Below the pieces are notes generated by a model. That model worked only from the letters and a program-made list of their open reading frames with translations, made no database searches and was not told the origin of the DNA. This document shows positions 1 to 64,000 of a stretch of DNA of 64,000 nt, one piece after another (the stretch's first letter is position 1; the number at the start of each line of letters is the position of its first letter). The translations under genes were made by a program, and so were the position numbers. This stretch comes from Halorubrum sp. GN11_10-6_MGM. GTDB taxonomy: Archaea > Halobacteriota > Halobacteria > Halobacteriales > Haloferacaceae. Where the stretch lies: positions 1 to 64,000 of the forward strand of contig NZ_SGUC01000011.1 of assembly GCF_005435165.1 (NCBI RefSeq). The letters run 5' to 3'.

Positions 1-240
1 GGTCTCCCCGACGAACAACGCCGCAGAGAACGCACTCCGTGAACCCGTTGTTCTCCGGAAAATCATCGGAACGCTTCGTAATGACCGAGGAATGTTCGTC
101 CACGAGACAGTCTTGTCCCTGCTGGCGACGTGGCGCCAGCAGGGACGCAATCCTTACGACGAACTCAGGCGAGTTGTCCGCGACAACGAGATGATCTCAC
201 GGGATCAAGCTGCTCCGATTGTTGAGTCTTCAGGGTAAAC
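1..240 (+). mobile_element. IS66-type insertion sequence, right end only
   Basis: The window opens inside an insertion sequence whose transposase reads rightward. Its stop codon lies only a few bases from the point where the interrupted restriction gene begins, so the right terminus is close to position 240. The exact boundary cannot be fixed because the left end, its inverted repeat and the target duplication lie outside the window. IS66 elements usually make 8-bp target duplications (family knowledge). The end is inserted in the C-terminal coding part of the neighbouring type IIG gene. Confidence 0.7.
2..238 (+). CDS. IS66-family transposase, C-terminal fragment
   Basis: This is an open frame from the window edge to a TAA at 236-238, encoding 78 residues of a transposase C-terminus. 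The fragment starts with the NNAAENALR motif, which matches the conserved NNxAExALR region near the end of IS66 transposases (DDE catalytic domain). It continues with an RKIIGTLRNDRG segment and a WRQQGRNPYDELRRV tail like that of haloarchaeal IS66 elements. The start and the catalytic acidic residues are off the window. The stop overlaps the end of the convergent restriction gene by 9 bp, showing that the transposase reads almost to the end of the element. Confidence 0.75.
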   Translation, partial: VSPTNNAAENALREPVVLRKIIGTLRNDRGMFVHETVLSLLATWRQQGRNPYDELRRVVRDNEMISRDQAAPIVESSG

Positions 241-3139
241 ACGTACCATCTATGTTTTGGAGCAATTCCAATTCCTTGAGACCTGAGCCATAGCGTATCT
301 GATGTCCCGGCGTCTCGTGGAACGTAGACTGGTCGACTGTCTTCGGATTAGAAGTCCGATGCCTTGTTTTGATGAAGTCCTCGTCAATCGATATTGGCTT
401 GGATTCTACCGCTGAATCAGTTTTTGAGATGATTGGGACAATCGTCTGTCTCGATACGCCTGAGAAGACATTAACATCTCCAGATGGTGCGACAGTTTTA
501 ATGTCAGAATTAGTTAAAAAGAGATCCCTAACTGGCTCCGCATACTTTTCCCTTGAGAATGCGTTTGGAATAATAAATGATAGATACCCTTCATTTCGGA
601 TTAGAGAATAGGATTTGAGCAAGAAAGGCACATAGAGATCCCAGTGGCCTTCTAGAACCTCAGAAAATGGATTTGTCCCATTGATACCATCACGGAGTGA
701 TCCTCCTACATCCGACTCCGTCATTTGCCAAGCATTCACCCAAGGCGGGTTCCCGACAACCGCGTCGAACCCTGCCTCGCCCATCCTCTCGCCTTCCGAA
801 TCGAAGAACACCTCGGGGAACTCCAGTTCCCAGTGGAAGAAGTCCTGCTCGTCGGCCGTCGCCTGTGCCGCTTTGAACCACGGCTCCTCGCGGATCTCCG
901 CCCAATCGTCCTCGTCTTCGATCGCACCGGCCATCTGCTCGTAGGCGTCCTCGGGCACGTCGACGCCGAACTCCTCGGCGGTGTGGACGTTCGCCAACTC
1001 GAAGAGTCGCTTGTAGAGGGGATCGTCCCGGATCTCGTGGTACAGATCCTCCATCGATTTGATCTCGTCGAGCGTCTCGTTGTCGTACGCGAGTAAGTCC
1101 GCCATCAGGTCCATCACGTGTTCGAGCGTGTCCTGCCGAACGCGAGCGAACGCCTGTGTGAGCGTGATCTGCCCGTCGTCGTCGCCCGGTCCGTCGTCGC
1201 TCAGGACCTCCGTGATGTCGCTCCCGACGAGCGAGTTCCCCGGCTTCACGTGGTGATCGAGGAACGCCAGCGGCTGATCCGCCGCGAGCGTCTCCAGCCA
1301 CATCGAGAGCTTCGACAGCTCGACCGCCATCTCGTTGATGTCGACGCCGTAGATGACCTCTTTCGAGATCTGCCGCCGGATGTGCTGTTCGTCTAAGAAC
1401 CCGCCCTGCTCGTCGAGCGCCCGCACCTCGTCCATCACCTGCTTCGAGAGGTAGCCCGTCGCCTTCGTGAGGAAGTGCCCGGACCCCATCGCCGGATCGA
1501 GGACGCTCAACTCCTGAACCCGGTTGAAGAACTCCGCGGCGTACTCGACCGTCTCGGGTTCGTAGTCCTCCGCGCGGAGGTCCTCGTGAATCTCGTCGAG
1601 CAGAGGATCGATCGTCTCCTCGACGATGTACGTCACGACGTAGTCCGGCGTGTAGTACGCGCCCGTCGCCTTCCGCTCGCCGTCGTCGTTGACGACGTAC
1701 AGCCCGCCCTCGTCGACGACTTCGACCGCCTCCGAGACGGACACCTCGTCACCCGACTTCCAGACCTGTCCGCCGTCCTCCGAGACCGCGGCGACGCCCT
1801 CCGGCCCCGCGATCCGGAACTCGTGTTCGAGCAGGCCCTCGTAGATCGACCCGAGGTGCCGCGTGTCGAGGTCGGCGTAGTCGGCGGGGACGTGCTCGCC
1901 CGCCTCGTTCTCCGTCGTCGACAGCCAGTAGACCACCTCCGCGATGTACGGGTCTTTCACCTCGTTCTCGGTCAGGAACGCGTGGTCCTCGCGACTGAAC
2001 AGCCCGCCGTTGTACGGCGGGATGTCGAGGTCCTCTTCGCCCTCGTCGATCAGCTCGAACAGCTCCGTGAGCCGTCCCCAGATCGACGACGAGTACTGAC
2101 TGAACTCGCGATCGAACGCCGCGCCCGACTCGACGTCGAGCCCGTCGACCTCGTCGAGGATCTCCTCGCGCTTCGCTTCGAGGCTGAAGTACTCCTGGTA
2201 CTCCTCGCTGGCTGCCGGGTCGTCGGGGTCGATCAGCCCCCGCGACTCGGCGTAGAGGACGAACATCAACCGGTAGAGCAGCACCAGCGACTGCTCTTTC
2301 AGCTCGTCGGCGCTGAGCCCGTCCTCGTCGTCGGGATCGATTTCGAGGTCGTTCGACTCGACGAACCCCTTCCCGAGGACGCGGAGCGCCCGGAACACGT
2401 TGTCTTGGAGGTCTTCTCCGAGTTCCTGTGCCGCGGTCTCGGACTCGGACCACACGTCGTCGAGGAACGAACTCCCCGCCGTCTCGACGAACGCACCGGG
2501 CCGGAAGAAGACGTAGAAGTACTTGAACGCCTCTAGGTTCCCGCTTTCGAGGATCTCGGGCAGGTCGACCTCGTAGTAGGTTTGGGTCTCGTAGTCCTTC
2601 GTCCCGTAGAGCCGCCACTTCTTCCCGTCGGTGAGGATCCCCCAGTTGAGGTCGCCGGGAGTCCGTTCGAGGTAGAACTTGATCTGGTGTGACGCGTCGC
2701 GGTACGACCGCTGTTCGGAGAAGAACTTCTCGAAGTCGGCGTCCCACTGCTTCGCTTCGAGAATCGACAGCGCCCGGGAGAAGTGGCCTTCCGTGCCGCT
2801 GTCGAGCGCCTGTTTGGCGCTCTCGCGGCGCGTGTCCGGATTCTCGAAGAGCAGTCGGTCGACGTAGCCACCGCCGTCCGGGAGCGTCACCTCGGAACTC
2901 GTGCCGTACCCGAGGATGTCGAGGACCTCGGCGATCCACGTGTCGATCAGTTCGTCTTCCTTGTAGGAGGGCAAGAGGGCGCCCTCCCGGTTCCAGAGGT
3001 CGCGGATCTGCTCGAACGCTTCCTCGGCTTCCGCGTCACAGTCCCACGCGTCGAGGTCGGCGACGCGCTCGTCGAGATAGTAGCCGGAGAAGAGGCTGGA
3101 GTTCCGGTAGGGTCCGCTCCCGAGCGTCGCTTGACTCAT
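230..3139 (-). CDS. Type IIG restriction-modification enzyme, 3' truncated by IS
   Basis: This is a single-chain nuclease and adenine-N6 methyltransferase of the Eco57I/type IIG kind. The N-terminal part carries a PD-(D/E)xK-like site (D94, then E128-A-K130). The methylase part has the SAM-binding motif DPAMGSGHF starting at D548, preceded by a TGAYYTP block, and the catalytic NPPW at 797-800. Relatives I remember are about 1,300 residues with a C-terminal target recognition domain. This frame has 969 residues and ends in codons belonging to the insertion sequence, so much of that domain is missing. The last third is visibly richer in A+T than the rest. Catalytic motifs are intact, but specificity and therefore activity are probably lost. 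Confidence 0.8.
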   Translation of the reverse strand: MSQATLGSGPYRNSSLFSGYYLDERVADLDAWDCDAEAEEAFEQIRDLWNREGALLPSYKEDELIDTWIAEVLDILGYGTSSEVTLPDGGGYVDRLLFENPDTRRESAKQALDSGTEGHFSRALSILEAKQWDADFEKFFSEQRSYRDASHQIKFYLERTPGDLNWGILTDGKKWRLYGTKDYETQTYYEVDLPEILESGNLEAFKYFYVFFRPGAFVETAGSSFLDDVWSESETAAQELGEDLQDNVFRALRVLGKGFVESNDLEIDPDDEDGLSADELKEQSLVLLYRLMFVLYAESRGLIDPDDPAASEEYQEYFSLEAKREEILDEVDGLDVESGAAFDREFSQYSSSIWGRLTELFELIDEGEEDLDIPPYNGGLFSREDHAFLTENEVKDPYIAEVVYWLSTTENEAGEHVPADYADLDTRHLGSIYEGLLEHEFRIAGPEGVAAVSEDGGQVWKSGDEVSVSEAVEVVDEGGLYVVNDDGERKATGAYYTPDYVVTYIVEETIDPLLDEIHEDLRAEDYEPETVEYAAEFFNRVQELSVLDPAMGSGHFLTKATGYLSKQVMDEVRALDEQGGFLDEQHIRRQISKEVIYGVDINEMAVELSKLSMWLETLAADQPLAFLDHHVKPGNSLVGSDITEVLSDDGPGDDDGQITLTQAFARVRQDTLEHVMDLMADLLAYDNETLDEIKSMEDLYHEIRDDPLYKRLFELANVHTAEEFGVDVPEDAYEQMAGAIEDEDDWAEIREEPWFKAAQATADEQDFFHWELEFPEVFFDSEGERMGEAGFDAVVGNPPWVNAWQMTESDVGGSLRDGINGTNPFSEVLEGHWDLYVPFLLKSYSLIRNEGYLSFIIPNAFSREKYAEPVRDLFLTNSDIKTVAPSGDVNVFSGVSRQTIVPIISKTDSAVESKPISIDEDFIKTRHRTSNPKTVDQSTFHETPGHQIRYGSGLKELELLQNIDGTCLP

Positions 3140-3165
3140 TGAATATCAAACCCACACGTCAGCGC

Positions 3166-3175
3166 GATTAAATAG
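3166..3175 (-). promoter_or_regulatory. TATA box of the type IIG gene
   Basis: On the minus strand CTATTTAATC lies about 27-36 bp before the ATG at 3139. That spacing puts transcription start at or next to the start codon, giving a leaderless mRNA as is common in haloarchaea. Confidence 0.5.
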
Positions 3176-3283
3176 ATGACGGAGAAGGTCACAGGTTCTG
3201 ATCTGTCGCGAGCCGGGACCGAGACGAGGCTCCCGGACAGCGGTTAGAACTGATCCCACGGCGCCAACTCGGTCGTCAGCCAG

Positions 3284-3580
3284 CTACGTCTCCTCGTCGG
3301 ACGGCGGCCGCTTCGAGAGCCGATCGAACCGGTCCTGTGCCGCCTCTGCTCGACGCTCCGTCCGCTCTGGCTCGTACGAGGCGGACTCGATACGCCCCTC
3401 GCTGAGAACCACCGAGAGGATCGCGTCCGCGTGCCGTCCGTCCGACGGGAGCCGCGAGGCCTCCAGCACCGCGTTCCCGATCTCGCCGCCGTCGCGCTCG
3501 AAGAACACCGTCGCGAGCCCGTCCTCGACGCTGTCGACGACCGCGGTGTACTCGCCGTCGGGGAGGTCGATATCGGTCAT
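3284..3580 (-). CDS. DUF3006 domain protein
   Basis: This 98-residue acidic protein begins MTDIDLPDGEYTAVVDSVED and contains the small beta-rich DUF3006 pattern with an AxVFFERDGGE segment. Its ATG overlaps the stop codon of the upstream metallo-hydrolase gene (ATGA at 3577-3580), so the two are translationally coupled. A longer open frame extends into the upstream gene, but the overlap and codon character favour this start. DUF3006 genes often sit beside ComEC/Rec2-type beta-lactamase-fold genes, as here. Function is unknown. Confidence 0.8.
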   Translation of the reverse strand: MTDIDLPDGEYTAVVDSVEDGLATVFFERDGGEIGNAVLEASRLPSDGRHADAILSVVLSEGRIESASYEPERTERRAEAAQDRFDRLSKRPPSDEET

Positions 3581-5034
3581 TCGTCGCTCACCTCCAAGAC
3601 GTGTTCCCCGTCGGCGTTCGAGAGCGTCACCGTGTCGCCGGCGTTGTTCCAGATCGGCGAGCCCGCTCCCCAGTACAGGTCGGTGTCCGTGTCCGTGCCG
3701 CTGCCCGTCCGGAGCGTCACGGTCGCGCCCGCGTCGAGCGTGAATCCCTGCGGGAACTCGTAGCTGTGCGACGCCTCGTCTTCGACGGTCCACCCGGACA
3801 GGTCGATCGCCTCGTCGCCCGCGTTCTCGAAGACCACGTACTCGTCGTTGAGGTTCGCCCCGTCGTCGCCCTCGGCGTCCGCGTTGATCGCCGCGACCGC
3901 CAGCGCCGCGGCCGGGTCGGTCGAGGTCGTCTCGTCGTCACTGCCGGTACCGTCGGTGTCGCCGGTGTCGTCGCCGCCGTCGTCAGTGCCGTCTCCGGAG
4001 CCGGCGCCGACCGGGTCACCGCCGAGCCGAGCGCGTTCGACGACTCCGCCGCTCGTGCCCGGCTCGATCGGCTCGGCGTCGCGGATCGCCAGCGGGTCAG
4101 TGGGCGCGTCGCGTTGCGTCCGCACGGAGACGCCGTTCCCGTCGCTCACGAGGACGATGTTCCCGTGCGTGGCGGTCCAGTACGTCGGAATCGACCGGTC
4201 CGCGAAGCGCTGGAGGACCTCCTCCGTCGGGTGTCCGTACTGCGAGTCGTACGCGCTCGACATGACGACCGCCTGCGGCGCTACCGCGTCGACGAACGGC
4301 CCGCTCGACGAGCTCGACGAGCCGTGGTGCCCGGCCTTCAACACCGTCGACCCTAACGCCGCGCCGTACGTGTCGATCATGTACTCCTCCTGGTCGTCTT
4401 CGGCGTCGCCGGACAGCATGAAGCTCGTCTCGCCGTGCGTGAGCTTGAGCACGATGCTGTTCTCGTTGCGCGCTTCGCTTTCGAGGTACGGCTCGGGCGG
4501 TCCGAGCACGTCGACGTCGACCGCACCGAACGAGACCGTGTCTCCCTCGCGCGTCTCGTACAGCGTCACGTCGTGTTCCTCGACGGCGTCGAGGTACTCG
4601 GCGTACGTCTGCGTGCTCGCGGCGATTCCGGGGTCGTAGACGGCGCCGATCCCGTCGGCCTCCGTCTCGAAGTACTCGATGATCGCCGCGTTGCCGCCGA
4701 TGTGGTCGGCGTCGTTGTGCGAGGTGACGAGGTGGTCGATGCGCGTGACGTCGTGTCGCCGGAGGTACTCCAGCACGTACTCGCCGTCGTCGTTGTAGTG
4801 ACCCGTATCGACGAGCATCGTCTCGCCCTCCGGCCCGATAACGAGCGTACTGACTGATTGGCCGACGTTGATGTAGTGGACTTCGAGGGTCCCGTTCGCC
4901 GTTTCACCCGTCGCCTCGTCGCCCGTGTCCGATCCGGTCGGTGCCTGCTCGCCGGGTACTGCGCCGGCACATCCCGCGAGGAAGATGATCCCCACAATCA
5001 GGAGGATCTTGAACGCACCTCCTGTTCGTTTCAT
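3577..5034 (-). CDS. ComEC/Rec2-like MBL-fold lipoprotein with lamin-tail domain
   Basis: This predicted extracytoplasmic metallo-hydrolase has 485 residues. The N-terminus is a lipoprotein signal with an LAGC lipobox near residue 22. The metallo-beta-lactamase fold follows with metal-binding HNDADHIGG, LSGDAE and GHHGS, as in the C-terminal domain of ComEC. A low-complexity Gly/Asp/Thr linker (around residues 335-370) leads to a C-terminal lamin-tail domain (NDEYVVFENAG, LSGWTVEDE), a module common on secreted nucleases. It may act on extracellular nucleic acid (inference). No membrane channel part of ComEC is present. It is followed by the overlapping DUF3006 gene. Confidence 0.85.
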   Translation of the reverse strand: MKRTGGAFKILLIVGIIFLAGCAGAVPGEQAPTGSDTGDEATGETANGTLEVHYINVGQSVSTLVIGPEGETMLVDTGHYNDDGEYVLEYLRRHDVTRIDHLVTSHNDADHIGGNAAIIEYFETEADGIGAVYDPGIAASTQTYAEYLDAVEEHDVTLYETREGDTVSFGAVDVDVLGPPEPYLESEARNENSIVLKLTHGETSFMLSGDAEDDQEEYMIDTYGAALGSTVLKAGHHGSSSSSSGPFVDAVAPQAVVMSSAYDSQYGHPTEEVLQRFADRSIPTYWTATHGNIVLVSDGNGVSVRTQRDAPTDPLAIRDAEPIEPGTSGGVVERARLGGDPVGAGSGDGTDDGGDDTGDTDGTGSDDETTSTDPAAALAVAAINADAEGDDGANLNDEYVVFENAGDEAIDLSGWTVEDEASHSYEFPQGFTLDAGATVTLRTGSGTDTDTDLYWGAGSPIWNNAGDTVTLSNADGEHVLEVSDE

Positions 5035-5187
5035 GTCTTGTTAATATCCCACACCGGCAAAGAGGTATGTATCCGTTAATTACCCACACGTGAGCGAATC
5101 GAAACCTCCCTGTGGGATCGGGGCGGGCGACAGACAGCAGAAAAGCGAGCCGACACCGATTGTCTAATACCCCGCTCGACTCGCAGC

Positions 5188-5405
5188 TCAGTTGTCTGAG
5201 GGCTGTGCGGGGAGCGCGATCTCGCCGTCGTGGAGGCCGATACCGACGGCGCTGCCGCGGCTGATGCGACGGGGGCAGTACACCCGAAGCAGCGGTGTGC
5301 GACGCCGCCTTCGTCGCCGAAGACGGCATGGAATCTATCAGTTACGTGACCGTCACAGAACCGGCACTGCCCGGTGTCGTCGGAACCGCCGATCTGGCGG
5401 TTCAT
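5188..5405 (-). CDS. Small zinc-finger protein (DUF7563-like), apparent frameshift
   Basis: The frame from ATG 5403-5405 has a four-cysteine zinc finger: CRFC at residues 14-17 and CFGC about 25 residues later, with an HVTDRFHAVFGD core typical of haloarchaeal DUF7563 proteins (recalled). After CFGCTAP this frame loses any family likeness and runs on to 5076. The -1 frame instead reads RRISRGSAVGIG and ends at a TGA at 5188-5190, which matches the usual end of such proteins. One extra base in the G5 run at 5271-5275 would join the two. The end given here is that of the restored frame. It is either a real frameshift or a homopolymer sequencing error. Confidence 0.55.
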
Positions 5406-5483
5406 AGCGCACCCCCAGAACGCTGTTTTCGGGCGTTAGATGGTTCTGAGGCTGCTGATAATGAGAAGCAGTCAGAATTTTTA

Positions 5484-5554
5484 TGGGACCGCTGAGAGTC
5501 GAACTCAGGTCATACGGACCCCATCCGCATAGGATACCACTACCCCACGGTCCC
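5484..5554 (-). tRNA. tRNA-Pro (anticodon GGG)
   Basis: The minus strand folds as a cloverleaf. The acceptor stem is GGGACCG (5554-5548) with CGGTCCC (5491-5485) and discriminator A. The anticodon stem TGCGG/CCGTA closes the seven-base loop ATGGGGT, which puts GGG at positions 34-36. The T arm has the usual GTTCGACTC loop region. CCA is not encoded and there is no intron. It lies downstream of, and on the same strand as, the AstE-like gene. Confidence 0.93.
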
Positions 5555-5600
5555 TGACTACACGCTGACGAACGGCGGTCCGGTAATTAAGGACTTCGCT

Positions 5601-6788
5601 TCACTCCTCGTCGGCGTCCCTCGGGGCCACGAGGTCGCCGTCGTCCCGGACCGCGAGGCTCCCGATCGGATCGCCCTCGTAGACGGCGAGTCCCTCGCAC
5701 CGACCGAGGACGTACCCGTCGCGGTCGGCGGGGACCGTCGCTCGCGCTTCGCCCGCGGGCTTGACGACGTCCGCGAGGACGTCGCCTTCGTCGAACGCGT
5801 CGCCGGCCGCGACGCGGTGCCGAACGATCCCGGACACGTCGGCCGTCGGCCCGCGGAAGCGCCGCACGGGGAACTCGACGGGTGCGGGTTCGACGCCGCC
5901 GCCGGGCTCGTCGACCGACTGGGGGACGGCTTCGAGCTCCAGCAGCCCGAGTTCGACGGCGACGCCGACCGCGCCCGCGACGCCCGCGTCGAGGAGAGCG
6001 TCGTCGACGACGCTGGGTGCGCCCAACTCCGCCGTGAACGCCGGGACGCCCGCCTCGTTGAGGACCGCGCCCGCGGTCGACCGCTGGAGGTTCTCCTCGA
6101 CGTATTCGGCCGCGGGGTACTCGCGGACGACCGGGAGCCCGAAGGCGTCGACCAGCCGGCCGAGGTCCGCCGAGAGCGCGGCCGCTTCGGACTCGCTCCG
6201 TCGGTCGCCGTAGAGGACGCGGTCGCGGATGGCGAAGGGCTCGCTGCCGACGCCCGCCGTGTGGCAGTCGATCAGCGCGTCCGCGGCGGCGTTCGTTCCG
6301 GCCGTCTCGACGGGAACGTCGTTCGCGTCGGCCGGGGAGTCGCCCGTGATCGCGGCGTACAGCCGGGCGTCGATCCGCTCCTGAAGCTCCGGGGGACGGG
6401 CCGACTCCGCGTCGGCGTCCGGAAAGTGACGGTTCGGGTCCTCGTCGGCGTAGTACGTCTCCCTCGCGTTCCGACGCAGTCCCGCCGGGGAGACCACGGG
6501 CACCGCGACGACCGCGCCCGCGAGGTCGGCGAGCCCCTCGCCGAAGGCCGCGACCGCGTCCTGAACGACCGCGACGCCGGTCGCCTCGTCGCCGTGGACG
6601 CCGCCCGTGAGCCAGAGCGTCGGTCCGTCGGCGGCCCCGTTCGCGACGACGACCGGGAGCCGCTCCGAACCCCCGGTCGGGAGATCCGCGACCGTGAGCC
6701 ACCCCCGATCGACCGCGCCCGGCGCGGCGCTCGCGCTGCCGACTTCCACCCGTCCGCCGTCGTCCCCGCCCGCACCCGAATCGATCAT
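5601..6788 (-). CDS. Succinylglutamate desuccinylase/aspartoacylase (AstE/AspA) family protein
   Basis: This is a zinc carboxypeptidase-fold amidohydrolase of 395 residues. Visible zinc and catalytic motifs are HGDEAT (the HxxE ligands), NPAG-type substrate residues replaced by RRNARETYY, DCHTAG (third ligand) and TAELG (catalytic glutamate). The C-terminal part carries a lipoyl-like beta barrel (VRHRVAAGDAFDEGDVLAD), common in this family. The start is the ATG at 6788, just after the cbf5 stop (gap 22 bp); a longer frame would run into cbf5. The substrate is probably an N-acylated amino acid or a similar amide, but the exact one cannot be read from sequence. Confidence 0.8.
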   Translation of the reverse strand: MIDSGAGGDDGGRVEVGSASAAPGAVDRGWLTVADLPTGGSERLPVVVANGAADGPTLWLTGGVHGDEATGVAVVQDAVAAFGEGLADLAGAVVAVPVVSPAGLRRNARETYYADEDPNRHFPDADAESARPPELQERIDARLYAAITGDSPADANDVPVETAGTNAAADALIDCHTAGVGSEPFAIRDRVLYGDRRSESEAAALSADLGRLVDAFGLPVVREYPAAEYVEENLQRSTAGAVLNEAGVPAFTAELGAPSVVDDALLDAGVAGAVGVAVELGLLELEAVPQSVDEPGGGVEPAPVEFPVRRFRGPTADVSGIVRHRVAAGDAFDEGDVLADVVKPAGEARATVPADRDGYVLGRCEGLAVYEGDPIGSLAVRDDGDLVAPRDADEE

Positions 6789-6810
6789 ACCTGTATCCGG
6801 GGTAGCGGGT

Positions 6811-7815
6811 TCATAAAAGAACGCGCTCCAAGGCGACGACCGTCCCGGCGTCGGCGTCGGGATCGCCGACGACTCGCCCGAGACAGACCGCAGTCCCGTC
6901 GGGGGTGAAACACGCGACGAGCGGCGGCTCGGAGTCGCCGGTGTCCTCGCCGGCATCTTCTGTGTCGCCTCGCAGGGCCGCGTCATCGGCGTCGATAACC
7001 CCGGGGGCGTAGACGGGTGCCCCGGTCGCGACGCTGCGCGCGGCCGACCCCGCGATCGTCACCGCGGGGAGGTGCGTCAGGGCGTCCTCGGCCGGCCGGA
7101 CGACCTCGCGGAGGAACCTGTCGTCGCCGTCTTCGGCCCACGTGAGCGCGTCCACCAAGTCCTGGAGCGTACGGAGATCGCGGTCGTCGAACGGGTCGGT
7201 GGCGGTGCGCCGGAGGTGACCCATGTGCGCGCCGACACCGGTCGCGAGCCCGATGTCGTGACACAGCTTCCGCACGTACGTCCCCGACTCGCACCGGATC
7301 CGGAGGAGGGCCTTCCGGCCGTCGACCTCCAGCACGTCGAGGTCGTGGACCGTCCGCGTCCGGAGTCGTCGGCTGACGGCGCTCTTCCGCGGCGGCTTCT
7401 GGTAGATCTCGTCCTCGAACTCCGCGACCACGTCTCGGAAGTCCGCCGGTGGAGATCCGTGGAGCTCCAGCACCGCGACGTACTCCTTGGTGCCTTCAAG
7501 GAACACCTGCGCCATGCGCGTCGCGTCGCCGGTCAGCGTGGGGAGACAGCCGGTGACCTTCGGATCGAGCGTGCCGGAGTGAGCGACGCCGCCGGTGGAG
7601 GGACCATCCGGGTCGAGCGCCGCGAGCGTCTCGTCGACGGCGTCGCGCACCCACGCGGACACCTGGTGCGAGGAGGGGCCGGCCGGCTTGTCGAGGTTGA
7701 CGACGCCGAACCGAAGCAGCTCGGGCACCGAGCGCTCGCCGGGCGGGGCTCTGAGTGGCCCCGCCTCGTCGGCGGCGGCGTCGGTGGGAGCGTCGGCGTC
7801 GGAGTCGTCTGTCAT
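6811..7815 (-). CDS. cbf5: RNA-guided tRNA/rRNA pseudouridine synthase Cbf5 (TruB family)
   Basis: This is the catalytic subunit of the archaeal H/ACA ribonucleoprotein, which isomerises uridine to pseudouridine in rRNA and can act on tRNA U55. The TruB signature NLDKPAGPSSH starts at residue 40 and catalytic D85 lies in HSGTLDPKVTG. A KPPRKSAVSRRLRTR thumb region and a C-terminal PUA domain (VTIAGSAARSVATGAPVYAPG onward) follow. The length of 334 matches the archaeal form. The first 30 residues are an acidic Ala/Asp tail typical of halophiles. The cmk gene ends 21 bp upstream, so they are probably one transcript. Confidence 0.93.
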   Translation of the reverse strand: MTDDSDADAPTDAAADEAGPLRAPPGERSVPELLRFGVVNLDKPAGPSSHQVSAWVRDAVDETLAALDPDGPSTGGVAHSGTLDPKVTGCLPTLTGDATRMAQVFLEGTKEYVAVLELHGSPPADFRDVVAEFEDEIYQKPPRKSAVSRRLRTRTVHDLDVLEVDGRKALLRIRCESGTYVRKLCHDIGLATGVGAHMGHLRRTATDPFDDRDLRTLQDLVDALTWAEDGDDRFLREVVRPAEDALTHLPAVTIAGSAARSVATGAPVYAPGVIDADDAALRGDTEDAGEDTGDSEPPLVACFTPDGTAVCLGRVVGDPDADAGTVVALERVLL

Positions 7816-7836
7816 GAGGTTGGCGGCGGGTGCGGC

Positions 7837-8415
7837 TCAGAAGTCGTAGACGACGCCCTCGACGGGCGCCTTCCCCTCGTCGTCGTCGGGGTCGTACGCC
7901 TCGACGGTCGCGACGAGGACGTCGAGGAAGCGCTCGGGCCCCCAGCGGGCGGTGTTGTACGCGGCGTCGTAGATCGACAGATCCTCGATGTCGATGTTGT
8001 AGTACTCGCGGTACCGCTTGCTCTCGGAGGTCTCGCGGCGCTCCGTCTCCGTTCGCGCGCGGTCGACGGGCTTCGCCTCGCGCTCCGCGATCCGCTCGGC
8101 GCGGACCGACAGCGGCGCGTCGAACCAGAACCGGAAGTCGGCGTGGTCGGCCGCGAGCCATCCGGCGAGCCGCGATTCGAGGACGATGTCGTCGCGCTCG
8201 ACGGCGATCTCGCGGAGCCGGCGGTCGAGGTCGCGGTCGATCTGGGGGTCCTCCTCGGCGAACTCGTTGAACTCGACCGGCGTCATGTCGCGTTCGGCCG
8301 CCATCTCGCGGAAGATGTCGCCGCCGGAGACGTGCCCGAGGTCGAGCGCGTCTGCCAGTTGGACGGCGTTGGTGCTCTTCCCGCTCCCTGGCGGGCCGGA
8401 GACGGTGATCAACAT
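7837..8415 (-). CDS. cmk: Archaeal (d)CMP kinase
   Basis: This kinase phosphorylates CMP and dCMP with ATP in pyrimidine nucleotide synthesis. It has 192 residues. The P-loop GPPGSGKST is at residues 7-15, followed by an NMP-binding segment ([10 protein letters not shown]) and a lid with [19 protein letters not shown]. The ATG at 8415 gives the correct N-terminus [10 protein letters not shown]; the open frame continues upstream without family likeness. In archaea cmk commonly neighbours cbf5, as here. Confidence 0.93.
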
Positions 8416-8513
8416 ATCACCACTGCGCGGGTGCCGTTCAAAACGGTTGTCGTTCGACGGCGCGACGGGGCGCTCGGACTCGGAGGGCCGATCGGACGGG
8501 GACGGCGGCCCGC

Positions 8514-8906
8514 TCACTCCTCGCCGTCGGCCGTCGCGGCGGTCATCGACCAGACCGCGACGAGGCCGAGCAGGACCGCGGGAACGAGCGGGAGCGCGAG
8601 GTACGTCGCGAAGAAGGGGAGGCCGAACCAGCCCGCGGCGTACGGATACACGTAGATGATCCCCGGGATGACGAGGGCGCAGGTGAAGATCGCCGCCGTC
8701 AGCGCCCATCCCTTGCGACCGAAGCCGTCGGCGGCGGGTTCGTCGGCGTCGACGGTCGGGTCCCGCGAGCCGTCGCCACCGCTGTCGGCGAGGCCGGCAC
8801 CGCCCTCGGCGCCGGGGACGTGGACGTAGCCGCCGTCGGTGGTGCCGTCGGCGGTCGCATCTGCGTCGGCAGTCGCGTCCGCGCCGGCGTCGGTTTCAGA
8901 GCTCAC
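8514..8906 (-). CDS. Hypothetical two-helix membrane protein
   Basis: This protein has about 130 residues. An Ala/Asp/Thr-rich acidic N-terminal half is followed by two hydrophobic segments (around residues 74-98 and 100-126). No domain is recognised. The start is uncertain: an ATG at 8942 would overlap the upstream oxidoreductase by 47 bp, while the GTG at 8904-8906 overlaps that gene's stop by a few bases (GTGAGCTCTGA), as in translational coupling. The GTG is chosen. It sits between an oxidoreductase and cmk on the same strand. Confidence 0.6.
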
Positions 8907-9936
8907 TGTCGGGTTTAACCACCACTTTGCCAAAGCCCTCACGGTTCTCGATCATCTCGTGTGCGCGCGCGGCCTCGCTCATCGGGAGGACCTCGCGGAC
9001 GCGCGGCTCGAAGGTGCCGTCCCAGACGAGTTCCAAGACGTCGTCGACCTCGCCGGGGGTCGCCATCGTCGAACCGATGATCGACAGCTGGTTCCAGAAG
9101 ATGCGGTTGAGCCCGGCGCCCGGGTTCGGCCCGGTCGTCGCCCCGCAGGTGACGAGCCGGCCGCCCTTCGCCATCGACTTCAGCGAGTTCGGGTAGGTGG
9201 CCTCACCCACGTGGTCGACGACGACGTCGACGCCGCGTTTGCCCGTGAGCGCGTCGATCTCCTCGGCGAAGTCGTTCGCCTCGTAGTCGATGACGTGGTC
9301 GGCGCCGCAGTCCTCGGCGTGCGAGAGCTTTTCCTCGGTGGAGGCGGTCGCGAACACTTCACAGCCCGCGTGGTCCGCGATCTGGACCGCGGCGTGGCCG
9401 ACGCCGCCGGAGGCGCCGAGGACGAGGACCTTCTCGCCCGCCTCGATGTCGGCGCGCGTCTGGAGCATGCGCCACGCGGTCTGGAAGACGAGCGACGCGG
9501 AGCCAGCGACCTCCCAGTCGACGCCGTCCGGGACCGGGACGAGGTTCTCGGCGGGCACCGCGGCCGTCTCGGCGTGGACGCCGCGGACGTGTTCGCCGAT
9601 GATGTGGAAGGAGACGCAGAGCGACTCCTCGCCCGCCCGGCAGAACTCGCAGTTCCCGCAGGAGACGCCGGCGCTCACGGCGACGCGGTCGCCGGGCTCG
9701 AAGCGCGTCACGCCCTCGCCGACGGCCTCGACGACGCCCGCCGCGTCGCTGCCGGGGATGTGCGGCATCTCCAAGTCGATGCCGGGCATTCCGCGTCGGG
9801 TCCAGATGTCGAGGTGGTTCAACGCGCCGGCCTTGACGTCGACGAGGACCTCCCCGCGGTCGGGCTCGGGGTCGGGGAACTCGCCGTACTCGATCACGTC
9901 GCGGTCGCCGTGTTCGGCGAACTGAACGGCCTTCAT
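8896..9936 (-). CDS. Zinc-type alcohol dehydrogenase-like / quinone oxidoreductase
   Basis: This 346-residue member of the medium-chain dehydrogenase/reductase family has a GroES-like N-terminal domain (HIPGSDAAGVVEAVG). It also has a structural zinc site CGNCEFCRAGEESLC and a Rossmann NAD(P) motif GASGGVGHAAVQ. The catalytic cysteine position near residue 40 (ALNHLDIWTRRG) lacks Cys, which points to the quinone oxidoreductase-like branch rather than to a true zinc alcohol dehydrogenase. The substrate is unknown. It starts the leftward cluster that continues through cmk and cbf5. Confidence 0.85.
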   Translation of the reverse strand: MKAVQFAEHGDRDVIEYGEFPDPEPDRGEVLVDVKAGALNHLDIWTRRGMPGIDLEMPHIPGSDAAGVVEAVGEGVTRFEPGDRVAVSAGVSCGNCEFCRAGEESLCVSFHIIGEHVRGVHAETAAVPAENLVPVPDGVDWEVAGSASLVFQTAWRMLQTRADIEAGEKVLVLGASGGVGHAAVQIADHAGCEVFATASTEEKLSHAEDCGADHVIDYEANDFAEEIDALTGKRGVDVVVDHVGEATYPNSLKSMAKGGRLVTCGATTGPNPGAGLNRIFWNQLSIIGSTMATPGEVDDVLELVWDGTFEPRVREVLPMSEAARAHEMIENREGFGKVVVKPDSEL

Positions 9937-10120
9937 ACTCGCACCCTCCCGCGGGACCCACTAAACAGTACGCCTCACGGAAACGGATGACGCGCCCCAC
10001 TGAAACGAATACTGCGTCTCACTGATAGGCAGTCCCCTCGAAACGAGAGCTCAGCGGTCGCGGTACGGCGCGCGCATCGACCGTGCGAGTCGCCCACAGC
10101 GACCCGACCGTTTCGTGATG

Positions 10121-10127
10121 TTTAAGT
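10121..10127 (+). promoter_or_regulatory. TATA box upstream of tRNA-Ser and the ribosomal protein cluster
   Basis: TTTAAGT lies in the otherwise GC-rich gap 9937-10206 and is the only convincing TATA-like element before tRNA-Ser. It would start RNA near 10150, about 55 bp before the mature tRNA. The rest of that gap shows no gene. It may also serve the downstream rps genes by read-through. Confidence 0.5.
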
Positions 10128-10206
10128 ACCGAAAGCGGGAGCATACGAACGCACGAACTGCAGGGGCGTCGGGTCCCGAGTCCACGAGGGCGATGATACA
10201 ACGCGG

Positions 10207-10292
10207 GTTGCGGTAGCCAAGCCTGGCCCAAGGCGCAGGGTTGCTAACTCTGTGGCGTCACTGCCTCCGGGGTTCGAATCCCCGCCGCAACG
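10207..10292 (+). tRNA. tRNA-Ser (anticodon GCT)
   Basis: The acceptor stem GTTGCGG (10207-10213) pairs with CCGCAAC (10285-10291), with discriminator G. The anticodon stem CAGGG/CTCTG closes TTGCTAA, giving GCT. A long variable arm makes it class II, as expected for Ser (86 nt). There is no intron and no encoded CCA. It directly precedes rps13, an arrangement I recall from other haloarchaea. Confidence 0.95.
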
Positions 10293-10348
10293 CTCGAACG
10301 GACGAGTACCGCCGGATTCGCGCCGGTAGGGCTCACCACAACCAACAC

Positions 10349-10870
10349 ATGAGCACGGAAGAATCACAGGACGACTCGCCGGAGGAGGAGGAAGACCTCC
10401 AGTACTTCGTTCGGATCGGGGGCGCGGACCTCGACGGGACGAAGACGGTCGAGCGAAGCCTGTCCGAACTCGACGGCATCGGCACGCGCACGGCGCGGCT
10501 GGTCGCCGAGAAGGCCGACGTGGACAGAAACGCCACGTTCGGGCTCCTCGACGAGAAGGACATCGACGCGGTGGTCGACATCGCCGAGAACCTCGAAGAC
10601 CACGTCCCGTCGTGGATGACGAACCGACAGAACGACTTCTTCACCGGAGAGACGACGCACCTCGTCGGCACGGACGTCGACGAGAAGCGCCGTCACGACA
10701 TCAACCGGATGAAGATCATCGAATCGTACAAGGGCGTGCGCCACAAGCGCGGGCAGAAGGTCCGCGGCCAGCGCACCAAGTCCACGGGTCGCTCGGAGGG
10801 GACCATCGGGGTCAACGTCGAGGAGATCCGCGAGGAGATGGCCGACGAAGAAGGCGGTGACGAGGAATGA
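10349..10870 (+). CDS. rps13: 30S ribosomal protein S13
   Basis: S13 sits at the head of the small subunit and contacts the anticodon arm of P-site tRNA. The 173-residue protein has an acidic halophile N-terminal extension (about 17 residues), the helix-turn-helix [17 protein letters not shown] and the C-terminal basic region [20 protein letters not shown]. The ATG at 10349 is chosen because the open frame upstream runs through tRNA-Ser. Its stop overlaps the rps4 start (ATGA), marking a coupled operon. Confidence 0.96.
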
Positions 10871-11394
10871 GCACCGGAAAGAACACCAAGGGCTACGAGA
10901 CGCCGAACCACCCGTACCAGGGCGAGCGAATCGCCGAGGAGTCCGACCTCCTCTCGCGGTACGGCCTGAAGAACAAAGAGGAGTTCTGGCGCGCCCAGTC
11001 CGAGCTGCGCAACATGCGTCGGGAGGCCCGACGGCTGCTCGGCGAGGCGCAGGGTGACGTCGACGCCGCCCAGGACGCCGGCGCGGAGTTCGTTACGCGG
11101 CTCCGCCGCATCGGCATCCTCGGCGACAACGACGACATCTCGACGGTCCTGTCGCTCGACGTGACGGACCTGCTGGAGCGTCGCCTCCAGACGGTCGTCT
11201 ACCGGCAGGGGTTCGCCTCCTCGACCCAGCAGGCCCGCCAGTTCATCGTTCACGGCCACATCACCGTCAACGGAGCGCGCGTCACGCGCCCGTCGGTGAA
11301 GGTGGACGTCGACGACGAAGGCGCCATCGCCTTCGACGAGACGAGCCCGCTCGCGGACGATCTCCACCCCGAGCGCGCGGAGTCACAGGAGTAA
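10867..11394 (+). CDS. rps4: 30S ribosomal protein S4
   Basis: S4 is a primary 16S rRNA-binding and assembly-initiating protein. The 175 residues include the archaeal/eukaryotic S9-type N-terminal region and the S4 RNA-binding fold ([24 protein letters not shown], split across helix and loop) ending [18 protein letters not shown]. It starts inside the stop of rps13 and is followed six bases later by rps11. Confidence 0.96.
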
Positions 11395-11400
11395 CCAACC

Positions 11401-11790
11401 ATGAGTGAATCCGAGGACGGAAAGTGGGGCATCGCCCACGTCTACGCATCGTTCAACAACACGCTCATCACGGTCACCGACGAGACGGGCGCCGAGACGA
11501 TCGCCAAGTCGTCCGGCGGCACCGTGGTGAAGCAGAACCGCGACGAGGCGTCGCCGTACGCCGCCATGCAGATGGCGGAGGTCGTCGCCGAGCGCGTCAA
11601 GGACGCCGGTCTGGAGGGCGTACACGTTCGCGTGCGCGGCCCCGGCGGCAATCTCAACAAGTCCACCGGCCCCGGTGCGCAGGCGACGATCCGCGCGCTC
11701 TCGCGTGCGGGCGTCGAGATCGGGCGCATCGAGGACGTCACGCCGATCCCGCACGACGGGACGAAGGCGCCGAAGAACAAGCGAGTCTGA
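11401..11790 (+). CDS. rps11: 30S ribosomal protein S11
   Basis: S11 lines the platform of the small subunit near the mRNA exit. The 129 residues include the signature [20 protein letters not shown], the [12 protein letters not shown] segment and the C-terminal [17 protein letters not shown]. It belongs to the rps13-rps4-rps11-rpoD cluster, with a one-base gap to rpoD. Confidence 0.97.
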
Positions 11791-11791
11791 C

Positions 11792-12544
11792 ATGACCGAA
11801 GACGAATTCGACGTCCAGTACGTCGAACGGGACGAACGCAGCGCGCGGGTGCTGATCCGCGGGCTCACGCCGGCGTTCGCCAACGGCATCCGCCGCGCGA
11901 TGATCGCCGACGTCCCGACGTTCTCGATCGACACCGTTCGGTTCGTCGAGAACTCCTCGGTCATGTTCGACGAGATGATCGGTCTGCGTCTGGGGCTGGT
12001 GCCCCTGACGACGCCGCTCGACGACTTCGAGATCGGCGACGAGGTCACCCTCGCGCTCGACGTCGAAGGCCCGGCGACGGCGTACTCCGGCGACATCGAG
12101 AGCAGCGATCCGCTGGTCGAGGTCGCCGACGAGAACGTCCCGATCATCGAGCTGAAGGAGGGACAGCGGTTGGAGTTCGAGGCCGACGCGGTCCTCGACA
12201 CCGGCAAGGAGCACGCCAAACACCAGGGCGGCGTCTCCGTCGGCTACCGCCACCTCCAGCGCGTCTCGGTCGAGGGCGACCGCGGCGAGTTCGACGACGA
12301 CGAGCCGAACATCCTCCGCGGGGTCATCGAGACGCCGGAGGGTGATATCGAGCTCACGGACGAGTTCGACAACGACCTCTCGGAGCGGTTCCCCGGGAAG
12401 GAGGTCGCGGTCGAGGACGTGCCGGGCGCGTTCGTCTTCCACATCGAGACGGACGGCTCGTTCGACGTCGAGGAACTGCTGCTCCGCGCCATCGACTCCA
12501 TCGAGGAGCGCGCGGACGAACTACAGACGAAAGTCGCAGTCTAA
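11792..12544 (+). CDS. rpo3: RNA polymerase subunit Rpo3 (RpoD, alpha/RPB3 homologue)
   Basis: This is the assembly platform subunit of archaeal RNA polymerase, pairing with Rpo11. The 250 residues include the alpha-family motif [20 protein letters not shown] and the C-terminal dimerisation helix. No cysteine occurs anywhere in the protein, so the ferredoxin-like [4Fe-4S] insert found in some archaeal Rpo3 subunits is absent here. The ATG at 11792 directly follows the rps11 stop. Confidence 0.95.
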
Positions 12545-12693
12545 GGAAATGACGGCCCTTCGAACCAACACCCTGACCGTCGCCCCCGCCGCGAGCCGCG
12601 GCGCCGCTCCGACCGTCGGAGCGCCCGCGGCCGACCCGGCGGACGGCGGGACCGAAAGTGGTTTGAAGGGAGCCGGAATACGGTGGAGTGCAC

Positions 12694-12778
12694 GCAGGGA
12701 TAGCCAAGTCAGGCCAACGGCGCAGCGTTCAGGGCGCTGTCCTGTAGAGGTCCGCAGGTTCAAATCCTGCTCCCTGCA
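12694..12778 (+). tRNA. tRNA-Leu (anticodon CAG)
   Basis: The acceptor stem GCAGGGA (12694-12700) pairs with TCCCTGC (12771-12777), discriminator A. The anticodon stem CAGCG/CGCTG closes TTCAGGG, giving CAG. The variable arm is long (class II, 85 nt). It lies between rpo3 and rpl18e, inside the ribosomal cluster. The 149 bp between rpo3 and this tRNA hold no gene. Confidence 0.95.
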
Positions 12779-12817
12779 CTCCGTTTTCCACGAACTCTCC
12801 GATCAGGAGAGACAGCT

Positions 12818-13171
12818 ATGAGTAGCAAGACGAATCCGAAACTACAGAACCTCATCGCCGATCTGAAGTCGGTCTCGCGTGACTCCGGTGCCAACGTGTG
12901 GCAGGACGTCGCCGACCGACTGGAGAAGCCACGGCGCACGCACGCTGAGGTCAACCTGGGCCGCATCGAGCGGTACGCTCAGGAAGACGAGACGGTCGTC
13001 GTCCCCGGCAAGGTGCTGGGCAGCGGTGTGCTCGAAACGAACGTCACCGTCGCCGCCGTCGACTTCTCCGGGACCGCCCGGACGAAGATCGACCAGGCCG
13101 GCGAAGCGGTGACGCTGGAACAGTACGTCGAACAGAACCCCGAAGGAAGCAACGTGCGGGTGGTCCGATGA
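12818..13171 (+). CDS. rpl18e: 50S ribosomal protein L18e
   Basis: This 117-residue archaeal/eukaryotic-type large-subunit protein has the family pattern [19 protein letters not shown], a [13 protein letters not shown] core and a [16 protein letters not shown] end. It overlaps rpl13 by four bases (ATGA), so it is co-translated with it. Confidence 0.95.
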
Positions 13172-13617
13172 GCCTCGCGAAGATAGACGCGGACGTCGTC
13201 GTCGACGCCCGCGACTGCATCCTCGGTCGCGTCTCCTCGGAGGTCGCGCAGCGCGCCCTCGCGGGGGAGACCGTCGCCGTCGTCAACGCCGAGCGCGCCG
13301 TCATCACCGGCAACGAGGAGGCGACGATGGAGACGTACCACAAGCGCGCGGAACTGGGCTCGGACAGCGGGCCGTACTACCCGAAGCGCCCCGACCGCAT
13401 CTTCAAGCGTGCCATCCGCGGCATGCTGCCGTACAAGTCGGAGGACGGCCGCGAGGCGTTCTCGAACGTGCGCGTGTACGTCGGGAACCCCTACGAGCGC
13501 GACGAGGACGTCGAGGGCGTCGTCCTCGACGGCACGTCGCTCGACCGCCTCTCGAACATCAAATTCACGACGCTCGGGGAGATCTCCGAGTCTCTGGGAG
13601 CCAACGTCACATGGTAA
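13168..13617 (+). CDS. rpl13: 50S ribosomal protein L13
   Basis: This protein has 149 residues. The family pattern is visible as [21 protein letters not shown] near the N-terminus, the [16 protein letters not shown] signature and the [10 protein letters not shown] segment. L13 is an early assembly protein of the large subunit. The reading frame overlaps rps9 by seven bases at its 3' end. Confidence 0.96.
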
Positions 13618-14009
13618 CGAACACCTCAGGCAAGAAGAAGACGGCCGTCGCCCGCGCCACCGTACGCGAGGGCGAGGGTCGCGTGCGAATCAACTCCCAG
13701 CCAGTCGAGCTGGTCGAACCGGAGCAGGCGCGGCTCAAGATGCTGGAGCCGTTCCGCATCGCGGGCGAGGAGCTCCGCGACGGCGTCGACATCGACATCG
13801 ACGTCGAGGGCGGCGGCTTCAGCGGCCAGGCGGACGCGGCGCGGACCGCCATCGCCCGCGGGCTCGTCCAGCACCTCGGCGACGCGGAGCTGCGCGACGC
13901 GTACATGAACTTCGACCGCACCCTGCTGGTCAACGACGTGCGCCAGTCCGAACCCAAGAAGTGGGGCGGACCCGGCGCGCGCGCTCGCTACCAGAAGTCC
14001 TACCGCTGA
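13611..14009 (+). CDS. rps9: 30S ribosomal protein S9
   Basis: This protein has 132 residues. The [21 protein letters not shown]-terminus and the basic C-terminal tail ending RARYQKSYR (which reaches P-site tRNA) identify S9. The ATG lies inside the end of rpl13. It is followed by the two small RNA polymerase subunits. Confidence 0.96.
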
Positions 14010-14021
14010 GGTGATCCAGTC

Positions 14022-14216
14022 ATGATGATCCCCGTCCGGTGTTTCACGTGCGGCAACGTCGTGGGTGAACACTGGGAGGAGTTCAAAGAGCGGGCTCGCG
14101 AGGGCGACGAGGACCCCGGCGAGGTGCTCGACGACCTCGGGGTCGACCGGCACTGCTGCCGGCGCATGCTGGTGAGCCACCGCGACCTCGTCGACGTCGT
14201 CTCGCCGTACCAGTAA
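14022..14216 (+). CDS. rpo10: RNA polymerase subunit Rpo10 (RpoN)
   Basis: This 64-residue zinc-bundle subunit homologous to RPB10 has CFTCG near residue 7 and the paired CC at the HCCRRMLV motif, forming the atypical CX2C...CC zinc site. It helps assemble the Rpo3-Rpo11 platform. The gene starts with two consecutive ATGs and either could be used. Confidence 0.95.
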
Positions 14217-14218
14217 CT

Positions 14219-14395
14219 ATGTCAGGACAGCGATACAATCGGTACGAGAAGGCACGCATCCTCGGCGCGCGAGCGCTACAGGTGTCCTACGGGGCGCCCG
14301 TGCTGATCGACACGGACCAGACGGAGCCGATCCTCGTCGCCGCGGAGGAGTACGACGCGGGCGCGCTCCCCTTCACGGTCCGGAGGGAGAGCTGA
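14219..14395 (+). CDS. rpo6: RNA polymerase subunit Rpo6 (RpoK, omega/RPB6 homologue)
   Basis: This short gene encodes 58 residues beginning [19 protein letters not shown]. The RPB6/omega motif ([14 protein letters not shown], then the PVLIDT strand and EY..G.LPFTVRR end) is clear. It starts two bases after the rpo10 stop, and its own stop overlaps the enolase start (TGATG). Confidence 0.95.
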
Positions 14396-15597
14396 TGACG
14401 CGAATCACGAGCGTCTCGCTCCGCCGCGTCCTCGACTCCCGCGGCAACCCGACGGTCGAGGCGGACGTGCTCACGGAGTCCGGCGGCTTCGGCCGCGGCG
14501 CGGCTCCCAGCGGCGCCTCGACGGGCGAGTACGAGGCGATCGAACTGCCCGCGAGCGAGTCCATCGCGAAGGCCCGCGAACACGCGGTGCCCCGCCTCGA
14601 AGGCGTCTACGCGGGCGACCAGCGCGCGGTCGACAACGCCTTGCGCGCCGCCGACGGGACGGACGACTTCTCCGCGATCGGCGCCAACAGCGCGGTCGCG
14701 ATCTCGATGGCGGCCGCGAAGGCCGCCGCCGACGTGCTCGGCGCGCCGCTGTACCAGCACCTCGGCGGCGCGTTCCGCGGCGAGAACTTCCCGATTCCGC
14801 TCGGCAACGTCGTCGGCGGCGGGGAACACGCCAAGGAGGCGACTCACATCCAGGAGTTCCTCGCGGCGCCCGTCGGCGCGCCGAGCGTCTCGGAGGCCGT
14901 CTTCGCGAACGCCGCGGTCCACGCGGCGGTCGCGGACGTGCTCGACGAGCGCGGCGTCCCCGCGGCGAAGGGCGACGAGGGCGCGTGGGCGCCCCCGATC
15001 TCGGACGCCGACGCGTTCGAGGTCGTCGACGAGGCGGTCGGCCGGGTCGAAGACGAGGTCGGATTCGAGATCCGCTTCGGCCTCGACATGGCGGCCGCCG
15101 AACTGTACGACGACGACGAGGAGGCGTACGTCTACGGCGACGAGACGAAGTCGGCCGACGAGCAGATAGAGTACGTCGCCAGTCTCGTCGACGAGTACGA
15201 CCTCGCGTACGTCGAGGACCCGCTCGACGAGAACGACTACGAGGCGTTCGCCGAGCTGACCGACCGGGTCGGCGACCGGACGCTGATCTGCGGCGACGAC
15301 CTGTTCGTCACCAACGTCGAGCGGCTCCAAGACGGGATCGACGCGGGCGCGGCCAACAGCATCCTGATCAAGCCGAACCAGATCGGGACGCTGTCGGACG
15401 CGTTCGACGCCGTCGAACTCGCCGCCCGCAACGGATACGAGACGGTCATCTCGCACCGTTCGGGCGAGACCGAGGACACCACCATCGCACACCTCGCCGT
15501 GGCGACCGACGCCGGCTACATCAAGACCGGTACGGTCGGTGGCGAGCGCACCGCTAAGCTGAACGAACTGGTCCGCATCGCGGACGACGCGGTATGA
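14395..15597 (+). CDS. eno: Enolase (phosphopyruvate hydratase)
   Basis: This enzyme interconverts 2-phosphoglycerate and phosphoenolpyruvate. It has 400 residues. The N-terminal motif [14 protein letters not shown]-like ([14 protein letters not shown]), the GASTGEYEA loop, metal ligands in [16 protein letters not shown] and CGDDLFVTN, and the catalytic KPNQIGT and SHRSGETED are all visible. Enolase follows the RNA polymerase subunits in archaeal ribosomal clusters, as here. Confidence 0.96.
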
Positions 15598-15613
15598 CGG
15601 ACCCACACCACGC

Positions 15614-16420
15614 ATGAGCGAAGACAACGACGCGGTCGAACTCGACGACGACGCGGAGACCGAGGCGGTCGACGCGGCGGTCGAGGAGGAGGCCGACACG
15701 ACCGAGGAACCGACCGCCGACGCGGGCGCTGAGGAGACACCCGCCGACGCCGAGAGCGAGACCGCCGCGGGCGACGACGAAAGCGAGGCCGACGAGGAGG
15801 AGGCCTCCCCCTTCGACGACGACGTCATGCCCGACGACGACGTCGATCTGCTGATCCCCGTCGAGGACTACCTCTCCGCCGGTGTCCACATCGGGACCCA
15901 GCAGAAGACGGCGGACATGGAGCGGTTCATCCACCGCGTCCGCGACGACGGGCTCTACGTCCTCGACGTGAGCCTCACCGACGACCGGATCCGCACGGCC
16001 GCGGACTTCCTCTCGAACTACAATCCCGAGCAGATCCTCGTCACGTCCTCGCGGCAGTACGGCCGGTTCCCGGCCGAGAAGTTCGCGGACGCCATCGGCG
16101 CCCGCGCCCGCACCGGGCGTTTCATCCCGGGCACGCTGACGAACCCCGACTACGCCGGCTACATCGAGCCGGACGTCGTCGTGGTGACCGACCCGATCGG
16201 CGACGCGCAGGCCGTCAAGGAGGCCATCACCGTCGGTATCCCGGTGATCGCGATGTGCGACTCCAACAACCAGCTGTCGAACGTCGACCTCGTCATCCCG
16301 ACGAACAACAAGGGTCGCCGCGCGCTGTCGGTCGTCTACTGGCTCCTCGCCAACGAAACGCTCGACCGCCGCGGCACCGACACGGTGTTCGCCCTCGAAG
16401 ACTTCGAGGACGAACTCTAA
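15614..16420 (+). CDS. rps2: 30S ribosomal protein S2
   Basis: This protein has 268 residues. The first 70 or so are a low-complexity Asp/Glu/Ala extension, a halophilic addition. The S2 core begins at [20 protein letters not shown] and shows the [19 protein letters not shown] and [20 protein letters not shown] signatures of archaeal S2. It ends the rightward ribosomal cluster. In many archaea the mevalonate kinase gene follows directly, but here it is 8.7 kb further on. Confidence 0.95.
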
Positions 16421-16500
16421 GGCGGTCGCTTTTCGAGTTCCCGGTTCCGTTTCGACCGTTCACTGTCCGCCAGCAGCGGCCAGCGCGCCGCGGTCCACCC

Positions 16501-17064
16501 TCAGTCGCCGGCGGCCGACTCGTCCGCCGCCGGCACGTCGTGGGTCCACTTCGCCTCAATCTCGCGGTTCGCCACCACGACGCGGTCGCCGGCGTCGGTG
16601 TCGATCCGCGTCTTCCGGAGTTCGATCGCGGCGACGGTGCCGGTGACGCCCTTCGCCTCGATACGGTACCCCGGGTTGAAGTCGGGATCGCGCAGGAGGT
16701 AGACGCCGGCGACCGTGTCCTCGATCATCTCGGAGAGCGCGTACGAGACCCCGAGCGCGACGAAGCCGACGGCGGTGCCGAGGCTCGCCGCGATGTCCCC
16801 CATCCCGACGACCTTCAGGAAGGTGAGCGCGACGCCGAACCAGAGGAAGACGGACGCGAGCGTGACGATGAGATCGCCGACCAGCTCGCGGTCGCCGACG
16901 TAGAGCCGGTCGATCGATCCGCGGATGAGCGAGAGGACGAACCGCACCGTCAGGTACGCCAACACGAGAAAGGTCAGCCCCGACAGCAGTCGGGGAACCG
17001 CGACCACGAGTCCCTCGACGAAGTTCGCGAGCGAGCGGCCGATCAGCGACGGGATCTGTGTCAT
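16501..17064 (-). CDS. MscS-family small mechanosensitive channel
   Basis: This 187-residue membrane protein has an N-terminal anchor, two further hydrophobic helices, and an MscS pore-lining helix of the Gly/Ala-rich type (GTAVGFVALGVSYALSEM). A short beta domain follows (DPDFNPGYRIEAKGVTGTVAAIELRKTRI). It is shorter than E. coli MscS, lacking most of the C-terminal vestibule. The likely role is release of solutes on hypo-osmotic shock. It converges on rps2 across an 80-bp gap. Confidence 0.85.
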   Translation of the reverse strand: MTQIPSLIGRSLANFVEGLVVAVPRLLSGLTFLVLAYLTVRFVLSLIRGSIDRLYVGDRELVGDLIVTLASVFLWFGVALTFLKVVGMGDIAASLGTAVGFVALGVSYALSEMIEDTVAGVYLLRDPDFNPGYRIEAKGVTGTVAAIELRKTRIDTDAGDRVVVANREIEAKWTHDVPAADESAAGD

Positions 17065-17107
17065 GACAGACCGGACACGGTGGCGGGCCGAAAAGATAGG
17101 GGCTGCG

Positions 17108-18046
17108 TCAGCCGCCGTCGGTCGCGCTCGTCGATAGCGCCGCCCGCGCCTCGGCAACCGCCCCGTCGACGCGGCTCCACGCGACCGGCGGTTCGACCGC
17201 GGAAAGCTCCTCGTCGAGGGCGTCGAGTCGCTCCGCGTACCGGTCGGCCGGCTCCGGCCCGTCGGCGAGCGCCTCGGAGCTCGCGGTCACCGCGGCCGCG
17301 AGTTCGTCGAGCCGCTCGTCGACGCCGTCGGGGAAGGCGACGCCGTCGCGGTCCGCCCACGCGCGGAGGTCGGCGGCCTCGGCCCGGAGGTCGGCGACGA
17401 CGAGGTCGAGGACGCGCGCCTGGACGCCCGCGTCGAACCGGCGCTCCGCGTCGGGCTCCTCGGCGGCCCGCAGCGCGTCGACGGTCTCCGCGAGTGACCG
17501 GGCGGACTCCTCGGCGGCCTCGATCTCGTCGACGAGGCCGTCGTGGCGGCGGTTCGCGGAGGCGATCCACGCCTCGAACGCTTCGAGTTCCGTCTCGAGG
17601 TCGTGAGCGACCCGGACGACGTCCTGTGCGCCGGTCGTCACCTCGTGGAGGTCGACCGCGGCGTGGTACACGTCCGTCGGCGACTCTCGGTCCGCCCTGG
17701 CCGCCCCCAGATCGTCGCCGAGCGCCTCGACCTCCGCTCGGAGGTCGCCGAGCCGCGCCTCGAACGCGCGGCTCCGAACCTCGACGACGTCGAGGTCGGG
17801 CGCGTCGGCGGCCGCGGCGGTCGCGTCTTCGCGGGCGCGCGTCACGAGGTCGACTCGCGTCTCGGCGGTGGCGAGGATCTGCGACACGTCGGTGACGGTC
17901 GACTCGAACGCCGCGGCCGTCACGGTCCCGTCGTCGGTGACGGGATCGAGCCGACGACGGATCGACGCCGGATCCGCGTCCACTCGGTCGGAAACTTCGT
18001 CGACAAGTACGTCGACTGAAACGTCTTCCGTCGCGGGGCGGGCCAT
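17108..18046 (-). CDS. Uncharacterised haloarchaeal coiled-coil protein
   Basis: This 312-residue, very acidic, Ala-rich protein is predicted almost wholly alpha-helical, with long heptad-like stretches and no membrane segment or cysteine. I recall similar haloarchaeal proteins labelled 'halo transducer protein', but no transducer signalling domain is visible. It is transcribed divergently from the phosphate operon. Function unknown. Confidence 0.7.
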   Translation of the reverse strand: MARPATEDVSVDVLVDEVSDRVDADPASIRRRLDPVTDDGTVTAAAFESTVTDVSQILATAETRVDLVTRAREDATAAAADAPDLDVVEVRSRAFEARLGDLRAEVEALGDDLGAARADRESPTDVYHAAVDLHEVTTGAQDVVRVAHDLETELEAFEAWIASANRRHDGLVDEIEAAEESARSLAETVDALRAAEEPDAERRFDAGVQARVLDLVVADLRAEAADLRAWADRDGVAFPDGVDERLDELAAAVTASSEALADGPEPADRYAERLDALDEELSAVEPPVAWSRVDGAVAEARAALSTSATDGG

Positions 18047-18254
18047 GTCCGGTCGTATTCGACGGCGGGGTGTTATACCTTCGGTCAGGGCTCTAAATTA
18101 TGCGATAGAGGCCATCAGAGTGCTATATGCGGCTATATATTCTAATGAATTCGCTAGTACCGATATGGGGAATACTGACTCCTCTCTCCGGTCACGGATG
18201 CGGATATATCAAAAATATAAACCAGTTTAATAGACCGCGCTGTGCCTTTACTCG
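18047..18254. promoter_or_regulatory. Divergent promoter region of the pst operon
   Basis: This unusually A+T-rich 208-bp gap lies between the coiled-coil gene and pstS. It holds a direct repeat GCTATAT at 18122-18128 and 18132-18138, and a TATA box AATATAAA at about 18214-18221. A second AT run AGTTTAAT is at 18224-18231, before the pstS ATG at 18255. CTCTAAATTATGCG near 18091-18104 could serve the leftward gene. The repeats could be phosphate-responsive operators (inference). Confidence 0.5.
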
Positions 18255-19487
18255 ATGTCAGACCGCAACTGGGTCGACGGCGGCGTGTCGCGGCGGACAG
18301 TTCTCATCACGTCCGGAGCTCTCGGGGCCGCTGGGCTGGCGGGCTGTAGCGGTCAGAGCGACGGCGGGGACGGTGGGTCCGGTGGGTCGAGCGGCGGGAG
18401 TTCCGGTGGGTCGAGCGACGGGAGCGACGGCGGTGACGGGGGCAGCGGCCCGAACACGGCGCTGCTCAACGCCGAGGGCTCGTCGACGGTGTACCCCATC
18501 TCGAACACGGGGAGCTCCTACTGGAACTCCAACGCGCCGCCGAGCGACGGCGAGTACTGGGGTTCGAACGACGAGGGGTCGGTCCCCGGCTGGAACCAGC
18601 TCTCGTCCGACGGCGCGGACGACATGCTCATCGCCGACTACTTCGCGTCGAAGTTCGGCTTCGAACCGAGCGAACAGCGCTCCTCGCCGCCGTTCCCGAC
18701 GACCGTCGGCCTGAGCCACTCGGGCACCGGCTGCGAGGCCGTCACCGAGGGGCTCGTCGACATCGGGAACTCCTCCGGACCGATCACGGCCGAGCTCGAC
18801 TGGAGCGAGGAGGAGGCGGAGAGCACGGTCGTCGACAACGTCGTCGGCCGCGACGGCCAACCCGTCGTCGTCAGCTCCGACGTCGCGGACGCCGGCGTCA
18901 CTCAGCTGACCGGCGAGGAGATCCGCGGGATCTACCAGGACGAGATCACCAACTGGAACCAGATCGACGGGGTCGACTACGACCAAGAGATCTACGCCAT
19001 CGGCCGCGCCGAGGGCTCGGGGACGGACACCTCGTTCCGGCTGAACATGCTCGGCAGCGCCGACGCCTCGATGTCCGGCGTCGACACGCGCTTCGGACAG
19101 AACCAGCAGGTCGCGCAGGCGGTCGCCCAGAACGAGGGCGCCATCGCCTACATGGCGCTCGCGTTCACGGGGCTGGAGGTGACGCCCATCGCGATCAACT
19201 TCGACGGCACGCTGTACGAGACCAGCCGGGACGCGGAGAACACGATCTTCGACAGCGAGTACCCGCTGAACCGCGATCTCCACATGTACACGCTGATCGA
19301 GGAGGACAACCCCGACGGCGGTGGCTACGACCCGCGGGAGGCGGCGTTCGTCAACATGTTCCTCAACGAGTTCGGGCAGACCGTCTTCGTCGAGGGGAAC
19401 AACTACATCCCGCTCCCGACCAGCGACCTCGAAGCGATGAAAGAGCAGGTCTCGGCGGTCGCCACGGAAGAGCTCCTCTCGGCGTAA
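18255..19487 (+). CDS. pstS: Phosphate ABC transporter substrate-binding lipoprotein PstS
   Basis: This binding protein has 410 residues. A twin-arginine signal (SRRTVLITSGALGAAG) ends in a lipobox LAGC, so it is exported folded and lipid-anchored. A Gly/Ser/Asp linker (about 35 residues) precedes the binding domain, which begins LLNAEGSSTVYPISN. Phosphate-contact motifs such as GSGTDTSFR and NSSGPI are visible. It heads the pst operon, with a 170-bp gap before pstC that holds no gene and might contain a second weak promoter or processing site. Confidence 0.93.
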   Translation: MSDRNWVDGGVSRRTVLITSGALGAAGLAGCSGQSDGGDGGSGGSSGGSSGGSSDGSDGGDGGSGPNTALLNAEGSSTVYPISNTGSSYWNSNAPPSDGEYWGSNDEGSVPGWNQLSSDGADDMLIADYFASKFGFEPSEQRSSPPFPTTVGLSHSGTGCEAVTEGLVDIGNSSGPITAELDWSEEEAESTVVDNVVGRDGQPVVVSSDVADAGVTQLTGEEIRGIYQDEITNWNQIDGVDYDQEIYAIGRAEGSGTDTSFRLNMLGSADASMSGVDTRFGQNQQVAQAVAQNEGAIAYMALAFTGLEVTPIAINFDGTLYETSRDAENTIFDSEYPLNRDLHMYTLIEEDNPDGGGYDPREAAFVNMFLNEFGQTVFVEGNNYIPLPTSDLEAMKEQVSAVATEELLSA

Positions 19488-19657
19488 CCCGTCCGGGACT
19501 CGGCCGTCGCCACGCGACGGTTCGCCGCCGCGTGCGGACCGCACTCGCGCGGCGCCGACGCGGCTCGACCCCCGTCCCCCTGACGCTCGGCACCCGTCTC
19601 CGATATGAGCCCCAATTATCGACCACACGGAACGCGAATGAATTCGAGCACTGACAC

Positions 19658-20791
19658 ATGGCACCGGTAACGGACGCGCTGAACGGACGCGTGCGCGGCG
19701 CGCTCACCGCCCGACTCCGACGGCTGCGGGGGTTCGTCGATGACACGGACCCGCCCGCGCTGGCGATCGTCGCCGCGATGACGCTGTCGCTGTTCGCCAC
19801 GCTCGTCGGGTTCTTGGCGGTCTCCGACCTGACGATCGTCCCGTTCGTCGCCTTCGCGACGTCAACGGCGATCGGCTGGGTCCTGTACCAGGAGGAGACG
19901 GCGTACACCATCGCGCTGATGATGACGGTCTCGACGATCCTCATCCTCGGGCTGATCATCGTGTTCATCTTCCGGGAGTCGGTCCCGGTGATCCGGTACG
20001 AGAGCGCGACGGCGTTCGGGGTGACGGTGCCCGGGCTCCGGATGTTCATCCAGCCGAACTGGGACGCCGTCTCGCCGCCCATCCGGTACTCGATGGTCCC
20101 GATGATCCACGGGACGGTGATGGTGACGCTCATCGCGTCGGTCGTCGCCGCGCCGCTCGGCGTCTCGGCGGCGCTGTTCCTCTCGGAGATCGCCCCGCCG
20201 ACCGTCCGCGAGGTCATCAAGCCCGGCGTCGAGATCCTCGCCGGCGTCCCCTCGATCGTCTACGGGTTCATCGGGTTCACCGTGCTCGGGCCGTGGGCCT
20301 CGGACCAGTTCCAGACGACGGGACAGGGGTCGTACCTGTTCGTCGGCATCGTCGTCGGGCTGATGGCCCTGCCCACGGTCGTCTCCGTGGCGGAGGACGC
20401 GCTGAGCAGCGTCCCCGAATCGATGAAGAGCGGGTCGCTGGCGATGGGGACGACCGACTGGCAGACGATGACCTCGATCACGCTGCCGGCCGCGTTCTCC
20501 GGCGTTTCGGCCGCGGTCCTGCTCGGCGTCGGGCGCGCGATCGGCGAGACGATGGCCGCCACGGTGATGCTCCGCGGCGTGCCGCGACTGACGGAGCCGC
20601 TCGTCAACGTCTTCTACGGGCAGGAGACGCTGACCTCGATCATCGCGCGGAACTACGGCGAGGCGGACGGGCTCCAGATGGACGCCCTGTTCGTCGCGGG
20701 CGTGATCCTGTTCGTCACCGTCCTCGTCATCTCGATCGGCGCGCAGTACATCGAATGGCGGATGCACGAGCGGCTCGGGGGTGAGATCTGA
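19658..20791 (+). CDS. pstC: Phosphate ABC transporter permease PstC
   Basis: This inner-membrane permease has 377 residues and about seven or eight hydrophobic segments. The BPD permease EAA-type loop is visible as GTTDWQTMTSITLPAAFSG. The earlier motif is SVVAAPLGVSAALFLSEIAP followed by GVEILAGVPSIVYGF, characteristic of PstC. The stop TGA overlaps the pstA start by one base. Confidence 0.93.
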   Translation: MAPVTDALNGRVRGALTARLRRLRGFVDDTDPPALAIVAAMTLSLFATLVGFLAVSDLTIVPFVAFATSTAIGWVLYQEETAYTIALMMTVSTILILGLIIVFIFRESVPVIRYESATAFGVTVPGLRMFIQPNWDAVSPPIRYSMVPMIHGTVMVTLIASVVAAPLGVSAALFLSEIAPPTVREVIKPGVEILAGVPSIVYGFIGFTVLGPWASDQFQTTGQGSYLFVGIVVGLMALPTVVSVAEDALSSVPESMKSGSLAMGTTDWQTMTSITLPAAFSGVSAAVLLGVGRAIGETMAATVMLRGVPRLTEPLVNVFYGQETLTSIIARNYGEADGLQMDALFVAGVILFVTVLVISIGAQYIEWRMHERLGGEI

Positions 20792-22419
20792 TGGCGGGCG
20801 AGCGTCGGACCGACGCGAAGCTGGTCGAGTCGGAGACCACGGAGACGGACGCCGCCGCGGGCGCCGCCGTCGGCCTCTCGGCGGTCCTGTTCGCGCTCGC
20901 CGTCGCGGCGCTGTTCGAGCGCGTCAGCCTCACCGGCTCCCTGTTCGGCGTCGGGACCGTGACGCTGCTCGGCGGCCTCCTGACCGCGCTCGGCGTCGCG
21001 GTGGTCGCCTTCGGGGTCGGCTCGCGGCTCGGCTACGTCGAGACCGACCCCGATCGGAGCGTCGGGCTCGTCGCGGGCCTCGGCGCCGCCCTCCCGTGGG
21101 TCGTCGTCGGAGGGAGCGCCGCGAGTCAGACGCTCGGCCTCGGAACCGCCGTCGGCGTCGTCGCTGGGGTCGCCGCGGGCGGCGCCGCGTTCGCGCTCAC
21201 CGTCCTCCCCTGCGAGGACCTCGGGTCGACGCTCCCGCTCGGGTGCCTCCTCGCGCTGACGGGGCTCGTGTTCCTGAGCGGCGTCATCGGCCCGGAGTGG
21301 GTGTGGGAGCTGGGCTGGACGCAGCAGGCCGCGATCACCGCCGAGTTCCTCATTCCCGCGTCGACGCTGTTCGCTGCCCTGTACGGCGGCTGGGCGTCCG
21401 CGAAGGCGTACGGCGGCTTCGGCGCTCGCGGGCGTCACATGGGCGCGTACGTTCTCGTCTATCTGAACGCGCTCTCTATCGTGGCGTTCCTCCTCATTCT
21501 CGTCGCCTACGTGGCCGTCCAGGGCCTCCCGGGCCTGCTGAACGGCGCCGAACTCGGCCTCGGAAGCGGGCCGCAGACGACGGTCCTCGGCGCGTCGGTC
21601 GCCCTCCCGGTCTCGGTCCCGTTCGTGATGAACGGCGTCGCCCTGTTCAACGACTTCCAGGGCGTGTTACCCGCCATCGTCGGGACGGTCTGGCTCGTCG
21701 TCGGCGCCGTCGTGCTCGCGGTCCCGCTCGGCGTCGGCGCGGCGCTGTTCCTCACCGAGTACGCCGAGCGCGGCCGGTTCACGCAGGTCGTCGAAGTCGC
21801 CACCAACGGGCTGTGGAGTACCCCGAGCATCGTCTTCGGGCTGTTCGGGTTCGCCTTCCTCGTCCCGCGGTTCGGCAACGGGAAGTCGCTGCTCTCCGGG
21901 ATGATCACGCTCGGCTTCATGCTGCTTCCGCTTGTGGTGATCACCTCTCGCGAGGCGATGCTCTCCGTCCCGGACGAGTACCGCGACGCCAGCGCCGCAC
22001 TCGGGGTATCGAAGTGGCAGACGATCCGGAGCGTCGTCCTCCCGGCGGCGCTCCCGGGCGTCGTCACCGGCGTCATCCTCGGCGTCGGCCGCATCGCCGG
22101 CGAGACCGCGCCGATCCTGTTGACGATGGCCGGCGGGACGTTCCTCCCGGGCTCGCAGACGGTCGACGTCCTCGGGAGCTTCCAGTTCACGACCGCGCCG
22201 CCGTTCGTGGCGAACCCGGCGCTGATGGAGGCGACGTCGGCGCTCCCGTACCAACTGTACGCCCTCATCTCGGCCGGCGTCGGCGCGAGCAGCAACGTCG
22301 GCAACGCGGACGAGTTCCGGTGGGCGACGGCGCTGGTCCTGCTCGTCGTCGTCCTCTCCTTCTACGCGATCGGCATCGCGACGCGCTACTACTTCCGGCG
22401 GCGGCTCAGGCACACGTAA
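20791..22419 (+). CDS. pstA: Phosphate ABC transporter permease PstA
   Basis: This protein has 542 residues, longer than bacterial PstA (around 300). The extra N-terminal 200 residues carry several additional hydrophobic segments with Gly/Ala-rich character. The permease core from about residue 215 has IVGTVWLVVGAVVLAVPLGV, ATNGLWSTPSIVFGLFGF and the EAA loop GVSKWQTIRSVVLPAALPG. It pairs with PstC to form the membrane channel. The N-terminal extension appears characteristic of the haloarchaeal type (recalled). Confidence 0.92.
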   Translation: MAGERRTDAKLVESETTETDAAAGAAVGLSAVLFALAVAALFERVSLTGSLFGVGTVTLLGGLLTALGVAVVAFGVGSRLGYVETDPDRSVGLVAGLGAALPWVVVGGSAASQTLGLGTAVGVVAGVAAGGAAFALTVLPCEDLGSTLPLGCLLALTGLVFLSGVIGPEWVWELGWTQQAAITAEFLIPASTLFAALYGGWASAKAYGGFGARGRHMGAYVLVYLNALSIVAFLLILVAYVAVQGLPGLLNGAELGLGSGPQTTVLGASVALPVSVPFVMNGVALFNDFQGVLPAIVGTVWLVVGAVVLAVPLGVGAALFLTEYAERGRFTQVVEVATNGLWSTPSIVFGLFGFAFLVPRFGNGKSLLSGMITLGFMLLPLVVITSREAMLSVPDEYRDASAALGVSKWQTIRSVVLPAALPGVVTGVILGVGRIAGETAPILLTMAGGTFLPGSQTVDVLGSFQFTTAPPFVANPALMEATSALPYQLYALISAGVGASSNVGNADEFRWATALVLLVVVLSFYAIGIATRYYFRRRLRHT

Positions 22420-22425
22420 CTACCA

Positions 22426-23409
22426 ATGAGCGAGAACACGAACCCACAGACCACGACGGACCCCCAGACGGAGACCGCGACGACGAACGGCGACCAGCCG
22501 CTCACGGCGAACAGCGACCAGTCGCTCACGGCGAACAGCGACCAGTCGCTCACGACGACCGCCGGCGAGACCGTCGAGCAGACGCGGTCGGAGTGGACCG
22601 AGTACGAGTTCCGGGGCGACGCGAAGATGGCCGTCGAGGACCTCGACGTCCACTACGGCGACGACCACGCCTTGAAGGGCGTCTCGATGGAGATCCCCGA
22701 GCAGAGCGTCACCGCGCTGATCGGTCCGTCCGGCTGCGGGAAGTCGACGTATCTCCGGTGTCTCAACCGGATGAACGACCGCGTCAGCTCCGCCCGGATC
22801 GACGGGTCGGTGAAGCTGGACGGCCAAGAGATATATCAGGACGGGGTGAACCTCGTCGAGCTCCGGAAGCGGGTGGGGATGGTGTTCCAGTCCCCGAACC
22901 CGTTCCCCAAGTCGATCCGCGAGAACGTCGCCTACGGCCCGCAGAAGCACGGCGACCTCGACACGGGGCTGCTCGCGCGGCTGCTGAACCGGAGCGACGC
23001 CGAGGAGCGCGACGAGCTCGTCGAGCGGTGTCTCCGCGACGCGGCGCTGTACGAGGAGGTGAGCGACCGGCTCGACGACAACGCGCTCGGCCTCTCGGGC
23101 GGCCAACAGCAGCGGCTCTGTATCGCGCGCTGCCTCTCCGTCGACCCGGAGGTCATCCTGATGGACGAGCCCGCGTCGGCGCTCGACCCGATCGCCACCG
23201 CGAAGATCGAGGATCTGATCGACGACCTCGCGGAGGAGTACACGGTCGTCATCGTCACGCACAACATGCAGCAGGCCGCGCGCATCTCCGACCAGACCGC
23301 GGTGTTCCTCACGGGCGGCGAGCTCGTCGAGTACGGCGACACCGATCAGGTGTTCGAGGACCCGCACAGCGAGCGCGTGGAAGACTACATCACGGGGAAG
23401 TTCGGGTAA
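22426..23409 (+). CDS. pstB: Phosphate ABC transporter ATP-binding protein PstB
   Basis: This ATPase has 327 residues. The first 60 are a non-conserved polar tail containing three 8-residue repeats. The ABC domain has Walker [10 protein letters not shown], the Q-loop [12 protein letters not shown], the signature LSGGQQQRL, Walker [14 protein letters not shown] and a switch histidine in [10 protein letters not shown]. It lies six bases after pstA and four bases before phoU. Confidence 0.94.
22486..22557 (+). repeat. Three 24-bp in-frame tandem repeats in pstB
   Basis: Three adjacent 24-bp units (22486-22509, 22510-22533, 22534-22557) encode the octapeptide N(G/S)DQ(P/S)LT(A/T) three times in the N-terminal tail of PstB. 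The units are nearly identical at DNA level, so the expansion is recent. It lies outside the ATPase domain. Confidence 0.9.
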
Positions 23410-23413
23410 TCGC

Positions 23414-24085
23414 GTGCCCCGAGAACGCTATCAGGACTCGCTCGACGAGCTCCGTTCGGAGGTGCTCGCCATGGGCGATCTGGTGACGGAGCGGCTGGGC
23501 GAGAGCATCGACGCGATCGACCGCCGCGACGAGTCGCTGGCGCGCTCGGTCGTCGAGGGCGACGCAGAGGTGAACGCGACGTACCTGCGGTTAGAGGACC
23601 GCTGCGTCGACCTCTTTGCCCTCCAACAGCCGGTCGCCGGGGACCTCCGGTTCGTCACCGCCTCGTTCAAGATCATCACCGACCTCGAACGGATCGGCGA
23701 CCTCGCGGTCAACCTCGCGAACTACTCGCGGGCCGCGAGGCGCACGGTGGCGCCGGACGTGGCGGTGGACGCGATCGGCGAGGCCGCGCGCGACCTCGTC
23801 GAACGAAGCCTGTCGGCGTACGGGACCGCGGACCCGGGCGCGTGCCGGGCGGTGGCGGCGGCCGACGACGAGGTCGACGCGCTCTGTCAGCGCGCGAGCG
23901 AGAGCGTCACCCGCGACCTGATCGCCGGGACCGACGACGACGGGTGGGGCGCCGAGCGGCTGTTGGACGACGTCTCGCGGGTCCTCCTGACGATCCGGGA
24001 TCTCGAACGCGTCGCGGACCACGCCGTGAACATCGCGGCTCGCACCCTGTACATGGCGGAGAACGACCCGGAACTGCTCTACTGA
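23414..24085 (+). CDS. phoU: Phosphate signalling protein PhoU
   Basis: This 223-residue, all-helical protein has two PhoU repeats with the metal-binding E/D motif (DLERIGDLAVNLANYSR in the first, DLERVADHAVNIAARTLY in the second). It is thought to inhibit Pst uptake when phosphate is ample. The start is GTG at 23414, four bases after pstB; the reading frame supports no better ATG. Confidence 0.92.
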   Translation: MPRERYQDSLDELRSEVLAMGDLVTERLGESIDAIDRRDESLARSVVEGDAEVNATYLRLEDRCVDLFALQQPVAGDLRFVTASFKIITDLERIGDLAVNLANYSRAARRTVAPDVAVDAIGEAARDLVERSLSAYGTADPGACRAVAAADDEVDALCQRASESVTRDLIAGTDDDGWGAERLLDDVSRVLLTIRDLERVADHAVNIAARTLYMAENDPELLY

Positions 24086-24087
24086 AC

Positions 24088-25098
24088 ATGGATACACGCA
24101 AGGTCCAGACGGTCGGAAACGGAACGTACACGGTCTCGCTGCCGAAGGGGTGGGCCGAGTCGCAGGGCGTCACCGCCGGTGACACCGTGACGCTCCACGA
24201 CCACATCGACGGCGTGTTGGCGGTCCAGACCGAGGACGGGTGCGACGCGGACGCGCCGCCTGTCGCTCGGGTCGAGTCGACCGACGCCGCGGTGATCGAG
24301 CGGACGTTGCGAGCGGCCTACGCCGCCGGGGCGCGCGAGGTCGCGATCGAACGGGACGGGCCGCCCGCCCCGGCGCAGCGGCGGGTCGTCGAGCGGATCG
24401 CCCGGGGCAGGATCGGCATGTCGGTGGCCGCGGAGTCGGAGACCGAGACGACGGTGCGGATCATGCTGGACTCGGCGGAGGTCTCGGTGAGCCAGTCGCT
24501 CCGCCAGCTGGCGTTCACGGTGCGTTCGATCCACGCGGACGCCGTCGAGGCGCTCGCGGCGGCGCCGGACGCGTCGCCGGTCGACTCCCGCGACGATCAG
24601 GTCGAACGCCTCGCGGCGATGATAGAGCGGTCCGTCTCCCGGGGCGCGGCGGACCTCGGGGAGGTCGACGCGCTCGGCGCGACCCGGCCGGAGCTGTTCG
24701 AGTCGTGGACCGCGATGCGCGAGCTCCGTCGGATCGGCGACGCCGCTGCGGAGATCGGCGACGCCGCGGCCGCCCTCGACGACCCGCCGACGGAGTCGCG
24801 ACTGGCGTCGTGCCGGGAGGTCGGGCGGGCGGTTCGCGAGATCGCGGCGACCGGCGTGGGCGTCGTCCTCGGCGACGAGGGCGGCGCCGTCGCTCGGGAC
24901 GCGATCGGCGACCTGCGCGAGGCGCGCGACCGGATCGACGCGTTGGATCGGGGACTGGACGAGGGGGGACCGCGCGCGGCGGAGCTCCGGCGAGTCTCCC
25001 GCGCGCTGCGGCGAAGCGCGGAACGCGCCGGCGACGTGGCGGAGATCGGACTGCGGCGGGCGGTCCGGTCCGGCGAGCCGATACGCGACGGCGAGTGA
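24088..25098 (+). CDS. AbrB-PhoU fusion phosphate uptake regulator
   Basis: This protein has 336 residues. The N-terminal 45 residues are an AbrB/SpoVT swapped-hairpin DNA-binding domain (VQTVGNGTYTVSLPKGWAESQGV). The rest is helical with a degenerate PhoU-like pattern (AMRELRRIGDAAAEIGDAA). A DNA-binding and PhoU combination suggests a transcription regulator sensing Pst activity (inference). It follows phoU by two bases and closes the operon. Confidence 0.85.
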   Translation: MDTRKVQTVGNGTYTVSLPKGWAESQGVTAGDTVTLHDHIDGVLAVQTEDGCDADAPPVARVESTDAAVIERTLRAAYAAGAREVAIERDGPPAPAQRRVVERIARGRIGMSVAAESETETTVRIMLDSAEVSVSQSLRQLAFTVRSIHADAVEALAAAPDASPVDSRDDQVERLAAMIERSVSRGAADLGEVDALGATRPELFESWTAMRELRRIGDAAAEIGDAAAALDDPPTESRLASCREVGRAVREIAATGVGVVLGDEGGAVARDAIGDLREARDRIDALDRGLDEGGPRAAELRRVSRALRRSAERAGDVAEIGLRRAVRSGEPIRDGE

Positions 25099-25159
25099 CC
25101 GGAGCGCGCCCGCTCCGGCAAGCGCAACGACTGTAAGCCAGCGGAGCGACGGTCGTCGT

Positions 25160-26176
25160 ATGACCGTTTGCGAGGCGCCGGGGAAGGTGTACCTCTTCGG
25201 CGAACACGCCGTCGTCTACGGCGAGCCGGCCGTGCCCGCGGCGATCGAGCGGCGCGCCACGGTGAGCGCCGAGCCGCGCGAGGACGACCACGTGCGCGTC
25301 GAGGCCGAGGACCTCACGCTCGACGGGTTCACGGTGGAGTACGCCGGCGGCACCGGCGACCGCCCCGACGTCGACGTGCCGACGCCGCTCGTCGAGGCGG
25401 CGATGGGCTACGTCGACGCCGCGGTCGAGCAGGCCCGAGAGGCGGCCGACGCCCCGGACGCCGGCTTCGACATCACCGTCGAGAGCGACATCCCGTTGGG
25501 CGCGGGGCTGGGGTCGTCGGCGGCCGTGGTCGTGGCCGGTATCGACGCCGCGACCCGCGCGCTCGGCGAGCCGCTCGACCGCCGCGAGCTGGCGGAGCGG
25601 GCGTATCAGGCCGAGTTCGAGGTCCAAGACGGGCAGGCCTCCCGCGCGGACACCTTCTGCTCGACGATGGGGGGCGCGGTGCGAGTCGCGGGCGACGACT
25701 GCGAGCCGATCGACGCCCCGAACCTCCCGTTCGTCGTCGGCTTCGACGGCGGCGCGGGCGACACCGGCGAGCTTGTCGCCGGCGTCCGCGCGCTGCGCGA
25801 CGAACACGAGTTCGCCGCTGACACCGTCGAATCGATCGGCGATCTCGTCCGGACGGGCGAGGAGCTCCTCGCAGACGCGGACCCGGAGGAGCCCCCGGCG
25901 CCCGGTCTGCTCGCCGAGCTGGGCGAGCTGATGGACTTCAACCACGGGCTGCTCGCCGCGCTGGGCGTCTCCGCGCGGTCGCTCGACGCGATGGTGTGGG
26001 CCGCGCGAGACGCGGGCGCGCACGGCGCGAAGCTCACCGGCGCGGGCGGCGGCGGCTGTATCGTCGCGCTCGACGAGAGCGACGCGACGGAGACCGCGCT
26101 CTCGTTCACGCAGGGCTGCGAGGAGGCGTTCCGCGCCGAGCTGGCGACCGAGGGCGTTCGGGTGGTGGAGCCGTGA
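25160..26176 (+). CDS. mvk: Mevalonate kinase
   Basis: This GHMP kinase phosphorylates mevalonate, the first kinase step of archaeal lipid isoprenoid synthesis. It has 338 residues. Motif 1 is APGKVYLFGEHAVVYGEPA, the ATP-binding GLGSSAA follows near residue 118, and the C-terminal motif is KLTGAGGGGCIVAL. It overlaps the next gene by four bases (GTGA), coupling it to isopentenyl phosphate kinase. Confidence 0.95.
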   Translation: MTVCEAPGKVYLFGEHAVVYGEPAVPAAIERRATVSAEPREDDHVRVEAEDLTLDGFTVEYAGGTGDRPDVDVPTPLVEAAMGYVDAAVEQAREAADAPDAGFDITVESDIPLGAGLGSSAAVVVAGIDAATRALGEPLDRRELAERAYQAEFEVQDGQASRADTFCSTMGGAVRVAGDDCEPIDAPNLPFVVGFDGGAGDTGELVAGVRALRDEHEFAADTVESIGDLVRTGEELLADADPEEPPAPGLLAELGELMDFNHGLLAALGVSARSLDAMVWAARDAGAHGAKLTGAGGGGCIVALDESDATETALSFTQGCEEAFRAELATEGVRVVEP

Positions 26177-26967
26177 GCGACGGATCCGGAGTGCCGGCCC
26201 CGGTCGGCGACTCCCCGCCGGTCGTGCTCAAGCTCGGCGGGAGCCTGATAACCGAGAAGGACCGGCCCGAGACGCTCGACGACGCGGCGCTCGACGCCGC
26301 CTGCGACGCCGTCGCCGACGCGCTCGCCGCGGGCGAGGTCGACCGGCTCGTGGTCGTCCACGGCGGCGGGAGCTTCGGGCACCACCACGCCAGCGAACAC
26401 GGCGTGTCGACGACGGCGGGCACGCGCGACGCGGACGCGGTGGCTGCGGTCCACGGCGCGATGAAGCGGCTGAACGCGCGCGTGTTGGACCGACTGCGCG
26501 AGCGGGGCGTTCCAGCGGTCCCGGTCCACCCGCTGTCGCTCGCGTCGCGGGGCGAGGGCGCCGACGGCGGGCTCGACCTCCCGCTCGGGTCGACGGCGAC
26601 GCTGCTCGGCGAGGGGTTCGTCCCCGTCCTCCACGGCGACGGCGTCGCGACCGCCGGCGACGGCGTGACGGTGGTTTCGGGCGACGAGCTGGTGGTCGAA
26701 CTCGCCGCCGGGCTCGGCGCGCGCCGCGTCGGCGTCTGCTCGACGGTCCCGGGCGTCTTCGACGGCGACGGGGCGGTGATCCCCGAGATCGACGACTTCG
26801 GGGCGGTCGCGGACGCGCTCGGCGCGAGCGACGCGACCGACGTCTCCGGCGGGATGGCCGCGAAGGTTCGGGAACTGCTCGCGCTCGACGCGCCGGCGCA
26901 CGTGTTCGGCGCGGACGGGCTGGCGCCGTTTCTGCGCGGCGAGGACGCCGGGACCCGGATCGACTGA
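26173..26967 (+). CDS. ipk: Isopentenyl phosphate kinase
   Basis: This enzyme makes isopentenyl diphosphate from isopentenyl phosphate in the archaeal version of the mevalonate pathway. It has 264 residues of the amino acid kinase fold. VVLKLGGSLITEKDRPE carries the ATP-binding Lys, the family histidine lies in VVHGGGSFGHHHA, and VSGDELVVELA and a DVSGGMAAKV segment follow. The start is the GTG at 26173, whose TGA overlap with mvk fixes it; an earlier frame would run into mvk. Confidence 0.92.
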   Translation: MSDGSGVPAPVGDSPPVVLKLGGSLITEKDRPETLDDAALDAACDAVADALAAGEVDRLVVVHGGGSFGHHHASEHGVSTTAGTRDADAVAAVHGAMKRLNARVLDRLRERGVPAVPVHPLSLASRGEGADGGLDLPLGSTATLLGEGFVPVLHGDGVATAGDGVTVVSGDELVVELAAGLGARRVGVCSTVPGVFDGDGAVIPEIDDFGAVADALGASDATDVSGGMAAKVRELLALDAPAHVFGADGLAPFLRGEDAGTRID

Positions 26968-26979
26968 CGCCGCTGGCGT

Positions 26980-27816
26980 TCAGCCGGTCTCAGTGGGGTC
27001 GTCGGTCTCACCGGGCCCATCGGCCTCCGGGGGGTCGTCGGTCCCGGCGCTCGCCGGCGTCCCCTCCATCGGCTCCGTTTCCCTGATGATACACACGTGA
27101 CCGCCGCCGGTCGTGTGCGTGAGCGCGAGTCGCTCGCGGAGCAGTTCGCCGTCCGAACCGTGAACGACGGCGTCGCCGTTCCAGTGCCCCTCGTCGGTCA
27201 CCTGCGGGAGGACCTCCTCGGTGAACCGTTCGACCTCCTCCTCCGGGTAGAAATTCTCCCAGTGCGTGCCGACGACGTCGCGGGGAGTGGAGCCGTACAC
27301 CGACGCGTACGCCTCGTTGACGAACAGATAGGTGCCGTCAGCGCCGAGCACGCCGATCGGCTCGCTGGCGGCTTCGAGCGCGGCGGCGACGCGGTCGACC
27401 TGTCGCTTGAGTCGGTATCGGTCGACCGCGTTCCGGACCCGGTTGACGAGGACCTCGTACTGGTCGGTCCCGCCGCGCTTCTGGAGGTAGTCGGTGACGC
27501 CCGCGGAGATCGCCTCGCTCGCGACCTCTTCGCTTCCCTTCCCGGTGAAGAGGATGAACGGTAGCTCGGGCTCGTCCTCGCGGACGCGTTCGAGGAGGTC
27601 GATACCCGTCCCGTCCGGGAGGTCGTAGTCGCAGACCACCGCCTCGAACGAGTCGCCGCGACACCGGCGCTCCGCGGCCGCGACGGTCCGGGCCGTCTCG
27701 TGGCGGATGTCGGCCTCGATCCGCTCGAAGTGCGCCGCAGTGAGGTCGGCGAAGGCCTCGTCGTCCTCGACGTGGAGGACCCGGATCCGATCTCCGAACG
27801 GGCTGCGCTGTGCCAT
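26980..27816 (-). CDS. Response regulator with PAS domain
   Basis: This protein has 278 residues. A receiver domain has acidic DDE (near residue 17), phospho-acceptor Asp in VVCDYDLPDG, and Lys in FTGKG and YLQKRGG. A PAS domain follows (IGVLGADGTYLFVNEAYASVYG). A polar Thr/Glu/Asp-rich tail ends it. No histidine kinase or DNA-binding domain is present, so it probably relays to a separate partner. A TATA box (GGATATAAG at 27840-27848, minus strand) lies about 25-32 bp before the ATG. Confidence 0.88.
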   Translation of the reverse strand: MAQRSPFGDRIRVLHVEDDEAFADLTAAHFERIEADIRHETARTVAAAERRCRGDSFEAVVCDYDLPDGTGIDLLERVREDEPELPFILFTGKGSEEVASEAISAGVTDYLQKRGGTDQYEVLVNRVRNAVDRYRLKRQVDRVAAALEAASEPIGVLGADGTYLFVNEAYASVYGSTPRDVVGTHWENFYPEEEVERFTEEVLPQVTDEGHWNGDAVVHGSDGELLRERLALTHTTGGGHVCIIRETEPMEGTPASAGTDDPPEADGPGETDDPTETG

Positions 27817-27939
27817 TGCGTACGGGTTCCTGACAGCCGGATATAAGCATGGTGGCAGATCGGCGATCCGCGCACGCGAGACCGCGTCGACCGCGGTCCG
27901 TACAGAACCCTTATTCGACCGAGTTCCCTCCGTCCGAGC

Positions 27940-28995
27940 ATGAACGAATCGGACGTGCGGGAGCGGCTCGCGGACGTGCGCGACCCCGATCTCGGCGGCG
28001 ACATCGTCTCGCTCGGACTGGTGAACGACGTCGCGGTCGAGTCCGGCGAGGACGGGGGCGGCGGCACGGTCCGCGTGTCGCTCGCGCTCGGCGCTCCGTT
28101 CTCCCCGAGCGAGTCGGCGATCGCAGACGACGTGCGCGAGGCGCTCGCGGACACCGGACTCGACGTCGAGCTGTCGGCGTCAATCCCGGACGACCTCTCC
28201 GCCGACGAGCAGGTCCTGCCGGGCGTCCAGAACGTGATCGCGGTCGCCTCCGGGAAGGGCGGCGTCGGGAAGTCGACGATGGCCGTCAACATCGCCGCCG
28301 GGCTCTCGGAGCTGGGAGCGCGCGTCGGCCTGTTCGACGCCGACGTGTACGGGCCGAACGTGCCCCGGATGGTGTCGGCCGAGCAGCGGCCGGAGACGGA
28401 CGGCGAGACGATCGTTCCCCCGGAGCGGTTCGGGGTGAAGCTGATGAGCATGGACTTCCTCACCGGCGAGGACGACCCCGTCATCTGGCGCGGGCCGATG
28501 GTCCACAAGATCATCACCCAGCTCGTCGAGGACGTCGAGTGGGGCGAGCTCGACTACCTCGTGATGGACCTCCCGCCGGGGACCGGCGACACCCAGCTCA
28601 CGATCCTCCAGACCCTACCGCTGACGGGGGCCGTGATCGTCACGACGCCGCAGGACGTGGCGCTCGACGACGCGGTGAAGGGGCTCCGGATGTTCGGCAA
28701 ACACGACACGAACGTCCTCGGCATCGCGGAGAACATGGCCGGCTTCCGCTGTCCGGACTGCGGCGGCTTCCACGAGATATTCGGCTCCGGCGGCGGGAAG
28801 GCGCTCGCCGCGGACCACGACCTCCCGTTCCTCGGCGGAGTCCCGCTCGACCCCGACGTGCGCACCGGCGGCGACGAGGGCGAGCCGGTGGTCTTGGAGG
28901 ACGGCGAGACGGCGGACGCGTTCAAGGTACTCGTCGAGAACGTCGCGAACAACGCCGGGGTCGTGCGCCGTCGCGGGGTGAGCGAGGGGCGATGA
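27940..28995 (+). CDS. Mrp/NBP35-family iron-sulfur carrier ATPase
   Basis: This P-loop ATPase is thought to carry and insert [4Fe-4S] clusters into apo-proteins. It has 351 residues. A DUF59/MIP18-like N-terminal domain (RDPDLGGDIVSLGLV) is followed by the deviant Walker A GKGGVGKST, Walker B-like DYLVMDLPPGTGD and the cluster-binding CPDCGG. TATA CCTTATTCG at 27909-27917 sits 23-31 bp before the ATG. It overlaps the next gene by four bases. Confidence 0.92.
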   Translation: MNESDVRERLADVRDPDLGGDIVSLGLVNDVAVESGEDGGGGTVRVSLALGAPFSPSESAIADDVREALADTGLDVELSASIPDDLSADEQVLPGVQNVIAVASGKGGVGKSTMAVNIAAGLSELGARVGLFDADVYGPNVPRMVSAEQRPETDGETIVPPERFGVKLMSMDFLTGEDDPVIWRGPMVHKIITQLVEDVEWGELDYLVMDLPPGTGDTQLTILQTLPLTGAVIVTTPQDVALDDAVKGLRMFGKHDTNVLGIAENMAGFRCPDCGGFHEIFGSGGGKALAADHDLPFLGGVPLDPDVRTGGDEGEPVVLEDGETADAFKVLVENVANNAGVVRRRGVSEGR

Positions 28996-29315
28996 CCGAC
29001 GCGGACGGCGACGCCGCGGCGGGCGACGCCGACCGGGAGGACCCCCTCGCGGCCGCGGGCGTCGACCCGGTCGTCCCCGAGTCGGCCGCCGACGCGGCCG
29101 AGGAGGCGTTCGCCGCGGACGACGAGGTCCGGGAGTTCCTCCGGGACGTGGCCGAGGACGTGCGGGGCGACAGCTCGGAGAGCAAACAGCTGTCCGCGGT
29201 CCTCTACCGCGTCTCGGACCTGTACGACGCCGAGGAGGAGACCTCGCCCGAGGAGATCTACCTCAACGTCCGGCACATCATGCGGATCAAGTCGGAGGGC
29301 GGACTGCGGCGCTGA
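28992..29315 (+). CDS. Conserved haloarchaeal hypothetical protein
   Basis: This 107-residue acidic protein starts at the ATGA overlap with the Mrp gene. The first 35 residues are Ala/Asp-rich. The second half is helical and better conserved in style (FLRDVAEDVRGDSSESKQLS, then YLNVRHIMRIKSEGGLRR). No cysteines, no membrane segment and no recognised domain. Coupling to the Mrp gene suggests a related role, without proof. Confidence 0.75.
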   Translation: MTDADGDAAAGDADREDPLAAAGVDPVVPESAADAAEEAFAADDEVREFLRDVAEDVRGDSSESKQLSAVLYRVSDLYDAEEETSPEEIYLNVRHIMRIKSEGGLRR

Positions 29316-29349
29316 CTCGCGCGGTCGCGGGAACTACTTGTAACACTCG

Positions 29350-31239
29350 TCAGTCGTCTGCGTCGGTCGCCGCGGCGAAATCGATCGGTCGATCGTCCGT
29401 CGGGGTCGCGTCGTCGACGACGGCCGCGAGGTCGAGCCGATCGAGCGTCTCCGGCGTCGGGAGCCCGTTTTCGCCCCAGCCGCGCGCCGCGTAGTAGCGG
29501 TCGAGCAGGCGGTCGAACGCGTCGGCGTCGACGCCCGGCGTCCCGTCGGGCGCGGACCTGCGGAGCGGCTCGGGGAGCGCGTCGTCCGCGCGGTCGAACC
29601 CCTCTCGGGCGTTGAACAGCCGCGTCAGCGTCCAGATCCGCTCTCCCGTCGTCGCCAGCGTGGCGACCGGGTCGGTCGGCGCGGCGGGATCGCCCTCGGG
29701 AGCGACGTCGGCGACCGCGGGGTGGTCGACCGCCGCGAGCCACTCCGCGCCGAGGTCGGCCCAGACCGCCTCGCCGACGAAGTCGTCGACGACCAGACTC
29801 CACAGCAGGGACCGGGCGTTCTGCTCGCCGACGACGTCGCGCACCCGGTCGGCGGGCGAGCGGCCGGGGCGGGCGAGCGGCTCGCGGTCCTGCGGTCGCG
29901 CCCGGCGGTGACACGCGCCGCGGTCGCTCGTCGCGTACGCGAGCGCGACGCCGACCGCGGCGCGCGGGTCGAAGCCGGGCAGCGCCATCGACTTCACCGT
30001 GGGAACGAGTTCCGCGCCGCCGAACCGGGCGACTGCGGCGTCAATTCCGTCCGCGAGCGCGTCGGGGAGGCCGGGGGCGACCTCGAAGTCGGACGGCGCC
30101 TCGCGAGCCGCGATCGCTTTTAAGAGGCGCTCGGCGCCCGTCGCGTCGCCGAACGACACCGAACAGTCGACGACTCCCGCTTCCCCCGCACGGATCGCCC
30201 ACGCGACCGCGTTGCCAGCCCCGATCACGTCGAGTCCGAGCCGGTCGCAGACCCCGCAGAGGTCGACGACGCGGTCGAAGTCGTCGATGCCGAGACCGGC
30301 GCCGAGGGTGATCGGCGCCGCGCCGCGCGGGATCACCTCGCCGTCCGGCGTGTCGATCCGGAAGCCGCCGGGGACGGCGAATTCTTCCCCGTCGCCGGCT
30401 TCGGCGACTCCCTCGCGGCCCGTCGCGCGCTCTATTGCGGCCTCGACGCCGATGTCGTCCGCCCCGTCGAAGCCGGTCCCCGTCCACCCCTCGGCCGCGA
30501 GGATGCCGACCTCGTCGGCGTAGTCGACCGTCTCGACCGTCTCGCCGGCCGCCTGCCACTCGCCGGTCGGATCGTCGCCGTAGGCCGCGGCGTCGCGGTC
30601 GCGGAGCGCGGCGAGGTCGTCGGGGACCGTCGGCGCCGGGTCGCGGGCGACGACCGCCTTGAGGCGCTTCGAGCCCATGACTGCGCCGGCGCCGCCGCGA
30701 CCGGCGTGGTGGGCGCCGCCGTCGCTCGCGACCGTCGCGTACGCGGCCTCGCGCTCGCCCGCCGGGCCGACGCAGGCGACCCCGGCGTCCGGGAACCGCT
30801 CGGCCGTCTCGGCGGCGTCGGCGCCCCACGCGTCGCTCGGTTCGATCCGGGCTCGACCCGCCTCGATCTCGATCCGAACCGGACGCTCGGCGGCGCCGGT
30901 CACGAGCAGGCCGAGGCAGTCGTCCAGCGACCCGGCGAGCCGGTCGGCGAAGTCGCCGCCGGCGTACGAGTCGAGGAAGCCGCCGGTGAGCGGCGACTTC
31001 GTCACCGCGGCGTAGCGCGTCTCGCCCGGGAGGTACCCCGCGAGCGGCCCGACGAACAAGGCGAGGAGGTTCGCCGGTCCCGTCGGGTCCGCCCCCGGCG
31101 ACAGCTCCTCGTAGAGGTAGCGCGCCCCGAGCCCCTTCCCGCCGACGTAGTCGCGTCGCCACTCTCGCGGGACGCGCTCGCGGGCGGTCTCCCCCGTCGA
31201 GAGGTCGACGCGGAGGACGCGGGTGCGGCTTCGACGCAT
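29350..31239 (-). CDS. Aldehyde ferredoxin oxidoreductase family protein lacking cluster cysteines
   Basis: This 629-residue AOR-like protein has an N-terminal beta domain with YVGGKGLGARYLYEE and FVGPLAGYLPGETRYAAVTKSP. The pterin-binding RGGAGAVMGSKRLKA is at 181-195, and GLDVIGAGNAVAWAI and RGACHRRARP follow. Canonical family members bind one [4Fe-4S] cluster through CX2CX3C (around 288-295 in the archetype) and a later Cys in a GLC motif. Here the matching stretches, about 275-300 and 478-490, contain no cysteine. The C-X2-C at 328-331 aligns with a different conserved position. It may bind tungstopterin without the cluster, or do something else. A YqeC-like gene is divergent from it. Confidence 0.8.
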   Translation of the reverse strand: MRRSRTRVLRVDLSTGETARERVPREWRRDYVGGKGLGARYLYEELSPGADPTGPANLLALFVGPLAGYLPGETRYAAVTKSPLTGGFLDSYAGGDFADRLAGSLDDCLGLLVTGAAERPVRIEIEAGRARIEPSDAWGADAAETAERFPDAGVACVGPAGEREAAYATVASDGGAHHAGRGGAGAVMGSKRLKAVVARDPAPTVPDDLAALRDRDAAAYGDDPTGEWQAAGETVETVDYADEVGILAAEGWTGTGFDGADDIGVEAAIERATGREGVAEAGDGEEFAVPGGFRIDTPDGEVIPRGAAPITLGAGLGIDDFDRVVDLCGVCDRLGLDVIGAGNAVAWAIRAGEAGVVDCSVSFGDATGAERLLKAIAAREAPSDFEVAPGLPDALADGIDAAVARFGGAELVPTVKSMALPGFDPRAAVGVALAYATSDRGACHRRARPQDREPLARPGRSPADRVRDVVGEQNARSLLWSLVVDDFVGEAVWADLGAEWLAAVDHPAVADVAPEGDPAAPTDPVATLATTGERIWTLTRLFNAREGFDRADDALPEPLRRSAPDGTPGVDADAFDRLLDRYYAARGWGENGLPTPETLDRLDLAAVVDDATPTDDRPIDFAAATDADD

Positions 31240-31307
31240 TCAGACGCCTTGCGCGGCGGAGACGTATCAATCTGTTCGACGCGGGGGTCGCTCGCTCGCC
31301 CGCCACC

Positions 31308-31358
31308 CTCCCGCTTCCGTCGATCTCCCGCTCCCGTCGATCTCCCGCTCCCGTCGCC
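31308..31358. repeat. Three 17-bp tandem repeats in the AOR/YqeC intergenic gap
   Basis: CTCCCGCTTCCGTCGAT and two close copies follow each other at 31308-31324, 31325-31341 and 31342-31358. The units differ by one to three bases. They lie between two divergent genes, so slippage is tolerated there; no function is apparent. Confidence 0.85.
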
Positions 31359-31415
31359 CGGCGCGGCGTCGGCCCGACCGTTAGAGTGAGGCCGCCGGCG
31401 ACCGAACGCCGGGCC

Positions 31416-32147
31416 ATGGACTTCACGACCGCGCTCGACGCCCGGGACGCGACCGTCTGCGTCGTCGGGGCGGGCGGCAAGAAGTCGACGCTGTTCGCGC
31501 TCGCCGACCGGCTCGACCGGCCGGTCGTGACCGCGAGCGTCCGGATACCGATCTTCGACGACCGCGTCGCCGCGGTGCGCGTCACCGAGGACCCCGTGGC
31601 CGCGCTCGACGAGGCGGGCGAGGGCGATTGGCCGCTCGGGCTGGTCCCCGAGCGCGAGCGATCCGACCGGTACCTCGGGTACGACGCCGACACCGTCGCC
31701 GAGATCGCCGACGCGGCGCCCGGCGCGACGCTCGTGAAGGCGGACGGGGCGCGCCTCCGCGAGTTCAAGGCGCCCGCCGAACACGAGCCGCAGATCCCGG
31801 AGAACGCCGACGTCGTCGTCCCGATCGCCAGCGCGCACGTCGTCGGCGAGCCGCTCACCGAGGAGCTCGTCCACCGGCCGGAGGAGGTCGCCGCGATCAC
31901 CGGTCGCGAGATCGGCGACGAGCTCCGCCCCGCGGACGTCTCGACCGTCCTCGCGAGCCCCGCCGGCGGGCTGAAGGGCGTCCCGAGCGGCGCGACGGCG
32001 ATCCCTGTCGTGAACAAGGTCGACGACGAGGCGGACGCGACCGCGGCCCGCGCGGTCGCCGGGGAGATCCTCCACCGCGCGAACGTGCCGCGCGTCGTCC
32101 TCACGCGCCTGATCGCGGACGACCCCGTCGTCGAGGTCGTCGAGTAG
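31416..32147 (+). CDS. yqeC: YqeC-like selenium/molybdenum cofactor protein
   Basis: This 243-residue P-loop-like protein has an N-terminal nucleotide site VVGAGGKKSTLFALA, an ADGARLREFKAP motif and VVNKVDDE near the end. This is the pattern of YqeC, which is linked in bacteria to selenium-dependent molybdenum hydroxylases. The ATG at 31416 is chosen over an earlier open frame. No molybdenum hydroxylase is present in the window, but an AOR-like gene lies next to it in divergent orientation. Confidence 0.75.
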   Translation: MDFTTALDARDATVCVVGAGGKKSTLFALADRLDRPVVTASVRIPIFDDRVAAVRVTEDPVAALDEAGEGDWPLGLVPERERSDRYLGYDADTVAEIADAAPGATLVKADGARLREFKAPAEHEPQIPENADVVVPIASAHVVGEPLTEELVHRPEEVAAITGREIGDELRPADVSTVLASPAGGLKGVPSGATAIPVVNKVDDEADATAARAVAGEILHRANVPRVVLTRLIADDPVVEVVE

Positions 32148-32150
32148 GGC

Positions 32151-32777
32151 TCACGGAGCGTCGGCCGGAGCGTCCGAGAACGACCGCCACAGCGCCCGGT
32201 ACAGCGTCCACGCGTCGACGCCGGTCCGGTCCATCACGGCCCGACAGGCGTCGTCGAACCGGCGGTAGTCGGCCGCCGAGGGCGGGTCCGGGTAGTCGCC
32301 GTCGAGCTCGCCGGCCGCGGCCAACACCGTCCACGTCCGGCGGTCGATCGCGACGAACCGCGACGGGGCGAGGAACTGGCAGAACCCGGACGCGACCGCG
32401 ACGTCGACCCCGTCGAGCGCGGTGAGCGCGTCGAGGGCGGCGTCGACGTCCAGTTCGTCGTCGTGTTGCGTCCCCACCGCCTCCACTGCTCCCATCGCCC
32501 CCACCGCGTCGACCGCGGCGTCGAGCGCGTCGATCACGTCGTCGAACGCGTTGTCGCGGAACGCCTCCTCCCGCTCGCGCCGCACCCGGTCCGGGTACTC
32601 CCCGAGGTACCGCCGGAAGTACCACCGGACGATCCACTGGGCGTCCCGGCGCCCGTACTCGTCGCCCGCGAACGTCATCGGGACCGTCTCGACGTGCTGG
32701 CGCTCCACGTCGTACAGCGGCTCCGCCTCGGCGTACTCCCGGGCGCGGTCCCGGATCGTCGACTCGCTCAGGTCCAT
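32151..32777 (-). CDS. Hypothetical protein, possibly helix-hairpin-helix
   Basis: This 208-residue acidic, helical protein includes [20 protein letters not shown] and [10 protein letters not shown], which resemble the helix-hairpin-helix region of DNA glycosylase-type proteins. No catalytic lysine or aspartate of that family can be assigned with confidence. It ends three bases from the YqeC stop (convergent) and is divergent from the CobW gene. Function unknown. Confidence 0.6.
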
Positions 32778-32866
32778 CGCGCTGCGGTACGGCGGTGGGA
32801 CGGATGAACGTTCGTCTCATCAACCTGATCGATCGTTTCATACAGCCGTGGCCACTGGTAGCACAC

Positions 32867-33997
32867 ATGACAGACTCCCGTATCCCGGTCACCGTCCTCA
32901 GCGGCTACCTCGGTGCCGGGAAGACGACGCTCGTGAACCACCTGCTCGCGAACCCCGGCGACCGGCGGATCGCTGTCATCCTGAACGACATGGGCGAGGT
33001 GAACGTCGACGCGGACCAGATCGCCCGCGAGAACGACGAGGAGGGGGTCGTCGACCTCTCGAACGGCTGTATCTGCTGCCGGCTCCAGGACGACCTGCTC
33101 TCGGAGGCGGCGGCGCTGGCGGACTCCCGGGAGTTCGACTACCTCCTCGTGGAGTCGTCGGGCATCTCGGAGCCCGTCCCGATCGCGCGGGCGTTCACCG
33201 AGGGCACCGCGGACAGCGACGTCGACCCCCGGGAGCGGTTCCGGCTCGACACGATGGTGACCGTCCTCGACGCCTACGGCTTCTGGAAGGAGTTCGACGC
33301 GGGCGAGACGCTTCCGGGCGGAGCGGAGCCCGAGACCGACCGGCCGCTCGCCGACGTGCTCGTCGAGGGGATCGAGTTCTGTGACGTCCTCCTCGTGAAC
33401 AAGACCGACATGGTCCCCGACGACGTGCTCGACCGGATCGAGTCGGTCGCGGAGCGGCTGGGACCGCGGGCGAAGCGGATCCGGACCACCTACTCCGCGG
33501 TCGACCCCGACGAGGTGCTCGACACCGGGCGGTTCGACTTCGAGGCGGCGAAGGGGTCGGCGGGCTGGAAGCGCGCCATCGCCGACGAGGAAGCCGGAGG
33601 GCACGACCACGACTGGGAGGAGAGCGGCGGCCACGACCACGCCCATCCCGAAGGGGCGGCCGCCGCCCACGGGGTCGGATCGTTCGTCTACCGCTCCGGC
33701 GACCCGCTGGACCCGGGCGCGCTCGCCGAGTGGCTCGACGACTGGGACGGGTCGATCATCCGCGCGAAGGGCGTGGTCCGAGTGGCGGGCACCGACGAGG
33801 TGATCGGGGTGAGTCAGGCCGGGCCGTCGGTTCAGGCCGGGCCGATCGGCGAGTGGGGGCCCGAGGACGACCGTCGGACGCGGCTGGTGTTCATCGGCGA
33901 GGACCTCGACGAGGCGCGGATCCGGACGGAGCTGACCGGGCTCGTCGCGGACGGGGACGACCCGACGGCCGACCCGGACGCGGTGTTTCCGGTTTAG
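32867..33997 (+). CDS. CobW/COG0523-family GTPase (metallochaperone)
   Basis: This 376-residue P-loop GTPase is of the type that delivers zinc, cobalt or iron to target enzymes. Walker A is GYLGAGKTT, the metal site motif is GCICC (CxCC) and the specificity motif is NKTD. A His/Asp-rich loop (around residues 244-265) contains HDHD and HDHAH and is likely a metal reservoir. The C-terminal CobW domain follows. The ATG at 32867 is preferred to an upstream in-frame ATG because [13 protein letters not shown]-type N-termini start here. Confidence 0.9.
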
Positions 33998-34173
33998 ATA
34001 CCCAGCTCGCTCCGCAGGTCGTCCCACTCGTCGTGGAACCCGTGGGTCGACTCCGTCTCCGCGCCGACCGCCGACTGGTACGTCTCGTCGTACTTCAGCA
34101 GCTCCCCCCACCCGTCGTGGAAGGCCCAGTTACAGTACTGACACATGTCCGGGACCACGCCCCGGAGTGACAT
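33994..34173 (-). CDS. Small CxxC protein
   Basis: This is a 59-residue protein with one CxxC (C11-x2-C14) and a Glu/Asp/Tyr-rich rest. The start at 34173 is the first ATG with a plausible acidic product; an ATG nearer the CxxC would also be possible. It overlaps the CobW gene tail by four bases on the opposite strand. No family is recognised. One CxxC could make half of a zinc site in a dimer (inference). Confidence 0.5.
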
Positions 34174-34313
34174 ACCGGTTTCGGCGCACCGAGTCGCGAG
34201 GGGGCGGGCGGCGAACCCCCCGCGTTTCGGGGGACTCGACGCCGACGACACCCTGAACCGTGTGGAACGTTTACAACCCGTAGACACGGGGGGACCCGCG
34301 TCGACGAACGAAA

Positions 34314-34481
34314 ATGGCGACTTACAGACGCGGCGGACACGTCCGCGGGGGCGACGACGGAGTGGAACGCGAGTGCGACCTGTGCGACTGGCACTGCGTG
34401 GCCGACACGTACCCGACGCTGATCAGACGGTACCAGACGCATCTGCGGGCGGACCACCCGAAGGCGTGGCTCAGGGCGTAA
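34314..34481 (+). CDS. Small C2H2-type zinc-finger protein
   Basis: This 55-residue protein starts at ATG 34314. It carries C21-x2-C24, a further C28, then H43-x4-H48, a C2H2-like finger, in a basic context (RR, RRYQTHLRADHP). A TATA-like GTTTACAAC sits about 40 bp before the ATG. Such one-finger proteins are common in haloarchaea and mostly uncharacterised. Confidence 0.7.
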   Translation: MATYRRGGHVRGGDDGVERECDLCDWHCVADTYPTLIRRYQTHLRADHPKAWLRA

Positions 34482-34553
34482 CGAAGGCGCGGCTCGGGGC
34501 GTGAGTGCGGCGGAAAAAACGGCGGATCGATCGCGAGGGGCTGAGCCGGTGTT

Positions 34554-35723
34554 TCAGGGCTCCAGCAGGACCTTCGTGACGCCCTCCTCGCGGGCGTCGA
34601 ACGCCTCGTACATCTCCGGCGCCTCTTCGAGGTCGACCCGGTGCGAGACGACCCAGCTCGGGTCGGCGCGGCCCTCGATGATCATGTCGCGCAGGTACCG
34701 GTTGTACTCTTTCACGTTACACTGACCGGTCCCGCACTTGAGCCCCTTCTCGAAGAACTTCCCGAAGTCGATACCGAGCCGCCCCTGTGCGGCCATGTCG
34801 TCGGGCGCGCCGGGGTCCTCCGGAACGTACAGCCCGGGGACGCCGAGCTGGCCGGTCGGACGGACGACCCGGATCAGGTTGTTGAGGACGACCGCCGGGT
34901 TCTCCTTGGCCGGCTGGTAGGAGTAGTCCTCCGTGTCCTGGTCGACGTCGTCGGGGTCGGTCGCCTGATACCCGACCGCGTCGACGCCCTTGTCGACCAT
35001 CCCGCCGTGTTCCTCGATGATCTGGTCGACCGGGTCGCCCTCGGAGAAGTCGATGGCGTGCGCGTCGCAGTGCTCCTCCGCGAGCTCCAGTCGGCTCGGT
35101 ACCTGGTCGACGACGTAGATCTCCGCTGCGCCCTTGATCTTCGCGCTGTAGGCGGCCATCAGGCCGACCGGGCCGGCGCCGAAGATGGCGACCGACTCGC
35201 CCGGCTGGAGGTCCGCCAGCTCGGTGCCGTGCCACCCGGTCGGGAAGATGTCCGCGAGCAGCGAGAACGCGTCCTCGTGTTCGCGCCCCTCGGGCAGCTT
35301 CAGGGCGTTGTGGTCGGCGTACGGGACGCGCAGTTTCTCGGCCTGTCCGCCCGGATACGGGCCCATGGCCACGTAGCCGTACGCGCCGCCCGCGAACCCG
35401 GGGTTGACGTTGGTACAGAAGCCGGTGAACCCTTCCTCGCAGTTCTGACAGAAGCCACAGGAGACGTTGAACGGCATGACGACGCGGTCGCCCTCCTCTA
35501 ACGTCGATACGGCCTCCCCTACCTCGCTGACGATCCCCATGTTCTCGTGACCGAAGACGATCCCCTCCTCGGCCGCGGTCCGCCCCTCGTACATGTGGAG
35601 GTCGGAGCCACAGATACAGGACGTCGTGATGTCGACGACGACGTCGTTCGGGTGTTCGATCTCCGGTTCGTCCACGTCCTCGACGGCCACCTCGTAGGGG
35701 CCCTGATAGACAACTGCTCTCAT
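34554..35723 (-). CDS. fdhA: Glutathione-independent formaldehyde dehydrogenase
   Basis: This enzyme oxidises formaldehyde to formate with NAD, using a catalytic zinc. It has 389 residues of the medium-chain dehydrogenase fold. The catalytic zinc region is CICGSDLHMYEGR with HENMG, the structural zinc site is CGFCQNCEEGFTGFC, and the Rossmann motif is GAGPVGLMAAYSA. The insert NPGFAGGAYGYVAMGPYPGG marks the glutathione-independent type. A TATA-like ATTTACTATG (35754-35763, minus) lies about 31-40 bp before the ATG. It shares its promoter region with the formate dehydrogenase gene. Confidence 0.92.
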   Translation of the reverse strand: MRAVVYQGPYEVAVEDVDEPEIEHPNDVVVDITTSCICGSDLHMYEGRTAAEEGIVFGHENMGIVSEVGEAVSTLEEGDRVVMPFNVSCGFCQNCEEGFTGFCTNVNPGFAGGAYGYVAMGPYPGGQAEKLRVPYADHNALKLPEGREHEDAFSLLADIFPTGWHGTELADLQPGESVAIFGAGPVGLMAAYSAKIKGAAEIYVVDQVPSRLELAEEHCDAHAIDFSEGDPVDQIIEEHGGMVDKGVDAVGYQATDPDDVDQDTEDYSYQPAKENPAVVLNNLIRVVRPTGQLGVPGLYVPEDPGAPDDMAAQGRLGIDFGKFFEKGLKCGTGQCNVKEYNRYLRDMIIEGRADPSWVVSHRVDLEEAPEMYEAFDAREEGVTKVLLEP

Positions 35724-35931
35724 GTTGGTTCCGATTGTATCGTGTTAACAAACCATAGTAAATGTTTTTCCATGATATTTCACGGTTAATATGAATTGCC
35801 TTGATTTTGTTAATCGGTGACTCGCCCCGAACGGGGATCACCGGGGCCGTTTCCCGGGCGCCCCACCGACACACTCATGAATTGTGACGATGAATCATGT
35901 TATATGTACGCACACAACGGTGGTGGGCTCG
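35724..35931. promoter_or_regulatory. Shared divergent promoter of fdhA and fdhF
   Basis: This 208-bp gap is markedly A+T-rich for this genome. It holds the fdhA TATA box (35754-35763) and the fdhF TATA box GTTATATGTA (about 35898-35907). An imperfect inverted pair CATGA...TCATG spans about 35876-35899, immediately upstream of the fdhF TATA box, with two ATGAAT copies in it. A GTTAAC palindrome lies near 35742. These are candidates for a common operator responding to C1 compounds (inference). Confidence 0.6.
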
Positions 35932-38073
35932 ATGTCCAGTGAACCGGACGACGCGACGAAGACGATCTGTCCGTACTGCGGCGTCGGCTGCGGGATCCGC
36001 GTGCTGGAGGGCGACGAGCCGGGCGAGATGCGCTTCATGCCGTGGGCCGACGCGCCGGTGAACGAGGGGAGCGTCTGTATCAAGGGCGGGGCGGCGACGC
36101 AGGTCGTCGACCACGAGGACCGGCTGACGGAGCCGTTGATAAAGGAGGACGGCGAGTTCCGCGAGGCGACCTGGTCCGAGGCGCTCGACCGCGTCGTCGA
36201 CGAGATGGAGGGAATCCGCGACCGACACGGCCCGGACGGGATGGGATTCTTCGGCTCCTCGAAGACGTTCAACGAGGAGAACTACCTCATCCAGAAGCTG
36301 GCGCGGCGGTACGGCACCAATCAGGTCGACAACTGTACGCGCATGTGTCACGCCTCCACCGTCTGGGCGCTGCGGACCAGCCTCGGGATGGGCGCGATGA
36401 CGAACAGCATGGCCGACCTGGAGGACTCGGCGGACGTGCTGTGGATCCAGGGCGCGAACCCGGGCGAGCAGCACCCGATCGCCAACAGCCAGTACTTCAG
36501 GCAGGCCGTACTGGAGGGCGCGACGGTCATTCAGGTCGACCCGCACGCGAACAAGACCACCCGGTCGTTCGAGATCGACGAGACCGACCGGCACATGCAC
36601 CTCCAGCTGAAACCCGGCACCGACATCCCCCTGTTGAACATCGTCCTCAAGACGATCTTAGAGCGCCACGAGGAGGACCCCGACGCGGGCTGGATCGACG
36701 AGGCGTTCGTGGAGGAGCGCACCAAGGGGTTCGACCACCTGAAAGAGACGCTCGCGGACTTCGACGTGGAGGCGGCCGCCGAGGAGTGCGGCGTGCCGCT
36801 CGAAGACATCGAGCTCGCCGCCGAGAAGTACGCGATGGCCAACGACGCCGCCATCTTCACCGGGATGGGGATGAGCCAGCACACCTGCGGCGTCGACAAC
36901 GTCCAAAACGAGATCAACCTCGCGCTGATCACGGGGAACCTCGGCCGCCCGGGCACGGGCGTCAACCCCCTGCGCGGACAGAACAACGTTCAGGGCACCT
37001 GCGACGTCGGCGCGATGCCGAACGTCCTCCCGGGGTACCAGCTCGTCGACGACGACGAGGCCCGCGAGTCCGTCGAGGACGTGTGGGGCTTCGAGGTCCC
37101 CTCGGAGCCGGGGCTGACGAACGTCGAGATCTCGCACGCGATCGGCGACACCGTCCACGGGCTCTACGTCATGGGCGAGAACCCGATCATGAGCGAGCCC
37201 GACGGCAACGAGACGGAGCGCCGGTTCCGCGAGGAGCTCGACTTCATGGTGGTCCAGGACATCTTCATGACCGAGACCGCCGAACTCGCGGACGTGGTCC
37301 TCCCGGCGACCACGTGGGCCGAGCGCGACGGCACCGTCACCAACACCGACCGCCGCGTCCAGCGCATGCGCGGCGTCCACAAGGTCCACGAGAACACGCG
37401 CCACGACCTCGACATCCTCTGTGAGGTCGGCGACCGACTGTTCGACGGCGACGAGTTCGACTTCGACGGCCCCGAGGACGTGTTCGAGGAGCTCCGCGAG
37501 GTGTGCCCGATCATGCACGGGATGACCTACGACGCGCTCGGCGAGACGGGGATCCACTGGCCCTGCTACGAGGAGGGCGACGAGGGCGACTCGTACCTCT
37601 ACGAAGACGAGTTCGAGACCGACGACGGCCTCGGTCGCATCGAGGGCGTCGTCCACCAGGAGCCGAAGGAGGTCCCCGACGAGGAGTACCCGCTCGTACT
37701 CACGACGGCCCGGCTCGAGGAACACTACAACACGGGGACGATGAGCCGGCGGTCGCCGACGCTCTCGAACCAACACCCGGAGAACTTCGTCGACATCCAC
37801 CCGAACGACGCCGAGCGGTACGGGATCGAGGACGGCGACGACGTGGTTCTCAAGTCCCGCCGCGGGGAGATCACCGTCCGCGCCGACGTCACCGAGGACA
37901 TCAAGGAGGGCGTCGTCTGGACCACGCCCCACTTCGCGGCCGCCTCCGCGAACCGCCTCACCAACGACGTGCTCGACGAGCGCGCCAAGATCCCCGAGTA
38001 CAAGGCCGCGGCCGCCGAGATCGAGGTCGGCATCGAGGCCGCGGGCGACGACGCGGCGTCCGCCGACGACTGA
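35932..38073 (+). CDS. fdhF: Formate dehydrogenase catalytic subunit FdhF
   Basis: This molybdopterin oxidoreductase oxidises formate to CO2. It has 713 residues. The [4Fe-4S] site is C13-x2-C16-x3-C20...C49 (CPYCGVGC and SVCIKGG). The active-site residue is Cys139 in the CTRMCHAS motif, so this is the cysteine rather than selenocysteine form. The molybdopterin dinucleotide domain ends in TGTMSRRSPTL and LKSRRGEITVRA. The start at 35932 is preferred to an in-frame ATG at 35884 because the TATA box lies between them. No beta subunit is adjacent. Confidence 0.93.
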   Translation: MSSEPDDATKTICPYCGVGCGIRVLEGDEPGEMRFMPWADAPVNEGSVCIKGGAATQVVDHEDRLTEPLIKEDGEFREATWSEALDRVVDEMEGIRDRHGPDGMGFFGSSKTFNEENYLIQKLARRYGTNQVDNCTRMCHASTVWALRTSLGMGAMTNSMADLEDSADVLWIQGANPGEQHPIANSQYFRQAVLEGATVIQVDPHANKTTRSFEIDETDRHMHLQLKPGTDIPLLNIVLKTILERHEEDPDAGWIDEAFVEERTKGFDHLKETLADFDVEAAAEECGVPLEDIELAAEKYAMANDAAIFTGMGMSQHTCGVDNVQNEINLALITGNLGRPGTGVNPLRGQNNVQGTCDVGAMPNVLPGYQLVDDDEARESVEDVWGFEVPSEPGLTNVEISHAIGDTVHGLYVMGENPIMSEPDGNETERRFREELDFMVVQDIFMTETAELADVVLPATTWAERDGTVTNTDRRVQRMRGVHKVHENTRHDLDILCEVGDRLFDGDEFDFDGPEDVFEELREVCPIMHGMTYDALGETGIHWPCYEEGDEGDSYLYEDEFETDDGLGRIEGVVHQEPKEVPDEEYPLVLTTARLEEHYNTGTMSRRSPTLSNQHPENFVDIHPNDAERYGIEDGDDVVLKSRRGEITVRADVTEDIKEGVVWTTPHFAAASANRLTNDVLDERAKIPEYKAAAAEIEVGIEAAGDDAASADD

Positions 38074-38090
38074 GCGGCGTCCGCTTTTTA
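38074..38090 (+). terminator. Intrinsic-type terminator after fdhF
   Basis: A small stem (AGCGG/CCGCT) with a three-base loop is followed by a run of five T directly after the fdhF stop codon. It overlaps the 3' end of the convergent lipoprotein gene. Confidence 0.45.
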
Positions 38091-38555
38091 TACGCTCTCT
38101 TCCAGCACCGTCTCGTCGCCGTGCTGGACCGCGACCCGGTCCGGGATGGGTGCCTCGGTGAACGCGACGGCGACCGCGTACGGATGGGGTTCGGCGACGT
38201 CCGAACAGACGTCGGCGTCCGAGTCGGGGTCGTCCTCGGACCGAATTCGGAGCCGGAGCGTCGCGTCGTCGAGCGCCACCTCGAACAGCGAAACGCGGTA
38301 GCAGCGCGTGGGCCCGTCGAGCAGCGATCCGGCCACGACCAGCCGTGGCGGGTCCTCGTCGAGGCGTCGGCGCACCTCGGCGACATCGTTCCCGCCGCCC
38401 TCGGTGACGTCGAGGTCGCCGTCGTACGCTCGTCGGAACGTCACCTCGGCGCCCTCGATCGTCGTCGGGTCGTCGCTCCACGGCGGGGTCGGGCAGCCCG
38501 CGAGCGGGACGGTCGAGAAGGCGGCCGCGGACGCGAGGAGGGCTCTGCGGCGCAC
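38088..38555 (-). CDS. Putative lipoprotein, unknown function
   Basis: This protein has 155 residues. The N-terminus RRRALLASAAAFSTVPLAGC has a twin-arginine-like start and lipobox LAGC, so it is probably lipid-anchored and exported. The rest is an acidic beta-rich domain with no recognised family; two cysteines (TRCYR and ADVCSD) could form a disulfide. The GTG at 38555 is chosen because it places the signal peptide at the N-terminus; the longer frame upstream shows no homology-like pattern. Confidence 0.65.
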   Translation of the reverse strand: MRRRALLASAAAFSTVPLAGCPTPPWSDDPTTIEGAEVTFRRAYDGDLDVTEGGGNDVAEVRRRLDEDPPRLVVAGSLLDGPTRCYRVSLFEVALDDATLRLRIRSEDDPDSDADVCSDVAEPHPYAVAVAFTEAPIPDRVAVQHGDETVLEESV

Positions 38556-38678
38556 ACCCGGGTCGACGCGGAGCGCCGTGAAGTGTCTTGTGCGGGCTGC
38601 GGGGGCGCCGAGCGGCGCGCGGTCAGTCGCCACCGCCGCATCCGAAACCACTATCCCCGATCCGGCAAATTCCCCGGT

Positions 38679-38996
38679 ATGGACTGGCCACACGACCCCG
38701 ACGGCGAGCAGGGGAGCGAGGGCATGCGGCAGTACGGCCACGCCGTGCTCGCGAAGAAGATCGACGAGGAGGAGGACTTCCCGCTGACGGCGGCGGAGTA
38801 CGTCGAGCAGTACGGCGACCACCCGATCCGGATCGACTTCGAGACGGTCGTCTCCGTCGAGGAGATCTTCGAGGGCGTCGAGAAAGAGGAGTTCGCCGAC
38901 TTCGTCGAGTTCCACCAGGAGCTCGGCCGCGCGATGCGTGAGAACGGCTACTGGTTCTACGAGGGCGCCGACCAGTTCGTCGACGGCAGCGCCTGA
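38679..38996 (+). CDS. DUF5785 family protein
   Basis: This protein has 105 residues beginning MDWPHDPDGEQGSEGMRQYG, a start I recall from haloarchaeal DUF5785. It is acidic, with a central EYVEQYGDHPIRI motif and aromatic C-terminus ENGYWFYEGADQF. Function unknown. It lies between a lipoprotein gene and a 532-bp gap that carries copy 1 of the structured repeat. Confidence 0.8.
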   Translation: MDWPHDPDGEQGSEGMRQYGHAVLAKKIDEEEDFPLTAAEYVEQYGDHPIRIDFETVVSVEEIFEGVEKEEFADFVEFHQELGRAMRENGYWFYEGADQFVDGSA

Positions 38997-39026
38997 ATCC
39001 GGGATTTTCGATTTCCGTGTCGTTCT

Positions 39027-39406
39027 TTTAGACGCAGCCCCAGCCGCGGCCGTACGACGATGTTTATAAACGGCCGATCGACACGAACTCTTCCGAAGCC
39101 CCAGTCGCTCGGCTGTACGTATCTGTTTATAAACGATTCTCCGACACCGACACCCCCGAAGCCCCAGCCGGGAGGACTCGATGCGCTCGCTGCGGTCCTC
39201 AGTCACTCACTTCGTTCGCTCCTTGCGGTCCTTGCGTCGCGCGTCTTCGTCCTCCCGGCTGCCCCTTCGAGTCCCACCCGCACAGCACCGCGACCGCACC
39301 TCACCCCTCCCCAGCCTCGTCGGCCTCCCTCCGGTCGGCCGACTCCCTCGCGCGTGCTGTCTCGCGGCCGCCGAGGGCGGCCGCTCGCAGGCACGCGCCA
39401 CCGCAC
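39027..39406 (+). repeat. Structured interspersed repeat, copy 1
   Basis: This non-coding element fills most of the 532-bp gap 38997-39528. Leader units with GTTTATAAAC (39062-39071 and 39125-39134) each lie about 28 bp before a GAAGCCCC block. The core follows: hairpin 1 AGCCGGGAGGAC (39166-39177) with GTCCTCCCGGCT (39249-39260); conserved block CTGCCCCTTCGAGTCCC; hairpin 2 TCGGCC (39320-39325) with GGCCGA (39337-39342); hairpin 3 GCGGCCGCC (39364-39372) with GGCGGCCGC (39376-39384). It ends with TCGCAGGCACGCGCCACCG. A further GTTTATAAAT follows at 39414-39423. No protein frame is conserved among the three copies. Confidence 0.85.
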
Positions 39407-39528
39407 ATCGTTCGTTTATAAATGTCGCAGCGATGGTCTAGTTCTCGTCCGATGGAATCGCCACGGCCGAGTCGGCCGCTCGGCCGACCCTCGACTCTTT
39501 TAAGAACTCCCGGGGCGACCGTCTCGGC

Positions 39529-40605
39529 ATGAACCACGAGCGGATCGCGGTGCTGGCCCACGAGAAGTTCCCCGACCGCGCGAAGACCGCCCTCGGCGTC
39601 ATGCGCTACGGCGACCAGGACGTCCGGGCCGTCCTCGACCGCGACCGCGCCGGCGACCGCGTGCGCGACCACGTCCCGGACCTCGCGGACGCGCCGATCG
39701 TCGACTCGTTCGCGGACGCGCACGCCGCGGCCGACGGCGACCTCGACGCCTTGTACATCGGGATCGCGCCGATCGGCGGCGGCTTCGACGAGTCGTGGCG
39801 CGGCGACGTCGAGGCCGCGATCGAGACCGGCTGCGACGTGGTGAGCGGCCTCCACTACTTCTTAAACGAGGACGCGGAACTGGCCGCGCTCGCGGATGAA
39901 CACGGGGTCGACCTCGTCGACGTCCGGAAGCCCGACGACGACCTGACGGTCGCTAGCGACGCCTCGGGCGACGTCGACGCCGACGTGGTGTGTACGGTCG
40001 GCACCGACTGCTCCGTGGGGAAGATGACCGCCTCGCTGGAGATCGTCGCGGCCGCCCGCGAGCGCGGGGTCGACGCCGCGTTCGTCCCCACCGGACAGAC
40101 CGGGATCATGATCGCCGGCTGGGGGAACCCGATCGACCGCGTCGTCTCGGACTTCGCCGCGGGCGCCGTCGAGGAGATGCTCGTCGAGGTCGGCGACGAC
40201 CACGACCTCCTCGTCGTCGAGGGGCAGGGGAGCATCGTCCACCCCGCCTACTCGGCGGTCACCTGCGGCATCCTCCACGGGTCGATGGCCGACGGGCTCG
40301 TGCTCTGTCACGCCGCGGGCCGCGAGGCCGTCCACGGCTACGAGTCGTTCGACCTCCCGCCGCTCGCCGACTACGTCGACCTCTACGAGGGCCTCGCGAC
40401 GCCGGTCCACGAGACGAGCGTCGTCGCGGGCGCGGTCAACACGAAAGACGTGACCGACGACGCGACCGCCGCGGAGACCGTGGCCGACTTCGCCGACGAG
40501 GTCGGAGTTCCGGCCGCCGACCCGGTCCGCGACGGCGCGGACCGCATCGTGGACGGGATCGTCGACGCTGGACTCGGGGGCGGCGGAGACGGGAGCGGCG
40601 AATGA
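39529..40605 (+). CDS. dgcN: DUF1611 protein, DgcN-like N-acetyltransferase
   Basis: This protein has 358 residues. An N-terminal Rossmann-like domain is followed by a P-loop region (CTVGTDCSVGKMTASLEI) and the GTGQTGIMI-type segment (FVPTGQTGIMIAGWGNPID). DUF1611 members described as DgcN N-acetylate D-glutamate in a two-gene D-glutamate catabolic route with an enolase-superfamily partner. The next gene is such a partner and starts within the stop codon of this one. The TATA box CTTTTAAG (39497-39504) is 25-32 bp before the ATG. Confidence 0.85.
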   Translation: MNHERIAVLAHEKFPDRAKTALGVMRYGDQDVRAVLDRDRAGDRVRDHVPDLADAPIVDSFADAHAAADGDLDALYIGIAPIGGGFDESWRGDVEAAIETGCDVVSGLHYFLNEDAELAALADEHGVDLVDVRKPDDDLTVASDASGDVDADVVCTVGTDCSVGKMTASLEIVAAARERGVDAAFVPTGQTGIMIAGWGNPIDRVVSDFAAGAVEEMLVEVGDDHDLLVVEGQGSIVHPAYSAVTCGILHGSMADGLVLCHAAGREAVHGYESFDLPPLADYVDLYEGLATPVHETSVVAGAVNTKDVTDDATAAETVADFADEVGVPAADPVRDGADRIVDGIVDAGLGGGGDGSGE

Positions 40606-41648
40606 GCCTCGAAGCCGAGTTCGAGCGCGTCTCGCTGCCGCTGGAGAACCCGTTCGGCATCTCACGAGGGACACAGACCGAGGCGGAGAACGTGATCGTG
40701 CGGATCACGGACGGTTCGGGGACGACCGGTATCGGCGGCGCCGCGCCGTCGAGCCACTACGGCGAGACGGCCGACACCGTGGCGGCGGTGCTGCCGGCCC
40801 TCCTCGACGCGGTCGAGCGCGTCGGCGACCCCCACGCGATCCGCGAGATCGAGGCCGAGCTGCGCGCGGTCGTCGAGGGCAACCCGGCCGCCCGCTGCGC
40901 CGTCTCGATCGCCGTCCACGACCTCGCGGCGAAGCGGTTCGGCGTCCCGCTGTACCGCCTGTGGGGGCTCGACCCGAGCGCCGCGCCGAAGACGTCGTTC
41001 ACGATCGGGCTCGACGAGACGGACCGCGTGCGCGAGAAGGCCGCCGACGCCGTCGCGGCGGGCTACGACGTGTTGAAAATCAAGCTCGGCACCGACCGCG
41101 ACCGCGAGCTGGTCGACGCGGTCCGCGACGCTGCGCCCGACGCCCGGCTGCGCGTCGACGCCAACGAGGCGTGGACGCCGAAGGAGGCGGTGGCGAAGAG
41201 CGCGTGGCTCGCCGACCGCGACGTGGAGTTCGTCGAACAGCCCGTCCCGGCCGAGAATCCCGAAGGCCTCCGGTACGTCTACGAGCGCTCGGAACTACCG
41301 ATCGCCGCCGACGAGTCCTGCGTGACGGCCGCGGACGTGCCCGCGATTGCCGACCGCTGTGACATCGCGAACCTGAAGCTGATGAAGGCCGGGAGCCTCT
41401 CCGAGGCGCGGCGACTGATCGCCGCCGCCCGGGCGCACGGCCTCGAAGTGATGTGCGGCTGTATGATCGAGTCAAACGCGTCGATCGCGGCCGCCGCGCA
41501 GCTCGCGCCGCTCCTCGACTACGCCGACATCGACGGCTCGCTGCTGCTCGCCGAGGACCCGTACGCGGGGGTTCGCCTCCCAGACGGGGAGATTCGGCTC
41601 ACGGAGCAGGACCGCGCGGGGACCGGCGCGCGCCCCGCAGGGGAGTGA
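40602..41648 (+). CDS. dgcA: Dipeptide epimerase-type enolase superfamily enzyme, DgcA-like
   Basis: This 348-residue member of the muconate lactonising subgroup has catalytic K-x-K in VLKIKLG. Metal ligands are Asp in RVDANEAW, Glu in FVEQPV and Asp in AADESC, and a second catalytic Lys lies in NLKLMKAG. The lid domain is present at the N-terminus. The canonical label is L-Ala-D/L-Glu epimerase, but linkage to DUF1611 suggests racemisation of N-acetyl-D-glutamate. The ATGA overlap couples the genes. Confidence 0.88.
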   Translation: MSLEAEFERVSLPLENPFGISRGTQTEAENVIVRITDGSGTTGIGGAAPSSHYGETADTVAAVLPALLDAVERVGDPHAIREIEAELRAVVEGNPAARCAVSIAVHDLAAKRFGVPLYRLWGLDPSAAPKTSFTIGLDETDRVREKAADAVAAGYDVLKIKLGTDRDRELVDAVRDAAPDARLRVDANEAWTPKEAVAKSAWLADRDVEFVEQPVPAENPEGLRYVYERSELPIAADESCVTAADVPAIADRCDIANLKLMKAGSLSEARRLIAAARAHGLEVMCGCMIESNASIAAAAQLAPLLDYADIDGSLLLAEDPYAGVRLPDGEIRLTEQDRAGTGARPAGE

Positions 41649-41758
41649 GGGGATCCGGAAGTCGAAAGGCGACTGTCGCGGCACGGCCCACTCTCCGAAG
41701 ACACGTCAGGCCGAAACGGCGGGTGGTTTGAAGACGGCAAAACGGTCCGTTCTCTCGA

Positions 41759-41947
41759 TCAGTCTCTCCGTTCGGATCTGTCTCTCATCCGTTTTTCGTG
41801 GTACATCTTGAACCCGTAGAGCACGATTCCGACACCCAACACGAACAGGCCGATCGGAACCCAGATCCAGGCGGCGCTCAGCAGGGCCAGGAGGAGGGGG
41901 ATCGCGATCAGTAACCCACCGATCCAGATGAGGTGTTTGGGGACCAT
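41759..41947 (-). CDS. Small two-helix membrane protein
   Basis: This is a 62-residue hydrophobic protein with two adjacent transmembrane helices (about residues 7-25 and 27-45) and a basic C-terminal tail (KMYHEKRMRDRSER). A TATA box (TTTATACG, minus, 41974-41981) lies about 27-34 bp before the chosen ATG, which fits a leaderless start. No family assigned. Confidence 0.65.
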   Translation of the reverse strand: MVPKHLIWIGGLLIAIPLLLALLSAAWIWVPIGLFVLGVGIVLYGFKMYHEKRMRDRSERRD

Positions 41948-42083
41948 CGCTACGGGCCGATCCGTGTCCGATCGTATAAAATCCCGCGGCGAGAGCGCGT
42001 CTCTCTGCCGTATTCTCGGTGGCGAGTGCGATGTCTCGTCTCTTGTGGGCGATAACGGAGTCACCGCAACGAGACTCGACGCC

Positions 42084-42971
42084 TCAGTTCTGCTTCTCGT
42101 TTGCGTCGGCCTCGGACTCCTCCAGCTCGACGTCGAGCTCCTCGTCGAGGTCGGCGCCCGAGTCGTCGCTCAGGTCGGCTTCGAGATCGTCCGCGTTCAT
42201 CTCGCTCTCGATGTCCTCCAGTTCAGCGTCGACCTCCTCGTCGCTGACCGCGTCGCCGTCGTCCGCCGCCTCGCTTTTGCCGAGCTCGCCTTTCAGCGTC
42301 TCCAGCTCGGCGTCGACCTCGCTGTCGGTCGAGAGGCTCTCCAGCTCGCGGTCGATGCTGTCCTTGTCGGAGAGCGCGTCCTCGAACGCGCCGGAGTCTT
42401 CCAGCTCGTCCATCGCCTCCGCGCGCGCCTCCATCTCCTCGGTTCGCTCCTCGGCGCGCTCGATGGAGCGCCCCACGTCCTCCATCTCGTCGCCGACGCC
42501 GGTCATCGCCTCGGAGACGCGGGAGGAGGCCTCGGCCGCCTCGTAGCGGGCCTTCATCGTCTCCTTCTTCGTGCGGAACTCCTCGATGCGGTTCTGGAGC
42601 TTGTTCTTCTTCTCGACGAGCTGCTCTTGGGTGTTGTTCAGCTCGGCGATCTGGCCCTCCAGCTCCTCGATCTGGCTCATCTTCGACTTCTTCTTTTCGA
42701 GGGCCTTGCGCGCGAGGTCGTCGCGGTCCTGCTGGACCGCCTCGCGGGCCTGCCGGTTGTGCTTCTCGACGTTCTCTTCGAGCTTGCGCTTCTGTATCTC
42801 CAGCCGCTTCTTCTGAGTCGTCAGGTCCGCGATCCCCTGCTTGACGTCCTGAAGCTCGTCGCGCATCTGTTCGTACGAGTAGTCGAGCGACTCCGTCGGG
42901 TCCTCCGCCCGGTTGAGGAGGGCGTTCACCTTCGAGCGGACGACGTAGGAGGCGCGCGAGAGGATTCCCAT
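42084..42971 (-). CDS. PspA/IM30 (Vipp1) family membrane-stress protein
   Basis: This protein has 295 residues. The N-terminal amphipathic segment and long coiled-coil (MGILSRASYVVRSKVNALL then QMRDELQDVKQGIADL) match the PspA family, which forms ESCRT-III-like rings on stressed membranes. The C-terminal 70 residues are a very acidic tail, a halophile addition. The promoter TATA is GGTTTTAACG (42995-43004, minus), about 24-33 bp before the ATG. Confidence 0.9.
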   Translation of the reverse strand: MGILSRASYVVRSKVNALLNRAEDPTESLDYSYEQMRDELQDVKQGIADLTTQKKRLEIQKRKLEENVEKHNRQAREAVQQDRDDLARKALEKKKSKMSQIEELEGQIAELNNTQEQLVEKKNKLQNRIEEFRTKKETMKARYEAAEASSRVSEAMTGVGDEMEDVGRSIERAEERTEEMEARAEAMDELEDSGAFEDALSDKDSIDRELESLSTDSEVDAELETLKGELGKSEAADDGDAVSDEEVDAELEDIESEMNADDLEADLSDDSGADLDEELDVELEESEADANEKQN

Positions 42972-43168
42972 GACGTGTCATACGCGTTCCACCCGTTAAA
43001 ACCTCATGCGGTTCGCGACGGGAAGACACAGCTCGTCGTGACGGGAAGACACCCCTCGGCGCGTTCGTCGGCTGCGGCCGCGGCCGACGAACGCGCCCGC
43101 CCCTGCCGACCGCGGCCGCGCCCGACGCTTCCTGAAGGTTTATGCGGGGCGTCGGTGTAGCTCCGCAC

Positions 43169-44140
43169 ATGGACATCGGCGTGCTAACGGTTCCCTTGGG
43201 CGGCGAACCGATAGACGACGCGGCCGCGTACCTCGATGATCTCGGTGTCGACGCCGTCGAACTCGGGGTCGGCGGCTGGCCCGGTTCGGACCACGTCGAC
43301 CCCGAGACGCTCCTCGACGACGCGGCGGCGCGGGAGGAGCTCCGGGCGCTGCTCGACGGCCACGGGCTCCGGATCTCCGCGCTGGCGACGCACAACAACC
43401 CGCTCCACCCCGACGAGGGGCGGGCCGCGGCGGCCGACCGCGAACTGCGCGAGGCGATCGAGCTGGCCGACCTGCTCGGCGTCGACACCGTGACCTGCTT
43501 CTCGGGGCTCCCCGCGGGTGCGCCCGGCGACTCGACGCCGAACTGGGTCACGGCGCCGTGGCCGACGGAGCACGCCGACGCGCTCGACTATCAGTGGGAC
43601 GAGGTGGCGATTCCCTACTGGAGCGACCTGGCGAAACACGCCGAGCACCACGGCGTCGACGTCGCCATCGAGATGCACCCGAACATGCTGGTGTACGAGC
43701 CGACGGGCATGCTCGCGCTCCGCGAAGCGACGAACGACCGGATCGGCGCCAACTTCGACCCGTCGCACCTCTACTGGCAGGGGATCGACGTGACCGAGGC
43801 GATCCGCTTCCTCGGCGAGCGCGACGCGATCCACCACGTCCACGCGAAGGACACGAAGGTGTACGACGCGAACGCCCGGGTGAAGGGCGTCCTCGACACG
43901 ACGGGGTACGCCGAAGAGGCCGACCGCTCGTGGCTGTTCCGGTCGATCGGCTACGGCCACGACGAGGGACACTGGAAGGACGTCGTCTCGACGCTCCGGA
44001 TGGTCGGCTACGAGGGCGCGCTGTCCATCGAACACGAGGACTCGCTCACCTCCTCCCGGGAGGGGTTAGAGAAGGCCGTCGACGTGCTCGACCGCGCCGT
44101 CTTCGAGACGGAGCCGGGCGACGCCTACTGGGCGGAGTGA
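43169..44140 (+). CDS. Sugar phosphate isomerase/epimerase (xylose isomerase-like TIM barrel)
   Basis: This 323-residue TIM-barrel protein shows repeated metal-binding patterns: an N-terminal DAVELGVGG, Glu in VAIEMHPNM, NFDPSHLYWQG, HVHAKDTK and SIEHEDS. The start at 43169 is chosen because a TATA box GGTTTATGC lies at 43138-43146, about 23-31 bp upstream; the earlier open frame would begin inside that box. It is followed 31 bp later by an oxidoreductase, suggesting a shared sugar or inositol pathway (inference). Confidence 0.85.
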   Translation: MDIGVLTVPLGGEPIDDAAAYLDDLGVDAVELGVGGWPGSDHVDPETLLDDAAAREELRALLDGHGLRISALATHNNPLHPDEGRAAAADRELREAIELADLLGVDTVTCFSGLPAGAPGDSTPNWVTAPWPTEHADALDYQWDEVAIPYWSDLAKHAEHHGVDVAIEMHPNMLVYEPTGMLALREATNDRIGANFDPSHLYWQGIDVTEAIRFLGERDAIHHVHAKDTKVYDANARVKGVLDTTGYAEEADRSWLFRSIGYGHDEGHWKDVVSTLRMVGYEGALSIEHEDSLTSSREGLEKAVDVLDRAVFETEPGDAYWAE

Positions 44141-44171
44141 CGCTGCGGACGCGGACCACGGTGAGACGCAT

Positions 44172-45305
44172 ATGACACGAGACCCACTCAAGATCGGCGT
44201 ACTGGGGTACCGCTTCATGGGCAAGGCGCACGCGAACGCGCTCGCGCGGCTCCCGATGTTCTTCCCGGACGCGCCCGAGATCGTGCGGCACACGCTCGTC
44301 GGGCGCAACGAGGAAGAGCTGGCGGACGCCGCCGACCGGTTCGGCTTCGCGCACACCGCGACCGACTGGGAGGCGGCGCTCGACGAGGTGGACGTGTTCT
44401 ACAACCTCGGCCCGAACCACGTCCACGCCGAGCCGTCGATCGCGGCGCTCGAAGAGGGCGTTCCCGTCCTCTGCGAGAAGCCGCTCGCCCCGACGGTCGA
44501 GGAGGCGGCGACGATGCGCGACGCGGCGGCCGCGGCGGACGTCCCCGCGGGGACCGCGTTCAACTACCGGTTCGTCCCCGCGATCCGGTACGCGAAGGGG
44601 CTGATCGAGGACGGCGAACTCGGCGAGATCCGACAGGTCCGCGGGCGGTACCTCCAGGACTGGCTCGTCGACCCCGACGCGCCGTGGGCGTGGCGGATGG
44701 ACGCCGAGATGGCCGGGTCGGGCGCGCTCGGCGACCTCGGCGCACACACGATCGACCTCGCGAACTTCCTCGTCGGCGACCGGGTCGGCGGGATCGATCG
44801 CGTCTCCGGGCAGCTGACGACGTTCGTCGACGAGCGTCCCGTCTACGACGAGAACGGTGACGTCGCGGAGTACCGCGACGTGACGGTCGACGACGCGTAC
44901 GCCGCGCAGGTCGACTACGAGTCGGGCGCGACCGGGAGCTTCGAGGCGAGCCGGGTCGCCGAGGGGCACAAAAACGACCACACGATCGCGGTTCACGGCT
45001 CGAAGGGGAGCCTCGAGTTCTCCTTGGAGCGCCTCAACGAGCTGGAGGTGCTGCGGGAGGGGAACCGCGGCTACGAGACGGTGCTGGTCACCGAGGAGTC
45101 GGACCCGTACGTCGACCGCTGGTGGCCCCCCGGACACGTGATCGGGTGGGAACACACGTTCGTCCACGAGAACTACGAGTTCCTGTCCGCGGTCGCGGAG
45201 GGGGACACCTTCGAGCCGTCGTTCGAGGACGGGTACGAGATCCAGCGCGTCCTCGACGCGATCGGTCGGTCGGACGAGCGCGGCGAGCGGGTCGCGGTCG
45301 AGTGA
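44172..45305 (+). CDS. Gfo/Idh/MocA family oxidoreductase
   Basis: This 377-residue NAD(P)-dependent dehydrogenase of the glucose-fructose oxidoreductase/inositol dehydrogenase family has an N-terminal Rossmann domain starting IGVLGYRFMGKAHANAL and EKPLAPTVEEA, the motif with the catalytic-region lysine. A GDLGAHTIDLANFLVGD segment marks the C-terminal domain. Paired with the adjacent TIM-barrel isomerase it may catabolise a cyclic polyol or sugar acid; the substrate is not determinable. Confidence 0.87.
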   Translation: MTRDPLKIGVLGYRFMGKAHANALARLPMFFPDAPEIVRHTLVGRNEEELADAADRFGFAHTATDWEAALDEVDVFYNLGPNHVHAEPSIAALEEGVPVLCEKPLAPTVEEAATMRDAAAAADVPAGTAFNYRFVPAIRYAKGLIEDGELGEIRQVRGRYLQDWLVDPDAPWAWRMDAEMAGSGALGDLGAHTIDLANFLVGDRVGGIDRVSGQLTTFVDERPVYDENGDVAEYRDVTVDDAYAAQVDYESGATGSFEASRVAEGHKNDHTIAVHGSKGSLEFSLERLNELEVLREGNRGYETVLVTEESDPYVDRWWPPGHVIGWEHTFVHENYEFLSAVAEGDTFEPSFEDGYEIQRVLDAIGRSDERGERVAVE

Positions 45306-45380
45306 GTCGCGGTCGAGTGAGCGTCACGGTCGGATGAACTCGCGGTCGGACGTCGCCCCGACAGCCCGTCCGTCAGGCCG

Positions 45381-45842
45381 TCAGACGCCGACGCCCGGCG
45401 TGGAGCCCCCGTTCTCCTCGCCCCACTCTTGGATCGCAGAGTCTTCGCCGTTGTAGCTGCCGAGCGTCTCGCGGGTGTCGAACGCGACCGGCTCCCAGAC
45501 GACCTCGAAGTTCTCGTTGCCCGTCGCGTTCGGGACGGGGACGCGGTCGCCCGGTCTCACGATGCCGTCGCCGGGCCACGCGCCGAACTGGACGTTCCCG
45601 TCCGGGTCCTCGCCGCGGACGTACAGCTCCTCGGCCGGGACCGGCTCCGGGCCGAGCGCGACGACCACGAGGTCGCCGCCCTCCCGTTGGCCCTCGAACT
45701 CGGCGTCGGGCGGCGCGACGCCGTCGATGAGGCCGAACACCGCCGCCCCGACGATGGCGAGCAGCAACACGACGACTCCGACGAGCAGTCCCGTCCCCGC
45801 CAAGGGGGTGAACCCGCGCTCGTCGTCTCGGAAGGCCACCAT
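45381..45842 (-). CDS. Type IV pilin-like protein
   Basis: This 153-residue protein has the archaeal pilin N-terminal domain: the leader ends in RGFTPLAGTGLL with a hydrophobic helix right after (about residues 18-40), typical of prepilin peptidase cleavage. The remainder is a small beta-rich acidic domain with VRPGDRVPV and ENFEVVWEPV. A TATA box (GCTTATATC, minus, 45866-45874) sits about 24-32 bp before the start. Single pilin-like gene, with no assembly genes nearby. Confidence 0.85.
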   Translation of the reverse strand: MVAFRDDERGFTPLAGTGLLVGVVVLLLAIVGAAVFGLIDGVAPPDAEFEGQREGGDLVVVALGPEPVPAEELYVRGEDPDGNVQFGAWPGDGIVRPGDRVPVPNATGNENFEVVWEPVAFDTRETLGSYNGEDSAIQEWGEENGGSTPGVGV

Positions 45843-45956
45843 TCGGCCGACACTCAGACGGCACCGATATAAGCATTTCCGCGCCGCGTATCAGCGCTGA
45901 TAAGTTTGGACGGCGGCGCCGAGCGGAGACCGGATCGGGACGGGTTCGCGCGGAGC

Positions 45957-46013
45957 GAACCGAACCGGAAGCGGGGAACCGAGCCGGAAACGGGCAACCG
46001 AACCGGAAACGGG
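45957..46013. repeat. Three 19-bp tandem repeats in an intergenic gap
   Basis: Units GAACCGAACCGGAAGCGGG, and two variants, run end to end at 45957-45975, 45976-45994 and 45995-46013. They lie in the 197-bp gap between the divergent pilin and YIP1 genes. Otherwise the gap shows only the pilin TATA box. Confidence 0.85.
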
Positions 46014-46039
46014 TTATCCCGCGCCGTCGAACTCCGACC

Positions 46040-46660
46040 GTGACGTCTCGGATGAGCGATCCCGCCGGCGGACGACCCCGCGGTCTCCGGGGGATCGCGC
46101 GAACCTGGATCGAGGTCCTCGTCCGGCCGCGGCGGGCGTTCGCGAACGGGATCACGCCCGGCGATCAGGCGCCCGCGCTGACCTTCGCGGTCGCGGTCGC
46201 CGCGGCGTTCACGCTCGGACTGATCGCGACGGACCCCGGATCGGTGCCCGTCGTCGTCCCGTCGTCCGCACTGTTATCCGGGCTCGTCGTCTTCCTCGTC
46301 GCGGTCGCGCTGGCGGCGCCGGTCGGCCTCCACCTGACCGCCGCGGTCGCGACCGTCTCGGTCGTGCTAGCGAGCGTCGAGTTCGACGACGGGCTGGGGC
46401 TGCGCGACCGCGGCGGGGTGAGCGAGACCGTTCAGGTCGTCGCGTACGCGAGTTCGCCGATGGCGCTGGCCGGCCCGTCAGTCCCCGAAATCCGGGTTCT
46501 CTGTGGCGCGTACGCCGCGGTGCTGCTGGTCGTCGGGCTCCGGACGGTCCACGGGCTTGGACCGGTCCGGACGGTCGCGGCCGCGCTCCCGCCCGCCGCG
46601 CTCGGCTACGGCGTCGGCTACCGCGTCGTCGCCGCGGCGCGGACGCTGCTCGGCGCGTGA
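46040..46660 (+). CDS. YIP1-family integral membrane protein
   Basis: This protein has 206 residues and four to five hydrophobic helices. A cytoplasmic-type N-terminus RTWIEVLVRPRRAFANGI and a mid segment VQVVAYASSPMAL match the YIP1 pattern in haloarchaea. The start is GTG at 46040; an ATG at 46052 is possible. Function unknown. Confidence 0.7.
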   Translation: MTSRMSDPAGGRPRGLRGIARTWIEVLVRPRRAFANGITPGDQAPALTFAVAVAAAFTLGLIATDPGSVPVVVPSSALLSGLVVFLVAVALAAPVGLHLTAAVATVSVVLASVEFDDGLGLRDRGGVSETVQVVAYASSPMALAGPSVPEIRVLCGAYAAVLLVVGLRTVHGLGPVRTVAAALPPAALGYGVGYRVVAAARTLLGA

Positions 46661-46737
46661 CGCACCGGTCCGTCCCGGCGTGACCGCCGGAGGGGCGCCG
46701 CGTTCTCCTCGAGGCGCCTAGCGGGCTTTCGACAACC

Positions 46738-46746
46738 GTTTTAGGC
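46738..46746 (+). promoter_or_regulatory. TATA box of the RecJ-like gene
   Basis: GTTTTAGGC lies 23-31 bp before the ATG at 46769, giving a leaderless start. It is the only AT run in the 108-bp gap. Confidence 0.55.
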
Positions 46747-46768
46747 CCGAGACTCTCGGTGTACTCAA

Positions 46769-48970
46769 ATGGGATCCTGTATCATCTGTGGCACCGACGT
46801 CGGGGGCGGTCGCGTCTGCGACTCGCACCAAGAAGACGTCGTGTTCGACTTCCGTGGCGACTCTCCCGACGGTCTGGTTCCGAGCCGGTTCTACCGAGGC
46901 GTCGTCGACGGGTACGCCGAGTTCGGCGTGTTCATCGACCTCGCGCCCGGCGTCACCGGACTGTTACACCGCTCCGAGCTCGACCGCCGCCTCGACAGCC
47001 TCGACTGGGAGCCGGGCGACGAGGTGTTCGTCCAAGTGAAGGGCGTCCGCGACAACGGGAACATCGACCTCGGGTGGTCGATCCGACAGACCGACCGCGA
47101 GTTCCGCGGCGTCCTCGTTCAGGAGTCCGCCGGCGAACACCTCCCCGACGAGGGAGGCGACGCCGACGAGAGCGACGACACCGGCGAGAACAGCGAGGCC
47201 GCGGAGCCGACCGAGGAGACCACGGAGCCGGTCGACGAGGACGACGAGGGCGACGAGCCGGACGCGGACGACGAGTCCGAAGACGGCGACACGACCGCCG
47301 CGGAAGTCGCCGACCCCGAGCCGGACGTGTCCGACGACGAGGTCGAAGCGACCGCGGCAGACGGGGAGACCGACAACGGGGCCGAAGCGGCCGCAGCCGA
47401 CGGAGAGGCCGACGACGGGGACGAAGCGGCCGCAGCAGACGACGAGACCGCAGCAGACGACGAGACGCCCGATCGCGTGTCGATCACGACGCTCGGGGAC
47501 GCGGTCGGCGAGTCGGTCCGGATCGAGGGCGAGGTCGTCGGCGTCCGTCAGACCGGCGGCCCGACGGTGTTCGAGGTCAGCGACGAGACGGGCGCCGTCG
47601 ACGTGGCCGCGTTCGTCGAGCCGGGCGTCCGGGCGTACCCGGACGTCGAGGTCGGCGACGCGGTGCGGGTCGACGGTGAGGTGGAGAGCCACCGCGGCGA
47701 CGTTCAGGTCGAGTCCGAGGCGCTCGTCCTCCTCGACGGCGAGGAGGCCGAAGCGGTCCGCCGCCGGATGGCCGAGGCGCTCACCGACGAGGCGCGGCCG
47801 GAGGGGCTCCAGCCGCTCGGCGGCGACGAGACGGTCGCCGAACTCGCCGACGGGCTGCTCGACGCGGCCGAGGCGGTCCGCCGCGCGGTGCTCGAATCGC
47901 GGCCGATCGTCGTCCGCCACCCGGCGACCGCCGACGGCTACGTCGCCGGCGCCGCGGTCGAGCGAGCCGTTCTCCCCCTGATCCGCGACGAACACGCCAA
48001 AAGCGACGCCGAGTACCACTACTTCACCCGGCGCCCGCTCGACGAACCGGTGTACGACATGGACGCAGCGACCAACGACGCGACGCGGATGCTCCAGGAC
48101 CGCGACCGCCACGACGAGAAGCTCCCGCTGTTCCTCCTCGTCGGCGCCGGCTCGACGACCGAGTCCGCCGACGGCATCGACCTGCTGTCGGTGTACGGGG
48201 TCGACGCCGTCGTCGTCGACGCCGCGGTCGCGGACACCGAGACGCGAGACGCGGTCGACACGCTCGTCTCGCCGGAGCTGTCGGACGTCGGCGGCGACGA
48301 GACGCTCTCGACGGGCGCGCTCGTCGCCTCGCTGGCGTCGGCGATCAACGACGAGGTCCGCGCGGACCTCCGGCACCTGCCGGCGGTGAGCTACTGGGCG
48401 GACGCCCCCGAGCGGTACGTCGACCTCGCGCGCGACGCCGGCTACGACGCCGAGCGCGTCGCCGAACTTCGCGAGGCGGTCGCGCTGGAGGCGTACTACC
48501 AGTCGTATCAGGACAAGCGCGAGCTGATCGCCGACCTCCTGTTCTCTGACGGCGGGAACCTCGCGGCGCACGTCTCCGAGCAGTTCCGCGAGAAGCTGGA
48601 GACGGAGGTCGAGACCGCGGACGCGAACGTCGTGACCGAGGCGGTCGACGGCGTCGAGTTCGCGCTGCTCGACACCGACGGCTACACCCACCGGTACGAC
48701 TTCCCGCCGACGCCGCTCCTCTTGGACGACCTCCACCGGCGGCGCGCCGACGGGGAGCCGTTCGCGACGGTGGGCGTCGGCACCGACGAGCTGTACGTGC
48801 GCACGACCGCGGACGTCTCCGTCCGCGACGTGGCCGAGCGCGCGGCCGAGCTCGCGCCCAAGGCGGACATCGCGACCGCTGGCGTCCGCGAGGGGAAAAT
48901 CGAGTTCCTCTCCGGCGAGCGCGACGCCGTCGAGGACGCCGTCGTCGCGGCCGTCGCCGAATCGTTCTGA
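46769..48970 (+). CDS. RecJ-like protein with zinc finger, S1 and OB domains and degenerate DHH motifs
   Basis: This 733-residue protein of the COG1107 type has an N-terminal zinc site CIICG...CDSH, an S1-like RNA-binding domain (YRGVVDGYAEFGVFIDLAPG) and a 100-residue Asp/Glu/Ala linker. An OB fold (VRIEGEVVGVRQTGGPTVFEV) and a DHH-like C-terminal region follow. The nuclease signature is broken: the first metal motif reads HPATADG (384-390), where active relatives have HxDADG-like residues, and the DHH position reads DAA near 484. The protein probably binds nucleic acid without RecJ catalysis (inference). Confidence 0.8.
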   Translation: MGSCIICGTDVGGGRVCDSHQEDVVFDFRGDSPDGLVPSRFYRGVVDGYAEFGVFIDLAPGVTGLLHRSELDRRLDSLDWEPGDEVFVQVKGVRDNGNIDLGWSIRQTDREFRGVLVQESAGEHLPDEGGDADESDDTGENSEAAEPTEETTEPVDEDDEGDEPDADDESEDGDTTAAEVADPEPDVSDDEVEATAADGETDNGAEAAAADGEADDGDEAAAADDETAADDETPDRVSITTLGDAVGESVRIEGEVVGVRQTGGPTVFEVSDETGAVDVAAFVEPGVRAYPDVEVGDAVRVDGEVESHRGDVQVESEALVLLDGEEAEAVRRRMAEALTDEARPEGLQPLGGDETVAELADGLLDAAEAVRRAVLESRPIVVRHPATADGYVAGAAVERAVLPLIRDEHAKSDAEYHYFTRRPLDEPVYDMDAATNDATRMLQDRDRHDEKLPLFLLVGAGSTTESADGIDLLSVYGVDAVVVDAAVADTETRDAVDTLVSPELSDVGGDETLSTGALVASLASAINDEVRADLRHLPAVSYWADAPERYVDLARDAGYDAERVAELREAVALEAYYQSYQDKRELIADLLFSDGGNLAAHVSEQFREKLETEVETADANVVTEAVDGVEFALLDTDGYTHRYDFPPTPLLLDDLHRRRADGEPFATVGVGTDELYVRTTADVSVRDVAERAAELAPKADIATAGVREGKIEFLSGERDAVEDAVVAAVAESF

Positions 48971-49021
48971 GGTCCGCGGCCACGAGCGGAGCGCTTCGAA
49001 TTTCGCTCGCCCGTCGCTCGG

Positions 49022-49681
49022 TCAGCGGCGCGTGAACGGTCCGGGCGGAAGGATGAGGTCGTCGAGCTCCGGTCGCTGTTTCACGTTGAACACGACCGAC
49101 AGCTCGTCGGTCAGCGGATAGCCGTTACAGGAGAGCCGGAACCCGCGCTCGGCGAGGTCGTCCGGCATGATGTGGTCGGTCGGCTGCGAGAGCTCCCCCT
49201 CGGCGAGGTACACCGCGCAGTTCGCGCAGGCGCCGCCGCGACAGGAGAAGGGCCACGCGAACCCGCTCCGCTCGGCCGCCTCCAGCAGGCTCTCGTCGGG
49301 GTGGACGAGCAGGCGACCGTGAGCGTCCGGGGCGAGGTCGGCGTGAGAGGCTTTCCGAAAGAGGTCGTCGTCGTCGAGCGACCAGCCGTAGTCGACGATC
49401 GCCTCGTAGTCGAGGAACTCGACGCGGGTCGGCTGTACCTCGGCGGCGTCACTGTCGTCGTCGAGGTCGATGTCGGCGGCCGCGGTCGTCTCACTGTCAC
49501 CTTCCTCGCCGTTCTCGTCGCGCGCCTCCAGCTCGCGGTAGGCCCGGCGGACGAGCTGGAACTCCTCGACCGAGCCGCCCTGATCGGGGTGGGCGCGCTT
49601 CACGCGCTCGCGGTAGGCCCGTTCGATCGCCTCGTCGTCGGCGTCCTCGTCGACGTCTAACACCTCGAACGGGGAGACCAT
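49022..49681 (-). CDS. DnaJ-domain plus [2Fe-2S] ferredoxin fusion
   Basis: This protein has 219 residues. A J-domain (FEVLDVDEDADDEAIERAYRE, with the HPD motif in KRAHPDQGG) covers the first 60 residues, then an acidic linker. A plant-type ferredoxin domain follows with CRGGACANC and a distal Cys in LSCNGYPL. The start at 49681 is supported by TTTATG (minus, about 49710-49716) acting as TATA; an upstream ATG lies on top of this box. Such fusions are known among haloarchaeal ferredoxins. Confidence 0.85.
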   Translation of the reverse strand: MVSPFEVLDVDEDADDEAIERAYRERVKRAHPDQGGSVEEFQLVRRAYRELEARDENGEEGDSETTAAADIDLDDDSDAAEVQPTRVEFLDYEAIVDYGWSLDDDDLFRKASHADLAPDAHGRLLVHPDESLLEAAERSGFAWPFSCRGGACANCAVYLAEGELSQPTDHIMPDDLAERGFRLSCNGYPLTDELSVVFNVKQRPELDDLILPPGPFTRR

Positions 49682-49821
49682 CCAACGTGTGGCCGTAGGC
49701 GCGTGACGCACATAAACTGCCCAGAAGTCGGCAGGCTCGCGGGCGGGGTCGAGAGTCGTCGCGGCGCCGGTAGCCGCCCGACCGATCAGCGTTTAATAGC
49801 GGCGCGCCCCACCACTCGGTA

Positions 49822-50799
49822 ATGGGAAACGCCGACCTCCGCGACCTTGCGTCGATCCGCGACGTCGCCTTCTCCGAGATCGAGGGGAGCGTCGTCGCCG
49901 TGGACGCGCACAACTGGCTGTACCGGTACCTCACGACCACGGTCAAGTGGACGAGCGACGAGAAGTACACCACCGCCGACGGCGTCGAGGTCGCGAACCT
50001 GATCGGGGTCGTCCAAGGGCTCCCGAAGTTCTTCGAACACGACCTGATCCCGGTGATGGTGTTCGACGGCGCCGTCACCGACCTGAAGGCCGACGAGGTG
50101 GCCGAACGGCGCGAGAAGCGCGAGAAGGCCGAGGAGCGTCGGGCGGCCGCCGAGGAGCGCGGCGACGCGGTCGAGGCGGCGCGGCTGGAGGCCCGCACGC
50201 AGCGGCTCACCGACGCGATACAGGAGACGACACGCGAGCTCCTCGACCTGCTCGACGTGCCGATCGTCGAGGCGCCCGCGGAGGGGGAGGCGCAGTGCGC
50301 GCAGATGGCCGCGACCGGGACCGTCGACCACGCCGGCAGCGAGGACTACGACACCCTGCTGTTCGGCGCGCCGACGACGCTCCGACAGCTGACGAGCAAG
50401 GGCGACCCGGAGCTGATGGACTTGGCTGCGACGCTCGACGAACTCGGACTCGATCGGCAGGGGCTCGTCGACGTCGCGATGCTCTGCGGGACCGACTTCA
50501 ACGAGGGCGTCCGGGGGATCGGCCCGAAGACGGCGGTGACTGCGGTGAAGGAACACGGCGACCTGTGGGGCGTCCTCGACGCCCGCGACGCCGAGATCCC
50601 GAACGCCGAGGCGGTCCGCGAGCTGTTCATGTCCCCGCCGTCGGCGGACGTCGCGGTCGACACCGACGTGAACCCGGACGTCGAGGCCGCCCGCGAGTAC
50701 GTCGTCGACGAGTGGGGCGTCGACGCCGACGAGGTCGAGCGGGGCTTCGAACGCATCGCGGAGTCGCAGGTCCAGACCGGGCTCGACCGGTGGACGTGA
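49822..50799 (+). CDS. fen1: Flap endonuclease 1
   Basis: This structure-specific 5' flap nuclease for Okazaki fragment and repair processing has 325 residues. The N-terminal XPG domain with catalytic Asp in [13 protein letters not shown] and the internal acidic cluster [25 protein letters not shown], and the helix-hairpin-helix [16 protein letters not shown] are visible. The last eight residues QTGLDRWT form a PCNA-interacting (PIP-like) box. TATA GTTTAATA (49791-49798) is 24-31 bp before the ATG. Confidence 0.94.
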
Positions 50800-50938
50800 C
50801 GGGCTTCGATCGGGGGACCTGAGAAATCTCGATCCGCGGACGTACCGGACCTCGACCGACTGATCCGACGCGACCGACGGAACGGGCTCCGGCCCGCGCT
50901 CCGTCGCGCGTCCGTCGGCGCGACCGCCGCGAACACAC

Positions 50939-50946
50939 CTTTTATT
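50939..50946 (+). promoter_or_regulatory. TATA box upstream of gcvH
   Basis: CTTTTATT is the only TATA-like run in the 219-bp gap between fen1 and gcvH. It lies about 75 bp before the gcvH ATG, so this operon would have a leader of roughly 45-50 nt, unlike most genes here. No gcvT gene or riboswitch-like fold is evident in the gap. Confidence 0.4.
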
Positions 50947-51018
50947 TCCTCGTCGTCAGAAGGGTGATTCACACGTGTCGCGGGCCGGAACCCGAGCGGA
51001 CCGCGGCGACTCTGACCA

Positions 51019-51402
51019 ATGAGCTTCGACGTTCCCGACGACAGACGGTACCTGGAATCGCACGAGTGGGCGACGACCGGCGGTGACACCGTTCGAATCG
51101 GCGTCTCCGACTTCGCGCAGGACGAACTGGGCGACGTGGTGTTCGTCGAACTGCCCGCGGTCGGCGACGAGATCGCCGCCGGCGAGTCGTTCGGCGTCGT
51201 CGAGTCGATCAAGGCCGTCTCGGACCTGTACGCACCGGTCTCGGGCGAGGTCGTCGCGGTCAACGAGGAGCTGTTCGACCGCCCGGAGCTCGTCAACGAG
51301 GACCCGTACGGCGAGGGGTGGATGCTCGAGGTCGACCCGACCGAGGGCGGCGACGCCGAGGGGCTGCTCGACGCCGACGCGTACGACGACCAGATCGCCT
51401 GA
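51019..51402 (+). CDS. gcvH: Glycine cleavage system H protein
   Basis: This lipoyl carrier shuttles the aminomethyl group between the P, T and L proteins. It has 127 residues. The lipoyl lysine is K65 in VESIKAVSD; the surrounding [19 protein letters not shown] is typical. It is followed, after a 211-bp gap without a gene, by gcvPA. Confidence 0.95.
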
Positions 51403-51613
51403 CTGCGCCGGTTCGACGTGAACGCGACCGCGGCCCCTCTGCGTGCCCGCGGGCGTTCGACGCGACCGCAGCGACCGCACGGCCGACCGGATTCGACGAC
51501 ACACTGCCGACACCGGACCCGATCATGACACCGCCACGTTCCGACCGACGAGCCGCGAACCGAGCACCGACCGACGGCCGACCGACGGCCCGCGGACGCG
51601 GAGGAGAGACCAG

Positions 51614-52990
51614 ATGAGCCGGGCGAACGGCACGCCGTACGCCCCCCACACCGACGAGGAGACCGAAGCGATGCTGGCGGCGATCGGCGTCGCCGACGAG
51701 GAGTCGCTGTTCGACATTCCCGACCCGGTCGCCTTCGACGGCGACTTCGGCATCGACGGGCGGACCGAACGCGAGATCCGCGACGAGTGTGCGCGGATCT
51801 TCGCGCGGAACGACGACCTCACCGAGTTCCTCGGGCGAGGTCACTACGGCCACTACGTGCCGAGCGTCGTCGACCACCTCGCGGACCGCGCGGAGTTCCT
51901 CACGAGCTACACCCAGTACCAGCCGGAGGTGTCGCAGGGGTTCCTCCAAGCGCTCTTCGAGTACCAGTCGATGCTGGTCGAGCTCACCGGCCTCGACGTC
52001 GCGAACTGCTCGATGTACGACGCCGCGACCGCGCTCGGCGAGGCGGCGACGCTCGCCGACCGGGTCCGGTCGGCCTCGGGCGACGTCGTCCTCGTCCCCG
52101 AACAGCTCCGGGAGGGGAAGCGGGCGGTGCTGGAGAACTACTGCGACGGCGCCGACCTGCGCGTCGAGACGTACCCGATGGCCGACGGGACGGCCGACGT
52201 CGACGCGCTCGCCGACCGCGCGGGCGACGACGTCGTCATGGTGTACGCCGAGAGCCCGACGGTGCGGGGCTGTATCGAAGCGCGGCTCGCGGCGGTCGGC
52301 GAGATAGCGGACGAGACGGACGCGCTGTTTACGCTCGGCTCGGACGTCGTCGCGCTGTCGGTCCTCGAATCGCCGGCCGAGGTCGGGGCCGACGTCGTCG
52401 TCGGCGAGTCGGGCGCGCTCGGCCTCCCGACCGCGTACGGGATGGGACTGGGGATCTTCGCCTGCCGCGACGACTTCCTGCGGCAGGTCCCCGGTCGGCT
52501 CGTCGGCGCGAGCGAGGAGCGCGCGCCGCCGGAGGCGGCGCGAGACGGAGGCGGCGACGCCGCCGACGCCGGGGGTACCCGCGCGTACACCCTGACGCTC
52601 CAGACGCGCGAGCAGCACATCCGCAAGGAGCGCGCCACCTCGAACATCTGTACGAATCAAGCGTGGGTCGCGCTCCGCGCGGCGATCCACGCGGCGACGC
52701 TCGGCCCGGACGGGCTCGTCGACCTCGCGAACGACTGCGTCCGCGAGGCTGCGGCGCTCGCCGACCGGATCGACGATCTCTCCGGCGCGGCCGCGCCCGT
52801 CCACGACCGCCACCACTTCCGCGAGTTCGCGGTGCGCGTCGACCAGCCGGCCGAGGCGATCGCGGCCGAGTTGGAGGCCGAGGGATTCGCGGTCCACGCG
52901 ATCGGCGAGCACCTGCTTCAGGTGTGCGTCACCGACCTGAACGCCGGGAAGACGGACGCTCTCGTCGAGGCCTTAGAGGGGGTGCTGTGA
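51614..52990 (+). CDS. gcvPA: Glycine dehydrogenase (decarboxylating) subunit 1
   Basis: This is the N-terminal half of split P-protein, 458 residues, with family patterns [39 protein letters not shown] and the C-terminal [14 protein letters not shown]. It has no PLP lysine, as expected. The ATG at 51614 is chosen; an upstream frame is low-complexity and unlike the family. The next gene starts one base after its stop. Confidence 0.94.
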
Positions 52991-52991
52991 G

Positions 52992-54422
52992 ATGATCCAC
53001 GACCAAGCGAACTACGAGCGGGAGGGCGAGCACGTCCGGGAGCCGCTGCTCTCGGAGAAGGGGCAAGAGACCGTCGACGTGCGCGAGGACTCGCCGCTGC
53101 CCGACGACCTCACCCGCGAGGAGCTGACGCTGCCGAACCCCTCGGAGCCGGAGACGGCGCGCCACTACACCCGGCTCTCGCAGATGAACTGGGCGATCGA
53201 CTCGGGGCCGTACCCGCTGGGGAGCTGTACGATGAAGTACAACCCCAAGTTCACCGAGGACGTGGCGGCCGATCCGAACGCGGCGATCCACCCCGACCGC
53301 TCCGCGCGCTCCGCGCAGGGGAACCTCGAACTCCAGTATCGGCTCCAGGAGGTCCTCGCCGACATCGGGGGAATGGACGCCGTCACGCTCCAGCCGCCCG
53401 CGGGCGCCGCCGGCGAGCTCACGGGGATCCTCGTCGCGAAGGCGTACCACGAACACCACGGCAACGACCGCTCGGAGGTCGTGATCCCGGCGTCGGCCCA
53501 CGGGACGAACTTCGCGACCGCCGCGACCGCCGGCTACGACGTGGTCGAGCTGCCCTCCGGCGAGGACGGCCGCGTCGACCTAGAGGCGCTGGAGGCGGCC
53601 GTCGGCGACGAGACGGCCGCGCTCATGCTCACGAACCCGAACACGGTGGGGCTCTTCGAGCGCGACATCACCGAGATCGCCGACATCGTCCACGACGCCG
53701 GCGGACTGCTCTACTACGACGGCGCGAACCTCAACGCGCTGCTCGGCCGTGGGCGCCCCGGAGACATGGGATTCGACGTGATGCACTACAACGTCCACAA
53801 GACGTTCGCGACCCCCCACGGCGGCGGCGGTCCCGGCGCCGGGCCGGTCGGCGTCGTCGACGAGCTGGCGCCGTTCCTCCCGTCGCCCCGCGTCAGAGAG
53901 ACGAACGGCGGGAAGGGGTACGAGCGGTTCGAGCCGGAACACACCATCGGAAAGGTTCACGGCTTCACCGGGAACTGGCTGGTGCTGATCAAGGCGTACG
54001 CGTACGTCGCCCGCCTCGGCGACGAGGGGCTCGCGGACGCGGCCGCGAAGGCCGTCCTCAACGCGAACTACCTCGCCGAGCGGATCGACCTCGACGTACC
54101 CTTCGGTCCGTTCCACCACGAGTTCGCGGCAACCGCGGGCGACCGCGACGCGGCCGACGTCGCGAAGCGGATGCTCGACTTCGGCGTCCACCCGCCGACG
54201 ACGAAGTGGCCGGAGATGGTGCCGGAGGCGATGCTGACCGAACCCACCGAGATCGAGGGGCAGTCGTCGCTCGACGACCTCGCGGCGGCGTTCAACCTCG
54301 CGTACGCCGACACCGACGAGGCGCTGGACGCCGCCCCGAACCGGACCGCCGCGAGCCGGATCGATCAGGTCGGCGCCGCCCGGAACCCGCGGCTCTCGTG
54401 GCAGGCGCTCGGCGAGGAGTAG
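52992..54422 (+). CDS. gcvPB: Glycine dehydrogenase (decarboxylating) subunit 2
   Basis: This is the C-terminal, PLP-binding half of split P-protein, 476 residues. The PLP lysine is K270 in NVHKTFATPHGGGGPG. Motifs SCTMKYNPK and QPPAGAAGELTGILV are also visible. It decarboxylates glycine and passes aminomethyl to GcvH. The dihydrolipoyl dehydrogenase and gcvT are not in the window. Confidence 0.95.
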   Translation: MIHDQANYEREGEHVREPLLSEKGQETVDVREDSPLPDDLTREELTLPNPSEPETARHYTRLSQMNWAIDSGPYPLGSCTMKYNPKFTEDVAADPNAAIHPDRSARSAQGNLELQYRLQEVLADIGGMDAVTLQPPAGAAGELTGILVAKAYHEHHGNDRSEVVIPASAHGTNFATAATAGYDVVELPSGEDGRVDLEALEAAVGDETAALMLTNPNTVGLFERDITEIADIVHDAGGLLYYDGANLNALLGRGRPGDMGFDVMHYNVHKTFATPHGGGGPGAGPVGVVDELAPFLPSPRVRETNGGKGYERFEPEHTIGKVHGFTGNWLVLIKAYAYVARLGDEGLADAAAKAVLNANYLAERIDLDVPFGPFHHEFAATAGDRDAADVAKRMLDFGVHPPTTKWPEMVPEAMLTEPTEIEGQSSLDDLAAAFNLAYADTDEALDAAPNRTAASRIDQVGAARNPRLSWQALGEE

Positions 54423-54449
54423 GCGACCGGCCCGCCTCGGCAGGCGGCG

Positions 54450-55271
54450 TCACGGCTCGGTCGGGGCGGACCGGGCCGGTTCTTCGCCGTCGACCGCGTC
54501 GAGGTCGTCGGTGGCCGAACCGGCCGCGTCGAGCTCGTCCGCGTCGAACTCCTCCTCGTCGAGCGCGCCCGTCTCGCCGGGATCGGCCTCGCCGGTGTCG
54601 GACGTCGAAACCGGGGCCCCGCCGTCGACGAACCGCCGCATCACCCGTCCCTCGGCGCGGTGGAGCGTCTCGCTACACGTCGACTTCGCGATCCCGTCCG
54701 CCTCGGCCAGCTCCGTGAGCGTACACCGGCGCGGCGTGTCGTAGTACCCCTTTCGGACCGCCTCGAAGACCAGGTCGCGCTGCGCTTCCGTGAGCGTCCG
54801 CTCCGGCTCGTCGACCCCGGCCGCGGCGACGCCGACCGTCACCCCGTCGCCGGCGAGCCGGCGCCCGAACGCCTCGATCCGGTCCCGGTCGCCGACGACC
54901 GTCACCGTCGCCCGGCCGTCGGCGACCTCGACCGTCGACGCTACCGGGAGCCCGACCGCCCGCGCCGCCGGGAGGTACGCGGGAGCGCGCCCGACGACCC
55001 GAAGCACGTGCCCGTCGCCGCGGCGCTCGATCGACGTCGCGCGAGCGACGCCCTCGTGGTCGCGGAGCGCTTCCTCGACGCGGTCCCTGTCGGCGCCGCC
55101 GACGAGCACGGTCGCCGCCGCGTCCGCGTCGGCGCCGTCGGCCGACTCTCGGGCGTCGCCGTCGAGCGCGATCGTCTCCGTAACCCGGAGCGTCGCCGAC
55201 GGAACGCTCCGCGAGGCGTCGCCGAGCCACGACCCCCCCGGGAGGTCCAACCGAAACTCCGTCCGGCTCAT
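54450..55271 (-). CDS. Bat-like HTH-10 transcription regulator
   Basis: This protein has 273 residues. An N-terminal ACT-like or regulatory region (SATLRVTETIALDG) leads to the C-terminal HTH-10 domain (LTEAQRDLVFEAVRKGYYDTP and TLTELAEADGIAKSTCSETLHR). A short acidic tail follows. Such regulators are abundant in haloarchaea, with mostly unknown targets. It is divergent from thrC, across a 242-bp gap. The ATG at 55271 is the best start; two upstream in-frame ATGs lie in non-conserved sequence. Confidence 0.82.
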   Translation of the reverse strand: MSRTEFRLDLPGGSWLGDASRSVPSATLRVTETIALDGDARESADGADADAAATVLVGGADRDRVEEALRDHEGVARATSIERRGDGHVLRVVGRAPAYLPAARAVGLPVASTVEVADGRATVTVVGDRDRIEAFGRRLAGDGVTVGVAAAGVDEPERTLTEAQRDLVFEAVRKGYYDTPRRCTLTELAEADGIAKSTCSETLHRAEGRVMRRFVDGGAPVSTSDTGEADPGETGALDEEEFDADELDAAGSATDDLDAVDGEEPARSAPTEP

Positions 55272-55513
55272 CGCTTCCACCCCGGCGTTCCACGCGGCCC
55301 GGCCGTCCAGACGGTCGCTGATACGCGCATCTCCCGTGAGGGTACGTCCTCGGCGCCCCTCGGCGCACTGCTTCATACGTTTCGAACCTAAGTACCCCGA
55401 GGGCTGGAAGGAACCGCGGACCGTCGCGGGCACGGTACCGGCTGTACCGCGACCGGGACACGGAGGGTACCGCGACCGCAGCACCGAAGTTCCCGGCGCA
55501 CGAGCGCGGTCGC

Positions 55514-56746
55514 ATGGAGACGACGGACGCGTTCATCGGGCTGACCTGCGTCGACTGCGGGGAGACGTTCGACGCGGAGGCGGCGACGCACCGCTGTCCC
55601 GACTGCGACGGGATCTTAGACCCCGACTACGACTACGACCGGATCGACCTCGCCCCGGAGACGCTCGACGCCCGGCCCGACGGGTCGATGTGGCGGTACG
55701 AGGAGCTGCTCCCCTTCCCGGCCGAGACGGCGGTGTCGCTCGGCGAGGGCGCCACGCCGCTCGTGGAGTGTCCGTCGCTCGCGGACGCGATGGGCGTCGG
55801 CCGCGTCCTCCTGAAAGACGAGGGGGCGAACCCGACGGGGACGTTCAAGGACCGCGGGCAGGCGGCCGCGATGACGGCCGCGCGCGAACACGGCGCGAGC
55901 GAGGTCGCGCTGAACAGCGCGGGCAACGCCGGACAGGCGGCCGCGGCGTACGCGGCGCGGGCGGACCTCGACGCGCACGTGTTCCTCCCGTCGCGGGCGG
56001 GGTTCACCCAGAAGGCGATGACGGAGGTCCACGGCGCGGACCTCACCGTCACCGACCCCGTCGGCGGCAACTCGCAGATCGGTGACGCGGGCGCCGCGTA
56101 CGCCGAGGCGATGGAGGCGAACCCCGAGTGGTACTCGACGAAGACGTTCGTCACGCCGTACCGCCACGAGGGGAAGAAGACGATGGCGCTGGAGCTGCTG
56201 GCGCAGCTCGACTGGGAGGTCCCGGACGGCGTCGTCTACCCGACCGGCGGCGGCGTCGGGCTGGTGGGGATGCACAAGGCGGCCCAGGAGGCGGAGAAGC
56301 TGGGATGGACGGACGGGCTGGTCCCGATGTACGCCGCGCAGGCGGCGGGCTGTGCCCCGGTCGTCGACGCCTACGAGGCGGGCGCGGACGAGCACGAGCC
56401 GCTCGACGACGCCGAGGTCGACACGGCGTGTAACGGGATCGCGATCCCGGACCCCGGCGCGAGCCGGCTCATCTTGGAGGCGGTCCGCGAGTCGGACGGC
56501 GGCGCGGTGGCGACGACCGACCGGGAGATCCTCGACGCCGCGATCGACGTCGCGCGCACGGAGGGGCTGGAGGTGGGCGCGACCTGCGCGGCCGCGGTGT
56601 CGGGGGCGTTCGCGCTCGCGGCGTCCGGCGAGTTCGGCCCGGACGACACGGTCGTCCTGCTCAACACCGGCGCGGGGAACAAGGACGTGGACTCGCTGCG
56701 CGCGCACCTCGGCGAGCGCGAGGCGGACGCCGACGCCGCCGAGTAG
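55514..56746 (+). CDS. thrC: Threonine synthase
   Basis: This PLP enzyme makes threonine from O-phosphohomoserine. It has 410 residues. An N-terminal zinc-ribbon-like motif (CVDCGETF...CPDC) precedes the catalytic fold. The PLP lysine is K112 in TFKDRG, followed by NSAGNAGQAAAAYA and GGVGLVGMHKAA. It is transcribed alone after a 242-bp gap from the HTH regulator. Confidence 0.92.
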   Translation: METTDAFIGLTCVDCGETFDAEAATHRCPDCDGILDPDYDYDRIDLAPETLDARPDGSMWRYEELLPFPAETAVSLGEGATPLVECPSLADAMGVGRVLLKDEGANPTGTFKDRGQAAAMTAAREHGASEVALNSAGNAGQAAAAYAARADLDAHVFLPSRAGFTQKAMTEVHGADLTVTDPVGGNSQIGDAGAAYAEAMEANPEWYSTKTFVTPYRHEGKKTMALELLAQLDWEVPDGVVYPTGGGVGLVGMHKAAQEAEKLGWTDGLVPMYAAQAAGCAPVVDAYEAGADEHEPLDDAEVDTACNGIAIPDPGASRLILEAVRESDGGAVATTDREILDAAIDVARTEGLEVGATCAAAVSGAFALAASGEFGPDDTVVLLNTGAGNKDVDSLRAHLGEREADADAAE

Positions 56747-56777
56747 TCGCGCGAAGCCGAGTAGTCGCGCGAAGTCG
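56742..56777. repeat. Two 18-bp tandem repeats at the thrC 3' end
   Basis: GAGTAGTCGCGCGAAGCC is followed directly by a copy with one changed base. The first unit contains the thrC stop codon, so the duplication adds a second TAG-bearing copy beyond the gene. Confidence 0.8.
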
Positions 56778-56843
56778 GGGTTCCGCCGGCGGGAGAGGGA
56801 CCGGATCGGAACCACTACGGCGGGCGGTCGCGACCCCTCGCGC

Positions 56844-57761
56844 ATGGAACTCGGCGTCATCGGACTCGGGCGGATGGGACAGATCGTCGCGAACCGGTCG
56901 CTGGAGGCGGGCCACGACGTGGTCGCGTTCGACCTCTCGGCGGAGGCGACCGCGCAGGCGGCCGAGAACGGCGCGGATCCGGCCGACTCGGTGGCCGACC
57001 TCTGCGACCGGTTGGACGGGTCCGGGGGAGAGGACGGCAAGCGCATCTGGCTGATGGTGCCCGCGGGCGACGCGGTCGACGCCACGCTCGACGAGTTGGA
57101 GCCGCACCTCGACGCCGAGGACGTCGTCGTCGACGGCGGCAACTCGCACTTCGAGGAGTCCGTCCGGCGCGCCGAGGCGACGGACGCGGCGTACCTCGAC
57201 TGCGGCACCTCCGGCGGCCCCGCGAGCGCCGAAGCGGGCTTCTCGCTGATGGTCGGCGGCCCGGCGTGGGCGTACGAGGAGTTCGTGCCGGTGTTCGACG
57301 CGGTCGCGACCGGCCCCGACGGCCACGACCGCATGGGCGAGTCCGGGTCGGGCCACTACGTGAAGATGGTCCACAACGGCGTCGAGTACGCGCTGATGCA
57401 GGCGTACGGCGAGGGGTTCGAACTGCTCGCCGACGGGCGCTACGACCTCGACATGGAGTCCGTCGCGCGCACCTGGAACAACGGCGCCGTGATCCGGTCG
57501 TGGCTCCTAGAGCTGTGCGAGGAGGCGTTCCGCGAGGAGGGAAGCGACCTGGGCGACGTGGCGGACCACGTCGCCGGCGGCTCGACGGGCACGTGGACCG
57601 TCGAGGAGGCGCTCGAACAGGAGGTGCCGGTCCCGATCATCTACCAGGCGCTCGCGGAGCGGTTCGACTCCCGCAACGAGGGGCGCTTCTCGCGGCGACT
57701 CGCGAACCGGCTCCGGTACGGGTTCGGGCGGCACGAGGTCGCGCGGCGCGACGGCGAGTAA
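56844..57761 (+). CDS. gndA: Decarboxylating 6-phosphogluconate dehydrogenase
   Basis: This 305-residue short form oxidises 6-phosphogluconate to ribulose 5-phosphate. The Rossmann start is IGLGRMGQIVANR and the substrate motif is the DGGNSHFEESVRRA and CGTSGG region. The catalytic HNGVEYALMQAYGEG is also visible. The shorter, probably NAD-linked type is common in haloarchaea. The ATG at 56844 is chosen over a longer frame that runs back through thrC. Confidence 0.9.
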   Translation: MELGVIGLGRMGQIVANRSLEAGHDVVAFDLSAEATAQAAENGADPADSVADLCDRLDGSGGEDGKRIWLMVPAGDAVDATLDELEPHLDAEDVVVDGGNSHFEESVRRAEATDAAYLDCGTSGGPASAEAGFSLMVGGPAWAYEEFVPVFDAVATGPDGHDRMGESGSGHYVKMVHNGVEYALMQAYGEGFELLADGRYDLDMESVARTWNNGAVIRSWLLELCEEAFREEGSDLGDVADHVAGGSTGTWTVEEALEQEVPVPIIYQALAERFDSRNEGRFSRRLANRLRYGFGRHEVARRDGE

Positions 57762-57819
57762 ACTCGCGTCGAAACGGCGTTTGTTCGACACACCGAGAGA
57801 AACGTCCGATCCGCGATTC

Positions 57820-58086
57820 GGTGGCGCGTGCCTGTGAGGCCGCCTCGCGGCCGAGCAGCATCGCGCGAGGGAGTCGGAGCGGCGCGCTCACGCGCCGCTC
57901 CAACGAGGCTGGGGAGGCGTGAGGTGCTGTGCGGTCGCGGTCGGGTGGGATTCGAAGGGGCAGTCGCGAGGGCGAAGCACGCCGCAGCTAGCACCGCACG
58001 AACGGAGTGAGTGCGGCGCGCAGCAAGGCGCGCGAGCCGTCGCGACTGGGGCTTCGGCGGTGTTCGTGTCGCTCAGCCAGTTATAC
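57820..58086 (-). repeat. Structured interspersed repeat, copy 2 (reversed)
   Basis: This copy fills much of the 474-bp gap between gndA and DUF5802 and reads leftward. GTATAAC (58080-58086) is the box, about 28 bp before GAAGCCCC (58055 down to 58048). Hairpin 1 is AGTCGCGA (58047-58040) with TCGCGACT (57969-57962). Hairpin 2 is an 11-bp perfect stem, 57901-57891 with 57886-57876. Hairpin 3 is GGCCGC/GCGGCC (57852-57847 and 57843-57838). The conserved blocks GACCGCAC.., CTCCCTCGCGCG and CGCGCCACCG occur in the same order as in the other copies. Confidence 0.85.
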
Positions 58087-58235
58087 AGGGTTTGTTTTCC
58101 CGGACAGTTCGGATGAAGTACTGAACACGGCGTCCGATGAACTGTTCCATTGGACGCTTCTCGTCCCGATTATCACGGTCAATCACGTCCGAGAAACACT
58201 TATGTACGGTCGTGGTAGAGGATACCACGCATAGA

Positions 58236-58580
58236 ATGTTCGAGCGATTCTCGAGCGGCTACTACCTGGGGGAACTGTACGTGGAGCCCCACGGCGGCGA
58301 GCGCGCCGTCATCCAGCGGGCGGACCACGAACACGTCAACGAGCAGCTGTACGCGGACGGCGAGGGCGTCGAGCGACTCGACGCCCCCCTCGTCATGAAA
58401 GTCGACGGCGGCCACATCCCGGTGGGCGGCGACGACGACGTACCCAGCGGCACGCTCGCGATCCCGCAGGAACTCGCCGACGAGACGCTCCCGGACCGCC
58501 GGAACGTGCTGCTGGCGGACGCGGACCGCGCGGAGAAGTTGTTGCGCTGGGAAGGGTGGGAGCCGTTCGTGAACGCGTAG
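58236..58580 (+). CDS. DUF5802 family protein
   Basis: This is a 114-residue acidic protein starting MFERFSSGYYLGELYVEPHG, a pattern I recall from haloarchaeal DUF5802. Conserved-looking LDAPLVMKVDGGHIPVGGDDDVPSGTL follows. TATA-like CTTATGTAC lies at 58199-58207, about 29-37 bp before the ATG. It is bracketed by two inverted copies of the structured repeat. Function unknown. Confidence 0.78.
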   Translation: MFERFSSGYYLGELYVEPHGGERAVIQRADHEHVNEQLYADGEGVERLDAPLVMKVDGGHIPVGGDDDVPSGTLAIPQELADETLPDRRNVLLADADRAEKLLRWEGWEPFVNA

Positions 58581-58620
58581 TACGAGTGAAACGCCGTGTT
58601 TCCGGTTCGCTGTAGTTACT

Positions 58621-59032
58621 CTTTATAAACGAGTTGCTGGCCTTCAAGAGGAGACATCACCGACACCCAAGCTGCTTGGTTATAAACAACTGACAGCGAA
58701 TCGCCGTCGAACACGCCCGAAGCCCCAGTCGCTCGGCCGTACGATACTGTTTCCACTTATAAACTGCCGATCGTCACGAACACCGCCGAAGCCCCAGCCG
58801 CGAGGCGGGCGCACGTTCGCCGCCCTCCTCGTCACTCGCTTCGCTCGTTCCTGCGGTGCTCGCGTCACCTGCGCCCGCCTCGCGGCTGCCCCTTCGAGTC
58901 CCGCCCAGCACAGCGACCGCACCTCACGCCTCCCCAGCCTCGCGGTTCGCGCTCTTCGAGCGCTCACCGCTCCCTCGCACGCGCTCCTCGCGGCCGCCGA
59001 AGGCGGCCGCTCGCAGGCGCGCGCCACCGCAC
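58621..59032 (+). repeat. Structured interspersed repeat, copy 3
   Basis: This element fills most of the 532-bp gap 58581-59112. TTATAAAC boxes lie at 58621-58630, 58680-58687 and 58757-58764. The last is 27 bp before GAAGCCCC (58788). Hairpin 1 is an 18-bp perfect stem, 58796-58813 with 58870-58887. Hairpin 2 pairs GCGGT..GCGCTC (58942-58954) with GAGCGC..ACCGC (58958-58970). Hairpin 3 is GCGGCCGCC (58990-58998) with GGCGGCCGC (59002-59010). The end block is TCGCAGGCGCGCGCCACCG. Confidence 0.85.
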
Positions 59033-59112
59033 CGGCAGTTACTTGTGAATACTCTCGCGTTCGTCACGCCCGCAGACGCACCTTTTAGGTCGCGGGCGAG
59101 CGCCGTTCGGGT

Positions 59113-60021
59113 ATGATCGACAGGCTGCTCGGGCGCGCCGAGCTGAAAGAGCGGATCGAGGAGCTCGAAGAGGAGAAGCGCCACCTCGAACGCCGCGCCG
59201 AGGCCGAGGAGGAGCGCCGCTCGGATGCGGTCGCCGACCGCCAGCGCGCCGAGGAGCGCGTCAACGAGCTCGAACACCGGATCGAGTCGCTGGAGGAGCG
59301 ACTGGAGCGCGCCGAGGGGACCGAAGAGTCGGTCGAGTTCCGACGCGTGAGCGACCTCCGGGGGCCGAAACTGGCGGACGCGCTCGATCGCTTTCGGCGC
59401 GTCGAGAGCGACGATCCCGAGGGGCTGCTCACGGCGTACGTCCCGGACGCCGACTCGGTCCCGGCGGCGGTCTCGGACTGGTTCGGCGACCGCACGGAGC
59501 TGGTCCGACGCGCCGCCCCCGCGGTCGTCCTCGCCGACGACACCGGCGCGGTGAGCGCCGCGCTGACGCCGCCGATAGAACCCGAGCCGTTCGACCGGTG
59601 GAGCGACCGCTTCCGGCTCGACGACGCGTGGTTCCGCCCGACCGGCCGATTCGCGTTCGCGCTGGTGCGGTCTAACACCTTCGCCGTCGGCACCTACGAG
59701 GACGGCGAGCGGGTCGCGTTCGAGGGGTTCACGACCGACGTGAAGGAGGCCCACTCGAAGGGCGGCTTCTCGCAGGGGCGCTTCGAGCGCCGGCGCGAGG
59801 GGCAGATCGACGACCACCTCGACCGGGCGATCGAGGCGCTCGCGGACGCGGCCGACGCGGCCGACGTCGACCGTGTAATCGCCGTCGGCGAGCGCAGCGT
59901 CCTCGGCCGCGTCCGCGACAGCGCCGACGTCACCGACGTCTCCGACGCCACCGGGAAGCCGGAGGCGGCGCTCGCGGACGCGTTCCGAGACTTCTGGACG
60001 GTCCGGGTCCGCGCGATCTGA
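59113..60021 (+). CDS. Vms1/ANKZF1-like peptidyl-tRNA hydrolase (VLRF1 domain)
   Basis: This protein has 302 residues. A 65-residue N-terminal coiled coil (ELEEEKRHLERRAEAEEER) is followed by a release-factor-like fold. The catalytic loop is KGGFSQGRFERRREGQ (residues 216-231), with Gln221 in the GxSQ position expected to promote peptidyl-tRNA hydrolysis. A C-terminal domain like eRF1/Vms1 follows (RVIAVGERSVLGRV). A ribosome rescue role is likely. TATA CTTTTAGG (59082-59089) is 24-31 bp upstream. Confidence 0.82.
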   Translation: MIDRLLGRAELKERIEELEEEKRHLERRAEAEEERRSDAVADRQRAEERVNELEHRIESLEERLERAEGTEESVEFRRVSDLRGPKLADALDRFRRVESDDPEGLLTAYVPDADSVPAAVSDWFGDRTELVRRAAPAVVLADDTGAVSAALTPPIEPEPFDRWSDRFRLDDAWFRPTGRFAFALVRSNTFAVGTYEDGERVAFEGFTTDVKEAHSKGGFSQGRFERRREGQIDDHLDRAIEALADAADAADVDRVIAVGERSVLGRVRDSADVTDVSDATGKPEAALADAFRDFWTVRVRAI

Positions 60022-60047
60022 GCCGACTCGAAGACTGTCGGCCGGCG

Positions 60048-60470
60048 TCAGAACGGTGACTCGAGGCCCTCGTCGTCTCCGCCGTCGCCGTCGGACGCGG
60101 GCGTCTCCGTCAGCTCGCCGACATCCCGCTCCCACGCCTCGACGCCGCCGCGGAGGCTCTCGACGCGAGCGCTCTGCGTGCCCTCGTAGCTGCCGATCAG
60201 CTGCGCCGCCTGCTGACTGGCGACGCCGTGCGGGCAGACGGTGACGATCCGGTCGGCGCCTTCCAGCTCGGCGACTCGGCTCGTCAGCTCCGGGAAGGGG
60301 ATACACTCGCTGTCGGGGAGGTGGCCGCGGTCGAACGCGCGCCGGTCGCGGATGTCGACGATTCGAAGCGATCCGGCGGCGGCGCGGTCGGCATCGTCGG
60401 GGCCGTCGGTGGAGCCCTCGCGCTCGTCTAACAGCGCCGACAGCTCCTCGGGGTCGATTTCGCCGTCCAT
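60048..60470 (-). CDS. Rhodanese-domain protein
   Basis: This protein has 140 residues. A single rhodanese domain shows VDIRDRRAFDRGHLPDS and an active-site Cys in VCPHGVASQQAA, in the position that carries persulfide in sulfurtransferases. The start ATG at 60470 abuts the cupin stop region, with a one-base overlap, so both genes form one leftward unit. The sulfur acceptor is unknown. Confidence 0.85.
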   Translation of the reverse strand: MDGEIDPEELSALLDEREGSTDGPDDADRAAAGSLRIVDIRDRRAFDRGHLPDSECIPFPELTSRVAELEGADRIVTVCPHGVASQQAAQLIGSYEGTQSARVESLRGGVEAWERDVGELTETPASDGDGGDDEGLESPF

Positions 60471-60796
60471 CAGTTGAGCGGGGCGATGCTGGCCGTGAGC
60501 ACGGCTCGGTCGTCGGTGTCGTTGCGGGCGCCGTGGACCGCGCCACGCTCGTTGTACACGACTGCGGGCGCCGCGAGCGCCGCTTCCTCGTCGTCGCGGA
60601 CCACGGTCGGTTCGCCTTCGAGCACGTGGAACACGTTCGTCGCGTCGGCGTGTTCGTGGGGGTCGACCGTCGCGTCCGGGCCGAGGACGAACGCCTTCAC
60701 GAGCACGTCGTCGGTGACGACGAGCTCCGCCGTCTCGACCTCGCCGGGGGCCGGGTCGAGCCCGGCGACCGCCGCCGCGTAGCTGTCGAGCGTCAT
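60470..60796 (-). CDS. Cupin-domain protein
   Basis: This 108-residue single cupin domain has PHEHADATNVFHVLEGEPTVV holding the metal-binding histidines and glutamate, and a second motif GAVHGARNDTDD. The ATG at 60796 is chosen over a GTG two codons earlier. It is expressed with the downstream rhodanese gene. The substrate is unknown. Confidence 0.82.
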   Translation of the reverse strand: MTLDSYAAAVAGLDPAPGEVETAELVVTDDVLVKAFVLGPDATVDPHEHADATNVFHVLEGEPTVVRDDEEAALAAPAVVYNERGAVHGARNDTDDRAVLTASIAPLN

Positions 60797-60843
60797 ACCC
60801 ACACCTCGCGCGGAAGCGTGAAAAGTCGCGCGCTCGGGGCGAC

Positions 60844-61377
60844 TCAGTACGACGGCGACTCCTCGGGCTCGCCGTCGCGCGCGTTGGCGACCCGACCGAG
60901 AGTGAAGAGGAGGTCGGAGAGCCGGTTGAGATAGGTGACGACGGCCTCGTTTATCGGCTCTGAGCGCGCGAGGTCGACGACCCGGCGCTCCGCCCGCCGG
61001 ACCACGGCGCGCGCGTGGTGGAGCGCGGCCCCCGCCTCGCCCCCGCCGGGGAGGACGAACGACCGCAGCGGCTCCAGCTCCTCGTCGAACGCGTCGATGC
61101 GCTCTTCGAGCAGGTCGGTGTGGCCGCTCTCGACCTGTGGGTCCTCCGGATCGGGGTCCGGGTTGGCGAGGTCCGCCTGAACGACGTGGAGGTGGTTCTG
61201 GATCGTCTCCAGCAGGTCGTCGACGTCGTCGTGGCCCGTCGGGCGAACCGTGCCGAGCAGCGCGTTCGCCTCGTCGACGGTGCCGTACGCCTCGATGCGG
61301 TGGCTCGACTTCGACACCCGGCTCATGTCCCGGAGGTCGGTCTCGCCCTCGTCGCCGCGGCCGGTGTAGATGCTCAT
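60844..61377 (-). CDS. Corrinoid adenosyltransferase, PduO type
   Basis: This 177-residue enzyme transfers adenosine from ATP to cob(I)alamin or cobinamide. The N-terminal ATP-binding YTGRGDEGETDL, the R-rich AVVRRAERRVVDLAR and NRLSDLLFTLGR helices are characteristic. The ATG overlaps the stop of the upstream glutaredoxin-like gene (ATGA at 61374-61377), so they are cotranscribed. No other cobalamin genes are in the window. Confidence 0.9.
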   Translation of the reverse strand: MSIYTGRGDEGETDLRDMSRVSKSSHRIEAYGTVDEANALLGTVRPTGHDDVDDLLETIQNHLHVVQADLANPDPDPEDPQVESGHTDLLEERIDAFDEELEPLRSFVLPGGGEAGAALHHARAVVRRAERRVVDLARSEPINEAVVTYLNRLSDLLFTLGRVANARDGEPEESPSY

Positions 61378-61613
61378 GCGAGGGTCCTCTCGACGTACTC
61401 GACGATGTTCGCGCTCTCGGCCATCGTCACGCCGCGCTCCTCGTCGACGAGGACCGGGACGCCGCGCTGGCCGCTCACTCGCTTGACCTCGTTCCGGTCG
61501 GAGTGGAGCGCGTCGACCCACTCCGTCTCGTACTCGACGCCCGCGTCGTCCAGGGCGTCGGCCGCCTTCTCGCACCACGGACACCCGTCGAGGGCGTACA
61601 GTCGAACGCTCAT
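61374..61613 (-). CDS. Glutaredoxin/GST N-terminal-like protein
   Basis: This 79-residue thioredoxin-fold protein has CPWC redox site (residues 11-14), the cis-proline region QRGVPVLVDE and a C-terminal SANIVEYVERTL helix. It is the size of a glutaredoxin. The ATG at 61613 is chosen; an upstream in-frame ATG would add a short unlike segment. It is coupled to the adenosyltransferase. Confidence 0.88.
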   Translation of the reverse strand: MSVRLYALDGCPWCEKAADALDDAGVEYETEWVDALHSDRNEVKRVSGQRGVPVLVDEERGVTMAESANIVEYVERTLA

Positions 61614-61714
61614 ACCGATCGATCCGTCCGCGCCGTCAAGAAGGTGTGCGTCCGGTGCGGTTCGGACGCCTCGGCGACGGTCGCCTCCACCGACAGTCGT
61701 CTCCGCCGACCGCC

Positions 61715-62113
61715 TCACAGGTCGTGGTACGACTCCATCTCCGTCCGGTGGTCCTCGGGGAGCGGCGCCGGCTCGCCCGTCTCCGGGTCCAGCGAGACGA
61801 GCGTCGCCTCGGCCTCCGCGGCGACCGCGCCGCCGACGCGGACCTCGTGGGTCATCGTCGCGCTCGACCGGCCGAGCTCCGCCACGTCGACGGTGACGGT
61901 GACCTCGCGGTCGGACAGCTCGACCGAGCGTCGGAAGTCGATCGAGATCGACGCCAGCACGGTCGACGACCGCATGAGGTCCGCGTCGAGTATGTCGCGG
62001 AAGTACTGCGCCCGCGCCTGCTCGATGTACGTCGCGTAGACGGCGTTGTTGACGTGACCCATCGCGTCGATGTCGCGGAACCGCACGTCGATCTCCGCGG
62101 TGTACGTACCCAT
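61715..62113 (-). CDS. 4-hydroxybenzoyl-CoA-type thioesterase
   Basis: This 132-residue hot-dog-fold acyl-CoA thioesterase has FRDIDAMGHVNNAVYATYIEQ, with the catalytic Asp and the conserved GHVNN element, and SISIDFRRSVELSDREV. The acyl group is unknown. The ATG at 62113 gives the standard start; a longer frame is not family-like. Confidence 0.88.
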   Translation of the reverse strand: MGTYTAEIDVRFRDIDAMGHVNNAVYATYIEQARAQYFRDILDADLMRSSTVLASISIDFRRSVELSDREVTVTVDVAELGRSSATMTHEVRVGGAVAAEAEATLVSLDPETGEPAPLPEDHRTEMESYHDL

Positions 62114-62234
62114 ACCCGACCCACTGGCGGGGATCGTATGTAGGCGTCGGGATCGGGGCGACCGCGGCCGGAAGCGCGGACGCGACCGGAACCGTGGACG
62201 AGGCCGGTACCGCGAACGCGGCGACCTCGAAAAC

Positions 62235-62242
62235 GTATAAAT
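62235..62242 (+). promoter_or_regulatory. TATA box of the Lrp-type regulator
   Basis: GTATAAAT lies 25-32 bp before the ATG at 62267 in the short gap between the divergent thioesterase and this gene. Confidence 0.6.
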
Positions 62243-62266
62243 CCGCCACGGCTCTACCACAGAGGT

Positions 62267-62749
62267 ATGGACAACGGCGCGATCGACGACGTCGACAGCG
62301 CGATCCTGTACGCGCTACAGGAGGACGCCCGAAACACGTCGTCCGGGGACATCGCGGAGCGGACCGGCACCTCGGACAGCACCGTCCGCAAGCGGATTCA
62401 GCGGCTCGAATCCGACGGCGTGATCAAGGGGTACAGCGCCAGCGTCGACTACCAGCGGTCGGGGTACCCCCTCCGGATGCTGCTCTACTGCACCGCGTCG
62501 ATACCCGAGCGTGGCGAACTCATCCCCGACATCCTCGACATCGACGGCGTCGTGTCGGTCCAGGAGCTGGTCACCGGCGAGCAGAACCTCCTCGTGACGG
62601 TCGTCGGCGAGTCGGACGACGACATCACGCCCGTGGCGCAGGCGCTCCTCGATCTGGGGGTTACCGTCGCCGACGAGGTCCTCGTGCGGACCCACGAGAC
62701 GACCCCCTTCGGGAAGTTCGACGCCGAGCGTCACGAGGAGGACGAGTAA
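62267..62749 (+). CDS. Lrp/AsnC family transcription regulator
   Basis: This protein has 160 residues. An N-terminal helix-turn-helix (LQEDARNTSSGDIAERTGTS followed by the recognition helix TVRKRIQRLESDGVI) precedes the ligand-binding RAM/ACT domain (GYPLRMLLYCTASIPERGEL). The ligand is unknown. The coding region ends inside the first unit of a 20-bp tandem array. Confidence 0.9.
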   Translation: MDNGAIDDVDSAILYALQEDARNTSSGDIAERTGTSDSTVRKRIQRLESDGVIKGYSASVDYQRSGYPLRMLLYCTASIPERGELIPDILDIDGVVSVQELVTGEQNLLVTVVGESDDDITPVAQALLDLGVTVADEVLVRTHETTPFGKFDAERHEEDE

Positions 62750-62820
62750 CTCGCGAGGGGGACGACTACCTCGCGAGCAGGACGACTACCCCACGGCGAT
62801 GACGACTATCCCACGACTCG
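62741..62820. repeat. Four 20-bp tandem repeats at the 3' ends of two convergent genes
   Basis: Units at 62741-62760, 62761-62780, 62781-62800 and 62801-62820 share the pattern GACGACTACC followed by a variable decamer. The first holds the Lrp-gene stop codon and the last overlaps the final codons of the convergent amidohydrolase. Confidence 0.85.
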
Positions 62821-63822
62821 CTCGACGTCCAGTCCGGTCGCGCGCCTGACGACGGCGCTTACCGGGTCGACCGAGCCGGCGAGGTTGTCCGAGTCGCCGT
62901 CGAGGACGAGGAGGGCCGCGCGCCGACCCGGTTCGATCACGCCGCAGTCGAGGTCAGCGATCTCGGCGCCCGCGGCGGTCGCCATCCGCAACACCTCCCG
63001 GTCGCTCACGTCGAACCGCTTCGCCGCGGTCGCCATCTCGCGGAACATCGACGGCCCGTTCAGCATGACGTTGTCGGTGCCGAGCGCGACGGTCGTGTGG
63101 TCGAGCAGCTCCCGTATCGGCGGCGTCCCCACGTCGAGGACCGCGTTCGCGCGCGGGCAGACCGCGATCGGGACGGACCCGTCCGCGACGCGCTCCAAGT
63201 GCTCCCGCTCGGCGTGGACCATGTGAACGAGCAGGTCGGGGTCCAGATCGAGCGCCGGGTGGATGTCGGTCGCGTCCGGCTCGCCGGCGTGGATCGCGAA
63301 GGGGACGCCCCGCTCCTCGCAGGCGGCGCGTTCCGCGGCGAAGTCGTCGTCGTTGGCGCCGGAGGCGCCGTACCCGTCGGCGACGTCGAGGACGGACGGG
63401 TCGTCGCTGCCGAAGACGAACGGCTCGACGCCGGTGTCGACCGCGGCCTCGCGGAGCGCCCGCGCCCCGGGAGGCCCCGACTCGCGGAAGTCGAGCGTCG
63501 AAACCGTCCCGGTCCGCCGCATGAACCGGAGCGTTCGCCGCATCGCCGACACCAGCTCGTCGCGGTCGGCGGCCGCCAGCCGTCGGTGTTTCAGGCTGTC
63601 CGGCGGCGCGACCGCCTCGTCGAGCGAGAGGCCGACCGCCGCCTCCTTCGCGACGGAGTCCCCGAGGTGGGTGTGCGCGTTGACGAACGCCGGCAACACG
63701 ATGTCGGTCGAGTCGGTGGCCGTCTCCTCGACGGCGTCGATCCGCCCGTCCTCGACGACGACGCGCCCGCGGACGGGCTCGAACGACTCCCCGACGAGGA
63801 CGGTCCCAGAGAGTTCTCGCAT
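62806..63822 (-). CDS. Amidohydrolase family protein (cytosine deaminase/chlorohydrolase-like)
   Basis: This 338-residue TIM-barrel metal hydrolase has the first metal motif PAFVNAHTHLGDSV. Further metal-binding histidines lie in FAIHAGE and VHMVHAE, and an Asp in VALGTDNVML. The C-terminal composite domain ends in a beta sandwich. The substrate is probably an aminated heterocycle but cannot be named. The ATG at 63822 is chosen. The AT-rich tail 63930-64000 probably holds a promoter for a gene beyond the window. Confidence 0.85.
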   Translation of the reverse strand: MRELSGTVLVGESFEPVRGRVVVEDGRIDAVEETATDSTDIVLPAFVNAHTHLGDSVAKEAAVGLSLDEAVAPPDSLKHRRLAAADRDELVSAMRRTLRFMRRTGTVSTLDFRESGPPGARALREAAVDTGVEPFVFGSDDPSVLDVADGYGASGANDDDFAAERAACEERGVPFAIHAGEPDATDIHPALDLDPDLLVHMVHAEREHLERVADGSVPIAVCPRANAVLDVGTPPIRELLDHTTVALGTDNVMLNGPSMFREMATAAKRFDVSDREVLRMATAAGAEIADLDCGVIEPGRRAALLVLDGDSDNLAGSVDPVSAVVRRATGLDVERVVG

Positions 63823-64000
63823 ACCGGCCCTCCGAACTCGGGGACGATAGTGCTTCCTGAGTCGGGACGCCGAACGGCGCGAGGGGCCTCCCGAAAACAG
63901 CAGTCCCCGCGAACGCCGTCTCTCAGCATTCCGGCCGGTGATCGAGATAACCATAATGTTCTATAATGTGGTATTTGCGAACAGATTGTGAATACAAACA

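Follow-up and report, generated by a model that had tools for sequence, protein, structure and literature searches.

The aorX locus

The window is the whole stretch of DNA that was analysed, 64,000 nucleotides of contig NZ_SGUC01000011.1 from Halorubrum sp. GN11_10-6_MGM. It encodes a protein of the aldehyde ferredoxin oxidoreductase (AOR) family, here called AORx, and the alpha subunit of a formate dehydrogenase (FDH). The features considered are listed below with their coordinates and strand.

29350..31239, minus: AORx, 629 aa, an AOR-fold protein lacking the [4Fe-4S] cysteines (Pfam AFOR_N and AFOR_C, AF2 model, 1aor superposition)
29785..29802, minus: AORx residues 480-485, from an invariant Trp480 (PfAOR D489; W in 75/75) to an invariant Asp485 (fourth cluster cysteine, Cys494; D in 75/75)
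30319..30330, minus: AORx residues 304-307 (PRGA); the matching stretch of ordinary AORs is P-E-Y-E and includes the catalytic Glu313 in PfAOR numbering (alignment, 75 vs 48)
30367..30417, minus: AORx residues 275-291 (approximately), a short loop without cysteine in place of the CxxCxxxC ligands (75 clade members aligned with 48 other sequences; pLDDT <50)
31386..32147, plus: YqeC, divergent neighbour of AORx, with GAGGKKS P-loop-like and NKVD motifs (TIGR03172, 169 bits, cut-off 73)
32151..32777, minus: 208-aa protein found beside FdhA/YqeC in related loci (neighbourhood clustering, cluster c9)
32795..33997, plus: CobW/ZigA-like GTPase of the metallochaperone family (Pfam cobW and CobW_C; NCBIfam ZigA, 308 bits, below cut-off)
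34554..35723, minus: zinc alcohol dehydrogenase, formaldehyde dehydrogenase-like (TIGR02819, 335 bits, below the cut-off of 637)
35884..38073, plus: FdhA, FDH alpha subunit of the Cys type, NCTRMCHAS (TIGR01591, 728 bits, cut-off 666; active-site alignment)

The AORx reading frame fills its interval exactly, is intact and starts with ATG. FdhA lies 4.6 kb from AORx and carries the Cys-His active site and RGxNNVQG motif of a formate dehydrogenase. Two additional AORs are encoded in the same genome, each with all four cluster cysteines.

Fold and iron-sulfur ligands of AORx

AFOR_N (197 bits) and AFOR_C (223 bits) jointly spanned residues 7-604. The AlphaFold (AF2) model had a pLDDT of 90.3 and a pTM of 0.92 and was superposed on 1aor over 565 residues (Z 45.5, rmsd 2.0 Å). 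AORx aligned with 1aor and other solved AORs from end to end, and by both domains and fold it is a homologue within the AOR/WOR family. The full-length fold is common to PfAOR (1aor), PfFOR (1b25) and Haloferax volcanii WOR83 (9q1t), as are R76, D343, H448 and T243. The sequence-only reading had recognised a pterin-binding half. The whole AOR fold, and not that half alone, is recognisable, and the catalytic E313 has been lost too. The benzoyl-CoA reductase subunit BamB (4z3w) also has the fold (Z 35.5) and is a precedent for non-aldehyde functions in the family. Unlike AORx, BamB presumably retains its cluster ligands.

A set of 75 distinct AORx sequences and 48 other AORs, to which genomes of the same order and the same phylum contributed, was used for alignment. 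PfAOR residue numbers were taken from the alignment of AORx with the solved AORs; those of the cluster cysteines are presumably as in the 1995 structure. In AORx the CxxCxxxC segment is reduced to a short gapped stretch and the fourth cysteine is replaced by Asp485. None of the 75 clade members has any of the four cluster cysteines, and the fourth position is Asp in all of them; the other AORs have all four in register in 47/48 cases and three in the remaining one. AORx therefore lacks the four-cysteine [4Fe-4S] site of a tungsten iron-sulfur enzyme. No other poorly defined stretch of the AlphaFold model is as long as the former cluster loop. The absence of cysteine at both ligand-bearing places, as originally noticed in this reading frame, is thus a property of the clade, far beyond chance, and not a sequencing slip.

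Displacement of the ligands to other cysteines had been named as an outcome that would overturn the reading. A cluster kept in this way could involve C108, C156, C331, C443 and D485. C156 (72/75), C331 (75/75) and C443 (75/75) are indeed conserved. However, AORs with a normal cluster share C331 (40/48) and C443 (14/48), and no more than 42/75 AORx have Cys at position 108. The three conserved cysteines do not amount to a CxxCxxxC plus C site, and the ligand loop itself is gone. Displacement was rejected because fewer than four near-invariant cysteines (only C156, C331 and C443) are to hand, and a retained cluster is very improbable.

Catalytic and cofactor-side residues

The second-shell residues of AORs have been named as T243, E313, Y427 and H448, with Glu313 universal among known AORs and central to a proposed mechanism (PMC12096430). 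The E313 position is Ala, Gly or Ser in 75/75 AORx and Glu in 48/48 other AORs, so AORx lacks the complete set. T243 and H448 were each kept in 75/75, and the Y427 position is Tyr in 63 and Phe in 12, Phe being the residue of the window protein. Because H448 and T243 remain and position 427 is still aromatic, some chemistry could persist. Next to the catalytic position, Y312 is replaced by Gly and E311 by Arg in 75/75.

R76, D343, K450 and D489 are residues that we take, from the 1995 structure, to be cofactor contacts. R76 was kept in 74/75 AORx and D343 in 75/75; D489 is Trp in 75/75. AORx thus differs from AOR/WOR enzymes in its missing [4Fe-4S] cysteines and Glu313 and in the Y312 to Gly and D489 to Trp replacements; with the putative contacts R76 and D343 kept and D489 lost, it may still bind a bis-pterin W/Mo cofactor. 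The sequence-only reading had offered another route for electrons or a new role. The former is disfavoured because the universally conserved Glu313 is also gone; the latter is favoured because AORx is linked to YqeC and formate dehydrogenase (see below), a linkage absent from that reading.

Phylogeny and selection

In 84,980 species genomes that were scanned, about 35 haloarchaeal AORx orthologues stood at 55-89% identity, with a gap below them to ordinary bacterial AORs at about 31%. When 295 genomes from the phylum were searched for AORx outside haloarchaea, none added a relative as similar as the clade members are to each other, and all 12 outgroup AORs that were aligned retain the cluster cysteines. 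In the tree the Cys-less sequences formed a single monophyletic clade (SH-aLRT 99) beside four Cys-bearing haloarchaeal AORs. The sister relation is less certain than the monophyly, since long branches, which the tree tool flags, meet there. A single old loss within haloarchaea is the simplest reading of the tree. The Cys-less homologues therefore do form their own clade with conserved cofactor-side residues, as the proposed check had asked.

The dN/dS of AORx was 0.22-0.25, which indicates purifying selection, and its reading frames are intact in dozens of genomes. A pseudogene, the other outcome that had been set against the reading, was rejected on these grounds, and a one-genome artefact was rejected on the strength of 75 sequences with a single origin. 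With the fold and Arg76, Asp343 and His448 kept under purifying selection, AORx cannot be called a pseudogene, and it is not an ordinary AOR either. Two AORx copies are present in genomes G152, G186 and G190. In G021, G033, G120, G138 and G142 AORx matched as two separate fragments, which may reflect a frameshift, an assembly error or an insertion where the cluster loop used to be.

Searched by terms, the 2026 paper that classifies WORs (PMC13328260) showed no mention of a Cys-less clade. No description of one was found in the main texts of the freely accessible papers searched. AORx would thus belong to a known fold family as an apparently undescribed clade.

Gene neighbourhood and co-inheritance

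Clustering of 28 related loci and the window gave the genes that recur near AORx: FdhA, YqeC, MobA, a TorD-like chaperone, an HdrA2/FlpD-like polyferredoxin and DUF7124, with MoaA at some loci. Comparison of the related loci showed no redox partner gene common to all AORx loci. Three types of FDH lie beside AORx: a soluble FdhA of about 720 aa (with a formamidase alongside in locus L147), a NuoG-FdhA fusion with NuoF, and a Tat-signal FdhA-like protein with TorD (with NrfD also present in locus L159).

Co-occurrence was measured in 195 genomes of the same order. AORx was present in 97, YqeC in 119 and both in 96 (96/97 of AORx genomes; Fisher 7e-32); the one genome with AORx and no YqeC is a 77% complete assembly. 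Thirty-seven genera have both and none has AORx alone. When YqeC was shuffled within genera, 84.1 ± 2.1 joint occurrences were expected against the 96 observed (p = 5e-5). The two genes lie within 1.5 kb of each other in 40/94 cases and within 6 kb in 63/94. FdhA accompanied AORx in 90/97 genomes (within-genus p = 0.0016), and in the two exceptions that were examined (loci L163 and L164) a different FdhA-like enzyme adjoins AORx. AORx is therefore associated with both YqeC and FDH. It does not merely track molybdenum cofactor synthesis, because MoaA is near universal (185/195). Co-occurrence alone is compatible with a maturation factor or a subunit and separates neither.

FDH subtypes were binned by score and ORF length. 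Counted as genomes, YqeC accompanied 37/37 long, 61/64 short, 17/17 low-scoring and 7/27 split FDHs. AORx was absent from about 16 genomes with a YqeC-linked long or short FDH and is therefore not indispensable for every such enzyme. Of the 27 genomes with the split type, 20 are without YqeC; most have neither YqeC nor AORx, and none has FdhD, so that other routes must exist. Split NAD-type FDH loci (L128-L135, L140) encode a NuoF-like protein, the N-terminal part of NuoG and an FdhA of about 760 aa. A DUF1641 protein and another FdhA-like protein, some 645 aa long, often accompany them.

FdhD and selenium-related genes

FdhD and FdsC bind bis-MGD and sulfurate it for FDHs (PMC6239281, PMC13197769). 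A 2023 review noted that FDH genes in halobacteria often occur without fdhD, and left as an open question which proteins are responsible for cofactor insertion and sulfuration (PMC10609526). None of the 195 haloarchaeal genomes gave a match to FdhD (PF02634), whereas eight control genomes, three of them archaeal, did. AORx itself matched only the AFOR families and not PF02634. It has no detected homology to FdhD/FdsC, having the AOR fold and no CxxC; the likeness is confined to the proposed role, the handling of bis-MGD for several FDHs per cell (PMC6239281). AORx might bind bis-MGD and take part in sulfur transfer to FDH.

YqeC has been described as a marker of selenium-dependent molybdenum hydroxylases (PMC2276186), and C. 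difficile lacking it had no clear phenotype (PMC11448449). The neighbour of AORx in the window passes the family model of that YqeC, but the accessory system of the hydroxylases is not present here: the window's genome has no SelD over the cut-off and no YqeB (20 bits against a cut-off of 220), and YqeC is instead linked to FDH and AORx. A selenium-cofactor role for AORx, which is in 97/195 genomes against 17/195 for true SelD, is accordingly disfavoured. YqeC alone is a poor selenium-cofactor marker in haloarchaea, since it occurs in 119 genomes and true SelD in only 17. Where gene positions were compared in SelD genomes, selD had another YqeC near it. No sequence relatives of YqeC were found in the PDB.

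Proposed role of AORx and alternatives

The reading that we tentatively favour, with belief almost evenly divided, is that AORx is a retired AOR whose bis-pterin fold has been reused, with YqeC and MobA, as a Mo/W-cofactor accessory for FDH where FdhD is undetected. AORx would have kept the pterin-cofactor pocket and given up substrate turnover. It would bind the bis-pterin Mo/W cofactor, protect it or pass it on, perhaps at the sulfuration or insertion step, and with the putative GTPase YqeC and MobA as partners the cofactor of FDH would be made or delivered. We infer cofactor binding by AORx, FDH as its client, and maturation over catalysis. A more specific form is possible, though doubtful: that AORx and YqeC are the missing system which, without FdhD, sulfurates bis-MGD, inserts it into haloarchaeal FDHs or does both, a pterin enzyme having become a cofactor chaperone. 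The chief evidence against the favoured reading is that some 16 genomes with a YqeC-linked FDH have no AORx, and that split FDHs mostly lack YqeC, AORx and FdhD alike; YqeC may therefore be the core component and AORx an enhancer. The C. difficile result for YqeC also counts against it.

AORx could instead be a non-catalytic structural or regulatory subunit of the mature FDH, acting as a scaffold or as a cofactor or metal sensor. Its equal clustering with FDH genes, its lack of an FdhD-like CxxC and its absence from some FDH genomes, as an optional subunit would be, agree with this. A structural subunit should keep to a single enzyme, however, and AORx accompanies FDHs of three different structures (soluble, NAD-linked and Tat-exported) and is tied more closely to YqeC than to FdhA; the subunit reading is considered unlikely. 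An active Mo/W enzyme without an Fe-S cluster, either non-redox or passing electrons straight to a partner, would account for the purifying selection and for the retained fold, R76, D343, H448 and T243. It is distinctly unlikely given the replacement of Glu313 in every member, the replacement of Y312 and D489, and the lack of a dedicated redox partner gene across the loci. More improbable again is service to YqeC in another cofactor pathway, such as that of a selenium- or sulfur-modified hydroxylase, with the FDH neighbourhood secondary. YqeC is the tightest association of AORx and has the hydroxylase link cited above (PMC2276186), but the scarcity of SelD and the missing YqeB speak against such a pathway, and at loci without AORx, too, YqeC is found next to FdhA.

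AORx may thus be one of the helpers that build the metal cofactor of FDH in salt-loving archaea without FdhD. For the FdhD question of the review (PMC10609526), aorX and yqeC are two candidate genes, each present in about half of the sampled haloarchaeal genomes. If the favoured role is true, AORx is an example of a tungsten enzyme converted to a helper protein. AORx genes should not be annotated as aldehyde oxidoreductases, nor haloarchaeal YqeC as a selenium marker.

Additional genes at the FDH loci

The 208-aa neighbour of YqeC had no Pfam or NCBIfam match. A PDB search gave only a weak partial match to one end of an aldo-keto reductase, and this relationship was not believed. The protein recurs beside soluble FdhA even where AORx is absent (L143-L145) and is a candidate FDH accessory gene. 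In Tat-FDH clusters a DUF7124 gene overlaps AORx or lies directly downstream of it (L117:6913-7692, L156, L157, L163, L164), and is usually followed by two small conserved genes. The CobW/ZigA-like GTPase and the zinc formaldehyde dehydrogenase-like enzyme lie between YqeC and FdhA in the window. Biofilms of Halorubrum lacusprofundi are reported to be richer in FDH, in a zinc formaldehyde dehydrogenase and in proteins that transport molybdate and zinc (PMC5118699).
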